Below, in pieces: positions 1-64,000 of a stretch of 64,000 nucleotides of DNA. Source of the stretch: Zingiber officinale. Its lineage: Eukaryota; Streptophyta; Magnoliopsida; Zingiberales; Zingiberaceae. Each line of letters begins with the position of its first letter. Positions within the stretch are counted from its first letter, which is position 1. The stretch is taken from assembly GCF_018446385.1 (NCBI RefSeq), contig NC_055989.1:133451004-133515003 (forward strand), read 5' to 3'. The translations under genes were made by a program, and so were the position numbers. A model generated the notes under the pieces. It had not been told where the DNA came from, made no database searches, and saw nothing but the letters and a program-made list of their open reading frames with translations.

Positions 1-911
1 AGCAGGAAGGAAGAAGATTAGGACGGATGGCTGGGGTTTGGATGTTGACCCTTCAACGAGTCAGGAAAAGATACAAAGAGAGAGAGAGAGTCAGGAAAAG
101 ATAGAGACAAAGGAAGATGGCAAGAAAATAGTAAAGGTAACATAAAATAAAATAAAACTCGTGGCTCGGCAGGAGTGACACAGGGGAGGAGGAGGAGGAG
201 GAGGAGGAGGGAGAGACTTTAATGGCGACTTTAATCGAAGAGTTGGAGCCCCTCGGTAAAGTGGATTTCTTCATGTGAGCTTGCTTGCGCTGCAGCAGCT
301 CTCTATCTCTGTGCTTACGCAACTGTGGTGTTGTGTACTGCCCTGGTTGCTCTCGTTCGCCAGCTACCAAATAGGGATCCTTTGCTACTTTACCTTTATG
401 TTATCTGAACTGTTATGTAGGGGATCTTGCTTGGATTTGGCTTGGATTTTGTGCTTCTCTGGTGAAAGACAAGCACCACACATAATTGACGATATTATGA
501 ACAGTGACAGAGACCTTGGGCTTTCCCTCTTTTCAATTTACATCAGTATAGTTTGTGTAACATGGACTACGAAGATTCTTTATGAAAAAACACGGAGACG
601 GAGTAGGTAAATAAGATGCCTAAAGAGTTCCACTAACTTAGTAGCTGTAGTCTTTATTCAGTCTAATAACAGCTCTTCTCAATTGACAGCTTATTTATTT
701 ACTATTTTCACTTTATTTTGAGTTTAAAGTGATCTTAGTGACACCGTCTGACATTAACTTTAACATTGAACTAAGTTTAATTGAAAATTTTATCAACCTA
801 AGCATCATTGAAAGTTTTCGTTTTGACTCCTTTCCCGAAATCTCCTTGAAAATTTCCAAGGACAATGTATGATTGGCTGAATGAGTATCTTGGCATTCCT
901 TTTATGCTAAG
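1..911. other. No supported gene; purine-rich low-complexity DNA
   Basis: I see no convincing coding exon here. The left part has GA-rich tracts, a twice-repeated short motif (GTCAGGAAAAGATA near 60 and 90) and a GGA microsatellite at about 184-212. Open frames in this stretch are short, rich in serine or leucine, and match no family I know. It could be the leader or promoter of a gene lying to the left, but nothing in the sequence proves this. Confidence 0.4.
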
Positions 912-1014
912 CTATACTATGTAGTTGCTCATATCAAAATGTTGCATTTTTGTTGTGTGTTCTTTATGTCCTCTGTTTACTCCATGTCCTTTGCTGAGTA
1001 CTGGAGGATCCGCA

Positions 1015-1316
1015 TTAGCAACTTTTCTATAAAACTTATTCACGGCAGCAAATTCTGCTAATCTTTTGAATAGCCTTATCAAGTACCAGACATATGACTT
1101 GTCAAGTAGTTTGCTTAGTGTGGTCAAGTTGCCACAATGACAAAGGTGATCACCTTTTTTTTCCAGAATCACATTAACAACTTTTCTATAAAACTTATTC
1201 ATTGCAGCAAATTTTGCTGATCTTTTGAATAGCCTTATCAAGTGCCAGACATACGACTTGTCAAGTAGTTTGCTTAGTGTGCATGTCAAGTTGCCACAAT
1301 GACAAAGGTGATCATC
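1015..1316 (-). repeat. Two-copy tandem duplication of about 140 bp with an open frame across both copies
   Basis: The segment at about 1015-1153 is repeated at about 1174-1316 with roughly 90 percent identity by eye. The copies differ by a few substitutions and one 3-nt length difference, so a minus-strand reading frame stays open through both. The repeated peptide contains HLCHCGNLT and LIRLFKR. I do not recognise the protein family. It may be an exon with an internal duplication, a gene fragment carried by a mobile element, or chance openness. Confidence 0.6.
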
Positions 1317-1643
1317 ATTTGTTTCATATAAAAGAGGCATTACATTCATTTTCCATGGTCCGGTCGGAAGACATGTCTTCATTTCATGCTCTTAGTTTCT
1401 TCGTCTTGTTCTTTCTGCTAAACTCAGTTGTTTCACTTGAGTTACATTATTTCTTCTCTTGTTAATCTTACCAACTGTATCTATTCCCATTACCTTATCT
1501 ATGGAAGATAAAGGACTTGTGCCTCAGGTCATCGTTCTTTCTATTATTCGAAATGAAAAAAAATGGATATCGGTCTTTCTTTCTTTCTTTATTATTTTGC
1601 AGACAGAATGCTAAAGAATGTTGTACCACCCTAAAGTGAATGC
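1317..1643. other. Intergenic, nothing recognised
   Basis: AT-rich sequence with a short TTTC microsatellite near 1575. No gene, RNA or mobile-element signal was found. Confidence 0.4.
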
Positions 1644-1829
1644 TAGAAGACTCTCAGTACCAATTGCGATAACATCAATATCTGTCCGTGCTAAACACCT
1701 TCGACCGCCATGTCATCGCCGGGCCCGTATTCACCGTGATTTACTCCCTCTCATACTCGTGGGGCAGGGGTGAGGGGGCCGCTGGGCGGCGGGACCCGCC
1801 TTTTTGCAACATAGAAGACTCTCAGTACC
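1644..1829 (-). mobile_element. SINE-like retroposon with 18-bp target-site duplications
   Basis: A GC-rich insert of about 150 bp (1662-1811) is flanked by perfect 18-bp direct repeats, TAGAAGACTCTCAGTACC at 1644-1661 and 1812-1829. Long perfect duplications around a short insert are the mark of LINE-driven retroposition. On the minus strand the insert has a block around GGGAGTAAATCACGGTGAA that resembles the second element at 44350-44600, where an RNA polymerase III B-box-like motif is visible. I infer a tRNA-derived SINE family; the A box is not clear in this copy. Confidence 0.7.
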
Positions 1830-2900
1830 CCACTGGTTTACGCATGCACTGGAACAGTGCCAAAAGTTGACGTACCTAATACTTTAACAAAGTGAAAGAG
1901 AGCCTTTTATAGATCAAAACTTGAATTTATGAACTGGTTTTAGTATTAAATTATTTACAAGAAATATTTAGCAAGGGCCAAATCCATGGATTCACATTAA
2001 TTTGTGGAAGGTATTTAACTTGTGTAGGGTAGCATGAGAATAAAAAGGACACAATGTTGCTTTAATTTAATGGGATCAAGTGCTTTAAAAAATACTTTAG
2101 GTAAAGGTGATAGAATGAAAAATAAATTGTAATTTTTTAAAAAAGAATAATTGTGATTTTATTGTCGGGAAGATCAATGGATAATGAAACAAATAAAAGA
2201 AAATATATAGACAAGAAGAGTAGTAGAGAAAGCAGAAATATTTGCAAATAATTGTTTATTGACTTAGTCTTTAGATAGTTATTTACTGTGCTAATGTGAT
2301 GAAGGATACAAATAAATGATAGTTTAGTTACTAATATTAGAGCGATTGAGAGTGCAGTAAATGTTTTTTTTCTTATAACTGCAATTTATTTGTTCTAATT
2401 CTATTTTTAATTAAGACCACATGAATTAACTAGTTTTAAATAATAATATTATGTTAATTAATTAGAGTATAAATATAATTTTAAATATGTTGAAACAGTA
2501 AGAAAAGAAGTCATAATTAGTTGAGATGAATGGATAGCAAATTATTGCAATGAGTTTTAGATATGTTGAATCAATTATCAAATTCACGTAGAAATTGATA
2601 AATGGTAGAAATAGAAAGATATTTCTAAAGGCTTGCGTGCTCCTTAAGTTGAAAGAACTGGTTTCTTTCTTTTTAAAATAGTGTGCTATAACCAGCCATG
2701 CGTTATGGGTCAAAGTGTTCGACAATTAAAAAATAAGACAGAAAATTTTCTTAGAGAAGAGATCGTTAGGAATTTTCTTTAAAATTTTGTAAAAATGGTA
2801 AAATAAGAAATGCTATCTGTAAGCATCTGTCTATTTCAGACTAATAAAATGATACATCAAGATACAAATTTGTTCAAAGATGACTAATGAAAGTGAATAC
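1830..2900. other. AT-rich intergenic DNA
   Basis: Strongly AT-rich sequence with only short, leucine/isoleucine-rich open frames. I see no exon, RNA gene or element end. Confidence 0.4.
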
Positions 2901-3729
2901 GGTAGTTGAGAACGTGGCTTTGTTATTGACTGGATGAAGATTCCGTGTTGGCTTTTAACATAGGGAGTGTTAGTATCAGGTCCGACGCTTGAGTCAGTAC
3001 TTGGCTCGGGAGGAGAGAATAGTAGAAGTAAACAGTAGCAATGAGCGCATAGAATAATCGAGCATCGCATACCTCTGCTTGTAGATAGAGATCCTTTTAT
3101 ACTTCAATGTAGCGCATGTGCACATGTCCCAAAGCATGTGCCCGTTTTCCAAAGCCTCCCTAAGAAAAGACAAATCGAAAAGTGTCCCTGACATCTTTTT
3201 TTTAAGTGAGCACACAAATCTTTGTGATGTGACATACTGAAAGTTTCCAAAGTACGATTTACCTGCAAGACATGTTCTGTTCTTTCAGGCACAGACGTTC
3301 AAAAGAGTACGATATGATATGTATGTGGGTTATGCTGTGGGCTGACTGGTCGCCACTCGGTTGGGATATCGTCAACTCGGCCGTATAGAATGCAGCTACT
3401 GACCTGTTATTCCCTCAGCTTATATATTGTCGGAGAGGTGCACTGTGTCTGATCGGACCAGATCGTCCGATTGGCAAAGACGGTGGGCCCAGTAACTTAG
3501 TGTTTGTCTCTTGACTTCATCTACAAGGTACCGAGGACCGCCGATCAGATGGTCTGGTTGGCCCTTCGCGTTCGACCGACTCCGCGCTCCCACTCAGCCA
3601 AACACTGTCTAGTCCGTAGTCTTTGGGTCCATCTGACTCAGTGATTTTAACCATTTGACTTTGACCTCCACGTTAACTAGTCTTCATTGCTTTGACCTAT
3701 TTTTTGGGGTAATCTTTATTACCGTATAG
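2900..3729 (-). mobile_element. Ty3-gypsy LTR, old, reverse orientation
   Basis: Read on the minus strand this stretch follows the LTRs at 18649-19503, 24891-25727 and 32903-33840: a start like TACGGTAATAA, then GTGGAGGTCAAAGTCAA, a TATATAA region, GCGATGCTCGATTATTC and the GACTTGAGCG-type 3' part. It is much diverged and its 3' border is vague. It is probably a decayed solo LTR. No internal region adjoins it, so it is a fossil without coding capacity. Confidence 0.6.
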
Positions 3730-5285
3730 AAAGAGTTTTAATTTCTTGGATTTGTGGTATGAAGAAGTGAGATTGATTAAATGGCCAGCTGTATAGATTG
3801 ACAAAGTTTCATGGAGTGTCGTTCATTTGTTGTTTGCCTCTTGGAACAAAATATTATATTTTTGTGTGAATGGTCGTCCTTTGAGTTAGAGTGTTGAACT
3901 TGTGACACAATTTGGTGTTGCATTTAATTTGTGGATAGAGATCATATTTGGAGTCTTTTGTCAAAGGCATGCCAAAAGGTTATGCCTTGTATCTTTTTCT
4001 AAATTAAAGGGCATGACAAAAGAGAAGCATAAATATTCCTTTGTGAGGCAAGGATGAATATATATATACATGTATAGAATCACAGTATCACCAATGTGTC
4101 TACAAATACTTTCTAATTTAGTTGTTGTTTTGGTATATGAAACGATAAGTGTGGAAGGTAATGTATGCATTTAAATATTCATATTCCAATAGACTGTCCA
4201 TTTTTATTATTATTATTATTTAGCTAGCATTCATATCCAGTCTTTCGAGCCAACTAATCTCGGAGATGATTGGTCCAGTTCCAATAAAAGTTTTCATCGG
4301 TCATCACGATAAATCTTAAAGTACTCGTAACGAGCAGCCTAATAGTCTAACATTTTAGATTTATTATTCCACTAGAGGAGAATGTCCTACAGTATGCTGT
4401 AGTTAGAAATAAAATCATGAATACTTATGAGACTACATGAACACCATATTGCTGCACCATGCCCCAGGGGCATAGACTATCCATTATGTTCACGTAGCTG
4501 TTTGCCAACTTTGCATGAGACTTAGTATACTTGATGGTTTGAATTGATACTTGTCCCCCGGCCCCATTGATCTGTAATTCTTCCTAGCTAGAATCTATCT
4601 TTATTCTTTGTTCGCCTAATATACCCTTAAGCTTTATTAAGCAAAATTATTTTCACAGAATTAAAATGCATATCATCTTGTTTTAAACCTGCAATTATCA
4701 CTACAATTAACAAAAGTATATTGCTACTTCCAATTCATCTGTTAGAATGCCACATTTTTCCATAGTAAATCATACTGAGTTAAACATCAACTTTACACTC
4801 CAGAAAGTAATTGACCTCAGTTTGCTGAACTCGTTGGTGTGCTATCTATTGTATTCTAGATGGGAAATACATATGAAATACATTATTAGTTGAGCTAGCT
4901 GGTGAGGTGACGCTGGAATAATCTGAATGCAATTGTGATGTTCATTATATGTAAGGAATAATCAGAATGCAATTCACGCTGGAATAATCTACTTGCATTC
5001 TATTGATGGGATGCTCCAGAATGAAGGCGTGTTTTGTTTTAGCTGCCATAGCTTTTCATTATTTTCTGTCCTTGTTAATATATAATCTGTAGCTTATTTA
5101 CGATTTCCTGCTCCCTAAGCGGAGGCACTTTCCATCTCTCTGCAAATACACACTTGCTGAGAGATGAGTACAAATTCATGTAGACACTAGTGTTTTTACA
5201 GCAAGAATGCAGGATTATCGGTAACAGTACGCAAACGGACTTGTGGGTGGAGTTCATTCCCTATGGTTTGCTTCCGTAGATTTTT
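3730..5285. other. Intergenic, nothing recognised
   Basis: AT-rich sequence with TA and TTA microsatellites (about 4055-4070 and 4205-4220). No gene supported. Confidence 0.4.
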
Positions 5286-5690
5286 TAGGTCAATTTTTAA
5301 CCGGTGTAAAATATCTCATTGGTGGCTGACCTTTCCCTATAAAGAGTTATTGTACTAGGGCAAAATGTTCGTATGATTTATTTATTTGTATCTAATCGGG
5401 GGCTGGTAATACTGAACCACTTGGGATGAGTGTTATTCTCTTTTGCTCCAATAACCAAGGTCATCGATATTACTTTTTGCTCTAATAATTATAATAATTA
5501 GGGGCGTAGTTGCTCCAATAGGTCTTGAGATTAATTTTTAACGGGTATAAAATATCTTGTTGGATGTTAAAAATTTTCTATACAAAGAGTTGTTGTGTTA
5601 TGATAAAATATTCTCTATGATTTATCTGTTTATATTTTACTATGGAATCGATGATACTAAATCACTTTGGACGTCTAAGATGAAAAATAC
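5286..5690. repeat. Diverged direct duplication of about 150 bp
   Basis: The blocks at about 5286-5440 and 5528-5690 align: both contain AATTTTTAAC, then a GTATAAAATATCT-like stretch, an AAGAGTTRTTGT-like stretch and a block near ATGATTTAT. Identity by eye is about 70-75 percent. Neither copy carries a convincing gene. Confidence 0.5.
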
Positions 5691-6244
5691 CACTGCAATA
5701 ACAAGAAAGAAGACGGGTAGAATGATACATGGTTGTGGATGCTTGTAAGTTTGGACATCTCTTCATTCCCACCTCACATCACCTTATTGCCTTTATGCTC
5801 TTTGCGAAATCATTCCTCATTGAAATTGTCCCTTAATTTGAAGCATAGGTGATTATGCATGCATTATCGAATCTGCTATAACACAAAGAATCTGTCTTAT
5901 ATATTCTCTAGCCTATACAAAATCGACCATGGAATGATGTTTGTAGGACCGTCATAAGTAAAACAAGCACTTTATCATTTGATTCGAGCTAAGCTTTACT
6001 AGAAGGTGGAGGGCCATCAAACAATAATTTTGCCAGAAATTCATAGTCTTCACTGGTCCACCTATATGATTCAAATCAATTTAAAGGTGTTTAAAAAACT
6101 TTATAAAAGAAAAAGAGGTCGAGCTGTTTTTTTTCCATTTTTAGAATCGGATTTGATTAAATCTGAATATGCAGGGTTTCAAAATTTTTTTTTTTTTTTT
6201 TTAATTCCTCTCTTATCTTATACAATAACTCTCTTCTCTTTCTA

Positions 6245-6600
6245 TAAACCAACACCACTTTATAGAAACCATTGATGCTAGCACCACCAAATTAATGTCA
6301 TCCACTTAGAAATCAACACTACCTTAGTACTTGCTTCTACAAACAAGCATCAAGGTGGATGTTAGATACCAGCACCAAATGGTGTTGGTTTGTAGAAATC
6401 AACACTACTTGGTGTTCGTTTCTACAAACCAGCACAACTTGGTGCTGGTCTTAGATTAGCACGAACATTGAAGTTAGTCTTTAAAGATCAATTTTTACAA
6501 ATCAGTATTAAAGTGGTGTTGGTTTGTAAAAACCAACATCACGATGGATGGTGTTGATTTGGTTGTGTAGATGGTACTGATTTTTACAAACCAGCAACAC
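6245..6600. repeat. Array of short inverted repeats around an ACCAACACCACTTGGTGTTGGTTTG-like motif core
   Basis: Variants of CAACACCACTT and of its complement GGTGTTGGTTTGTAGAAA occur at least eight times, alternating in orientation, so the region can fold into several hairpins. This resembles the subterminal repeat zone of a DNA transposon (CACTA-like), but no terminal CACTA motif or target duplication was seen. It may also be a decayed foldback element. Confidence 0.6.
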
Positions 6601-6614
6601 TTTGTATGCAATCA

Positions 6615-6740
6615 AAAAAGATGAATATAGTTAAAGTGGTAAGTAAGTGGTTGTTTGTCACATAAAATCTTGGGGTCGAATCTTAAAACTGATAGGGCAT
6701 AAATCCTTACACCTCATATAACTCAACTCTCCTCTCCTCT
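6615..6740 (+). mobile_element. Second SINE-like family, copy 1
   Basis: An A-box-like TAGTTAAAGTGG (6628-6639) is followed about 35 nt later by a B-box-like GGGGTCGAATCTT (about 6672-6684), then GATAGGGCATAAATCCTTACACC and CATATAACTCA. A related block occurs at 41875-41990 (GATAGGGCGTAAATTACTACACGCC then CATATAACTCA). The box spacing fits a tRNA-derived RNA polymerase III promoter. Ends and target duplications were not resolved. Confidence 0.55.
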
Positions 6741-7374
6741 CCTCTCCTCACTTACCTCTCTAGTTAAAGAAATTTTCTTCCTTCATATTGATACTAAGCT
6801 AGAAGCCAACATTTCATCTTTTATCATAAAAGAGATGGAAGAGAATTGTTGAATTCAGATTTTAATCGTGCGACGTGTCCATGCCCGATGTTCTCTTGAT
6901 CACTCGCAGAGTATTCTTGGATACGAACAAATAGAGAACCAATATTTAATAAAATCTCCTGCATTATAGTACAGAAAGTACTGTTGCGAAGTGACTACTT
7001 GCACAGTCGTCGTTTCTGTCAACTCTATCTCATGGTCTGTTCACTGAAACCAGCAGCCTTGTTTGGTTGTCTCACCACCACCTAGCTTGATATTTGATAG
7101 CTGGCGCGAGATATTAGACTAGGAAAGAGCGCATCTCTTTCGAAATGCCAACCTCACCATATATCTTCAGCTCTTTGAAAGGGCTTCAACAAAGCTTTCG
7201 ATAAGGGCAAGAGATCAGAACGTTTGTTGTGCAAAGCTTCTCAGCTTTTTTTTTTCATTCTATGTTTTTTTTGGTTAGCTCCTATGATTTTGTTTGCCCT
7301 ATGCTACAGCATTAATTCTTTTAGCTTCATTTTAGGGAGTATTCCTGGAGTTTCTAGTAGTGCTGATTAGGAAC
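6741..7374. promoter_or_regulatory. Upstream region and 5' leader of the ANT gene
   Basis: No other gene lies between the SINE and the ANT start. The first part has CT-rich tracts (CTCCTCTCCT near 6730). A leader or leader intron is possible. No single TATA element is clear enough to call. Confidence 0.35.
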
Positions 7375-10316
7375 ATGAAATCCATGAACGACAACTGGCT
7401 GGGCTTCTCCCTTTCCTCTCCCATGAACACGGATGCATCTTCCAATCCACACCATTGCCAAGATCATATAAATCATCATCACCACCAAACTCTACCCTCA
7501 TTTGCCACTACGACTGCAGTGCCATGCAGCATCTTCCATTTTCCACAGGCCACCAACTCCGGTATTTGCTACGGCATGGAAGGCGCTGATAATGAAGCAA
7601 TACTTTACCCTCAGTTATCTGTCATGCCGTTGAAGTCCGATGGATCACTCTGCATCATGGAAGCTGTCAGCAGATCGCAGCAGCAAGGTTAGCTGCTTGG
7701 CTCTTCCATTTCAAACATGTTCCTCATTGCAATTGTTCTGATGCACATTTCGATACTGCAGTTGTAGGAATGGTGCAATCTCCGTCGCCTATATTAGAAG
7801 ACTTCCTTGGCGGTGCACCACACATGGGAATCCATCACCAGTACGTGAACGACGATAGCACGGCAGCAATGGCTTTAAGCTTGGACTACAGCAAAGAATC
7901 TGATAGCCAAGCCAACAGAAACCATTCCCTGGGCCTTCTCCAAAGGCAACATCAATTGTATTTCCAACCATTGCATGAAGGGTTATGCCATGAGATGTAT
8001 GATGTCGCAATGGAGGAAGGATCAACCAATGGCGAAGGAATTTCCAGCCTAAAGTCTTGGGTGAATAGGCACTACAATGGCGGCAACAATGGGTATTGCG
8101 AGGAAACTGCTCTTGGATCTGACCCTGTCGGAGCAATTGGGTATGGGAATCTGCAGCCCTTGAGCTTGTCCATGAGTCCTGGGTCCCAGTCCAGCTGTGT
8201 CACAGCTCCTCTGCAGAGCTCTGCTGCGACTGAATGCATGGCTTTGAATGCGCCAAAAAAGAGAGGTGCTGGCAAAGTGGCCTACAAGCAGCCTGTTCAT
8301 AGAAAATCTATTGACACATTCGGCCAGAGGACCTCTCAGTATAGAGGTGTTACGAGGTCAGTTTTCATTATTTTTTTTTTTCCAATTACTATATATTGTT
8401 ATACATTTATGTGAGCATCTTTATTGCACTAGTTTGTTTATTTCTGCATGTATTTCTCATGCATTAATCCAATATATGAGTAGAACAAGATCAGTTTGCA
8501 CGTTACAGTATGAGTTTGAACATTTTCAATGCCTGTGGTCAGTGTGGTTCTTTCAAAATATTAAAAATACATTCACTAAGATTATTTGTTGTTAATTTAA
8601 TTATGATGCATTCAGATCTTATATATTGCTTCCTTTTTCTGGATTACTATATATTTTCAGCTAGCTATTATGTGAATCAATCAAAATATTTATGTATTGG
8701 TGTTCTTATCGGAATCCTTGATGATTCCACCAGTTTATCTCATGTGATACATGCTTCAGGCATCGGTGGACCGGTAGATATGAAGCACATCTTTGGGATA
8801 ACAGTTGTAAGCAGGAAGGTCAAACGAGGAAAGGGCGGCAAGGTGAGTTGAAAAATGAGCTGAAGTGTTTGCTGGGAATACTCTTTCATTGTCATATTAA
8901 CGCACTTAATTACTTGTTCAGTTTCATATTCAACATTTGAGTAAACCCTTCTAACTACAAATTGTAATCTTGTTAATTTGTTATGTTATTCCTTTTGCCG
9001 GGTCTCGTAAATGAATACGCTTTTTCTGCAGTTTATCTCGGTACGCTTGCTTTGCACTCAAAAACTCATCTTCATTTCTTCTGTTTCAATATTCGTTTAT
9101 CTTTGTCATTTCGGCCTCTCAGGGGGTTATGATATAGAGGAAAAAGCTGCTAGGGCATATGATCTTGCGGCATTGAAGTATTGGGGACTATCAACACATA
9201 TTAACTTTCCAGTATTCACTGATCGGTTTAAATTTTCTTTAGCTTTGCAACATTAATTAATCTGCTACTAGATTTTTCTCTTGGCTGGATATCGTGCAGT
9301 TGGAGAATTATCAAGAAGAGCTTGAAGAAATGAAGAATATGACCAGGCAAGAGTATGTTGCACACTTAAGAAGGTAAATCTCATTTTTATCCATTCACTA
9401 CTCGTTTTTAGCTGGTATTTCCAGAACATTACTTTGCCTCAACTTATTTACAGGAGAAGCAGTGGGTTTTCTCGAGGGGCTTCAATGTACCGCGGAGTCA
9501 CCAGGTTGCTTCAACTCAGAGTGATCTACTGCCATAAACCCTTACTACCTTCACATTCTGTTTGCTGATTAATTTGATATTTCTTCACAGGCATCACCAG
9601 CATGGACGGTGGCAAGCTCGAATTGGTAGGGTCGCTGGAAACAAAGATCTCTACCTTGGGACCTTCAGTATGTTTCTTTTCCATTATTTCCTGTCGAATT
9701 TTCTTGTTTTACATTGAAAGTCAATTATGCCTACGATATGCTAATACCACGTCATTTGATCACTCGGATGTTCTTTGATATAATGAAGCCTAACTAGGAA
9801 AGACAACGAGCGTATGCTTAATTTTCAAAGGGAAATGGACTTTCAGGCACGCAGGAAGAAGCAGCCGAAGCGTACGACATAGCTGCGATTAAATTTCGAG
9901 GCGTAAATGCAGTGCCCAACTTCGACATAACAAGGTACGATGTGGAAAAGATACTGGAGAGCACTACCTTGTTATCGGCGGAGCATGCCAGGAGAAATAA
10001 AGCGATCGATGCAGAAAGAGAAGAACCTACTAGTTCTGAAGGCAACAACTCGAGAGACGTCTTCGTAGTGAACGACACCAGCACCACCGCTTCAGGTTGG
10101 AAGATGGACTTCCATTCAGTTCACCCGGCACAGGACTCCAAACCGGTCGTTGAAAATTTAAGCTCACCCCGAGCTGTGGATGATTTGGAGAATCTGGGAA
10201 GTAGCAACCACCAACACGCAGAGACAGCAGCAATGGCGACGACTGAAGGGGCTCCTGACAGAACTGGCTTCTCGTTGACGTACATCACTAAGGTTGAATG
10301 GTTCTACCACTGCTAG
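7375..10316 (+). CDS. ANT: AINTEGUMENTA (ANT), AP2-family transcription factor
   Basis: Nuclear DNA-binding activator of organ growth in plants. By GT-AG splicing I read nine exons: 7375-7687, 7762-8356, 8760-8842, 9032-9040, 9123-9211, 9300-9373, 9454-9504, 9591-9667 and 9847-10316 (586 residues). The first AP2 repeat (about 298-363) has the ANT-type 10-residue insertion; the second is about 400-456. Exon 4 is a 9-nt micro-exon giving the VYLG junction, as in other AP2 genes. ANT rather than BABY BOOM/PLETHORA is shown by [62 protein letters not shown] and the post-domain motif [13 protein letters not shown] start at the ATG giving [11 protein letters not shown]; a later ATG at 7384 is also possible. 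The C-terminal 130 residues are divergent and lack the usual ANT ending. It has no AP2-type miR172 site that I can see, as expected for this subgroup. Confidence 0.93.
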
Positions 10317-11297
10317 TTCTTGGGTTCCATCAGTTTAGCTCAGCTCAGCTCAGCTCAGCTCAGGCCAACAAGCGTTTCCTATGTCTTCTCAGATGCCAGT
10401 TTTTTGCTGCCTGGGCAGCTGATGTTTGATTTCCTATTTGTGCAGTTTGTTTTTACTTGTCAGTAGGTCTTTATTTTTCCAGTAGTGGGGCCAATTTTGG
10501 GGGAGAAATTTACAGAAATTGTAGGCCTCTTCGAGCAGAATTCTACTGTAAGAAAAAAAACAGTTGGATCTCTGACAACAATGTGCAAAGATTTGACCAT
10601 CATCTTGACCGTCGTTACCATCATCTGGCTTGCATAAAAAAAAAATGATGAATGCATTGAAGTGCTATGGTTCAAAATTGCATGGAAGCAGGGAAGAGAT
10701 GATTGAAATAGTGAACAGACAAACATTTTGTTGCCAATGTCTTGGAGTGGCAGTGGGACAGTTGTTGACATTGATTGCATCCTCCTTATCCCTCTTTGGC
10801 ATTCATGCCAACCTCTGCTCTCGACCTTATTGCTGCCAATGGAGCTCTTAAAACGATATAGATCGTTGATTAGGCGATGACTATTGTGGTAAAACTAGAT
10901 TCACTTATCTTCCTCCCTCCTCAGTAGTAAACACTAAAGGGAGCCTGAAGCTACGGTTCACCCGTGATGCTGGTGCACGCATGCGGTGCCTTTTTCTAAC
11001 TTACTGTCTCCTGCTGCTTTATCAGGTCAGGTCAGGTCAGGTCCCATAGAACAAATGGATGCCCCAACTCCAATTCCAATAATCAAACAAGGGATGCAAC
11101 CAATCATGATCCAAATCCAACATAATTTTAAGCATTTAAATTCATAGATACGAACCGGAATCCAACACGCCATTTGCCTCGAGCCCATGACCATCTTTAA
11201 ACAAACTCCACGACCACGACCACGAGCTCAAAGATGGTAATTTTTTTCCCCTTCTTTTATCCTCATGCGCTGCTCTCGATCCCCTCGAATCCATTCC
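10317..11297. other. ANT 3' flank and RLP44 upstream region
   Basis: Contains a CAGCT/CAGCTC microsatellite (about 10335-10365), a small AGGTC repeat (about 11023-11042) and otherwise unique-looking sequence. It should hold the ANT 3' UTR and the RLP44 promoter and leader; no separate gene is supported. Confidence 0.4.
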
Positions 11298-12092
11298 ATG
11301 GCGCCTACACCGGAGCTTCTCCTCGCCGTCCAGCTCGCCGCACTCCTACTCCCTTTCCCGCGGTGGGCCTCGGCGGACCCCGATGACGAGGCCTGCCTCT
11401 CCAACCTCCGGCGGTCGCTGACGGACCCCAGCAACAGCCTCCGGAACTGGAGCCGCGCTGCCTTCGCCGCCCCCTGCGACGGTTTCACCTCCCACCTCGA
11501 GGGCGTCACCTGCAACAACGGCCGCGTCTACAAGCTCACCCTCGCCGGACTCGCCCTCGGCGGCGCCGTCTCACCATTCGTCTCCAACTGCACCAACCTC
11601 CAGTGGCTGGACCTCTCCTCCAACCAGCTTGGGGGCGGTATCCCGCCGGAGATCTCCGCCCTCCTTAACCTCGCCGTTCTCAACCTCTCCGTCAACCGCC
11701 TCACAGGGCCCATTCCCCCCGAGCTCGCCCTCTGCTTCTATCTCAACGTCGTTGACCTCCACTCCAACCAGCTGTCCGGCGACATCCCCGACGGGCTCGG
11801 GCTCCTCGTCCGCCTCTCCGCCTTCGACGTCTCCTACAACCACCTCGAGGGGCCCATCCCGCCGTCGCTTGCGAATCGGACCGGGACTCTGCCGCGGTTC
11901 AACGCCAGTTCCTTCGCCGGCAACAAGGGGCTCTACGGCTACCCGCTGCCACCGGCTAAAGGGAGGGGGATTTCGGTGATCGCCATTGTCGGGATTGGAC
12001 TCGGCAGCGGCCTCATCAGTTTGGTCCTCAGCTTCACCATCGTCTGCGTCTGGCTCAGGCTGAGGAAGCAGCCGTCCGTGGACGGCGAATAG
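11298..12092 (+). CDS. RLP44: Receptor-like protein 44 (RLP44)
   Basis: Single-exon gene for a plasma-membrane LRR protein without a kinase. In Arabidopsis RLP44 senses pectin state and joins BRI1/BAK1 to feed wall integrity into brassinosteroid signalling. I see a signal peptide (residues 1-26, ending in WASA), an N-terminal cap ([12 protein letters not shown], then [16 protein letters not shown]), four to five LRRs (for example [19 protein letters not shown]), the family signature [18 protein letters not shown], a transmembrane segment at about 227-253 ([17 protein letters not shown]) and a short tail of about 11 residues. Length (264 residues) is near the usual 274. An in-frame ATG at 11265 would add 11 arginine-rich residues ahead of the signal peptide, so I chose 11298. 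Third codon positions are very GC-rich, unlike the neighbouring genes. The tail is shorter than that of the Arabidopsis protein. Confidence 0.92.
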
Positions 12093-12970
12093 GGAAGAAA
12101 TCCGTGTCTTCTTCTTCTTCTTCATTTGGATCTGTTTCGCCATTAAAATCCCATATCTTGAGCTCATCTTATGATTCTTCGATCAGTAAAATTAGCTCTT
12201 TCTTGGTTCTCTTTTCCTATTAGAATGCCTGAAAAAAAAATTGCAACTTTGTTCTGGCAAATTTACCAAACGTTCATAAAGAAATTAATCAAATCATGGA
12301 CTCTGTTTGTAGCCTTTTACACAACAAAATGATAGCGAGGACAAAGCACAGCGAAGTAGTTCATCACCTTTAAAGCTGGAACATGAATTATGGTTTCTGG
12401 TGATTGATTGTTGACTGAAGAAAAAATGAGTGGCCAACACTAAGACGGGCCCTTTCTTGTCGTCAAACAGTCAATGGCCAAAAAGTCAAACATGGGTTTG
12501 AATAGAGCTCCAAAGTGTGTTGCCCTTCATTTCCCAATGAACAAATAACACTTGTGGTGGAGTAGTGCGTGCCTTCCTCAATCTCACTGCACTAGGTGTT
12601 GTTACATCACTAAAATGTAAATTTATTGAGCTCACTAGCTTTAGTCGCTACTTTTACCACTTTTTTTTCTGGCACTCGTCAATGACACTTTGGGCTAAGC
12701 AGCTTCTGAGTTGATCAAAGCAATCAGTTCAATAAATACACGAGGCACTGCTATTGGTGTTGACACACGATGAATAATTCAATCAAACACTTCCAAATCA
12801 GAGAAAGAGGCAGAACTGTATACGGAGGTACCAGGGCTCTGTTATATGCAACATCCATTTACTACGAGTATATTTGCTATGCAGGAAAAGTCACTATGAA
12901 TAGATCCCGATTAACACATTCTTTCAATTAATCATGAATGGTAAACTGTTGATATTTTATAAGACAGTCA
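12093..12970. other. Intergenic between convergent genes
   Basis: Holds the RLP44 3' end (with a TTC repeat just after the stop) and the 3' flank of the minus-strand gene. No additional gene or element was recognised. Confidence 0.4.
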
Positions 12971-14864
12971 TTAACCGCTAGAACTGGGGATGTTGGTTGA
13001 TCGGGTGTTTTGATTCTGGAGATCATCTGTCTGCCGTAACCTCCGTGCAAGCCAAAGAACTTGCATCAGCCCACCATTAGCAGCATGAGAAAGAAACAAC
13101 CTCCCTTGCATTTGGAAGCACAAAGAAATGCACTTAACGAGCACAAAAAGTGATCCAATGCCAAGAAGATGCTTATCGAAATCCCCATTCTGTTCAAATA
13201 AGTCAAAACATGGACTGGTTTCAAATCATGAGCTGGAACGAATAAAGTTAACTATAATAAACCAGAGGGTTTACCTTTGCAGTAGTCTTGAAAAACTCTT
13301 GCAGGGATTCTTTTAAGAATTCTGCTAGTGATACACCAATGAAGAGACCGACTGGTATTAGAAGCTCTAAATCACATGAGATAGAAAGAGATATGTCTGA
13401 TAAAAAGCTTAGAGCATACAACACAATGAAGGACCACTTAAGAGCTGTTTTTCCGAGAAAGACTAATTGATGAAGAACAACTTTTTTGGCTTCCTCCCAA
13501 GGAAATTCTTTCAATGGCTTAGGAAAGACCTCCAGCAGTTTATCTGCTAACCTATGGAGATGGATACTAGCTTTCTTTGGGTCTGCAAAATCACCAGAAG
13601 CTTGCAATTTCGTGAACGAACCCCTTACATGTTTCTGGCTGAAGTGAATTCTGGAATAAGGATAGAGCCTATGAATGTCATAAGTTTTCCAGATCTGCAG
13701 ATCATTGTTCTGACAAAAATGAGAAAATTGATGTTAAAGAATCTATATGAGTTCTCTAGTATATTATATGCCCTGTGCAGTCTGTGCTATTTAGGTGGGT
13801 AACAAAGATGAATCTCAGGGGATTAAAATGGCATAATATTAACTACAAAGTTTGACGAATTTGAACTAACAAGAACAATATCATGACAAAATCAACATGG
13901 CAAACTCATAGGAGTTCACTTAAACTCCAACTTTAAGTAGTTAAAGAGTTCATCAAGCACATTTCTAACTCAATTATATGATCTATTCTAATCAGACAAT
14001 TGAAAAAGCATCACATATAGGAATTCAGGATGGGTACACTAGCACGATAGCCAGGCAATAGTTTTTTGAGTTTATTGTATTTGGTCTCTTAGAACATTTA
14101 CAGTGGCTTAAATCTTCAAACATCAGAACCCAATGATTTCCTCACATATATTAATTATTCCTGCTCACCATCGATAAGCATTAAGCAATAATCATTCTCA
14201 CCAGCTCTCATGTAGTTCTTAGCTGCCCGAGCTAATTCTGAACTTTTGGCGGCATGGCTGTATGACCTATACAAGTTTGGCCTTCCAATTTGCCAACTCA
14301 TCCTTCACAATAACAGTATTAACCTCACTTTTTATCCAATCATTCCATAACAATATTATATATACAAAAAAAAAATGAAAGGTAGAGATAATTTTAAAAC
14401 TTTCTCAGCCATTAAAGGATCGTTTATTGGTTCAATTTCTTCCTTGATTCAGATGCTGAAGTGTTTGATGAAGTCGGACGAGAAAAGAAATTAGCTCTAA
14501 TGGGGAGAAAGGAATCTAATTTTCATTAGAACTAATCTTGTTTCTTTCAATAAACCGTCTCATCCAAGGTTCACCAAACACTTCACCATCAGAACATTTC
14601 TCTCAAATGCTAATCAGCGTTACCCAGAAACCTAGATTTTCCAGTTTTAAATCAGCACTTTTTCGTCATGATGTCCCATTCCCCCAACAAATCCCAAGTT
14701 TACCAAATTTCAACTGATGACGAATTTTGTTCAACAGCACTAAAAAAAAAAACTGACCAGAGACGACGACGAGGAAAGAAGGAAAGTTTGGAACTAACTT
14801 TGCGTCTGGGAAGAAGCAGTGAACTCGAACAAGTTGCCGCGACCGCCACCGTCGCCGTCGCCAT
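12971..14864 (-). CDS. Predicted plastid-targeted membrane protein, function unknown
   Basis: I assemble three phase-0 exons on the minus strand: 14799-14864, 13275-13709 and 12971-13189, giving 239 residues with GT-AG borders throughout. The start, MATATVAVAATCSSSLLLPRRK, reads like a chloroplast transit peptide: rich in Ala, Ser and Thr, then basic, with no acidic residue (shown here split by meaning only). The middle carries a conserved-looking block (ASGDFADPKKASIHLHRLAD, then FPWEEAKKVV), followed by hydrophobic stretches at about residues 115-150 (LKWSFIVLYALSFLSDISLS; ELLIPVGLFIGVSLAEFL) and another near 180-190. The C-terminus is soluble and polar. I do not recognise the family and assign no activity. 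The 1.1-kb first intron could hide a further small exon. Confidence is good that this is a real gene, lower for exact ends. Confidence 0.75.
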
Positions 14865-15289
14865 TGCCGATGATGCAGATCGCCCTCCCACTTATTAGGG
14901 TTTCCTCTTCTTCGTCTCCCTCCAAGTCGACGACTTCATCAACTCCTCCGCTCCGCCCATATCCAGAACGATGGTGCGTTTTTAAAGCGTGTACGATACT
15001 TTAAGATTCGTGTTTTTTGTATTCTTGATTTGGGCCGATTCTAATCTCTTCACTTGTTGGACTGAAGATGATGGTGCGGCCCATCAAATTTGTAGTTCGT
15101 GTATCCTGACGAAGAAAATTCGATTTTTTACATAAAGGAGCGGCTTTCTTATTTAAACAACTTAATTTTACAACTATAAAATAGAGCATTAAAAATAGAA
15201 TTATTCTCTTTCTACTCTTCTCCCTAACATCTTAAATCCCACCTTATTTTTCAATGCACAGATTTGATATAAGAAAATAATAGATCTAT
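14865..15289. promoter_or_regulatory. Upstream region of the plastid membrane-protein gene
   Basis: GC-rich next to the start codon (14865-14980), consistent with a 5' leader on the minus strand, then AT-rich. No other feature seen. Confidence 0.35.
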
Positions 15290-15740
15290 GTTGGACCTGA
15301 TATGATTCAATATTAGATTCAAAATGCATGATATAAGAAAATATTATACTCAGCGTGTGCTTGATAATATTGGATTATATCAGACCCATAGTACGTAGGC
15401 TCATCGTCAAGGCCGGCCCTCGAGGAGGGCGGCACTGGGCGATGGCCCTGGGTGCATTATTTGAGAGGACCCAAATATTTTTTTTTTAGTATTATGTATT
15501 ATATGCATGTAATTGAGGCCTTAAATAGTTGGGTCCAAATTCATATTTCAGATATTGTCTTTTACTTTTATTTTTTTAGGCATGTAATTGGGAACCTTGA
15601 GTAGTGGGGCTCAAATTTATCTTGGACCTTTTTTTTTTCACCCGGGACCTCCTCTGTATAAAGACCAGAGATGTGTATCATGGGCATGATATAAAATCAT
15701 ATCAGGTCCAATAGTGAACCTGATACAAGTTCTTTTTAAT
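15290..15740. repeat. Unclassified repeat with CCTGATATGATT-type inverted motifs
   Basis: The edges carry inverted variants of a GACCTGATATGATTCA motif (about 15295-15315, 15370-15390, 15690-15710), related to the motif that dominates 46020-47650. The centre holds GGCCGGCCCTCGAGGAGGGC and two diverged direct repeats (GCATGTAATTGAGGCC near 15505 and GCATGTAATTGGGAACC near 15581). A decayed DNA transposon with another insert is likely; the GGCCGGCCC block recalls hAT-type ends, but I found no paired end. Confidence 0.4.
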
Positions 15741-16118
15741 CATGAATGAAGAGAGGGGATAGAAAAAGAATAACACTATTTTTTTTTATTTTAGTAATTT
15801 TAAAGGTGTTTTAAAAAAAGCGTGCTCCTTTTAGTAAAATGTGGAAGAAAATTCCAAGAACATCTTCGATCAAATAAATCCAAAATTTCCATTTCTTTAA
15901 TTTATGAATATATATTTTTAAAAAAATCGTAAGCAAAGGATCGATGATGCTTCCTTTGCAACAAGTACTGAAATAGATTTAGAAGAAATAGAGATTTATT
16001 TAATTTTTTTTATTTTATTCGTCGAACTTCATTTCCAATCATAATATATCAAGAGCACTAATATGGAGAGGGGATCACAACGTCACAGCTATATGTGATT
16101 TGGGTTTCGATATATTGA
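15741..16118. other. Intergenic, BCAT 3' flank
   Basis: AT-rich sequence with no gene. It should contain the 3' UTR and polyadenylation region of the minus-strand aminotransferase gene. Confidence 0.4.
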
Positions 16119-18301
16119 TCAAACTTCCACTGTCCAATTTTTGTCGTCCTTTGCCAGGCCCATCTGAATCGACGTAAGGACTTTGTACAGCTGCTGGCTC
16201 ACACTGTTGTCTCCTGTTTTGAATTGAATCCTGCAGCATGCTCCACAAATTAAGTCGATTGTTCTTCATTGTCAAGAATCAGAATCAGAATTATATGAAG
16301 ATATTCTTGAAGAAATCGTTTTATACAGCGCTTGCTACCTCTGGCCTTGATAAGTGATGCTGTCTACAGAAGCAACAACGATAGCAGTTCCTGTGCAAAA
16401 TACTTCATCAGCATCAAACAGTTCCTCTAGAGCAACGAGCCTTTCCTCAACCTAAGAGTTAAACCAAAATCATCAGAAAAATATATAGCTGGAAGACACT
16501 GTGTAAAATTCTTATGGAAAAGGGGGAGCTGTGACCTGATACTCATGATCTCGTGCAATCTCAATGACGCTCTTGCGCGTGATCCCTGGTAAAATGGTTC
16601 CCATCGTTATTGGCGTCGAGATGACATTCCCCTGCGTGAAATTATCTGCTCCGGTGAACATATTGACTGAAAGGTTTTAATTTGTTACTATGTATTTGGG
16701 ATTAATTAATTTAATGTCAGATTGCTCTTCTAACTTTTGTTATGCATAGATTCCTTTCTAAAATAGAACATTTGTACTCTGGTAGATCCAGTTAATTTGT
16801 TTTTATATTGCTCCATTAACCTTCTCTTTTTTCCCCCTATCAGAGTAAAACACAACTTGATTGAAGAAAACTACGAGGCAATGTATACCTTTACGACAAA
16901 TAAATTGCATGCAGAGGCCTCCTCCAAATACTTGTGCTGAACAGAATCAAGATATATAACATCTGTGAATCCTTCACTCTTTGCTTGTTTCTGTGCCTTG
17001 AAAACCTGAGACAACAAATTAAATTAAATAGGGCAAGGGTGAAAATTTGAAATCTGACAGAATTTAAAATTATTGCTCCTTAGATCAGATAAAAAGAAAC
17101 AAAACTACAAAATACCGGGGCATAATTGCTGATTGCCTTGACTCCGCCTGTTCCGCCAGGAAAGGCACGATGAACTTCATCCTTTACGACCAGATGTATC
17201 GACTCCTGAAACAAATGCAAAATTAATAAAACAAAACATTTACTGTGGAGATCAGAGGAGGCAAATTAATACCTTAAAATAAGTGCCCACAGGTGAAACG
17301 AAGACTAGGAACGTGTATTCTGGTGCTGGAGCCAAACCAAGAACTGCTCCGCTCCCCATCAGCAATGGCCTGATATAGAGAGATCCTTTTCCTTGAGGAG
17401 GCACCTACGTACATCGATCATTGATTAATAATTAGTAGCAATATCTCAAATTAAATATATTGCATGCATGTTTCGGTCTATGTATACCCATCTTTTGTTA
17501 GCCAGCACGGTCTGTTTGACAGCATGAATGAATTGTTCGACAGATGGAGATGGCATGCACATCCTCTCCGCGCCGACTTGCATGCGAAGTGCATTCTCTT
17601 CTGGCCTGAAGAGCAAAATGCCATCGCCTTCTGTATTCCTGTATGCTTTCAGACCTTCAAATAGACCCTGATCGCCACAATTATAGACCTTCAAATAATT
17701 AACAATCAAAGCAGTTGAGCAGATGTACAATGTTTCCTAGCTACCTGGCCATAATTAAGAACGCCCGACGAAGGACTCAGCTCAATGTTTCCGTATCTGT
17801 TGAGAGCCCCTGTTGAGAATTTTTGATCCAGAGAACATTTCATTACGTATATAAAATCAGTCTGTACAGAGGCAAAGCCGAGCTCATCCCAGTTGATCAT
17901 ATCGGCGCACTCTTCGTCACTCCTGTTAATCGATCTCACAAGTGAAATTTGGATGTTTGGAATATCAGCACCGTCTTCGTCACTCCTATGATCTCACAAT
18001 TGTAGAATTACTATGCTTAGAAATAGAGAATATTTTCATTGTATAAGCTAAGAGATAGAATCGATCGGGTGGGTTATATGTTTTCTTCCCCCTTTTGAAA
18101 CTCAAAATTAATGGTTACAAATAATCAGTCAAGCAGCATTGGATGATCAAATAAACTTCCACAAGGGCATCCTTAAAAAAGGATATTAAAACAACAGAAG
18201 CAAGAATTCACAATTTTCGAAGGATTTTTGGAGGAATTAGAACTTACGTACCTGGCTGTGTCGAAGCGAGAGCCAGAGCATGACGCAGAGGAGCGTTCCA
18301 T
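16119..18301 (-). CDS. BCAT: Branched-chain amino acid aminotransferase (BCAT)
   Basis: PLP-dependent class IV aminotransferase exchanging the amino group between Leu, Ile or Val and 2-oxoglutarate. Nine exons on the minus strand: 18252-18301, 17745-17922, 17488-17667, 17273-17404, 17116-17205, 16889-17005, 16536-16631, 16339-16451 and 16119-16230; 355 residues, all borders GT-AG. Family motifs appear in order: [36 protein letters not shown] (PLP lysine about residue 203), [26 protein letters not shown] and CTGTAIVV, ending NWTVEV. The N-terminus ([17 protein letters not shown]) is short and not a clear transit peptide, so a cytosolic form like Arabidopsis BCAT4/6 is plausible. However, TTTGCAG directly upstream of the ATG looks like a splice acceptor, so either a leader intron or an unrecognised upstream targeting exon may exist. 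Confidence 0.92.
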
Positions 18302-18648
18302 GACCTGCAAACCCCACGGTTGATCAAATAGTACTATTTAAATTCTTACGTGCAAAGTATACAGACCCCAGAAAGCATGGGAGCTATCCTTGCCTACAAA
18401 GATCGATGTAGCTTCTTCAATCTAATTTACAAACCGGCGGAGGACAGCAGCAAATTGCAACTGATCGTTCTCCCTCGATCTCCTCCTTAATTATAAGATT
18501 GATTATCCACGGTAATTAAAAAACGTGGTAGTATGAAATATAATTAGTGAATTTAATATTGTCATTAATGTCAATAGGAATCGCCATTAATTTCAATAGG
18601 AATCGTTATTAATTTTATAGTAATATTTTAGTTACATACATATGAACA
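18302..18648. promoter_or_regulatory. BCAT upstream region, truncated by a retrotransposon
   Basis: Only about 350 bp separate the BCAT start from the gypsy LTR. The region is AT-rich with a short repeated CATTAATKTCAATAGGAATCG motif (about 18563-18610). If the promoter was longer, the insertion has displaced it. Confidence 0.4.
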
Positions 18649-19503
18649 TGATACGGTGATAAAAAAGGACCAACTAAGTATGGATCAAAAGATGAAGTTA
18701 ACAGTCAGCGTGGAGGTCAAAGTCAAGGAGGTTAATGATAAAAGGACAGACGCTGAGGGGTCAAGCGGATCTCTCCCGTAGTAGCCGATCGGGCATATAT
18801 TACCCGATCGACAAAGGGTCGGTCCAAGTGAAGTTCTCGTTTAGCCAAGATCATCATACAGTCATCACAAAGTAGAGGAGCGTGCGTATGAGCGGAGCAT
18901 TAATCCGGTAGGGCGGAAATAAACTATCAAGACCTGTCACCACGTGGAAGAGCAGTCGAGTCCGGCCGAGCGGAGTACTCAGCTGAGTGGCTATCCTGCT
19001 CGGCCGAGCAGATGGATCACTGACGTATCCTTCGGGGAGATAGCACCACTGACACAATAAATGGTCAACGGGGGGAATCGTATGACGAAAGCTTCTATTG
19101 TTTCGACAGGGATATTCATGGTTTGTTAAGGTCTGATGTCATAGGTACTTTCCTGGCATGTCCTTTCATAGGATAAATTGGAGAACGTGCCCATGATCAA
19201 TTGAAGAATGTGCCCACGTCTCGAGAGAAGTGCGCACATCGCATATCAGGGTACTATATAAATGAGGTTCATACACTGGCGGAGGTACTCATTATTCACT
19301 ATTCATGCATGTGTCTACTGTTGCTCCATCTTTTTTCTCTTTTCGGTGACTGACTTAAGCGTCGGAGGGTCAACGTCGGGGACCCCTTCCTTGGCTCGGC
19401 GTTGACGTTTAGTGTGTTGCAGAGCGGAGCGGAGTCTACATCCAGTCAATGCGGCAACCACATCCCCAGCTTGTCATTTCCACGATTATCGGATAGGATC
19501 AAA
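18649..19503 (+). repeat. 5' LTR of the gypsy element
   Basis: Starts TGATACGGTGAT and ends near GGATAGGATCA by comparison with the solo LTR at 32903-33840. It contains a promoter-like TATATAAATGAGG at about 19253-19265. A degenerate primer-site-like TTGACACTGTTTGTGGGAGG follows directly. Confidence 0.8.
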
Positions 19504-20794
19504 TTGACACTGTTTGTGGGAGGAAACATAGCCTACATCTGAAACGCGAAGATGGAAGACACTGTGCGACTCGCCAGGGTGACTTTAACAAAGGAGGAGC
19601 TGGATATGTTGATACAAGCTCGAGCAGTAAAAATAGTGAAGCAATAACAACAACAAGTGTTGGCCGATCGCCAGGTATAGGAGCCCGCGACCTCAACAGT
19701 GGGATCATCAAGCCGGATATGAAGACTGAGCAGAGCATATACCAGTTCGGGGACAGAGTAAGAAGTCAACCGACATATACGGAGACACGCCCAACGTGTC
19801 GATCCCCTTCCATCGAGCACTATTCCACACTCCATCAAAGGAGCTAGACCGAGTGGATAAGGAACGAGGAACCTCCTCGGACGACGCATCCTTTCGGGAT
19901 GCATGCAAAGGGAAAGCACCAAGGAATGATAATTCACCCGAGCGGATCAATCAACAGTTCTCTCAGGGAATCTTGGACGACCCTCTGCCAAAGCACTACA
20001 CCCCATTGACGATTGATGAGTACAACGGAACAACCGATCCAAACCACCACCTGATCCAGTTTGATAACACGACCACACTTCATCAGTACACTTTCGGGGT
20101 GAAGTGTCGGGTCTTCACCACTACCCTTTCCGAGTCAACGCAACGCTGGTTCAGATGAATGTTGTTCAACTCGATTCATAGTTTCAAAGACTTCCGACTG
20201 ACATTCTTGCACCACTTCACCAACAGCCGCCGCTACAAGAAGATGAGCGTTAACTTATTTTCCTTGAAGCAAATGCCCAAGGAGATATTAAGGGTCTACA
20301 TCAAACGTTTCAATTAAGTGGCCATGGATATTCCATTAGTCTCCTTGGAAATATTGGTGAACGCCTTCACCCAGGAGCTCACCGAAGGAGAGTTCTTCCG
20401 CTCACTCATCCGGAGATTGCTGAAAGACTTCAACCACCTGCTTAGGAGGGCCATGGAGTGCATAAACGTAGAAGAGGCCCAAGCAACAAGAAGAAAGGAG
20501 GCGTCGGCTGAGCCTATAGGAGCGCCTGAGCAGCGACATCACCAAGCTGGAGGCTCCCTAGGGAGGATCTTTCAAAGTCGTTCAGAAGCTCCGTTCGGGA
20601 GCCTACTACCTACAGGACGAAGATGGGAGAAAGCTCGAGTGACCCTGGAACACAAACCATCTCCAGCCCTATAGGGCTAAGTGAGAGGTGCGTGGTTAAA
20701 TCCAGATGTACTAGTATAAGTATGTGTCTTGTGAATGTAGGAAGACAATGAATAAAAATCCAAAGTGTTCCAGACTTTTGTGTCGTTCGGCCAA

Positions 20795-21330
20795 GTTAAA
20801 AGTTCAGCGGCGACTATAAACTTTAGTCTACGTCAACAGTCGAACGACGATTATAAACTCTTGTCTTCATCAACAGTCGAGCGATGACTATAAACCCTAG
20901 CCTACGTCAACAGTCAAGCAGTGACTAGAAACCCTTATCTTCGTCAACAGTTGAACGATGACTATAAACCGTAGTCTACGTCAACAGTCGAGCGACGACT
21001 ATAAATCCTTGTCTTCGTCAATAGTCGAGTGGCGATTATAAACCTTAGTATACGTCAACAGTCGAGTGACGACTATAAACTTTTGTCTTCATCAACAGTC
21101 GAGCGGCGACTATAAACCTTAGTTTATGCCAATAGTCAAGCAGAGACTATAAACCCTTGTCTACGACTTCAAGAGACGATGGGTGACTATAAACCCTCGT
21201 CTACGCTTTCAACAGTCGAGCGGCAGCTATAAACCCAAATCTACACTTCAACAGCCGAGTGGTAGCTATAAACTCGAGTCTACGACGAATAATAGCCGAG
21301 TGGCGGCTCTAAAACTGAGTCGACGATGAA
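20795..21330 (+). repeat. 37-bp tandem repeat with a 74-bp higher-order period
   Basis: At least nine well-kept units of 37 bp, each beginning CAACAGTCGAGCGACGACTA-like, followed by several decayed units. Units ending CTTGTCTTCGT alternate with units ending CTAGTCTACGT, so the true period is a 74-bp dimer. The array lies inside the gypsy element between gag and the antisense remnants. Confidence 0.85.
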
Positions 21331-21989
21331 CAAGATCAAGTGGCTTCCTAAATTCATAAAGTAAAGTTAACAGGTCGAGTAGTAACCAAAACAGAGACGC
21401 ATCGCTATGATACAACCGTTCGGCTTATGCTGGAATGAGCATGCAGAAGTCTCTGAGAGTAGTTACACTGACGATCAAGAAAGCGGAGAATTATACTTCA
21501 AAAAACTTTATAAAATGCTAAGTGGTGCATAGCCCCGCTTGAGCCAAACGGTGACACATTCTTTTAGCACTTACAAAACTTAACAAAGTGACGAAATGCC
21601 GAACGACGAGTCATCAACGAGCACTTGCACAGTCTGACAAAAAGATGAAATGTTGAACGGTGATACATTCATTTACACTTAGAAAATTTTTTTACATCTG
21701 AAGAAAATACAGAAGGCGACCCAAGAAGGCAAAAATGAAAATTACTCGAGATAGTCGAGCGCATTGTCGGGGAGCGACTCGATAAGCTTCTCCCGGTTGA
21801 TAACCTTATTGGTAAGCGCGGAAGGGAGATAGTCGTCGTTCTTCAACTGCTCAATAGTCTCATCAATTCTGAAATTGAAGGGATGGAGTGCTCAGTCCGT
21901 GAATTGGTTGTTGAAGGCGTCCGAGCGAAGATAATCCTGCTTGAGGACTTCAAACCAACTAGGCTTTTCATCTTGATAAATTTGGAGGG

Positions 21990-23575
21990 CCGATCAGGAT
22001 GTCTCCAACTCGGACTTCAATGATTCCAAGTCATCATCCTTGGCGGCGAGCTGGACCTTCACCGCAGCTTGCTCTGTCGACCGACTCTCCTGCTCGGCAT
22101 TCAGCGTGGCCTCAGTCTCTTTAAGATTCTGAGCTAAGACCCGAGCCTCCTTGTTCTTGATATCCATGTCCTCAATGGCTCGGAGCTTTCGAGCATTGGT
22201 GAAATTTATCTTCGACTCAAAGGAGCTGGCCTGCTTGTTGAGCCTCGCTAGTTGCGAAGCCTGTTTGACACTCTTGACCTTCTCCGCTTGTAGCAACTTG
22301 GAGCTCTTCTATAGATCAGCCTTCACTTGGGCCGCCTCAACAGTCAACTGCTCCGTACATCCCCGAGCAGCCTCTGATTGGCTTCTCGGAGCGCGCAGCT
22401 GTTGGACTTCATGCTCCAGAAAGGCTAATCTTTGGTACATGACCAGACTCTCCACCCAATACTACAGTGATAATGAGATTGTAAGTGTCGAACGGATAAA
22501 AGCAAGTAAATATAAAGGCAATATGCATACCCTAGTGGCAATATAGGTATGACTATTCGCAAGCTTCCCCGGTGAGATGACCGTCATGTGGACCCTGGCA
22601 TCAACCTATACTTGTGCTAGCGACACTTGAATCTGAATCTGGTACTCGGGGTCCAGGATGCTACGTCGTCCAGGCTGCACCATTCATCAGTGGGCAAATG
22701 GATGATGACTGTTATGTCTCTAGTCGCTCGGACTGGAAGGCTCAGAAGTCGCTCTCCCCATAGACTTAGGCATCTAGGACGCCCGTATGATGGATACTTG
22801 TGCGGCCGGCGAGGTTTTTAGTGGCATGAAGGCGATCGATGACGCACAAGTAGTCCTCGATGGTAGCCCGAATAGCGAGGCCATTCGGTTGGAGGATAGT
22901 GAAGTATGGAACGTTGTGGCTCCCTGCTCAGGAAGAGTGAGCGTCGATGTCTCGCCCAGCTCGGATGATGGACGAGAATCGATGCGAGCAAGGGCTTGCA
23001 GGGTGGAAGTGGTAGAGCGGGAAGAAGCTTCCCCGCGTTACCTCTTGTGTCGTATCAGAGGCTCACCAGAGGTAGCAGACTCTGAGGCCACCGCGATCGA
23101 CAGCATGGAATGTCCTCGGGAGGTAGGTCAGCTATGACAACCGCCGGTCTACTAGTCGTTGTTTGACTCCCTCCACCCTCGCTGGTCGGTGCATGTGTCT
23201 CACCCGCTTCACCGAATGGATCGTCAGAGTGGGTGACCGGCTCTAGACCATGACTCTCTAACTCGGCCACGACCGCTGCATTGATATTTGCATCCACGAG
23301 CCTGTTCTTGTCGGCTAAACGTACCCTCAGTATGATTCGGGCTGCAAAAAAGAAAGAGAAATTAGTTAGATTCAAAGATGAGGAGAAGGAAGAACATACC
23401 TAGGTTGGGCGGCAGCCATGTTCGGATTAGGCTTAGGCCGAATGCATATAGGACGCCCTCCAACAGCAGCCGGTGAATGTGATACTTATGACCGGCCAAA
23501 CTGGACGTTAGTTTGAGATAGTCCGATCGACTTCGATATCTCCCGAGCGACGGAGGTGTCATCACTTCCATCTAC
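21990..23575 (-). pseudogene. Antisense coding remnants inside the gypsy element
   Basis: The minus strand of the interior shows protein-like stretches. The upstream one (about 23575-23360) reads YHIHRLLLEGVLYAFGLSL and resembles the 'putative gypsy type transposon' domain of plant elements. The downstream one (about 22300-21990) is a charged, Ala/Glu/Lys-rich coiled coil (KNKEARVLAQNLKETEATL). Such a domain plus coiled-coil pattern is common in plant element-encoded antisense ORFs. The frame is broken in several places; this is a fossil and not a host gene. Confidence 0.6.
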
Positions 23576-24890
23576 CAACCGATCGGGAAGTCGAGTCGCT
23601 CGGGAAAATGAACAAAGAAATAATATTCCCTCCAATGCTTATTGGAGGACAACATTTTGTCAAACTGAGGCCACTCGGGCTTGAAACAAGAAGGCCCCCG
23701 GCTTGGATAGTTTAGGGTAATAGAAATAATGAAAAACCCAAGGCATCAAGGGAAGGGCATGCAGGTGGAACAAAACTACTACCCCGCACAGCAACCTAAA
23801 GGAGTTTGGTACTAATTGATGTAGGGAGATGTGAAAATATTTATAGACGGTGGAAAAGAAAGGATGAACGGGAAACCGAAGGCTTGCACAAAATTGGTCC
23901 TTAAAGAAGGTTAAGAAGTTGGCTGGCGGTTCGTGTGGCCGGTCATAAGCAGAGGGAATGACAATTTAATAATAAGATGGAAAATGGTATGAGGATTTAA
24001 GCTGGTCTATCTCCTCCCCGTTAAACCTAGACTTGGTTGAAGTGTACCAAAGTCCGGGGGATGGACACAAGCAGTTGTGGAAAATCGGCCATCGAAAACA
24101 AAGGAATAGAGAAGAAGCAATGCACGAATTCAACGAAGGAAAAAGAGAAGAATCTTACTGAGAAAGATCACCCAGAGAAGAAACATCGCAGAGACTGCTC
24201 GAAGACGAAAGCGCCAGGCAAAGTGGAGATGACGGCGAGCAGATGAGGGTTTATAAACCTCGTGGCCGATCACTTAGAGTCGGCCGATCGAGGGTTGCGA
24301 AAAATAAGGACGAAATTTGGCCATGAAATTTGAAAAGTCGCTTGTCACATCAGCAGGGGATATCCGTCTATCATGTCAAACGTGCGGTGGCATAAGATAG
24401 GGCATGTGGTCGTCAACTACGGGAGAGTATTAATGAGACTTAATTAAAAGTCATGACCGCATTCTCGGCCATAATGATCGAGGATTTGCATAGTTTTCCA
24501 GAAATTTGGATGACGGCAACCACTATGAAAGGGAGCTCTTCCAAGAAAGCGCAGAGAAGGGAAAAAATTCGCTAAGTGCTGTCATCAATAATCCTGATCG
24601 ACACAAATATCTGGCTATGATGCAATTGAGCGACAGGTCCACCGCAGGCTTTGAAGATTATGTGATCCATTCAGGAGCTCGAGTTCAAAGCAATCAATGG
24701 CCAGCCGACGAATTAGATCTCCAATTCAGCTATAAAACTTCGACGCTTATCTGAACGACAATTAGAAGATATGGGCTGACCAGCCTCCAGAACACAGAGA
24801 GTGCCCGATCAGTGGGGTTCACCCGAGGCACTACTCGTCCAGTCAGTCGGATTTGTAACCTCCTTCGACTAGACTTGAGGAGAAGACTTG

Positions 24891-25727
24891 TGATGCTATG
24901 ATAAAGGGGGGCCCACTAAATGCGGGTCAAATGACGAAGGTAGCAGCCAACGTGGAGGTCAAAATCAAGGAGGTTAACGACAAAGGGTCGGACACCGAGG
25001 GGCTAAATAGATCTCTCCAGTAGTGGCCGATCAGGCATGTATTGCTCGATCAGCAAAGGGTCGATCCAAACGAAGCGCCCGTTTGGCCAAGATCATCATA
25101 CGATCGTCACAAAGCAGAGGAGGAGCGTTAGTCCAGTCGGGCGAAAACAAACTATCGAGACCTGTCCACGCGGAAGAGCAGCCGAGTCCGCCCGAGCGGA
25201 GGAGTACTCAGCCAAGCGGCTATCCCACTCAGCCGAGGAGCTGGATCACTGACGTATCCTTTAGGGAGATATCGTCACTGACAGAAGACATGGTCAACAG
25301 GCAGATCGTACGACGGAAGCTTCTACTGTCTTGTCAGGGATATGCATTTCATGTTAAGGTATGGTCTCAGAGGCACTTTCCTAACATATCCTTTCATAGG
25401 ACAAATTGAAGAGTGTGCCCACGATCAATTGGAAAACGTGCTCACGTCTCAAGAGAAGTGCGAACGTCGCACACCAAGGCACTATATAAAGAGATCTATA
25501 TACCGGCGGAGGTACGCGTTATTCACTATTCACGCTTGTGTCTACTGTTGCTCTTCATCTTTTTTCTCTTTCCAGTGACTGACTTGAACGTCGAAGGGCC
25601 AATGTGGGGACCCCTTCCTTGGCTTGACACTGACATTTCTTATGTTACAGAGCGGAGCAGAGTCTACAAGAGTCAACGCGACAGTCATATTTCTAGCTTA
25701 CCATCTCCATAATTTTTTAACAAGATC
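24891..25727 (+). repeat. 3' LTR of the gypsy element
   Basis: Starts TGATGCTATGATAAAGG and aligns with the 5' LTR over its full length, ending near CAAGATC. TATATAAAGAGATC at about 25492-25505 matches the promoter position of the other LTRs. Confidence 0.8.
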
Positions 25728-25759
25728 GAAACCAATATACCTTAAAACTCCTATGTTGT

Positions 25760-26210
25760 GCAAAGAGGGGGCAATACCTCTCAACCTTTCTGAACCGCGG
25801 AAGAAGAGGAAGAGAGAAAAGAGATCGCGCGGAACAACAAGACAAAGACGCACAAAAGAGAGCAAACACCAGGAAGGAGAAGAAGAAGAGAAAGAAAAAG
25901 AGTTACCGTGGTTCGGCGACTTGCCTACTCCACAAAACGGCCGAAGCTTTATTAGAATTCTCTTCTACACAAGAGAATCACATCTAATGATTCTTGTGTT
26001 TTCTGATCTACAATGGGTTTACAATGATCCCTATAAATACTGCTAAACCCCCAGACCCGATAAAAACGTAACAGAATTTGTTATGAAAAACATAACAAAA
26101 TTCTGTTATATAAAATCTTAACAGAATTTTATTACGAAAAATCTTAATAGATTTTTCTTCCATGACATCCCTTCATCCAAATATGAGCCACTCGTCAACA
26201 TCCTAATGTT
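25760..26210 (-). mobile_element. LTR fragment of another retrotransposon, reverse orientation
   Basis: Read on the minus strand, a TATTTATAGGGATCATTG promoter-like block (about 26028-26045) is followed by the sort of U5 sequence seen in plant copia LTRs (AGAATTCTAATAAAGCTTCGG, GGAGTAGGCAAGTCGCC). Upstream of it lie repeated CTGTTA/AAATCTTAACAG motifs. Borders were not determined and no coding region adjoins it. Family assignment is inference. Confidence 0.45.
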
Positions 26211-28618
26211 AGACTAAATTCTCATTTAAATGGAGTATTTTTTCTTTCTATCTTTTCTCCATTCACACATATCTAGTATTCATTGAAAAATCGAGTCTCA
26301 GTTCCGATGATACATATCTAGTATTCATTGAAAAATCGAGAACCGAATGAATTTTTTTTTTTTTTGACTGATGATTAACTACAAATGCTGGGTTGATAAT
26401 CCATTAATTATTGTAGTACTTTCTAATTTACGTTCTGATGCCGATGAAAAATTTTCATGCGCCAACCCGATGTGGCGTTTAAAAACAAATTGCAATGAAC
26501 GTGAAACCACGTTAACACTTGAGGAAAAAAACAAAACGAGAGCCGCAGAATCAATCAGAATGTCAAAATGATATTAATATGCAAAAAGAGCTTAACACAC
26601 GCCTCTTCAGCAATTAATGAATGGCCGTTACGTTCCTCAGCTAGAATTGTTCCTGTTAATGCTAAACAGGGAAAAATTCTTTGGAATAAAGCCGTGCCGC
26701 TTCAGCCATACACGGTCAATAAACACGAAACCATTTTGGGGGTAATCCGCAAGACTTTCGAAAGGAATTATTGCAAGCGAGCTGCGTTTCAAGCAAGTCT
26801 GTTTGACGCTTATCACGATCCATGCCAAGCAGACGTTGCGCTGATCTGTAATATATCAGACAAAGCGAGCGTGGTAGCTGCATGGGGCGTGTATCGCTCA
26901 GTGTCAATGCAATTCGTTGAGCTTTTTTTTTTTTTTTTTTTTTTTTGCAAAACATGCACGTTATTCGAACCCTGTGGTTTCTTTCGGCAGAGGCAGGAAG
27001 GAAATGGAAAAGGGGAGGAAGTAAAGTAGAAATTAGGGGCAGCCGGAAGTCCTCCAATCCTGGCTGCCGTACGTGCTGTCTTAGCTTGTTCGATCCGCAG
27101 TGGCAGAATTCACGCATTGGTTGGCTCCATCACTTTCCCAACTTTATAATGAAGTGTCGTGTTAACATACTGCGACATCTTAATTTTCCTTCTGGTTGGT
27201 GGCGTGAGCGAGAACGAGTACTGAAGAAGAAACGAGAGAAAAAACAAGAGAGAAAGAATTGAATACGATAGTCAAAAAAAGGCTAGCATTTGTTTTGGGC
27301 AAAGGGCCGGTCTCAGTTCCCTTGGGCCGAGGCTAATTTATGACATTCATAGAATTAATTCATTGTGCAAACAGTACTGCACCGGATAACATCGACGTCA
27401 ATTAAACATGATTTGTGGCCTCCCTGTAGCAACTAACTACATGCTCATTGATGTCAGCTAGCCAGGAAAAGATGGAAATCCTCCAAGGTATCAAATCATG
27501 AGTACTTTTAGGGAGCTGTCAGTCAATCCTACAGTTTAGGAGAGAGTGGAGATAAATCGATCACGATCACGTAGACTAAATTGAAGGTGGGGATCGAAAT
27601 GAGTCATTTGGCATGGCTTACACAAAAAGAAGGCCCACCAAAGATTTATATATAAGCACTTGGGGATGCTGATGGAGATTGATTCCGACCCAATTTGAGG
27701 AGAGGACTCAGATTGGACTTCGTCCCACTAATTTTACAACACATCGAATGGATAGAATACTTTGAAAATTAAAAAAAGATTTGAACGGATAATAATCTAC
27801 TTCACCTTTCCATCATGCTCCAACGTATATATGGCAAATTTATTCACTAATTAGATCGCTAAGACTTTTCTTTGTCAGAAACGCTTCGCGGTTGTACCTC
27901 AAGTCAATGCTTATCGTGAGCCTGGCCCTAGCTCCTTGATTATATAATTATTAATTATTTAACTGGGCCGAGGCCCATGGAAAACACATAGGGCCGATAT
28001 CATGGGTTATGTTTGGTACGATAGAAGAATGTGTTAAACCTAATCTGACACGGCACCTAATGAGATACAATGTTCTCTACCTAATCTGACATGGCAGCTA
28101 AACTAGTGGATCAGCCGGTGCCACTTCGAAAGGGTTCGCTCGCTCGTAACTCGATGAGGGGTTGGTTTTGGGCGTTGCAAACTAGTGTGGCACGCGCGGA
28201 GGGAGGCCATGGCGTCATTAATTATTTACTGACCAATTAGCCCTCGTGTCCACCTCACTGCCACCGTCCCTCAGCCCAATAAAGGCCCGGCACAAGGCAC
28301 GTGAGGCGGCCACATCCACCGGAGTGCAACCACTCCGATGCCATGAAGGAACCAAACACGCCATGTGTGCCACGGCACCAAAGTTTCTTTCATTCCATTT
28401 ATGATGCATGTTTGTATAAACTAGCTACAAAAATTGAGAATTAATAAATGTCACGACGAGGAAGGAATTGAAGAGGGATCTCAAGGCGAAAGGGAGGCAA
28501 GCCAACATCACGCCTTGCTCGTTGCTTTTCCCTCGATAATTACTCCTTTCCTTTCATTTCATTTCATTTCCTTTCCTTTCCTCCGTTTGTCAACCTCCCC
28601 TATTCATGCCGCATTTCC

Positions 28619-28649
<31 letters not shown>

Positions 28650-28652
28650 TGT
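26211..28652. other. Intergenic and HD-Zip upstream region
   Basis: No recognised gene. An open frame at about 26568-26930 has a less AT-rich, protein-like composition but matches nothing I know and runs into a poly-T tract. A G-box-like CACGTG lies at 28298-28303, about 420 bp before the HD-Zip start, and a long CTTTT pyrimidine tract (about 28610-28650) precedes its TATA box. Confidence 0.4.
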
Positions 28653-28653
28653 C

Positions 28654-28660
28654 TATAAAT
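28654..28660 (+). promoter_or_regulatory. TATA box of the HD-Zip II gene
   Basis: TATAAAT follows a polypyrimidine tract and lies 62 nt upstream of the chosen ATG. This would give a short leader of about 30 nt. Confidence 0.55.
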
Positions 28661-28715
28661 CTCCAAATTCTAATCCTTGGTGAAGCCATCCCCGTCTTCG
28701 CAAAGAAAGCAGAGC

Positions 28716-29584
28716 ATGAACGACGCTGTCAGTCTGGAGGCCGATGTCTGCGACACCAGCCTTGCCCTCGGCTTGGCCGTCACGGGAAGCGGCGGCAACC
28801 GCAAGCGTCCGCCACTTGCCCTGAGCCTCTCGGGCGACGGCAGGGAGAACAGGGCAGCGTCTCCGCCACACAGCGCCATTTCGTCCTACTCTGCAGCCCG
28901 CGAACCATCGCCCGAGGTCAAAAAGGAGAAGAAATTTACAGACGGGGAGGGTGCTGCTTACGTGGGCAGTGACGGCGGAGGGAAGAAGAAGCTGAGGCTC
29001 ACCAAGGAGCAGTCGGCCATGTTGGAGGACCGCTTCAAGGAGCAGAGCACCCTGAATCCCGTAAGTATAGTTAATTTTGTGGCATATTTAACCCCAGCTC
29101 ACACTCCCTCCCTGATTCTGTAACGAGCAGAAACAGAAGCATGCCCTGTCGAAGCAATTAAACCTGCGGCCGCGGCAGGTGGAGGTCTGGTTCCAGAACA
29201 GAAGAGCGAGGTTTCTCTCTGATAATTTATACCGTTCTAAGCGCGTTTGAATGATTACCTAACCAACTGATCAACCGCAGGACGAAGCTGAAGCAGACGG
29301 AGGTCGACTGTGAGTTCCTAAAGCGGTGCTGCGAATCGCTGACCGACGAGAACCGGCGACTGCACAGGGAGCTGCAGGAGCTGAAGTCCCTAAAATTGCC
29401 ATCGCCGCCGCCGCCGCCGCCTCCGGCAGTCTACATGCAATTTCCGGCAGCAACCCTTTCCGTGTGCCCCTCCTGCAAGGCCATCGTCCCCGGGAGCAAG
29501 GGCGGGGCCGGCGAGCCGCTGGCGGTGGCTCCGAAGACCCAGTTATTTAGTAGTAATCCTTTCATCCACTCCACGACGTGTTGA
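28716..29584 (+). CDS. HD-Zip class II homeodomain-leucine zipper transcription factor
   Basis: Nuclear transcription factor; class II members (HAT1/2/22, ATHB2 kin) mostly repress and act in shade and auxin responses. Three exons: 28716-29060, 29131-29210 and 29281-29584 (242 residues). The homeodomain spans about 90-145 ([16 protein letters not shown], then [15 protein letters not shown]) and runs straight into the zipper (about 146-181; Leu/Cys heptads through [18 protein letters not shown]), ending in a poly-Pro stretch. The class II hallmark after the zipper is normally CPSCE; here it is CPSCK (203-207), a charge change at the last position. The N-terminus has LALGL and LALSLS, EAR-like repression motifs. 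Open sequence upstream lacks an ATG, which supports this start. The intron positions in the homeodomain match the class. Confidence 0.92.
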
Positions 29585-31880
29585 ATTAATCGATCAGGGG
29601 AAGTATTAATTCATTAGCGGTAGTTGACCCACACCCTCTCTTTTCATCTTGGGCTAGGGAGAAATTGTTGTGATCAGGACAGAATGTAGTTGATATATAT
29701 ATATGTTTATTATTTACCAAGTTCACTTACTCCTGGATTGCTCGGTCGTCCTGTGTTTGCTCTGTTCTCCGTACGTGTATAAATATAATAACACAATTCG
29801 GATTTCAAGAACATACTTAGAACTCAACTGATCATTACACGTTTTTCTTAGTTTGGGAGGGACAAGATGGTGGTGGCAGGGGGGATAGAATAGGCAAATA
29901 GCACACGTGATAGTGTCGGTAAATTGAAGGGAAGCTAAGGAGGAATGATTGGTGAAGAAGATAAAGAAAGATCTCATTAAGGTGAGTGAGTAATTGATGC
30001 ATACACACACACTCTTTTAAAAAATTAGGTGAGGCAATCATAATCTTTACATTTATCTTGCTAGATATTTAAATAAAGCTGCCAGTAATCATGACATAAA
30101 GCGTATTTAAGCTTTGATTTTGCCATGATTGTGTAAGGCACACATGGAGTGTTCGGCGACTTTAGTGCAGGGCCAACGATTTATATATATTATTCCAACT
30201 GGTCGATGTCTAACTGCCTAATGGAACACAATTAGGGAGCACTGAGCGACAAAAGTCCAAACTAAATCTCAAAATTTGGATGAGTATCGAACTTCACCAC
30301 CATTCTCGAATCTTAATCTGTTTTTTTGGTGGGCCCTTGTTGTTTTTACTTTCTTATGAATCAATCTCGAGAGCCATCCAAATCTCAGCACTGTCAATGA
30401 TTACTCATTTCCCGCAAGATCTAGCAAGTTGGCGAGATTAGTCAACATTCATGTGACGGAGGAGCTAACGTCTATTGGACACCACATGAATAACAGGGTC
30501 GAATTGAATTCGTGTGGACTGCAAGATCGGATGATTTAAATCTTTTTATATGTGATTGTTCTTAAAATTTTGATTAGTATCTTGGTCCCGAGCACAGTGA
30601 CTGACTGCTCCAGTGCTACTAATATTTATAAATATTGGGAACTGGTTACGTGGAGAAGGATAGCTAGCTAGCTAGTATGGGAGGGACACACAAGTAGACA
30701 TGATGTGTATATGTCTGAATCCAATTTCGTTGAGATTGCACACGAGGTTATGTCTGTGAATTCAAAGCAATGAAGTAAAGCTTGCGGGGAAAGCAAGGAA
30801 TAAATGAGTTATCGGTGAACACAAGGATAGTGATAGCTCACTCGCTCGTGACATGCATGGTGGCGTAAGCTAGCAATGATGCTTCCTGCGTATACACACA
30901 AATTAATCCAGCACTCCATAGTTAGGTCGAGTGCACTTAGCCCGTGCTTTTTTTTATCTTTTACTCTCGATCGATCAAAAGAGGGAAGCAAGGTCAACTG
31001 TTGCGATTAATTAGGGTGGGGTTTTTCTTTCTAGTAACGTGATGGGGTGGTGATGTCTGTCGGCTGCAGGCAGGAGGAAGTCAGTCGAATTGAGATTAAG
31101 TTGAGAGGATCTTAATTGAAGATTTAGTTAGTTGGATTGCATTTGAGATAGACGGAATGGATTGAAGGTAACTCGGCTTTGAACTCACTGCAAATCGCGA
31201 TTGGACTGGACTAATGAAAACACTACTTATTTGGCATGCTCAACATATAATTCAACATACTTAACTTGACTCGAGTAGTCTATAATTGCGTGTATAAGAC
31301 TAAATTAGAATGTCAAATACTAAGTTGTTGGTCAAACTGAAGATTCATGAGGATCGAACAGAAGCTATTTCGTGATTATAGACTTCAACTCCACCAGTCC
31401 TGACCCAACAGTTCAATTATAGACAACTTGATTGTGTGTATATATATATGAGAGAACAGGACTTGTGGTAATAGACTGGTATGACAAGGTTCTGGCTAAA
31501 AAAAAACTTTCAGATTAGATTCCACATAGTTTGGGTGGTGGAACAAATTTATCAGATACAATATGTACTAGTTTATTTTGGATCGAACATACTACCTCAG
31601 GCCTTCACGATGAACTCTACTGATAAGTCATTGTCCAATTTGAGCTTAAAGATGAGTGTATGTATATGTTCATGCTTACATATATGACCCACTTATTTCA
31701 ACGCCATGGAATCCCAATATCAGAGCAAAGATTAAGCACCGTTAACGATTGATGCGGGGTCTCTTCCAACTATGTGTCCCACAGATCAAGAGTCATACTG
31801 ATTTGTCAGATAGGTTATACCTGATCCAAGTAACTCCGCTCAAATGAGACTCATACTTAATTGAAAGTACACTTATCTCC
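29585..31880. other. Intergenic, nothing recognised
   Basis: HD-Zip 3' flank then AT-rich DNA with small repeats (TATA near 29695, TAGC near 30660, TA near 31440). No gene, RNA or element end was found. Confidence 0.4.
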
Positions 31881-31884
31881 ACTA

Positions 31885-32290
31885 TTCAAGTCTGATCAAA
31901 GGATAAACCACTGGCCATATCTCAATCTTGACAACAGATTCCACCATCTTGGGCGAGAGACTTCATCTTAGTCTTGGCGATAAATTTCATCTTAGTCTTA
32001 AACTATTTCTCAATCTCAGACTTTCCCTCAGTCTCAGGCTCATCCACGATGTTTAAGTTCGATCAAAGGATAAACCACGGGTCATATGTCACTCTCAGCA
32101 ATAAATTTCATCTTAGTCTCAACGACAAATTAACTCCATCTTAGTCTCGGCGACAAAATCTATCTCAGTTTCAAATTGCCTCTTAATCTCAAACTCTTCC
32201 TTAATCTCAGACTCTTTCTCAGTCTCAGATTGTCTCTTAATCTCAAACTCTTCCTCAATCTCAAACTCCTTTTCAGATCAAACTTCATCT
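31885..32290. repeat. Degenerate pyrimidine-rich repeat array
   Basis: Variants of CATCTTAGTCTCGGCGACAAA and CTCTTAATCTCAAACTCTTCC recur throughout. A GATCAAAGGATAAACCAC block is present twice (about 31896 and 32056), so the array includes a larger duplication of about 160 bp. No coding frame survives; origin unknown. Confidence 0.6.
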
Positions 32291-32449
32291 CCAGCTTGAC
32301 CCTATTCGTTGACACCCTTTCTCAGCAAGGGATTCTGACATTATCTTAGTCTCGATCACAAACCTAGACTTTATATATTCCCAACGACATCCCAAATCGA
32401 TTTCGTTTTTTTCTTCCTAAGGACAGGTCTATGGATGACAATTATATAT

Positions 32450-32690
32450 ATATATTTTGTGGTAACTGTGTCGAGTATTGTTCAACAAATTGTTTATCAA
32501 TGACTGAAGAATATGGAATTTCTACTTATGATCATCACGAATTGAACTATAATCAAATTGCAATGGGTCGATTACCAATATCAGTAATTGGAGATTATAC
32601 AATTCAAATACTTATGAATTCAACTCAAATAAAAATCGATAAAGATAAATCCCTTGATTCAAGAACGATTACCAATTACTAAACTTTTTT
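32450..32690 (+). pseudogene. ndhI: Nuclear copy of chloroplast ndhI, C-terminal part
   Basis: The translation [20 protein letters not shown] and later [19 protein letters not shown] is the second iron-sulfur motif and C-terminal half of NdhI, a plastid NADH dehydrogenase-like complex subunit. The N-terminal half, with the first iron-sulfur motif, is missing. The conserved Pro after the third motif cysteine pair is Ser here, and several other residues differ from plastid copies. No other plastid gene adjoins. This is a plastid-to-nucleus transfer fragment that has begun to drift; the AT-rich sequence just downstream may belong to it too. Confidence 0.88.
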
Positions 32691-32783
32691 TGATATAAAG
32701 GATTAAAGCTTTTTTTTTTTGTCAATAACTACAAATATGATACTATTTATTTATTTTTGAGAATTATTCTTTTATTTAAACTA

Positions 32784-32788
<5 letters not shown>

Positions 32789-32835
<47 letters not shown>
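32789..32835. repeat. TA dinucleotide microsatellite
   Basis: About 23 uninterrupted TA units. Confidence 0.9.
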
Positions 32836-32838
<3 letters not shown>

Positions 32839-32902
32839 TTCTAATATGTTATTATTGAATGATAATAGTTGGATGAAAGAAAAAAAAAAAAATCTTAGTA
32901 TA

Positions 32903-33840
32903 TGATGCGGTGATGAGGAGGGGCCTCACCCTGCGATCACGGTGGAGGTCAAAGGAGGTCAAAGTCAAGACGGTCAATGCGTATAGGGCATCGTCCAGTC
33001 GGGTGAAGTATTCTCCGACCGGGAGAAAGGATCCGATCCACCGTCGCCCTCGACACGGGGAGCAGTCAAAGATCCGACGCTCAAGTGAGAACAACGTGCA
33101 AAAGCCAAGCCGAGCAGGTACCCCGCTCGGCCGAGCAACGGACTCAACATCAGCCGAATACGCGGATAGCGAGCTTCCGACCGAGCGACAATCCCGCTCG
33201 GCCCAGCGACATATCACGACAAAGGATTTCCGACCGAGCCGCTATCCCGCTCGGCCCGACAGCAGACAGTACACGGGCAGTGGACTTCCGGCTGAGTGAC
33301 TATATATCTCACTCGGGCCGGCAGCAGACAGCATGCAGACAATGGAGTTCCGGCCGAGCGGCTATTCCGCTCGGTCAAGTAACAGACACAGCAGGATATC
33401 TTTTGATATCCTTTTGGGAGCTTGTGTCGTTGACAAGCGGCATGGTTAGCCAAAGGATTGTACGGTGGAAGCTTTCATTGTCACTTCAGAGATATGCTCA
33501 GCCCGTTAAGGTACTGTGTCAGGGACACTTTACTGATACGTCTTTTCAGGGAAAGTTTTGAGATACATGCTTGCCTTGGGAAGCGTGCACACGCTCTTCT
33601 GGAACTCTATATAAAGGGGGTCCAAGCATCGGCGGAGGTATGCGTTACACACGATATTTACTGTTGCGCTACAGTTCTTGCTTCTTCTTGCTTCGCCAGA
33701 GACTGACTTGAGCGTCAGAGGACCATCGCCGAGGACCCCTTCCTTGGTTCGGCACTGTCGCTGCTTGTGTTGCAGGCGGGAGCGAAGTCCACAAGAGATC
33801 AGCAAGAGCGCCACATCTCATCGACTTTCGGACAGGATCA
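32903..33840 (+). mobile_element. Solo LTR of the Ty3-gypsy family, complete with target duplication
   Basis: A 938-bp LTR beginning TGATGCGGTGATG and ending GACAGGATCA is flanked by a perfect 5-bp duplication GTATA (32898-32902 and 33841-33845). It is the same family as the element at 18649-25727. The promoter-like TATATAAAGGGGG lies at about 33608-33620. No internal region remains, so it arose by recombination between two LTRs. It contains an array of hairpin units at about 33110-33390. Confidence 0.92.
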
Positions 33841-33963
33841 GTATACAAGATATCTTATCCTTTAATAGGTATGAATATGAGAATGAATACTCAACCCACG
33901 ATGGGTATGGTGATGAAGGATATGATATCCGATCTGAATTTGACTCGTTATCATCCCTAAACA

Positions 33964-35011
33964 TAGGGACGGATCTAGGATTTATAGATGGACTGGGCTA
34001 TGAATATGAAATAATTATGAATTAAGTATCAAAATAAAATAAATGAAAATAAATTAATTATTTTTTTATGTCAAATTACAATTATAAAATACCTATTTTT
34101 CTAAAACAATAAGATAGATTGCATTAGTAATATGCATTTTATATACGGTAATAAGTATAAAATATTTTTCTCAATATACCATATATACAAATACGTCATC
34201 TCAAACGTATTGCAACCTATTTATTTTTAATACATATGATTATTTTGATCCATTAAATATTTCTTATTATTTTTGTATATTCTCTTATGAGATAAACTGA
34301 TATTATTTTATGTATATTAAAAATTATTTTTGACAAATTGAATTCAGATTGATTATTGAAATGTAATTAAAAATAAATGGGTTTATAATATATGATTGTT
34401 TCAAAATATTAATTTATTTACGTATTAATAAAATATTAATTTAAAAGACATTTTTTTAGCAATGATAGTATTTTAAATTAAAAATAAATAAATAATATTT
34501 ACATAGGATACCTATATTCAAACAAAAGTAAAAATAGAATTATTAAAAATGTGATAAGATATCTTTCTAATTCACGAATTGAATAATTAATATAAGATAT
34601 TTTATGTGGTTCACAAAATCTCATGCATTATTTAAAGCAGAGGTAATGAATACAGATTTTTACTGTGGCAATTTGAAGCAGTGATTTAGGGATTAGTATT
34701 ATCGATTTGTTATACGTAGGGCTCGAATTAGAAGGGAATCGATCATCCATCGGTCGTTGCTTGATTTGAGAAGATTGTTGTCTCCGTCGCCTTGAGGGGA
34801 AGGAGATTTAGGAGAGATCGGCTCTTATAATTAAGTCTTCCTCCATCGGTTCACGAGGAGCAGCAAGTTTCTTCTTCCATCTGCATCCTTCATTTGCGAG
34901 CCATGAGTTCCAGCAGCAAGTTTCTTCTTTCCTTCCTCATTGTGATAGCTTGATAGTTTTTTGAAGGGGTGGGCTACAGCCCAGGAGAGCCCCAACATAG
35001 ATTCGTCTCTG
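33964..35011. mobile_element. Non-autonomous hAT transposon with 8-bp target duplication
   Basis: Perfect 8-bp direct repeats CCTAAACA (33956-33963 and 35012-35019) flank a 1048-bp segment whose ends are inverted: TAGGGACGGATCTA at the left and, on the other strand, CAGAGACGAATCTA at the right (11 of 14 match), followed inside by a shared CTGGGCT block. An 8-bp duplication with CAGGGACGGA-like ends is typical of hAT. No transposase is encoded; most of the interior is AT-rich, but about 34660-34940 is less so and could be captured host sequence. Confidence 0.85.
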
Positions 35012-35128
35012 CCTAAACAGGTCTACACCTTATACATGCTCACCAATAGTGACATAGAATATTCCAAGACGCATAGCATTGGGAGATCGGAGGTGTGGTT
35101 TTGAGTATGTCAAATCTTGTCTCCTATA

Positions 35129-36242
35129 TGTTGGATATTGGGGCCTAAATGGACCAATACGATTTTGAGGAGGAAAAATCGGAAGCCATCAATTGTTGAA
35201 AGTCGTAATTGACTTCAAAATTGAAATCTACGTTTCGCGTAGATAGATTTAGACTATTAATTTGCTCAAAACCGATTAAGGGTGAATGAGAAATTAATGT
35301 TCAAAGTCGGCCCAAAATAACGTTGGTTATTCATTAAGGAAATGCAAGGGAGAATAGTCCCACATCGGAAATTTCCGATGTGCATTCCTTACTTATTAAT
35401 GATGTTGAGTTATTGGAGTTAACTCAGAAAAGTACCAGGTACTCTCTGCTCAGGGGCGAGCAGGTGCTCGCACCTGTGAGCCCGCCATCCGCCACGTGCG
35501 CAATGGGCGCTTTGTAGGCGCACTTAAATTTATGCTCCAGGTGACATTGCAGTGCCTACATGGCACTCGGGTGACGTGTCAGGCTAGTACCTGACATGGC
35601 AGTGCCTATGTGGCATCCTCGTGGGCAAAGGGAGATGACTGGACAGTTGGTTGGGCGAACGGATGGCAGCCGTTGATCAACGTTGATCAAAGAAGTATGG
35701 TGGATCGCTTGTGATGCGATCTAGAGCGTTGGATCACAATGAGTCACGATCTGACGGCTTGGGATGAGACATGATCTGAAGCATCGGATCAATGGATCCA
35801 GATCCGATGGCTGATAGATCTGAGGGTCACAACTCTTAGATCTGATGGATGGGATTAAAGGGGCTATGTGAAGGGTTATAACTCTTCAGTCCGGACGGCT
35901 CAGATTAATCCACCCAAAGGTCACACCCCTCCCTAAAGCCTCTTCCTTTTGTATAAATAGAACCCTCCAGATTGGAATCAAATCACTCAACTTAATCTTC
36001 TCTTCCTCAAGTATTCACTCACTCATCTTGTGCATTCAAGAGTCTAAGAAGCCTACGAGAAGGTTCGCTGGTCTCGGAAGTCGGAGTGCTACGATTCCGA
36101 GACGATTGTCGTCGTTGTATCTTGGGAACGAATTGCAACAATCCGTTAAGCACCGTAGCGGAGCAATATCGTTTACGGAGATAGTGTCGAACACTAGCCT
36201 CGACGATCAGTTTGCATACTCCGGAATTTACCGGAAACAACA
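35129..36242 (+). repeat. 5' LTR of the copia element
   Basis: Begins TGTTGGATATTGGGG and ends GAAACAACA. It contains a TATA box (TATAAATAG at about 35955) and is about 140 bp longer than the 3' LTR. Confidence 0.9.
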
Positions 36243-36269
36243 GTCGTAAACGATATTCCGTACAAACTG

Positions 36270-39200
36270 ATATGGCTACCAACGACGTTCCAACCGCCAT
36301 TCCGACCGCTGTTCCGACGGCCGTTCCGACCGCCGTTCCATTCCACACGGAGAAAAGCCGGAGAAATTCACCGGAGCCGACTTCAAAAGATGGCAGCAGA
36401 AGATGCTGTTCTACTTAACAACGCTAAACCTTGTACGGTTTTTGCGTGAAGACCCGCCAGTCGCTACGGACGGTAGCAAGGCTGCTTGCGATACGTGGAC
36501 GCACGGAGATTTTCTGTGTCGCAACTACATTCTCAACGCCTTGGACAACACGTTGTATAACGTGTATTGTTCATTGGAGACAGCGAAATCTTTGTGGGAA
36601 TCGCTTGAGAAGAAATACAAGACCGAAAATGTCGGACTGAAGAAATTCATCGTCGGCCGGTTTCTGGATTTCAAGATGGTGGACTCAAAGAGCGTCTCAT
36701 CTCAAGTCCAAGATATGCAATTAATACTGCATGATCTGGACGCCGAAGGAATGAAGCTGAACGAGTCATTCGCAGTTGCTGCGGTAATTGAGAAGCTCCC
36801 TCCGTCATGGAAGGATTTCAAGAATTACCTAAAGCACAAGCAAAAGGAGATAGGGCTGCAAGACCTGATCCTGAGGCTACGAATAGAGGAGGATAATCGA
36901 AAGTTATCCGACTGCAGAGGAACCAAGCGGACTATAGACGATATGTCCAACCTGGTCGAGCCGAACGCTAAAAAGCCGAAACAGTTCAAGAAGAAGGCAC
37001 AAGCGAAGAAGTTCAAGGGATCCTGCTACAACTGTGGAAAGGCAGGACACCTGTCCAAGGACTGCAGACGCCCGAAGAAGCCAACCAAGGGGCCAAAGGA
37101 TGCTGCGAACCACGTCGCAACCTCTCTTGAGGACTTGGATCTCACTGCGGTTGTATTTGAAGCCAACTTGGTGGATACCAACCCGAAACAGTGGTTCATT
37201 GATACTGGAGCAACTCGTCATATCTGTTCCGATAAGGCGATGTTCTCCAAGTATACTCCGATAAATGGCGGGAAGCTCTATATGGGTAATTCCACGACGT
37301 CGCCAATTGTCGGACTCGGAAAAGTTGTTCTGAAGATGACGTCCGGAAAGGAGCTAACACTCATTGATGTACTCCATGTTCCCGACATCAGTAAGAACCT
37401 AGTTTCTGGAGCGGCACTAGTTAAGGCCGGATTTAGGCTAGTGTTCCAGTCAGACAACTTTGTACTTACGAAGAATAATATCTTCGTAGGAAAGGGGTAC
37501 CTAGAAAAGGGTCTATTCAAAATGGTTGTAATGCCTGTACTCCGAAATATTGATGGTAATAAAATAAATGCTTCCAGCTATGTTGTTGAGTGTTTTAATT
37601 TGTGGCATGATCGACTCGGACATGTGCATAATAATACTCTTAAACGTCTCGTCAAATTAAATTTATTACCAAACGTCAATGTTGACGGAACACACAAATG
37701 TGAAGTGTGCGTGGAAGCAAAAATGACGAAACTACCTTTTCATTCGGTGGAAAGGTCAACGACTCCTCTAGAGTTAATACATAGTGATCTATGCGACTTG
37801 AAATTTGTGCAAACTAGAGGAGGTAAAAAGTATTTTATTACTTTTATCGATGACTGCACAAAGTTCTGTTATGTCTTTCTTTTAAGAAGTAAAGACGAAG
37901 CCCTAGAGGCATTTAGAACTTATAAAACAGAAGTTGAAAATCAACTTGACAAACGAATTAAAATAATTCGTAGCGATAGAGGTGGAGAATATGATGCACC
38001 GTTTAATGAATTTTGTTCAGAATCTGGCATTATTCATCAAACAACGGCACCTTACTCACCTCAATCGAACGGTGTTGCCGAACGTAAAAATCGGACACTA
38101 AAAGAGATGATGAATGCCTTGTTGATAAATTCAGGCTTACCTCAAAACTTGTGGGGGGAAGCAATATTATCGGCAAATCACATTCTCAACAAAATCCCTC
38201 ATAAGAAAAGTGATAAAACTCCTTATGAACTATGGAAAGGCCGCGAGCCATCGTACAAATACCTGAAAGTGTGGGGGTGCTTGGCAAAGGTCGAAGTACC
38301 TAAACCAAAGCAAGTAAAGATCGGACCTAAAACGTTCGATGCGGTATTTGTCGGATATGCCCATAATAGTAGTGCATATCGTTTCCTAGTTCACAAATCA
38401 GACATTCCTGATATTCATGTGGGAACAACCATAGAATCTCGGAATGCAATATTTTTTGAAAACGTATTCCCAAATAAGAAGGGAAATATTGAAAATGATA
38501 ACAACGGAAGTTCAAACGAGAATGTCGTTACCGAACTTAGCTGTTATAAAAGAACTATTGACGATCAAAACAAAGAGCCACGTTGTAGCAAACGGGCTAG
38601 AGTTGAGAAATCGTTCGGGCCAGATTTCATGACTTTCATGTCAGAAATGGAACCAAGAACATTAAGTGAGGCTCTCTCTAGTCCCGATGCTCCAATGTGG
38701 AAAGAAGCTGTCAATAGTGAGATTGAGTCTATCATGAATAATCATACTTGGGAATTAGTAGACCTTCCTTCTGGTAATAAACCATTAGGTTGTAAGTGGA
38801 TACTAAAACGCAAGTATAAAGCTGATGGATCAATTGACAAGTATAAGGCCAGACTTGTAGCCAAAGGGTACAAGCAAGAGGAAGGCCTTAATTACTTCGA
38901 CACCTACTCACCGGTGACAAGGATTACGTCCATACGAGTGCTAATAGCCATTGCAGCACTGTATGACCTTGAAATACATCAAATGGATGTTAAGACTGCG
39001 TTCTTAAATGGTGAGTTGGAAGAAGAAATTTATATGGAGCAACCCGAAGGGTTCATAGCTCCAAGAAATGAGAAAAAGGTGTGTCGACTTGTTAAGTCGT
39101 TATACGGACTTAAGCAAGCGCCTAAACAATGGCACGAAAAATTTGACAAAGTAATGCTGTCAAACGAATTCAGAATAAATGAATGTGACAAATACATTTA

Positions 39201-40110
39201 TGTCAAAGACACACCCAAAGGCTATATAATCGTCTGTCTGTACGTAGACGACATGCTAATAATGGGCAGTAATCATGACTACAAAGAAAATGTTGACCAA
39301 AAATTTCGATATGAAAGATATGGGTCAAGCAGATGTTATATTGGGAATTAAAATTCTCAGGACATCAGAGGGGATAGTTCTAACACAATCCCATTATGTA
39401 GAATCAGTATTGAAAAGATTCAATGCGTACGATCTTTCTACTGTAAAAACACCTATGGATCTAAGTCAACACTTAGCGAAAAACCATGGTGAGACCATAT
39501 CGCAGTTGGAATACTCTCGGATAATAGGCAGTTTGATGTATCTTACAAACTGCACACGTCCGGATATTGCCTGTACGGTCAACAAGCTGAGTCGTTTCAC
39601 CAGTAATCCAAACGACACCCATTGGAAGGCATTGATGCGAATTCTTAGATATTTGAAATATACTATGAACTATGGATTACATTATGGAAAATATCCTACT
39701 GTGTTGGAGGGATATTGTGATGCTAATTGGATATCGATACAAAGACTCCAAATCCACTAGTGGATATGTATTCACGATCGGTGGGGGAGCAGTATCTTGA
39801 AATCCACTAAGCAGACGTCATTGCTCGATCAACTATGGAATCCGAGTTTATAGCACTAGACAAAGCAGGTGAGGAAGTGAATGGTGCGAACTTCTTGGAA
39901 GATATTCCGACCTGTACCTGCCGTACTGATCCATTGTGATAGTCAATCGGCGATTGGAAGGGCACAGAGTAGTATGTATAATGGGAAGTCAAGACATATA
40001 CGTCGTAGACATAATACCATTAGGCAGTTGATCTCGAATGGAGTGATTGCAATCGACTATGTTAAGTCCAAAGATAATTTGGCGATCCTCTTACGAAGGG
40101 TTGAGTCGAG
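36270..40110 (+). pseudogene. gag-pol coding region of the copia element
   Basis: Landmarks, all seen by translation: gag with [20 protein letters not shown]-like start; zinc knuckle [14 protein letters not shown] near 37025; protease [12 protein letters not shown] near 37195; integrase from about 37600 (HSDLCDLK, then [15 protein letters not shown] near 38055); reverse transcriptase from about 38690 ([25 protein letters not shown] near 39245); RNase H remnants to about 40110. The long open part covers gag through much of reverse transcriptase. The region carries about three breaks overall and is treated as a fossil. Confidence 0.9.
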
Positions 40111-40720
40111 ATCAAGTATACTGCTCATCAAGAGGAATGGGATTAAAACATCTACAACTGAAAGCTACTCAAGTGGAACACCCAGACTTGTTGACTGGAG
40201 ATCCCAAGATCTTGGTTCAATGGGACAACAAAGTTTCAGAAGTTGTGGTTCAGCACAAGAGATAGTTTATCTCTATCCCAATCCTAGGATGAATTTGTGC
40301 TGTCCTACCTCATGTAGTGAGGTTAAGCTTATGCTTTTAGTGACTTCTATACCTTATAAGGTGGAGTATGGTAGGATACTCTTGATAGAAGTGTCACCTA
40401 TGTGAGTGTGAAGACAGGCCGCTTCAATGAAACACTCATGAATCCAAGATGGTGTCCATGGCCAAAACGGAACCAACCATGAGAACCTAAAGTAGGTGAG
40501 ATAGGTCTCTGTGTGGGTGTTATTGTCTTAGTATACACAAACAGCTGAGCAGTTCAAGACATCACGTTCACTGCGCAACCTAGTATACTCGATAGCATTC
40601 CACTACGGAAGGTTCAAAGCCACAAGCTACCTCTCCCGATGCAGTGACTTATCGATTGGACTCTTGTAAAGTGTCAGCATGCATACACGCATTACATTAA
40701 TTTCCATTCATGTGGGGGAT

Positions 40721-41696
40721 TGTTGGATATTGGGGCCTAAATGGACCAATACGATTTTGAGGAGGAAAAATCAGAAGCCATCAATTGTTGAAAGTCGTAA
40801 TTGACTTCAAAATTGAAATCTACGTTTCGCGTAGATAGATTTAGACTATTAATTTGCTCAAAACCGATTAAGGGTGAATGAGAAATTAATGTTCAAAGTC
40901 GGCCCAAAATAACGTTGGTTATTCATTAAGGAAATGCAAGGGAGAATAGTCCCACATCGGAAATTTCCGATGTGCATTCCTTACTTATTAATGATGTTGA
41001 GTTATTGGAGTTAACTCAGAAAAGTACCAGGTACTCTTTGCTCAGGGGCGAGCAGGTGCTCGCACCTGTGAGCCCGCCACCCGCCACGTGCGCACGTGCG
41101 CAATGGGCGCTTTGTAGGCGCACTTTGCACTTCGCATCGTCGCGAGGTTGGTTGGGCGAACGGATGGCAGCCGTTGATCAACGTTGATCACAATGAGTCA
41201 CGATCTGACGGCTTGGGATGAGACATGATCTGAAGCATCGGATCAATGGATCCAGATCCGATGGCTGATAGATCTGAGGGTCACAACTCTTAGATCTGAT
41301 GGATGAGATTAAAGGGGCTATGTGAAGGGTTATAACTCTTCAGTCCGGACGGCCCAGATTAATCCACCCAAAGGTCACACCCCTCCCTAAAGCCTCTTCC
41401 TTCTGTATAAATAGAACCCTCCAGATTGGAATCAAATCACTCAACTTAATCTTCTCTTCCTCAAGTATTCACTCACTCATCTTGTGTATTCAAGAGTCTA
41501 AGAAGCCTACGAGAAGGTTCGCTGGTCTCGGAAGTCGGAGTGCTACGATTCCGAGACGATTGTCGTCGTTGTATCTTGGGAACGAATTGCAACAATCCGT
41601 TAAGCACCGTAGCGGAGCAATATCGTTTACGGAGATAGTGTCGAACACTAGCCTCGACGATCAGTTTACATACTCCGGAATTTACCGGAAACAACA
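40721..41696 (+). repeat. 3' LTR of the copia element
   Basis: Starts TGTTGGATATTGGGG after the purine tract and ends GAAACAACA next to the target duplication. It matches the 5' LTR closely except for two missing segments. Confidence 0.9.
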
Positions 41697-41874
41697 CTAT
41701 ATACCACCTACTGACACATGGTGCTGAATGAATGGAGAGGCCACCAATGACCGTTGGATCTAATCCTCTCATCGGCTCTAATAATGATGATATTCCGATC
41801 TACATGGAGATGTTCTCTAGATGACTATATAAATACTCAAGAAAGTAATGATAAAAGCTTTCACAGACATAACT

Positions 41875-41990
41875 GAGATGGTAATTAAGTTGATGATTAT
41901 TTACCACACGAGGTCTTAGGATTAAATCTTGGGTTGATAGGGCGTAAATTACTACACGCCCATATAACTCACCCCCATCCGAAAGTAATG
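41875..41990 (+). mobile_element. Second SINE-like family, copy 2
   Basis: Shares GGTCTTAGGATTAAATCTTG, then TTGATAGGGCGTAAATTACT and CATATAACTCA with the element at 6615-6740. The B-box position is more decayed here. It lies 180 bp beyond the copia element. Confidence 0.5.
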
Positions 41991-42629
41991 ACAAGGGTTC
42001 TAACAATGACCTAATTCCGCAAGGAAGAAAAGATCGAAACCAGAACTGAATTAAAACCGCGCGTCGATGCGGCAACTGGAGAGATGATCTACCATAGGAT
42101 AACACTAATGTTACTGAGAAAAACAAAAATCTAAAACGCGTCCTTGGACACTCTTTCTGCTACATATATAAATATAAAGATCCAACGAAGCAATCAAATC
42201 CTCGATGCTACAACCAGTGAAATGATCGAGCACATGATCAAGATTAACGCTGCAAACTAAGAAAAGATGAAACGGATCGTTCAACTAGAAAACTTTCTAC
42301 TGCATACAGATATTGATAATCCTGCAAGTGAAGAAGGGATCCAGGTATCATTGTGCAAGACGATGTAAGAAGACAAGATCAAAGTTCAGAGGTATCGATT
42401 TCCTTCTCAATCGAGAAGCAGCAAAGAAGAAGCCCGAAACCGTGCCTCTCCAGCCGGCTCGAGATTTCTTCCGCCGGTTCATGATCATTAAACTAAGGAA
42501 GTCTTCCCCAATCGGCACGTGTCGGAATTGACTATGAGGTGCTGGATAGCACATGCCAGCTGTAGGTACACCGGAAGCGAGACTCATCCCCTACTTGTGG
42601 CCGCGTGGCCGCTTGGTCGATGGAAGGAA
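41991..42629. promoter_or_regulatory. Upstream region of PSRP6
   Basis: Unique-looking sequence. A G-box CACGTG lies at 42516-42521, about 110 bp before the start codon, a usual place for a light-response element in genes for plastid proteins. No TATA box is clear. Open frames here are short and unrecognised. Confidence 0.45.
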
Positions 42630-42953
42630 ATGGCATCCATGGCGGTGATGCTGGCGAACGCGGTCCGAGTTCCTTGCGCGAACCCCAAGCCATCATCTTT
42701 TTCTCCGTCGTACGGAGGGGGCGACAGGGGATCGCCGTCGGTGGTGGAGTGCTCCTCGCGGCCGCAGAAAAAAGCGACGTCGCACCACATGAAAACGAGG
42801 CCGAAGAAGACGCAGCCCTGGGACATCAAGCGCAAGGGGCCCACCGCATACCCTCCTCTCCCTGTTCTACCCCCCGACTGGACCCTCGTCTCGTCGGTGG
42901 AGCCGCCTCCGCCGCCGGTTGAAGGTGATGCTCCGGCCACCGCTTCCGGATGA
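42630..42953 (+). CDS. PSRP6: Plastid-specific 50S ribosomal protein 6, chloroplastic (PSRP6)
   Basis: Nuclear gene for a small plant-specific protein of the chloroplast large ribosomal subunit (bL38c). One exon, 107 residues, close to the usual 106. After a transit-peptide-like start (MASMAVMLANAVRVPCANPK, small and Ser/Ala-rich residues following) comes the diagnostic block ECSSRPQKKATSHH and KKTQPWDIKRKG, then PPLPVLPPDW. The C-terminus is rich in Pro, Glu and Ala and varies in the family. An in-frame ATG at 42519 would add 37 residues without transit-peptide character, so 42630 is preferred. Codon third positions are GC-rich. A G-box lies about 110 bp upstream. Confidence 0.92.
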   Translation: MASMAVMLANAVRVPCANPKPSSFSPSYGGGDRGSPSVVECSSRPQKKATSHHMKTRPKKTQPWDIKRKGPTAYPPLPVLPPDWTLVSSVEPPPPPVEGDAPATASG

Positions 42954-43129
42954 GTCGCATCGGCCGCCCGGTAACGCCCTCGTCTGTCGGTTTGGTCACT
43001 ATATGCGTCGTGTTTCCTTCGTGGTCGTGGTTGCCTCTCAGGTGTTCGATGTTTTGTCTAGCTCGAATTGTTTACTGTCCTGCAAATTTAGGTCATGTTA
43101 TTTGATAATATGAATGACACTGGAATTAT

Positions 43130-43680
43130 TCCACTTGCACAATGCTACTTTCTGAAATTGATCGAAGCTTCAAAATTATACACTTTTCTGGTTGTGTTCA
43201 TCGAGACTTTAGGTTGTGTTTGACTACGAATCTGATTTAGAGCTTGCTTGCACAATGCTACTTGCTGCGATTGATTGAAGCCTCAAAATTATAACTTGTT
43301 TGACTTTGTTTACCAAGAATTTCACTTCAAGTCTTATTTTAGAGCTGCTTTGCTTGATTACCTCCACTTGCACGATGGAGGTAAATAAGCAGCTCTTCCT
43401 TTTTCAATGCCACTTTAAGTTGATTGGAAACTTCAATATTATACACTTGTCTTGGTTGTGTACATCAAGAACTTAAGCTGCATTTGACTTCAAATTGGCT
43501 TTAAATTTTGCATATGACCTTCACTTGCACAATGGAGGTAATTATGCAGTTCTTCTTTGCAAACTGCCACTAGCTGAGATTGATTGAAGCTTCAAAACGA
43601 TAACTTGTCTGGCTGTGTTCATCAAGAATTCTACTTGTGTGACTTTGAATCTGCTTTACAGCTTTCTCTATGTCTGGTTC
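43130..43680. repeat. Four diverged tandem repeats of about 130 bp
   Basis: Each unit has a GATTGAAGCTTCAAAATTATA-like part, then ACTTGTCTGGTTGTGTTCAT, CAAGAA and TTTGACT...CTTTA, and TTGCACAATG. Units start near 43158, 43266, 43430 and 43580. Identity between units is about 70-80 percent by eye. No coding frame is maintained. It lies 0.2 kb downstream of PSRP6 and could include that gene's 3' flank. Confidence 0.65.
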
Positions 43681-43689
43681 AAGAATGCA

Positions 43690-44034
43690 GTGTGTAAATT
43701 GTCGAGATAGACATGTATTTCCTCTTGGTGATCCTATATGATAGAATTGCCCTTTTAGTGATTGTATGTAGATATCTATTCATGTGTATTTTAGATATTA
43801 GTCTTCATCCGATTGTTCAACATCTAAGTCATTTGCTCACTGTAGCAAGTATCCCAACTCCTGAGTCTTATACTAATTCAGAGTTTAAAGATTTTCTTTT
43901 CACCTTGCTTAGTTGACAACTCTCCGCCATAGAATATAAAGGTAAATGGACTCATGCAATAACTAGTCTGATTTCCATTAGATTTTGAACATCTAAGAAA
44001 TAGGATTTTGACTCAACTTTATCCCTTAATGTTT
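43690..44034. other. Intergenic, nothing recognised
   Basis: AT-rich DNA without a gene or repeat I can name. Confidence 0.35.
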
Positions 44035-44335
44035 TTCAAACTATGGGTGGTATAGTGAAATTTATACCGTCTATTGTACCGAAATATTTGGTATAAAAAA
44101 TTATACCGATACCGTATCAAAATTTCAATATACCGAAAATTTAGAATACCGAATTTTCGGTATGATTAAATTTCAATATAATGTTAAATTTCGATATCGA
44201 CACAGTATACTGAAAATTTTGATAGATACCGAAAATTTTTTGTACGGTATTATATTGTATTGAAATTTTTAATATATTATTAAATCGATATAGTTCGGTA
44301 TATCTCCATATGATATATGTGGTATAATGAACTCC
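44035..44335. repeat. TACCGAAAT-type inverted repeat cluster
   Basis: Short motifs TACCGAAAA, GGTATA and their complements recur more than ten times in both orientations (for example AATACCGAATTTTCGGTAT at about 44145). The region is a set of overlapping hairpins, as in a decayed foldback or MITE-type element. Confidence 0.6.
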
Positions 44336-44349
44336 TATCACTATCTTTG

Positions 44350-44600
44350 ATAGCTCTTTTCTGAGTTGATTGCCCCCACGGGCTGGATCAGCTAGTAGGG
44401 TGCCTGGACGCTTGCATCGAAGACCGTAGGGTCGAGGGTCGCCAGCTGCACACGGGCGTAAAACCTCGGTCTGTTGTGCTAAAATTCCACTCGACCCCCA
44501 GTCACCCCTCCCGCCCAGCTTAATCATGATTTACCTCCTCTGAACATCTGTGGGGTCGAACCCAGGGGACCGCTAAAATGACGGTTCCACCTTTTACATC
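44350..44600 (-). mobile_element. SINE-like retroposon, related to the one at 1644-1829
   Basis: On the minus strand a B-box-like GGGTTCGACCCCA (about 44551-44563) lies near the start, followed by GGAGGTAAATCATGATTAAG and a GC-rich body ending near GCCCGTGGGGGCAA. The GAGGTAAATCA block and flanking GGGCGGG match the insert at 1662-1811. An A box and target duplications were not resolved. Confidence 0.6.
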
Positions 44601-45884
44601 TTTTCTGAGTTGATTGATAAGATTACCATTCTAGCTCACAAAAGCTATAGGCAATAATATGCTTTCGTGTAAAGTACCTTGACAAGTTTGTGTTTGTGTA
44701 ACTAATCCATTCAATGTAATTGGATAATAATAAAATTAATACTACAAGACATTTAAGAATATCTTAATCTTATGTTATATTACCTTAGAAATAACATTTA
44801 CTATAGGAAAATCTTTCATGTCAACTGCGCACAACAATACCAAATAGGAATTTATCATTCATATGAAAAAATACAAATAAATCAAGAATTCTAAGCTAAT
44901 CACGCTATCACTTGTTATTACTCCAATCTAAAATTAAAAAAAACCAAGTCTTCATACCACCAACTTTGATAGTTCTTTTCAGAGTTGATTGATAATGTAA
45001 GAAATATATAATAATTAAATAGGTCGCTCATAAGGATTGACCTGATTCAACCTAAGATAAATTCAAATATTAAATTTAAATGTTTGGAGAGAATGATTAT
45101 TTTTTTTCTTAACCTCCTTAATTCCACATAATCATACACATAAGAATATATGAAAAGAAAGTGGGGTGGAAAAAAGAAAAACAGTTCTCATTTTTTCTTA
45201 TGAAAGTGTTGACTTCATTTCAATTTGGCAAATCAAAACACTATAATTATTAAGTATTTAGATTCTGAGAATTTATTACTTTCTGTTCGTGATCAGTATT
45301 AGACCATTGAGGCATTACTATCATCGGAAGGAAGGTTAATAAATCAACTATAAACGATCCTAAATTGAATGATGTTTTTTTTATTTGATTTTCTAATTAA
45401 TTTTTTGTTTATCATAAGTATCATAGCCAAGTTTTAGTTGAATTTCTAGCGAGTGGTTTGTTTTTCATCTTGTCCAAACTTCAGATGGAATGGTCCGAAT
45501 GGATGCTTATGGTGTTTTTTTTCTCATTGCATCGTATAAATAAAGAGAGAGAAAGTGGGAGACATTATACGTGTCTGACATAAGAGATGCATGCAAGGAA
45601 GTTTGTTCGACAATTTACCAAAGTGCATTTCCAAAAAACGTATACACTACTTTGATATTTATCAAAAATTTATATTTTAAAATGCATTTCCTATTTTATC
45701 CTTCTGATAAATCTGACCTTTTCTCTTTTCACTTTATTTCTCACTCTTTCTTCTATTTGCTTTTTTCTATGCATGCAACCAATCTAATTTTTCCTCTATG
45801 CTCTTGTCTTTCCTCTCTTTTTTTCCATGTGTGCATACATAACAGGCCTACAATGTTTAGAGTTTAGTTGATTTTTTTGATAAC
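44601..45884. other. AT-rich intergenic DNA
   Basis: No gene supported; several A/T homopolymer runs. Confidence 0.4.
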
Positions 45885-47660
45885 ATTAGAATACATTTGG
45901 AGAAGTTGAAATAATCAGTAGATGACATATTTGAATTTTTTGCAATCCCATAAATCAACAGAGACTCCATTATTTATTTCAGCTTCTATGGAGGTGTAAA
46001 TTATAATAACGATGAATTAACAAAAATCCACATGCGTTGGCCTGATATGAATCATATCAGGCCCATATTGGGCCTGATATGGAATCATATTAGGCCTAAC
46101 ATGAGCTTGATATGATTCATATCAGACCCAACGTATGGGGATTGTTTTGTTGATTTTTTTATTATATTTTAATATCTTTTAGGAGTTGAAATAAATAATA
46201 GATAACATATTTGAACTCCTTGTAACATCAGAAATCCACAAGAACTGAAATGAGTGCAATCGGAGCTCTCCGGTCCATTAGTGAGTTTTGATCGAAACCC
46301 ACTGATCGTCCTAGAGACCTCAGATTGCAGTCATTTCAGGTCATGTGGATTTCTAAAATTGCAAGGAGTCCAAATATGCCCCCATTATTATTTTTGACAT
46401 TCTTGGTAGTGGACCAGAGGTTTTGAAAAAAAAAAAAATTTCTTTTTTTTTTTCCTGTTGTTAGGCTTGATATGGAGAGATATCAGGCCCAATAACAAAA
46501 AAAAAAAGAAAAAAAGAGAGATTTTAGTTTTTCAAACCATCTGGTCCACCACTAGAAATGTCGAAAATAACAATGGAGAACATATTTAAACTCCTTGCAA
46601 TTTTAGAAATTCACAGGGCCTGAAATGACTACAATCTGAGGTCTCTAGGTCGATCAGTGGGTTTCAGTTAAAACCCACTGATGGACCTAGAGAGCTCCGA
46701 TTGCACTCATTTAGTTCCTATGGATTTCTGATGTTACAAGGAGTTTAAATATACTCTCTATTGTTATTTTCGGCATTATTAGTGGTGGACCAGAGGTTTT
46801 GAAAAACCTAAAACGTATGAGGATTGTTTTGCTGATTCTTTCTTATTATATTTTAACATCTTTTAGAAGTTGAAATAAATAATAGATAGCGTATTTAAAC
46901 TCCTTGCAACATCAGAAATATGTAGAAACTGAAATGGGTGCAATCGGATTTCTCTGGTCCATCAGTGAGTTTTGGCCGAAATCTACTGATTGACTTAGAG
47001 ACTTCAGATTGCAGCCATTTGAGGTCCTATGGATTTCTAAAATTGCAAGGAGACCAAATATGCTTTCTATTATTATTTTTGACATTTCTAGTGGTACATC
47101 AGAGATTTTGAAAAACTTAAATCTTTCTCTTTCTTTTTATTTTCTGCATTAGGCCTGATATCTCCCCATATCAGGCCCACATTGGGCCTGATATGGGGAG
47201 ATATAAGGCCCAATAACAAGAAAAAAATGGAAAAAAAAGAAAAAAAAATTTAGGTTTTTCAAAACCTCTGGTCCACTACTGGAATACCGAAAATAACAAA
47301 GGAGAGCATATTTGGACTCCTCGTAATTTTAGAAATCCACAGGACCTGAAATGACTGCAATCGGAGCTCTCTAGGTCCATCAGTAGGTTTTGGTCAAAAC
47401 GAACCTAGAGAGCTCCGATTGCACTTATTTCAGTTCATGTGGATTTTTAAAATTGCAATGAGTCTAAATATACTTCCCATTGTTTTTTTTCGGCATTCTT
47501 AGTGGTGGACTAGAGATTTTGAACAATTTAAATCTCTCTATCTTTTTTTTCTTTTTCTTCTATTGTTAGGTCTGATATCTCCTCGTATCATGTCTACATT
47601 GGGCCTGATATGGAGAGATATCAGGTCCAACGTAGGTCTGATCTCCTATAATAGGTTTGA
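45885..47660. repeat. Hierarchical palindrome array
   Basis: Two tandem units of about 0.7 kb (about 46130-46810 and 46811-47530), preceded by a decayed partial unit. Each unit is a large inverted repeat centred on a small hairpin (GGCTTGATATGGAGAGATAT near 46464; GGGCCTGATATGGGGAGATA near 47184). Each arm is itself a hairpin of about 180 bp: one side reads GAAATGAGTGCAATCGGAGC, the other GACCTCAGATTGCAGTCATT, which is its near complement. Further hairpins such as GGCCTGATATGAATCATATC lie at both edges. No coding frame exists. Confidence 0.85.
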
Positions 47661-49355
47661 GAAAATAATTGAAAAAAAGGGGGAAAAAAGAAGAAGAGAA
47701 GATAAAAAAGAGGAGAGGAAAGTGTATAGTAGAAAAGAAAAAAAAAAAAAAAAAAAAAAAAAGAGAGAAATGATAAAAAAAAAATCAATTAAATTTATCA
47801 AAGGATAAAATAAGAAGATGATTATAAAAAAAATTATACATCTTTTATAAATTTAAAAATATAAGTACATCTTCATAAATTACCGAAGTTTGTTCAATGT
47901 CAAACACGTACAGTTTCCCCAAGCGGTGAACAACCATTTTAAAAATAGAGTCCACCTGTTATTTCTTAAAAGAATTTGGAAGAAATTAAAATATAATAAA
48001 TTTTTGGCTTGTCCTGCATGTTTCGAAAATTTAGCAAGGATGCACCAATTTTTTTTTTTTTTTAATTTCATATATTGCAAGCGGTACTATATTTTCACGT
48101 CTAATATGCATAAGTCTACAGTATTATTTTTTTTAATCTACTGTTTTAAATATTAAGAGATATTCCTAGAATCTAATATTTCACAGTTATAAAATGATGA
48201 TGCATAATCGGTCTAATAATATTTTTGAAAAAATTGGTGTTTAAAAGTTTTTTAAAATAATATAGTTGGACTGTGTATTTCGTAATTGAATTCTGAAATG
48301 AGTTTATGATTGTTTAATATAATTATGAATATCAATTTTTTAGTTAACGTGATCCATAAGAATTTCTTGCGTTTAATATCTAAAGAAAATTAGCCAATAA
48401 AATTGAGAATGAGATATTGTTGTGATACTTTAACATTATCATCTTGAATGTTAAATATTACAGTTAACTTTGTGCCCAATTTAATTTTTTTTCTCATAGT
48501 ATAAATAAGACTAGAATTAAACACACTCTTAGTATCTTCCGAGGAGCAACTAAAGTTCAAAGAGCCTCACACCCTACTTCAACATCTTAAAATTTGGGAA
48601 GAGAAACATTTATATCTTGTGTGTTTGGGTCATTATTTTGAATATGATTATATAATTCAAATTCTAAGAGATTCTCTGTTTGGACGTTAGAAGAACACAA
48701 TTGATGAAATACTTAACCAAAGGGAATCATTGATCTACCTTGATGCGATAAAATCATCATTAATTATGAGATGGAGGAAAGAGATTGAACTCGATATGAA
48801 AAAGTTATTATCTTTGAGGATAAATTCTTCTAGTACTTATCAGACAGGCTCTTAAAAAGAATGATCATAATGATAACTCACATGTGTAATATAAAAAGAA
48901 ATTAGATTTTCCGTAGGACGATGACAAGTGATTATGTATGTTTATTTTGAAGTTTCACATAAATATAATATGGAATATGTAATGTAATTTATGTTTTATT
49001 TGTGTTTGAATACAAGCATGAATTATAAACTTTGATGTTAGTTTATTTTAATACATATTTGTCTCCATATATTTATTTAGAATTTATTGAGATATTCTAA
49101 GTTATGTGGTAGTTTTAGGCAGGAAGAATTTGAGTGATTCTCATCTAAAATTAATTGATATTTTTTTATTGTAACTTTTGAAATTAAATTTATGATAATG
49201 CAACATTAGGATTGTAGATAATGATTGAGAACTTAGTGAACTTTTGAGTCTAAGTTTTATGTTAACTCATCAGAGATGTTAATTACAAATACAAACACTA
49301 ATGTATATATTTAATGAGCATTAACATGTGTTATCACCTCTAATATATATAAACC
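47661..49355. other. AT-rich intergenic DNA
   Basis: Includes a long A tract (about 47739-47761). No gene, RNA or element end supported. Confidence 0.4.
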
Positions 49356-50469
49356 ATGACATCAAAATCTATTATTGTTGATCTTAACAAAGGTGACAAA
49401 TTGAATGGTGACAACTTTGATACTTGGCATCAAAAGATTTGGTATGTGTTTGATGAGCAAGATGCCTTAAAGGGAATCAACCAAATCATGTATAATCCCG
49501 GTGTGGTTAACAATGCCCAATGGAGGAGAGATCAAGAAGCTTACCAGGCATGGAAAAAGAAAGATTTCACCGATTGTGCTATTTTGGTTAGCTCTGTGAT
49601 TGATGATCTCATCCATGAATATGAGCAGCATCCTACTGATCATGACATTTGGGTGTACCTAAGGGAGTAATATGAAGGCACTATAGTCACCCGTCTAAGA
49701 CAATTGACTATCAAGTTTGACACTTAACAAGAAACAAGTTGATCACAACATTTGTGAACTATGTCAAACATGATATGTGAATTGACATCAGTTGGTCATA
49801 TTCTCTTTGATGAGCAACAGGTTCAAGCTTTGATCCAATCTCTTTCTGACAAATGGGAGCATATGAAAGTCAATCTTACTCACAATGATAGCATTCAAAC
49901 TTTCTCTGATGCTACTCTCCATGTTGAACTTGAGGATGAGCGGTTTGGTGATGCTAAGTCCATAGCAAGCACTTTTGTGGCTGAGTCTAGTTCCAAGAAA
50001 TCTCCGGTCTTTAAATGCTTTAAGAACGAGAAGAAAAATAAGAAAGGGAAGAATGTTGTGGAAGAGTCCAAGAAGACAACTTCAAGACAAACTGAAAGAA
50101 TAAGCGTAAGATGTTTGGGAAAAAGAAATATAAGAGCAAAATAAAGTGCTACAATTGCCAAGCATTTGGTCATTTTGCTCGTGAGCGCCCTGAGCCTAAA
50201 AAGGTAGCACTGACTAACACTTTTGTGAGTACTATATGTGTCTCTAGTATTGTTTTACTAACTGAATCTTATCCTGTGTGGATTGTAGACTCAGGAGCAA
50301 TAAACCATATAACTAGAGATCATGAAGTGTTTGTACATTTTCATCGAGTTCCTTGCGACACAAGATGGATATATATAGAAAATAATGCTAAAGTTGAAGT
50401 CAAAGGCATCAGTACTTGCAAATTTGAGTTGCATGGTAGCCTAACTCTTATCTTACATGATGTCCTCTA
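49356..50469 (+). mobile_element. Ty1-copia gag-protease remnant, broken
   Basis: Translation shows a copia gag start (NKGDKLNGDNFDTWHQKI), a zinc knuckle (CYNCQAFGHFARE near 50148) and a protease segment (WIVDSGAINHITRDHEV near 50280). The coding region is broken at least twice and ends abruptly where a different LTR begins. No LTR of its own was identified upstream. It is a fossil interrupted by the next element. Confidence 0.8.
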
Positions 50470-53400
50470 TGTTGGTGCATTTAGCACCCATGATCAAATC
50501 TGAGTTTTGATGAATGATAAGTAGATTAAAGTTAGATGTATTGATCTAACCTTGTTATCGAGTGGGTAGAATTGACTAACTTGACGGATCAAGAGGACCA
50601 TACACCAGGCAAAAAGTCTAGATGTGAGATTCTGGCAGGAGGTTGGGATGTTCGATTCCCGATGGGTTGAAGTCTGGATGTGCGATCCTGCAGGAGGTCA
50701 GGATGTTTGGTTCCCAATTGGTGAAGTCTGAATGTACAATTCTGGTAGGAAGACGTATTGAGTCAGATTGATGTCAAGGAGATAACTTGACAGTTGGTAA
50801 ATGAAGGTAAGTCACTGGAGGAGAGTGACTCAGTGAGGACATGTCCTAATTAAGGGGACAGTAGGTGTTGGTCCAATGTAGGTCCATTTTAAAAATCTAA
50901 ATTGAGACCCTGACTAGATCCTGGTCTCGGGTGTTGTTGTAATTTCCTTAGGTCAAGGTTGACCAGTTTAACTAAGTTTGAGTTTACTCAAACTTGAGTC
51001 TTGATATTTGACTTTTGATGTTTGACAATATATGAAAATTGTATGGACAATTGTCAATTTGGGAAGATTGTTAGTATAATTTCTCTCTGATCAAGGTTTG
51101 ATTAGTTTGATATGAAGAAGAATCAAGTAGGTCAAAGTTGTCCAGATACTTGACTAGAAAGTTCTAACTGGAGGTTGAATAAGGGCAAGTCCAACGGGAA
51201 GGTTGGCATAAGATGAAAATTTAAGTGGGTCAATGTTGACCAGACATTTGGTGTGAAAATACCTAGTGAGTGAAACTAAGCAGTTGGAAAATTCTAGTAA
51301 GTGAAGTCAGGCAAATGGAAAATCCTAATGAATGAAGCCAGGTGTGTGAAAATCCATATGAGTCCAGGTTGACTGTGTTGGTGCAGTTTGTACTAATGGT
51401 CTAACTTAAATTTTGGTGAATGACAAGTGAGTTAAATTAGGTGTTATTGTGATCTAATTGCTTAACCAAGTGTGCAGGAGTTGATGGGTCTGGAGGACCT
51501 GATATCAGACTGAAATTCAGCTAGGTCCGTGGGACCCGATAGTTGGTGCCAAGTCTAGATAGCTCAACGGGCTGACAGGATATCTGACAGAAAATTCAAT
51601 TAGGTCCGTGGGATCTAACAGCCGGTAGAAATCCAATTGAGTCTGTGGACCTGACAATTGACATGAAAACCTGGTGGATCATGAGGCTAGTCAATCGACT
51701 GTAAGTGGGTAAGTACAGGTAAGTCACTAGAGGAGAGTGACTCGGTGATGATGCACCCTGATTGAGGGGCAGTAGGTATCACTCCAGTTTAGATCTATTT
51801 CGAATCCCTAAACTGAGACCTTGACTAGATCCTGATCTCGGGGAGACAAGGTATAATTACTACTCAGTAATCTTGTGCTAACACTTGTCTTGCAGGTTAT
51901 TTTTTAGTTTATTGGACTAACATGTTTTGCAGGATAAGAAGAGCACAAAATGCCTCGAGTGAATAGTACCCGAGGTGCCTTTCAGGGGATAGAAGGCACC
52001 TTCAAGCATCGAAAGGCTCCTTGGAACTGTTCATGGAAGGCGCCTTCAGTGCATAGAAGGCGCCTTCCGCATGATAAAATTCTGACCTCTTCGGCGATAA
52101 GGATGGATATTTTTTCGGGATCAAGTTTTGCACACTGGAGACACCTTCAACCATGTGGAAGGCGCCTTCAACAACCTTTATAAGAGCATCTCGACCAAGC
52201 TTCATCAATTATCTGATATACAAGCTTCTACGCGTCCGATTGAGGTTCAAACTACTCTGACTTCTTGTTACGACTTTGCTACAACCCTGATATGCTCATC
52301 TACCGCTGAGAATCCTCCCAAACATCAAGCTCAAGTCGACCATCTACTAAAGAATGTTTGGTAAATTTAATTTGTATACTTAATTATTCCAAAAGGACAA
52401 GTGCAGTGTGTTACAATTGTTTTAAATTTCCTTATACTCGATTCCCTCTTCCGGAGGTACCGGAAGAGGTATTATAGTGGATTACTCATTGATAGGTCCG
52501 TGAAACCTAGGTCTTGGAGTAGGAGTCGCCGAAGGCTCCGAACCAAGTAAAATCAACCGTGTCTAGTTCTATCTTCTTACTTGCTTTTGATTTTCATGTT
52601 TTTCTGCTGCATTTACTTTGATATCAAAATGAAAGTAAAGTTTTTCAAAACCACGTGATTCACTCCCCTCTCATGTGTGACTCGATCCAACGAATTTAAC
52701 ACCTAATGTTTGGAAGTCTAAGTGGGTCAAGGAGGACTATACCCTTGGCACAGGACAGTAAGTCCAAGTGGGTCAAGGTTGACCGGACACTTGACACGGG
52801 GAGAAAAGTCTAAGTGGGTCAAAAGATTGACCAAACACTTGGTGATGAAATCCAAGCAGCTCAAGGTTGATCAAATGCTAGAAATAGGGAGTCCCGACAG
52901 GTCATGGTTGATCAGATGTTGGAATTTGAAACCCTAGACTTGAGTTAGTAAAGTTAGGGTTGGTAATCAGCTAATTGATTAAACCAGAACCCAATCGATC
53001 AATTAATTGATTGGGAGAGTTCTTACGAGCAATGATAGCCCACTTGATCAACTGATCGATTGAGGCTATGATAATCAATCAACTAATCGATTGGTGGCCA
53101 TTCGCGCAAGAGCACAGTGTGCTACCCAATCGATCAGCCGATCGATTGGGACACTCCAATCGATCAGTTGATCGATTGGGGCAGGTTTCTTGTGATGAGC
53201 AAGGAAAGACGGAATGGATTGGTCAATTGATTCTGGGGTCTTCTTTGAAAGCATGAAGGTTGGTCGATCAATCCAGTTGCTCTCAATTAATCAGTAAATC
53301 GATTGGAAGATGATCGTTGCACATGTTATGACTTCTGGATAGCTAGGATTGCTCGGATCTTACGTGACAATCGATTAGGAGTAAGCCCAATCAATTTGGA

Positions 53401-53776
53401 GCCCTAGATCGTGAAGTATAAAGGCGACAATGAGGTTCAAATGCAACAACCCTTCACTCAATTTTCTTTGCCAGTTCTTGGAAGCTTAGGGATGAGGTAT
53501 TGCTGCACTTCCAAGCTTACAAGAGACATTCACAAGCAACAAGAGATCAAGTAAAAAGGGTTTTCATTTTTATTTGTATATTTGCTTATTATTTTGAGTT
53601 GTATTGCTTATGTGAGTTATAAGAGGTTTGCCCACCTCTGGATTATTTCCGAGAAGCAGTGTTTTTGATAGTGGGGAGTTTGTCACTTTAAGTTTATCCG
53701 CTGCAACAACATCTACGAAGTGAGCAAGCAAGCGAGACAGCTATTCACACCCCTCTAGTTCCGAAGTGTTATAACA
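50470..53776 (+). mobile_element. Long copia-type LTR, itself split by another LTR
   Basis: Outer LTR parts: about 50470-51375 and about 52702-53776. Both carry AAGTGGGTCAAGGTTGACC-type repeats, which supports their having been one sequence. The outer LTR ends GTTATAACA and is followed by a primer-site-like TGGTATTAGAGTGAGG, close to the plant tRNA-iMet site. A block of CCAATCGATC palindromes fills about 52965-53310. Length and primer site suggest the SIRE/Maximus type. The state is decayed. Confidence 0.65.
51376..52701 (+). mobile_element. Second long LTR inserted in the first
   Basis: Begins TGTTGGTGCAGTTTG, like the outer LTR start, and ends near GAATTTAACA after a CACTCCCCTCTCA stretch typical of copia U5 ends. 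It carries a set of GAAGGCGCCTTC palindromes at about 51975-52175. A matching target duplication was not found, so exact borders are uncertain. Confidence 0.55.
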
Positions 53777-56233
53777 AGTGGTATTAGAGTGAGGCTGCTC
53801 TTTATCGGACTCATCGCCGACAGGGCAATGAGATAGAGGCAGTTGAAGCCCTAAAATTTCAACAATTCGAGATTATCATCAAGGGAGCTCAACTTGAAGA
53901 TAGATTTCCAAGATGGACTCAGATATGATACAAGAGCACCTCTGCCATTCGTATATACATGCTTGATCTTTGGAAATTAAGGATCAAAAACTTCTTAATG
54001 ATAGAGATAGAGCAATGGTTTACTCTAATGGAATGATTTGAGGCTCCAAAGGATGACAAAGGCAAAATCCTCAAAAAGAGCAAATGAAGCAATGAAAAAA
54101 TTCAAAGAAGCAAGACCAATGATAAAGTGACCAAATTGTTGGTCAACCTATTACCGAGCAACATTTTGATTCAAATCGGAGAGTATGAAAATGCCAAGGA
54201 GTTTTGGAGCAAATTGATAAAAATTTATGAAGTCCCCTCCACTATACCAAATCATGAAAATCCAAAGAAGGAGACTCATTGAATCAAGAGCATGAGGAGT
54301 CAAAAGTTGAGAGATGCTCAACATCCGAAGAAGAAGAAGAAAGTGAAGAAGGTCCATCCTCTAGAGAGCACGAAGATAAAGGCAAATGAGTGTACTTCTT
54401 GTTTCATGTGCATGAGTATTCAGACGTTGAGAGATAATCAACATCTGAGGATGAAGAGACATCCACCTCAAGGATTGAGGGGGGAGTGTAGATCATCAAT
54501 GTCAGATCAAGAAAAAACCTCCACCTCCTGATCAAATGGAGAAGAAAGTGTCACCCCTACAAGCAAAGAAGGTATAACTATTTCAATTTGTAAAAATAAA
54601 GATCACATTATTTACTTTGAGTGTAGGAAAAGTGGGCACTATAAAAGCAAGTGCCCTAATTTGATCAAGAAGAAGGGTCAAGTGACAACCAAGGTAAAGG
54701 AGAAGTCAAAGAAGATACAAGCCTTGGTACACAAAGTAAAAGAATATATTGTGTCTTTCTTGTGCAAGTAAAAGGAGCACTACCAGAGTCAATGCCCAAG
54801 GAGGAAGATTCCGATCAAGGGTCAAAGAGGAAGCTCAAGTCAAGAGGGAGCTCTTAAAAGCAACCCCAAGATATCATTTATTGATGCAATTCCTCTAAGT
54901 AATGATAAAAAGCACGCTAATTCAAATTTATATAACTTTAATACTATTTATCATGAAAATAAAAAACATGATAGGGTTAAGGAAAAATATGTAGCATATC
55001 ATGTTGAGATTACCTCACCTAAGATTAGGAAAGTAAATAACAATTTAGGCAAGAAATCAAAAGAAAATAGATATATGTCTAAGGAAATGAAAACTCAAGG
55101 TTTTAATGAAAAATCAAAACTTGAGGACTTATGTTGGAGCAGCGGGGCCGACAAGAGGGGAGGGGTGAATTGCCTGCAAATAAAGAATACCCTCCTCAAG
55201 GCTTTTCAACTCAAAGAATAATAATAGCAACAACAAAATCTAAAATAAATAGTAATAAAAGAGAGACAGGGAATTTAACTTGGTTACAACCCAGGGGGTT
55301 GTTAATCGAAGGCAGTCGAACAACTCTACTAGAATGTCTCCTTCACTATAGGCGAACTCGTTGAAGGCGCCTCCAACTAGCATTTCCAGCTCCTTTTGGC
55401 TTGTTTTCTTCTTCTGAGGCTCCGAATGCATGGGTGATTGCGGCCAACCGAAACAGGGCTCACTCGAATCCAATTTTTGGCCTTCTCCTCGAGCAGGCTT
55501 CCGACCTGGCTTCTCGTCCCTTGAACTCCGTGCACGTTCTTCTCGTCCACCGGTGTACTCTTCTACAACTTTCTCATCTTTCGGACGCACCAAGCCCGTC
55601 GGCTCCCTTCCCGTGCCGTCCTTCTCGCTAGCTGCGTCTTCCGCTTGACTTCCTGCGCTCCTAAGCTCCTACACACTTAGACACATGGATCAAATAACAA
55701 AAAAAACCTAACCTAACTTGGTTGATCACATCAAAACAACCACGGGGTTCAACAACTTATGGAAAGAAAATCAAGTTTTGAAGTCAAGACTTGATAAATT
55801 AGAAAGCCCCTTAAGAAAAATGAGAAATGGTGTCCAAGGGTCAAATGGAAAAAACCTAGAAATAGATAGACAAGAACTGTCTAATGATAGGAGGGGTTTG
55901 GGTTACAAACCTCAAGTCAAGAAGGATGTATCTTCTTACCATAGAGTTCCATTATATAGTTGTGAAGCTAATCCTAGGTCTAATGGTCAATTCAAGGTTT
56001 CAAGGGAAGTTATCCCTATAAGCAACCTTGAGAAGACCAATGCGACTAAGGCTTCTAAGAGGCCTAAGAAAGTCACTAAAAATGTCACAAGGGAAGTTAT
56101 CCCTAGAGTTGATCGTGAGGAGTCTAGCATGACCAAGACTTCTAAGAAGCCTAGGAAAGTCATTAAAAAGGTAACTAGGGAAGTTATCCTTAGTGAGTAC
56201 CTAGCACACTCAAGGAGCACCAATATGTTTTGA
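53777..56233 (+). pseudogene. SIRE-like copia gag region, broken
   Basis: Directly after the primer site come gag-like stretches: a zinc-knuckle remnant near 54610 (CRKSGHYKSKCPN) and a lysine-rich coiled-coil portion near 55720-56230 (LWKENQVLKSRLDKLES), with an internal duplicated block around VTREVIPR. The coding region is heavily decayed, with more than five breaks, and is interrupted by the inserted fragment at about 55132-55717. No protease, integrase or reverse transcriptase follows. Confidence 0.65.
55132..55717 (-). mobile_element. Reverse-oriented LTR fragment nested in the gag remnant
   Basis: It begins TGTTGGAGCAGCGG, followed by GAGGGGAGGGGTGAATTGCC, which on the minus strand is the usual 3' end of a plant copia LTR (GGCAATTCACCCCTCCCCTC). 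It separates two parts of the gag-like region. The right border is approximate and no target duplication was found. Confidence 0.5.
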
Positions 56234-59200
56234 GTTCCTAAGAGTGTGTTCTCTACACCCTAGATGGGCTTAGAGAGTGTCAACTCTAATTGGAATGGTA
56301 GTTAACCTAACATTGAAGAAGTTGACACTTGGAAGGTATTTTTAAAATAGTTGTACTCCTTGAAAATGAGAAGATTTAAATGGCTACTCTTTGAAAGAGT
56401 AAAACGTGCTAAAATTTGAGGAATTGGACTTAATTAAAATTTGCACAAATAAGAAGAGTAAAAGAAATACCAAGTTGGGTCTTTGGTATTTTCTTGGGAG
56501 AAAAAAACAACTTAGGATTAATTTTAGTTTAGTAATTAATTAATTAGGATACTTAAATAGATAATCTAGGTATATTATTTATGCTAAATTTTCATACTTT
56601 GTTTGCCCATCATATGTCATGTCATCATTTCACACATGCATGTTGCAATGATATCATGATACATTCATACATGCATCATAATTATTCATGATATAGATTT
56701 AGAGTTTATTTTGGAAAATATGCATGTGATAGTTATATATATATTTGATATATTTCTTGGTTATTCTGTTTTGATAGTTATATATATCATAGTTTTCATA
56801 GACTACAATTAGTATACAAATAAACGACATCTGAAATAAAATTACAAAATGTAAATATAACGAAACAAAAGTAAAACAAACTAGAAAATCAGCACGTCAA
56901 GATCTCTGAGCAACTCTATGGAAGTCCAAAATCAACTACAATATCAAAAGGATCCCTGTGCCTACAATACTAGAGGCCAAGGAATGTAGAAAGTTAGCCA
57001 AATGGCTAAGTGGTAATCATGAAAGATGTGCATGAATTTAATCTTATTTAAGAAACCCAAGAGGTATTATTTATTATTTCAACTTTTATTTCTTCTTTGA
57101 GTTCTCAGATAATATACATAATTGTATATTTATGATCATCTAACATTTATTTGTTAGAATTAAAATTCATCTTCATATATTATCATCAATTAAGATTAAT
57201 TCTCAAATCTTATTTATTTAATCAACAGTCGCACATATCATCTATGGTACAATATCAACATGGGTAAATCTGATAGATCAATTAAAAATTAAATCACTGG
57301 AGCCAATATCATCAAAGTGTAATGTCATATGTATAGGCTAAAAGCCTCCTCAGAATATAAAACTGTCGCATACGTCATCTGACGTACGGGCTATCAACCC
57401 TCACCGGTAGAAGACATAATAAACACTGACCAAGTGCTACATCACGCCACCACGCCTCGGGTGTACGGTCAGGTACTCTGGACCACGACCGTCGCGTTAC
57501 CACAGTAACATGTGGACGGTCCAATACTCTAATATAAAGCTCTGGTATAAAGCTAGACTCATAGTCTTCACTTTTTAATTCTTCATTATCATCTTTATTA
57601 TTTCACTTTAAGGATTTCATTTTATCCATTTATCATAATTATTCTCTTTTCATAACAAATAGTCAATCAAGTTAAGATTTTTATATCAAGTCTGTTAATT
57701 TATCATCTTAGGGTTCACAGATAAAAACTACAAGTATCACTAGGTAGATCATTAAAAGCATAGAGTATGAAAGGTCAAGTAAGTTAAAAAGATAGATAAC
57801 AACAGAAGAGTAATTCAGAATATTCATTTAATTTTTAAAGCAACCCTTCCCATATTAATCCCAATATGGACCCTTATGTGAATAAGAAATAATATCAATT
57901 ATTTGTCCTCCATGATTTTTATTATTTTAATCCATTTCGCTAATTCTAATATCATTTTAATTCCCTTTTGAAAACAATTATACAAATATATATAATTTTA
58001 TTAGTACTTTATTCATGCACAAGGATAAATATATGAGTCAAAGAGAGATGTACCCACTTTATATACAGCAAAATCTTTGAGTGTCGGTAGGCAAGTCACC
58101 GTGCTCCACTCGAGCTCGTGTCTACAAACATAATACCAAACATAACTCAAATAGTCAAAATACTATCTAATAAGAACCATGACATGAACATCTAAATTTT
58201 TATCTACAACTCGAAGTTGAAGGATCATTTTAATCTCGCTTCTTTGTACCACTTCGCATTCCTAAATGAAACCTCTGTTCTAATTTAGATATCCCTCCTA
58301 ACTACACATTGATTAATACAAGGCATAAAGTATACCTTCTAAAGATTGTTGTGGTTGCTGGAAATGAGGGCAACAATTAGGGTTCCCTTCCTCTCTTTTG
58401 TTGGCAACTCCAGCAAGTTGCGGCGAGCTCCGATGGTTGTTGCCAAGAAGCAAGGACAACAGGAGGGGTATTTGCTAGGAAAAAGAAAGGCAACATCTAG
58501 GGTGTTGCTGTTGAAGCTATCAGAGAAGAAGGGAGGGATGAAAACAAAAAGAACATGGAAATGGATGATCTTTCTCTCTTTACCAGTAGCCTCAGCGAGT
58601 TCGGCATGACCACAGCTAGCTCCGGTGGAGCTCCAACATCAGTTGTGATTGGTTGGAAAAGAGAGCAACAACTTACTGCTCTTGTTGCCAAAAGAGGGCA
58701 ACAGCTAGAGTTCCTTCCCCTTCTTTTCCAGCAAGCTCCGATGGTGCTGCCCAAATGCAGGAGAACAAGGAAGAAGAGAAAGAGAGGGAAGGGAGGGGTT
58801 GTTGCTCGCATTCCTCTTGCTTGTTGGTGAAGAGGAAGGAGAAGGAGGACTCGTGCTGGATAAGAAGAGGGGCTGCTGCGATCTCTCTTCTGTCGTTGAA
58901 GAGAAACAGAAAAGAGAAGAAGGAATGAGAGAAAGAGAAAAGTAGTGTGGGGGGGGGGGGGGGAAGAGGAGAAAAGAAAGGGAGAAATGAAAGAGGTATG
59001 GGGTGGCACGTGCGTGGTATGGTGGTTGTCATGTTTTTTTTTACTTGACAATGTCAATTCCTTGCAATTAAAAACAATGACATTAATCAACAAGTGACAT
59101 CCTAGGTGAATGATCAATTTTAAAATGTAGAGATAGAAATACATGATCACTTAGTTTAGGACAAATGCAATATTTACATCTCATAAGGACTATAGGTTGA

Positions 59201-59239
59201 TTTGTATGTGTTTTAGTATACATTAGATATAAGTGAGAT
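56234..59239. other. Decayed repeat-derived DNA, probably Ty3-gypsy LTR sequence in part
   Basis: About 57340-57540 has GACGTACGGGCTATCAACCC and GTAACATGTGGACGGTCC, which recall plant gypsy LTRs. About 58340-58950 has repeats of GGGCAACAACTAGGGTTCC-like and CAGCAAGCTCCGATGG-like blocks. A run of 15 G lies at 58949-58963. Open frames in this zone are low-complexity. Borders and family are uncertain. Confidence 0.35.
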
Positions 59240-60216
59240 GTTAGGACTGTTGGTTAGTCCTAGGAAGATCGTACCATTTCCACTGTACAAAAATTTTGTA
59301 CAAGTGTTGAACCTTTGCTAAATAACCTATTGTATTCTTTAGAAGTTAAATTAGGAATCGCAAACGGAACTTAACATTATTGATTCCAAATTTAACTTAT
59401 CTGTTCTTAATGGGTTAGATTTGGATCGTAAGCGGAACTTAACACTATTGATCCAAATCCACCTATGTTATAAATTCAATTAAATATTAATTTTCAAAAT
59501 TAGCTTCCAGGTTAAACATGGCGAGACACTAGTCCTTCTTGGATATGAGAGCAACCACCACTTCCTAGACAAAGTCTTTTAAGGAAAGCTAATATTTAAT
59601 TTCCTTATATAACTCTAGATTTAACCAAAAGGATCAATCGAATCACAAATTCGAAAAACAAAAACACAAACTCGAATAACAAATCCGAAAAACTAGAATC
59701 TATTGCCTCTTGTGTTTGGAATTCATACAAAGAAAAATAACTAGCATGATTCGGAAGAAAATTACTAGTTATATCTTCTCTTTATATGCTAATGACCTCG
59801 AGATCTTCTGCCGTATTCCTCGCCTCGCCTTGGACGTCATGTGGGCGACGATCCTCCAAGATGAACATCACCCAAAAGCCTTCTTCTCCTTCTCTATGTT
59901 TCGGCCACCACCACCTCAAGGGAACAAAAGAGAGCAAGGGGATAAGAAGAGGGAGAGGGCCAGCCACAAGAGGAAGCGCCAACTTGAGAATAAGAATTGT
60001 TAATTCATTAGGCCTCTTGTTTTTCCTTTTCTCCTTTTATTTTTCCTTTTCTTTCCTCTTGATTGAATCAATCACCAATCATTAATTGGTTTAATTGATT
60101 GAATCTTTTAAAGGATGATTGGTTGACCCCTTGCTTGGGCACCAAGCAAGGGTGGCTGGCCACAATTAAAAGGAAAGAAATAATCCTTGTAAAAATTTTA
60201 TAAGCAAAGAAAAAAA
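59240..60216 (+). mobile_element. LTR-like sequence, uncertain
   Basis: Begins TGTTGGTTAGTCCTAGGAAG and contains a diverged direct duplication (AATCGCAAACGGAACTTAAC near 59353, GATCGTAAGCGGAACTTAAC near 59424). It ends in sequence cut by the CACTA end. No coding domain is visible. Confidence 0.4.
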
Positions 60217-60545
60217 CACAACAAGAAAATAGCTAATAGACAACGCTTTAAAAGCGTTGTCTATGTGGCTGAAAAAACGTTGTTAAAAGCACTGTTGTTA
60301 AAAGTCTGCTCAAAGACAACGCTTTAAAAGCGTTGTCATTTGTAGCAATGACAATGCTTTTGCAACGTTTTAAAAGCGTTGCCATTTTTTACAAAGACAA
60401 CGCATAAAAAACGTTGTCTTTGTTAAAGACAGTATATAAAAAGCGTTATCTTTGTCAAAGACAATGCATAAAAAGCGTTGTCTTTTTTAGTAAAGACAAC
60501 AGTTTCACAATGCGTAAAAAAACGTTGTTGTTTAGTAAAGGATAA
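60217..60545 (+). mobile_element. CACTA transposon terminal and subterminal region
   Basis: A CACAACAAGAAAA terminus, one base from the common plant CACTACAAGAAAA, is followed by about ten palindromic copies of ACAACGCTTTTAAAGCGTTGT-like subterminal repeats with one-base variants. This arrangement is diagnostic of plant CACTA (En/Spm) ends. The other end is not in the window. No transposase was identified between here and the copia LTR. Confidence 0.8.
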
Positions 60546-61491
60546 GAAGTTTAAACTATTATTTTTTAATAGCAAAGACAAATAAAAGATAAATGAAAAT
60601 AAATATATTTCAATCAACAGCATATTATTAAATAAACAACTAAGATCAATATAGAAATTATCATCCTTACACTTCTATAACAAACATAATTACTTGCATA
60701 CAAAGAAATTTTAATTAGGAGACACTCAAAACTACTCCTATCGACTACATCTTATTGCATGAACTTAAGAAATCTTGATAAATGTTACTTATCCTCTTGA
60801 CTTGAATGTTCTTTAGTCATTGGCTTTAACCATCTTCTTGTTTAAATCCCAAAGTCTTCTTAATAGTTTTTTGTCAAAGTACTTTCCAGTCACACTCTTG
60901 AGGTTTGGATGCAGTTCCACATAGCATGTAGTTGTTGCTCTTATAATCATCCATATCCGAGCTGTTTAGTTGGAGTTTTTGAATACCTCCATTCACCATT
61001 CAAAATATTTGAAAAGACACTGAATGTAAAATTTTCAAAATCTCAATATTTAATGAAAGTCAACCGGAATAAGCAAATGACATGTGAAATTTTCACAATC
61101 CCAACTTTTATCATCCAAGAAGTACAAACAAAATGCACTTTTGAAATAAAGCAGAAATAGAGTTTTGCCTTGTAGCTAAAAGTGATAAGAATTTTAGCTG
61201 ACAACTATTCAGACTTGTTGATTGTTCAAAGATAATATCTCAGGAATGGACAAGATTTGCATTGGCACAGTTACTAAGTGGTTAATTATCAAAGACTCGT
61301 GTTCTTGAAAAAATTGATACCAGTTATGATTTTGGTAATCAAAATGCAACAACTATGAATCAGTATCTTGCCACAAGCAGTCTGATGCACAATCGGATAA
61401 ACATTTAGTATGTTCATGGTCCACTGTACAGAAAACTAAACAATTATAGAGATAGTTGCCTTTGTTTTCTTCAAAAGAAGCAGATGAAAAG
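60546..61491. other. Possible CACTA interior, no gene identified
   Basis: AT-rich DNA with short open frames. A minus-strand stretch near 60820-60920 (VTGKYFDKKLLRRLWDLNK) looks protein-like but I cannot name it. It may belong to the CACTA element. Confidence 0.35.
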
Positions 61492-62474
61492 TGTTGGGTG
61501 TAAACCCGTTACAATTCTGAGTGCGTACCAGAGTCACAAGAACTTACAATCAAGTAGGTTTGAGCAGATAATCTCAAACTGTCGACTCTAGCGAGCCGAA
61601 CCACGCACCGAGTAGATGAGTCGCGGACATCGTTAGTTGTCGAGCGGCGCCACGTTGCTGTTGAGAGTTGCTGACAGGATGTCAAGAGCTGCAACACGAA
61701 CTCAGAGTGGATGCCGAGTCCAGCAGAGCGCTGTCTCCTTAAAACAGATTCGGCCCCTCCGTGGTGCTCAGAGGATTAGGTGGACGTCTGTTTCCCAGGA
61801 TAAAACGGCAGGATCACGAGCACAACCGAGCACTGATTGTCGTGACGATCTGAACTAGATCCGAAAACTATCACTATTTCTGTTGAGCAAAATAAATACA
61901 CAACAGAAGGGAAGAAAACATGGGGATTCAAAGAGGAAGGGAAGCAAGTGCTCATGTGCTCTTCTCACACACATGCTTCTCTCACACAAAGCTCACATAT
62001 AAAGCTCGAGTTTTTTTTTTTCTCTGCTCTTGCTTCAAGCTTCAATGGTCTTATATAGACCTCTGCCTCTTCTCGTTGCAAGTCCAATGAGCAAGCCCAA
62101 TGAGCAAGCCATGTTGTGGCTTGCATGCTTGCCAGCAAGCCACAACGTGGCTTGCATGCTTGCAAAAAAATGCCAGCAAGCCACGTTAACGTGGCTTACA
62201 TGCTTGCCACAAATTGCAAGCTTGCCACGTGGCGAGCAAGCAAGCTGCCACGTGGCGTGCAGGTAAGTTGGCGACTTTCCTCATCTAGTATGCTGGCCAA
62301 TAAGTTGTCTGACTGATGTTACAAATAATGGGGTTCACAAAATGACCCTTCGGGTTGATGTCATCCGGGCCCTGTATTTTCATCCCCTTTGTTCTGAATC
62401 AGTCGGAAAGCCTTGCTTTCAATCGTTGTGGGACTACAACCCACATGCCGCGTTTTCATTCAATTTTTCCAACA
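61492..62474 (-). repeat. 3' LTR of the right-hand copia element
   Basis: About 983 bp, TG...CA on either strand. At 62085-62260 it holds inverted and direct copies of GCAAGCCACGTGGCTTGC-like sequence. Confidence 0.8.
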
Positions 62475-64000
62475 ATCCCCCACATGAATGAAACAAGGAT
62501 TTGTGATAGTTTTCGACAGTTGAGTCGAGTATAGGATAGGTAGGTGTTATCCTTTGAATCTTCCCTTGTAAACTCTGTTTGCTCACTGGCTGATTAGTAG
62601 ACGTGATGTCTTTGAACTGTTTGGCCGTTGGTGTAAGCATGGACAGATCTTACCCAAGACTCTCCCTGATATAGTTCAGGTCTCATGAGTGTGTTCGTTC
62701 TTGGCCATGAACACGCCTGATTCTGTGAGAAGTTCTAAGAATTGTGCCTTCAATTCTTTTCGAAGCGGCCTCACTTCTTTCGCACATAGGTGATCCCTCA
62801 AGAGTTACACTTTACTCTTCTTGATCATTAAAAGCCTATCGGCTTACCCTGGTCTGGTCACTGTTTTATTGGGCTACCCACAGTGTGTCTAGTCAGTGCA
62901 GATTAGTTGGCCCGTTGAACCTAGTTCTTGGGATCTCCAGTCAGCATAGGTTGGGTGTCCTCTGCACTGATTGCTGACAATGACATCAAGCCCATTCCCT
63001 GTGATGAGCTTGCAACTAGCTCTCGATTTAACCCCTTGGTTAGCAGATCTGCTAGGTTATCTTTTGACTTCACATAGTCAACAGTGATAACTCCAGTTGA
63101 GAGTAGTTGTCTAATGGTATTATGTCTACGACGTATATGTCTAGACTTACCATTATACAGATGGCTCTGTGCCCGACCAATTGTTGATTGACTATCGCAA
63201 TGTATGCAAATCGCCGGCACAGGTTTTGGCCATCGTGGAATATCTTCTAAGAATTGTCGTAGCCATTCAGCCTCTTCACCACATTTGTCAAGAGCTACAA
63301 ACTCAGATTCCATCGTGGATCTGGTTATTACGGTTTGCTTAGAAGATTTCCAGGAAATGGCTGTACCAGCTAGAGTGAAGACATATCCACTAGTAGACTT
63401 AGAGTCTTTTATATCAGATATCCAACTTGCATCGCTGTATCCTTCTATTACAGCAGGATATCTTGTATAGTGCAGTCCATAGTCACGAGTATACCTTAAG
63501 TACCTCAGTACTCTCGTTATCCCTTTCCAGTGCTCGACACTGGGATTACTCATGTATCTACTCAGTTTGCTTACTGCGTAGGCCAAGTCTGGTCGAGTAC
63601 AACTCATCAAGTACATCAGACTGCCAATCACTCGAGAGTATTCTATCTGCGAGATACTTTCACCTCGATTTTTCGATAGATGTTGACTCGTATCTATTGG
63701 CGTTCGTGCCAACGCAGTATCACCCTTAGTGAATTTCTCAAGAATCTTGTCCACGTAATGTGACTGATTAAGAACAAGTCCTTCTGTCGTTCTAAGAATT
63801 TTGATTCCAAGAATCACATCAGCTAGGCCCATGTCTTTCATGTCAAATCTTGAGTTCAACATGTCTTTAGTGGATTTGATTATCTTATCATTACTTCCAA
63901 TGATAAGTATGTCATCTACATAGAGGCACAGGATGACATAGGCATTCTCTGTGGCTCTCATGTAGACACATTTATCACATTCATTGATCTTGAATCCACA
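61492..64000 (-). mobile_element. Ty1-copia element, reverse orientation, cut by the window edge
   Basis: On the minus strand: reverse transcriptase and RNase H (about 64000-62921; [50 protein letters not shown]), an untranslated stretch, the purine tract GTGGGGGAT, then the 3' LTR (62474 down to 61492). The purine tract context (TTCATGTGGGGGATTGTTGG) is the same as in the copia element at 35129-41696, and the proteins are about 70 percent alike by eye, so they are the same lineage. The visible coding part looks whole; the rest lies outside the window. Confidence 0.88.

Follow-up and report, generated by a model that had tools for sequence, protein, structure and literature searches.

The nested palindromes in the stretch of ginger (Zingiber officinale) DNA analysed here (64,000 nucleotides, hereafter the window) are part of a single 2,278-bp DNA transposon with inverted ends, which occupies positions 45608-47885. 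That this is a mobile unit is apparent from its ends, its target-site duplication and an empty homologous site elsewhere in the genome. Foldback-type innards inside a non-autonomous Mutator-like element are the best reading of the structure, and we consider it likely, with a probability of roughly 0.87, that the interior is a palindromic array which was complete before the family dispersed and which is mobilised in trans by the transposase of a Mutator-like element (MULE). The preliminary description of this DNA had limited the feature to 45885-47660; the nested structure that it reported there stands, although its extent does not.

Boundaries and insertion site of the element

The limits of the element follow from a comparison with the contig C3, where flank searches place the sequences to the left and right of the element directly against each other (C3:153970091 / 153970092). 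Aligned with C3, the joined flanks are 86.9% identical through the junction and contain one uninterrupted GAAGTTTGTTC; paralogous places on C1, C18 and C14 likewise align across this junction. Judged by its sequence, the C3 stretch is the homologous place and is collinear with the window, since window positions 42300-43200 have their single long match elsewhere at C3:153967291-153968101 (97%), directly before the empty site, which follows at a distance of 2-3 kb.

In the window, the site is present twice, as two copies of AAGTTTGTT that agree at all 9 positions (45599-45607 and 47886-47894). A first estimate of an 11-bp target duplication was discarded in favour of 9 bp plus one terminal base on each side, and the element was set at 45608-47885, because other copies show both the 9-bp length and the terminal motif. 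The target-site duplications of MULEs are 9 bp long (8-11). The left terminal inverted repeat (45608-45828, plus strand) starts with CGACAATTTACCAAA and the right one (47668-47885, minus strand) reads CGGTAATTTATGAAG inwards. In self-blastn, the two are 65% identical over 245 columns and the inverted structure extends outward, with 45604-45828 matching 47906-47668 in inverted orientation; with the outermost 24-40 bases left out, identity is 68.5% over 181 columns, and 10 of the outermost 14 bases agree. Three open reading frames of at least 60 aa touch the element: two, of 98 and 81 aa, are situated at its edges, and the third, of 66 aa, has 6 bases in common with it.

Other repeats are found in the same window. 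Downstream of the element, 49356-50503 holds Ty1-copia type fragments in separate frames (Pol_BBD and a zinc knuckle above the cut-off, gag_2 under it). The stretch 36000-36900 is a high-copy repeat, and a young one given that 39 of the 40 candidates scored (of 2,426) elsewhere are 98-99% identical to it. At 20806-21286, a 37-bp unit is repeated in tandem about 11 times, and the repeat has a higher-order period of 74 bp.

Organisation of the palindromic array

The inverted symmetry at several scales that had been read from the letters is borne out by self-comparison: the region 45885-47660 matches itself in inverted orientation with a best score of 822 bits, compared with at most 46.8 bits in 200 dinucleotide shuffles. 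Self-blastn returns one inverted match of 1,694 columns (70%) that spans 46030-47637 and another of 592 columns (82%) centred near 46480, and the outermost level of symmetry is the transposon's own terminal inverted repeats. Within these, self-comparison and arm identities confirm two tandem inverted-repeat units of about 0.7 kb, with hairpins as arms and small hairpins at the centres and edges. The arms had been put at about 180 bp; hairpins they are, but matches to an arm profile built from six window arms are 126-163 bp long, overlapping at the hairpin centres. This profile recovers eight arms in the window element and alternating-arm arrays in other copies.

The small hairpin, here called H, is the GGCCTGATAT mini-hairpin, searched for as GGCCTGATAT-N(3-9)-ATATCAGGCC, a motif that is its own reverse complement. 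H stands at mirror centres and edges; five of the six window matches with at most 3 mismatches fall inside the element, and 100 shuffles of the window gave none. Elsewhere in the window, 15265-15774 is a degenerate H-bearing stretch like the H regions of the element, without arms (H at 15683-15708, 2 mismatches), and is probably a diverged relative.

Read from left to right, the interior begins with a mirror (45966-46202, inverted self-match 77%) centred on three H mini-hairpins in tandem (46039-46131, period 33). Profile matches and arm classes define the hairpins that follow. P1 (46185-46430) has a left arm of the outer class, alpha, and a right arm of the inner class, beta; a single H (46461-46492) forms the mirror centre of unit 1, and P2 (46526-46808), with a beta arm on the left and an alpha arm on the right, is an inverted copy of P1. 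A joint of about 61 bp without H (46809-46868) separates this unit from the second one, in which P3 (46869-47116) is a direct repeat of P1 (46839-47063 against 46155-46379, 86%), two H mini-hairpins (47149-47213) form the mirror centre, and P4 (47253-47526) is a direct repeat of P2 with a right arm of mixed class. Two further H mini-hairpins mark the right edge (47566-47630; repeat family D9 and profile matches).

The order of a unit is thus alpha-beta'-H-beta-alpha'. The right arm of P1 is 87% identical to the left arm of P2, and the left arm of P1 is 87% identical to the right arm of P2, compared with 78% between the two arms of P1 itself; P2 is therefore P1 in inverted orientation, and the two are not merely both palindromic. 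The right arm of P4 in the window copy is intermediate, with 75-82% identity to every other arm.

As RNA, the segment 46180-46812 is predicted to fold with -374.7 kcal/mol, compared with a mean of -141.5 kcal/mol for 40 shuffles (z -34.9), and 258 of its 267 predicted pairs belong to one nested ladder; the prediction for 46130-47130 is -492.2 kcal/mol. The expectation that transcripts of the array would form very long dsRNA is thus in line with RNA folding, as a prediction.

A dispersed family and its gene-bearing relative

The genome searched comprises 3,090,333,446 bases in 211 contigs; the published account of a haplotype-resolved assembly of cultivated ginger gives 219 scaffolds (PMC8342452). 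A 35-base stretch of the alpha arm is found, at up to 3 mismatches, at 2,076 + 2,045 = 4,121 sites, and the H pattern occurs exactly at 7,440 sites, which are the same sites on both strands because H is palindromic; the reversed-pattern control gave 0 in both cases. With up to four alpha arms in an element of this kind, the arm count suggests on the order of a thousand elements or more.

In being non-coding and of high copy number, the element resembles a MITE. MITEs, however, are short, usually less than about 800 bp, and the element measures 2,278 bp.

The terminal motif YGRYAATTTAYCAAA and a 9-bp duplication are common to other copies. Of the 12 loci at which both sides show the terminal motif, nine have 9-bp duplications that agree at 8-9 positions (five at 9, four at 8), while L029 reaches 8/9 only with a one-base offset, L020 reaches 7/9 and L003 only 6/9. 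As the listed duplication pairs of other copies were filtered beforehand at 7/9, the weight is carried by a cross-copy pairing control, in which the flanks of ten pairs (the nine and that of a gene-bearing relative on C1, described below) agreed at no more than 6 of 9 positions in 88 tests. The duplication is identical in L025 and L033 and nearly identical in L020 and L021, which are probably allele pairs. Several family copies lie within about 35 and 26 kb on the short unplaced contigs C44 and C45, respectively. At L051 (C1:1738285), an H site sits within a 1.9-kb self-palindrome (64%) that has no match to the arm profile among those listed and is perhaps a more diverged lineage.

An arm tree, computed without a support test, and identity tables were made for 112 arms from 13 loci; the class averages come from five four-hairpin copies, and L011 and L012, which are probably alleles, always pair in the tree. 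In these five copies, arms of the same class at different positions are 81-88% identical between copies and 82-88% within a copy. For the outer arms (P1 left, P2 right, P3 left, P4 right) the values are 81-86% between and 82-87% within copies, and for the inner arms 85-88% in both comparisons, while arms at the same position in different copies are 84-89% identical. Across the classes, identity drops to 74-81% between copies and 73-82% within a copy. The difference between within-class and across-class identities identifies P2 as inverted P1, and P3-P4 as a repeat of P1-P2, and because identities within a copy are about as high as those between copies, the array must have been complete before dispersal and was not built at the window locus. 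The separation of the classes is imperfect: the right arms of P2 and P4 are closer to the other class than the left arms of P1 and P3 are, some arms lie outside their own class in the tree (e.g. P2 right of L010 and of L014, P4 right of L016 and P4 left of L009), and a single diagnostic motif divides the arms 30 to 82 rather than into halves.

A survey of 34 loci, of which 33 carry arms and one does not, yielded 113 joints between neighbouring hairpins; each probable allele, and each similar copy on an unplaced contig, was counted by itself. An A-B-A-B run is found at 16 of the 33 arm-bearing loci. H is present in 51 of the 53 mirror joints (A to B) and missing from those of the allelic pair L025 and L033; of the 38 tandem joints (B to A), 1 contains H and 36 are 59-68 bp wide, as is the joint in the window. 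The 22 irregular joints comprise 13 A-A (10 with H), 5 B-B (all with H) and 4 others. A fuzzy search for H gave 332 matches in the 34 loci, compared with 5 in one mononucleotide shuffle of each. Unusual conservation of the H stems finds no support, as stem positions score 0.69-1.00 in these 332 matches, some of which are false and lie in arms, and so do not exceed the arms themselves, at about 0.88.

A relative with coding sequence spans 15.9 kb at C1:12549214-12565104 (L053, L061, L054, L059, L067, L060, L062 and L065), and a cluster of H adjoins its coding sequence. MULE candidates in the genome number 3,530, of which 150 were scored. Its plus strand encodes a MULE transposase domain (PF10551, E 1e-15) and a SWIM domain (E 1.9e-9). 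The frame of the transposase ends at codon 321, and SWIM is encoded in a different frame; judging from these frames, the gene may therefore be either spliced or broken. On the minus strand there is a weak Ulp1-like piece (E 2.4e-4, 21.4 bits compared with a Pfam cut-off of 20.7) and a second one under the cut-off (E 0.013). Two arrays of arms and H are situated between the coding parts, one at 12552746-12555950 and the other at 12558335-12561097; over about 3 kb, each is the mirror image of the other at 78%, and units within one array are 90-96% alike among the matches listed. The arrays fit the same arm profile and H, with hairpins whose second arms are short, and further H lie inward of the two ends of the relative, at about 0.75 and 0.87 kb.

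The ends of the relative match those of the family. Of 14 end sequences taken from seven copies, 11 match its left end, the best with 80% over 75 bp (E 2e-14), and 11 match its right end, which is the inverted counterpart of the left (68.7% over 166 columns, E 5e-19). The 9-mers that flank the relative agree at 8 of 9 positions. For the window copy the correspondence is weak on the left, where its end matches the left end of the relative from base 28 on (67% over 112 columns, E 5e-7); in the same end comparison, its right end gave no match to the left end of the relative, and neither of its ends matched the right end. The window element and the relative have arm and H stretches in common at about 64-71%, while no match to the gene regions of the relative was found at E 0.01. 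As only family ends, H and arm stretches are common to both, a direct origin of the window element by deletion from this relative was rejected. A second copy on C1, which shares this left end and starts at 33039036, is 86.7% identical to the left part of the relative over 970 columns; the stretches searched did not contain its right end.

Origin of the array and comparison with known elements

Any tandem array of palindromes is symmetric at all scales, and units 1 and 2 are indeed direct repeats, so that the higher levels of symmetry might be an automatic by-product of repeating one palindromic unit; the narrow separation of the classes for P2 right and P4 right also agrees with this. For P1 and P2 of the window, however, it is refuted by the two inverted identities of 87% compared with 78% between P1's own arms, and the alternation of H-bearing and H-less joints also argues against it, which makes mere tandem repetition very unlikely. 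Several separate insertions, with MITEs inside MITEs, are more improbable still. Repeated hairpins of like size can mimic such nesting, and a few low-complexity 9-mers, together with one exact 9-mer at 46799 and 47108 that belongs to the repeated arm end, do recur near the edges of single hairpins. Against this, a single 9-bp duplication surrounds the whole element, a scan for 9-mers at the borders of P1-P4 and of each unit revealed no convincing duplication of their own (the many unit 1 matches are due to the beginning of unit 2 in the tandem), and the gap at tandem joints is constant to within 59-68 bp in 36 of 38 cases. Growth by repeated foldback insertion at the locus, one of two origins proposed in the preliminary description, fails on the same single duplication, the element having moved as one unit, and on the recurrence of the A-B-A-B run at 16 of the 33 arm-bearing loci. 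Long palindromes are also difficult to assemble, and an artefact of long-read assembly might be suspected; with 4,121 sites for the arm and 7,440 exact ones for H across the genome, controls at 0 and a clean empty homologous site on C3, it is scarcely credible.

A different question is whether the array is kept as a source of hairpin RNA, in the manner of Mu killer, such that long dsRNA would be diced to siRNA and the family silenced. The predicted folds (-374.7 kcal/mol, z -34.9, for 46180-46812 and -492.2 kcal/mol for 46130-47130) are in keeping with this proposal, as is the suggestion, in the published account, that the hairpin RNA of about 4 kb from Mu killer is a substrate for siRNA production (PMC3440606). 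On the other side, the window element matches none of the gene regions of the relative at E 0.01, and siRNAs would therefore hit the arrays and not that transposase gene; in addition, an Rfam search of the 64-kb window gave nothing at or above the gathering scores, although siRNA hairpins can be absent from Rfam. We regard retention of the array for this purpose as possible but rather doubtful.

The non-autonomous Mutator-like element with an array built before dispersal remains the preferred reading, and under it the following course of events would apply. The array would have started from one hairpin (alpha-beta'), which would then have been duplicated in inverted orientation around the H mini-palindrome, through foldback of a strand and its copying at the short inverted repeat, and the mirrored unit would subsequently have been duplicated in tandem. 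This building order, foldback copying at short palindromes followed by tandem duplication, is inferred. Inverted duplications at short inverted repeats are described in yeast, both for foldback priming (PMC10622511) and for origin-dependent inverted-repeat amplification (PMC4689423), and by analogy a duplication of this type may have occurred in the ginger array. The inversion during replication that had been put forward as the other possible origin agrees with the presence of H at mirror joints, the origin itself being a matter of inference. The completed array would then have spread as cargo: a MULE transposase, acting in trans on the inverted ends, would leave a 9-bp host duplication at each insertion. 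Transcription through the array would yield long, almost complete hairpins, which the host could plausibly turn into siRNA.

No account of the ginger family was found in the literature searched (open-licence papers), and the known systems, as far as the cited passages describe them, each share some of its features. Tm1 of root-knot nematodes, a Mutator/Foldback family (PMC3169594), has 9-bp duplications and inverted repeats of composite structure; its members either lack genes or carry a transposase, and some contain a hairpin motif. Its repeated units, however, are of 13-15 bp and lie in the terminal repeats, whereas the ginger hairpins have arms of well over 100 bp and are mirrored and repeated in tandem inside the element. 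Foldback elements are characterised by long composite inverted repeats that contain internal repeats; in the ginger element the inverted structure fills most of the length, but its internal units are palindromes rather than short direct repeats in the ends. Tetris of Drosophila virilis is modular and foldback-like, contains tandem repeats of about 220 bp in its interior and has its ends in common with a miniature element, but it is a fly element that is described without a Mutator-type transposase or units mirrored on a mini-hairpin (PMC4079207). The Kaonashi (KI) MULEs carry an Ulp1-like C48 gene in the orientation opposite to the transposase; in the C1 relative, the plus strand encodes the transposase domain and the minus strand carries the two weakly Ulp1-like pieces given above. 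KI-MULEs are described as non-TIR, in contrast to the terminal inverted repeats of the ginger family, and the descriptions cited mention no mirror array (PMC2528002, PMC13317346). Mu killer of maize is likewise a long inverted duplication in a Mutator system with a proposed hairpin RNA, but it is a locus with an inverted duplication of the transposase, whereas the ginger elements are a dispersed family without detectable gene sequence (PMC3440606), no inverted transposase copy having been found when the element was compared with the gene regions of the relative on C1 (E 0.01).

The VANDAL MULEs, which encode the anti-silencing VANC proteins, have dense, short noncoding motifs that are often in tandem and vary between relatives (PMC5735166, PMC10398659). 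The likeness to the ginger family is one of DNA motifs alone, and the VANC21 motifs are non-palindromic and in one orientation, unlike H (PMC5735166, PMC10398659). A VANC-type target is bound by a protein that the element itself encodes and that takes methylation away. In the way that VANC proteins bind motif arrays in Arabidopsis VANDALs, H might be a recognition site, such that a dimer of a protein encoded by the relative (the transposase or the reverse-strand Ulp1-like product) would bind GGCCTGATAT-ATATCAGGCC, the mirror arrays would multiply this site and the array would also be a source of long dsRNA. This is unlikely; if it were true, the same array would be both the silencing trigger of the host and the anti-silencing target of the transposon.

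Mutator/foldback hybrids, internal tandem repeats in foldback elements, MULEs that carry Ulp1 and binding motifs in VANDALs are all already known from these accounts. What is new, as far as the cited descriptions of Tm1, Tetris, Kaonashi and VANDAL extend, is a MULE interior in which hairpins are mirrored about a mini-hairpin and occur as tandem repeats. A transposon family thus carries and spreads a hierarchical palindrome, and its gene-bearing relative has an array of the same type between its coding parts. The rule that H occupies the mirror joints leads to a concrete hypothesis of how small palindromes in a plant genome are enlarged into big ones, and with thousands of arm sites in a haplotype-resolved genome, tests of siRNA formation, of methylation and of array growth are feasible.
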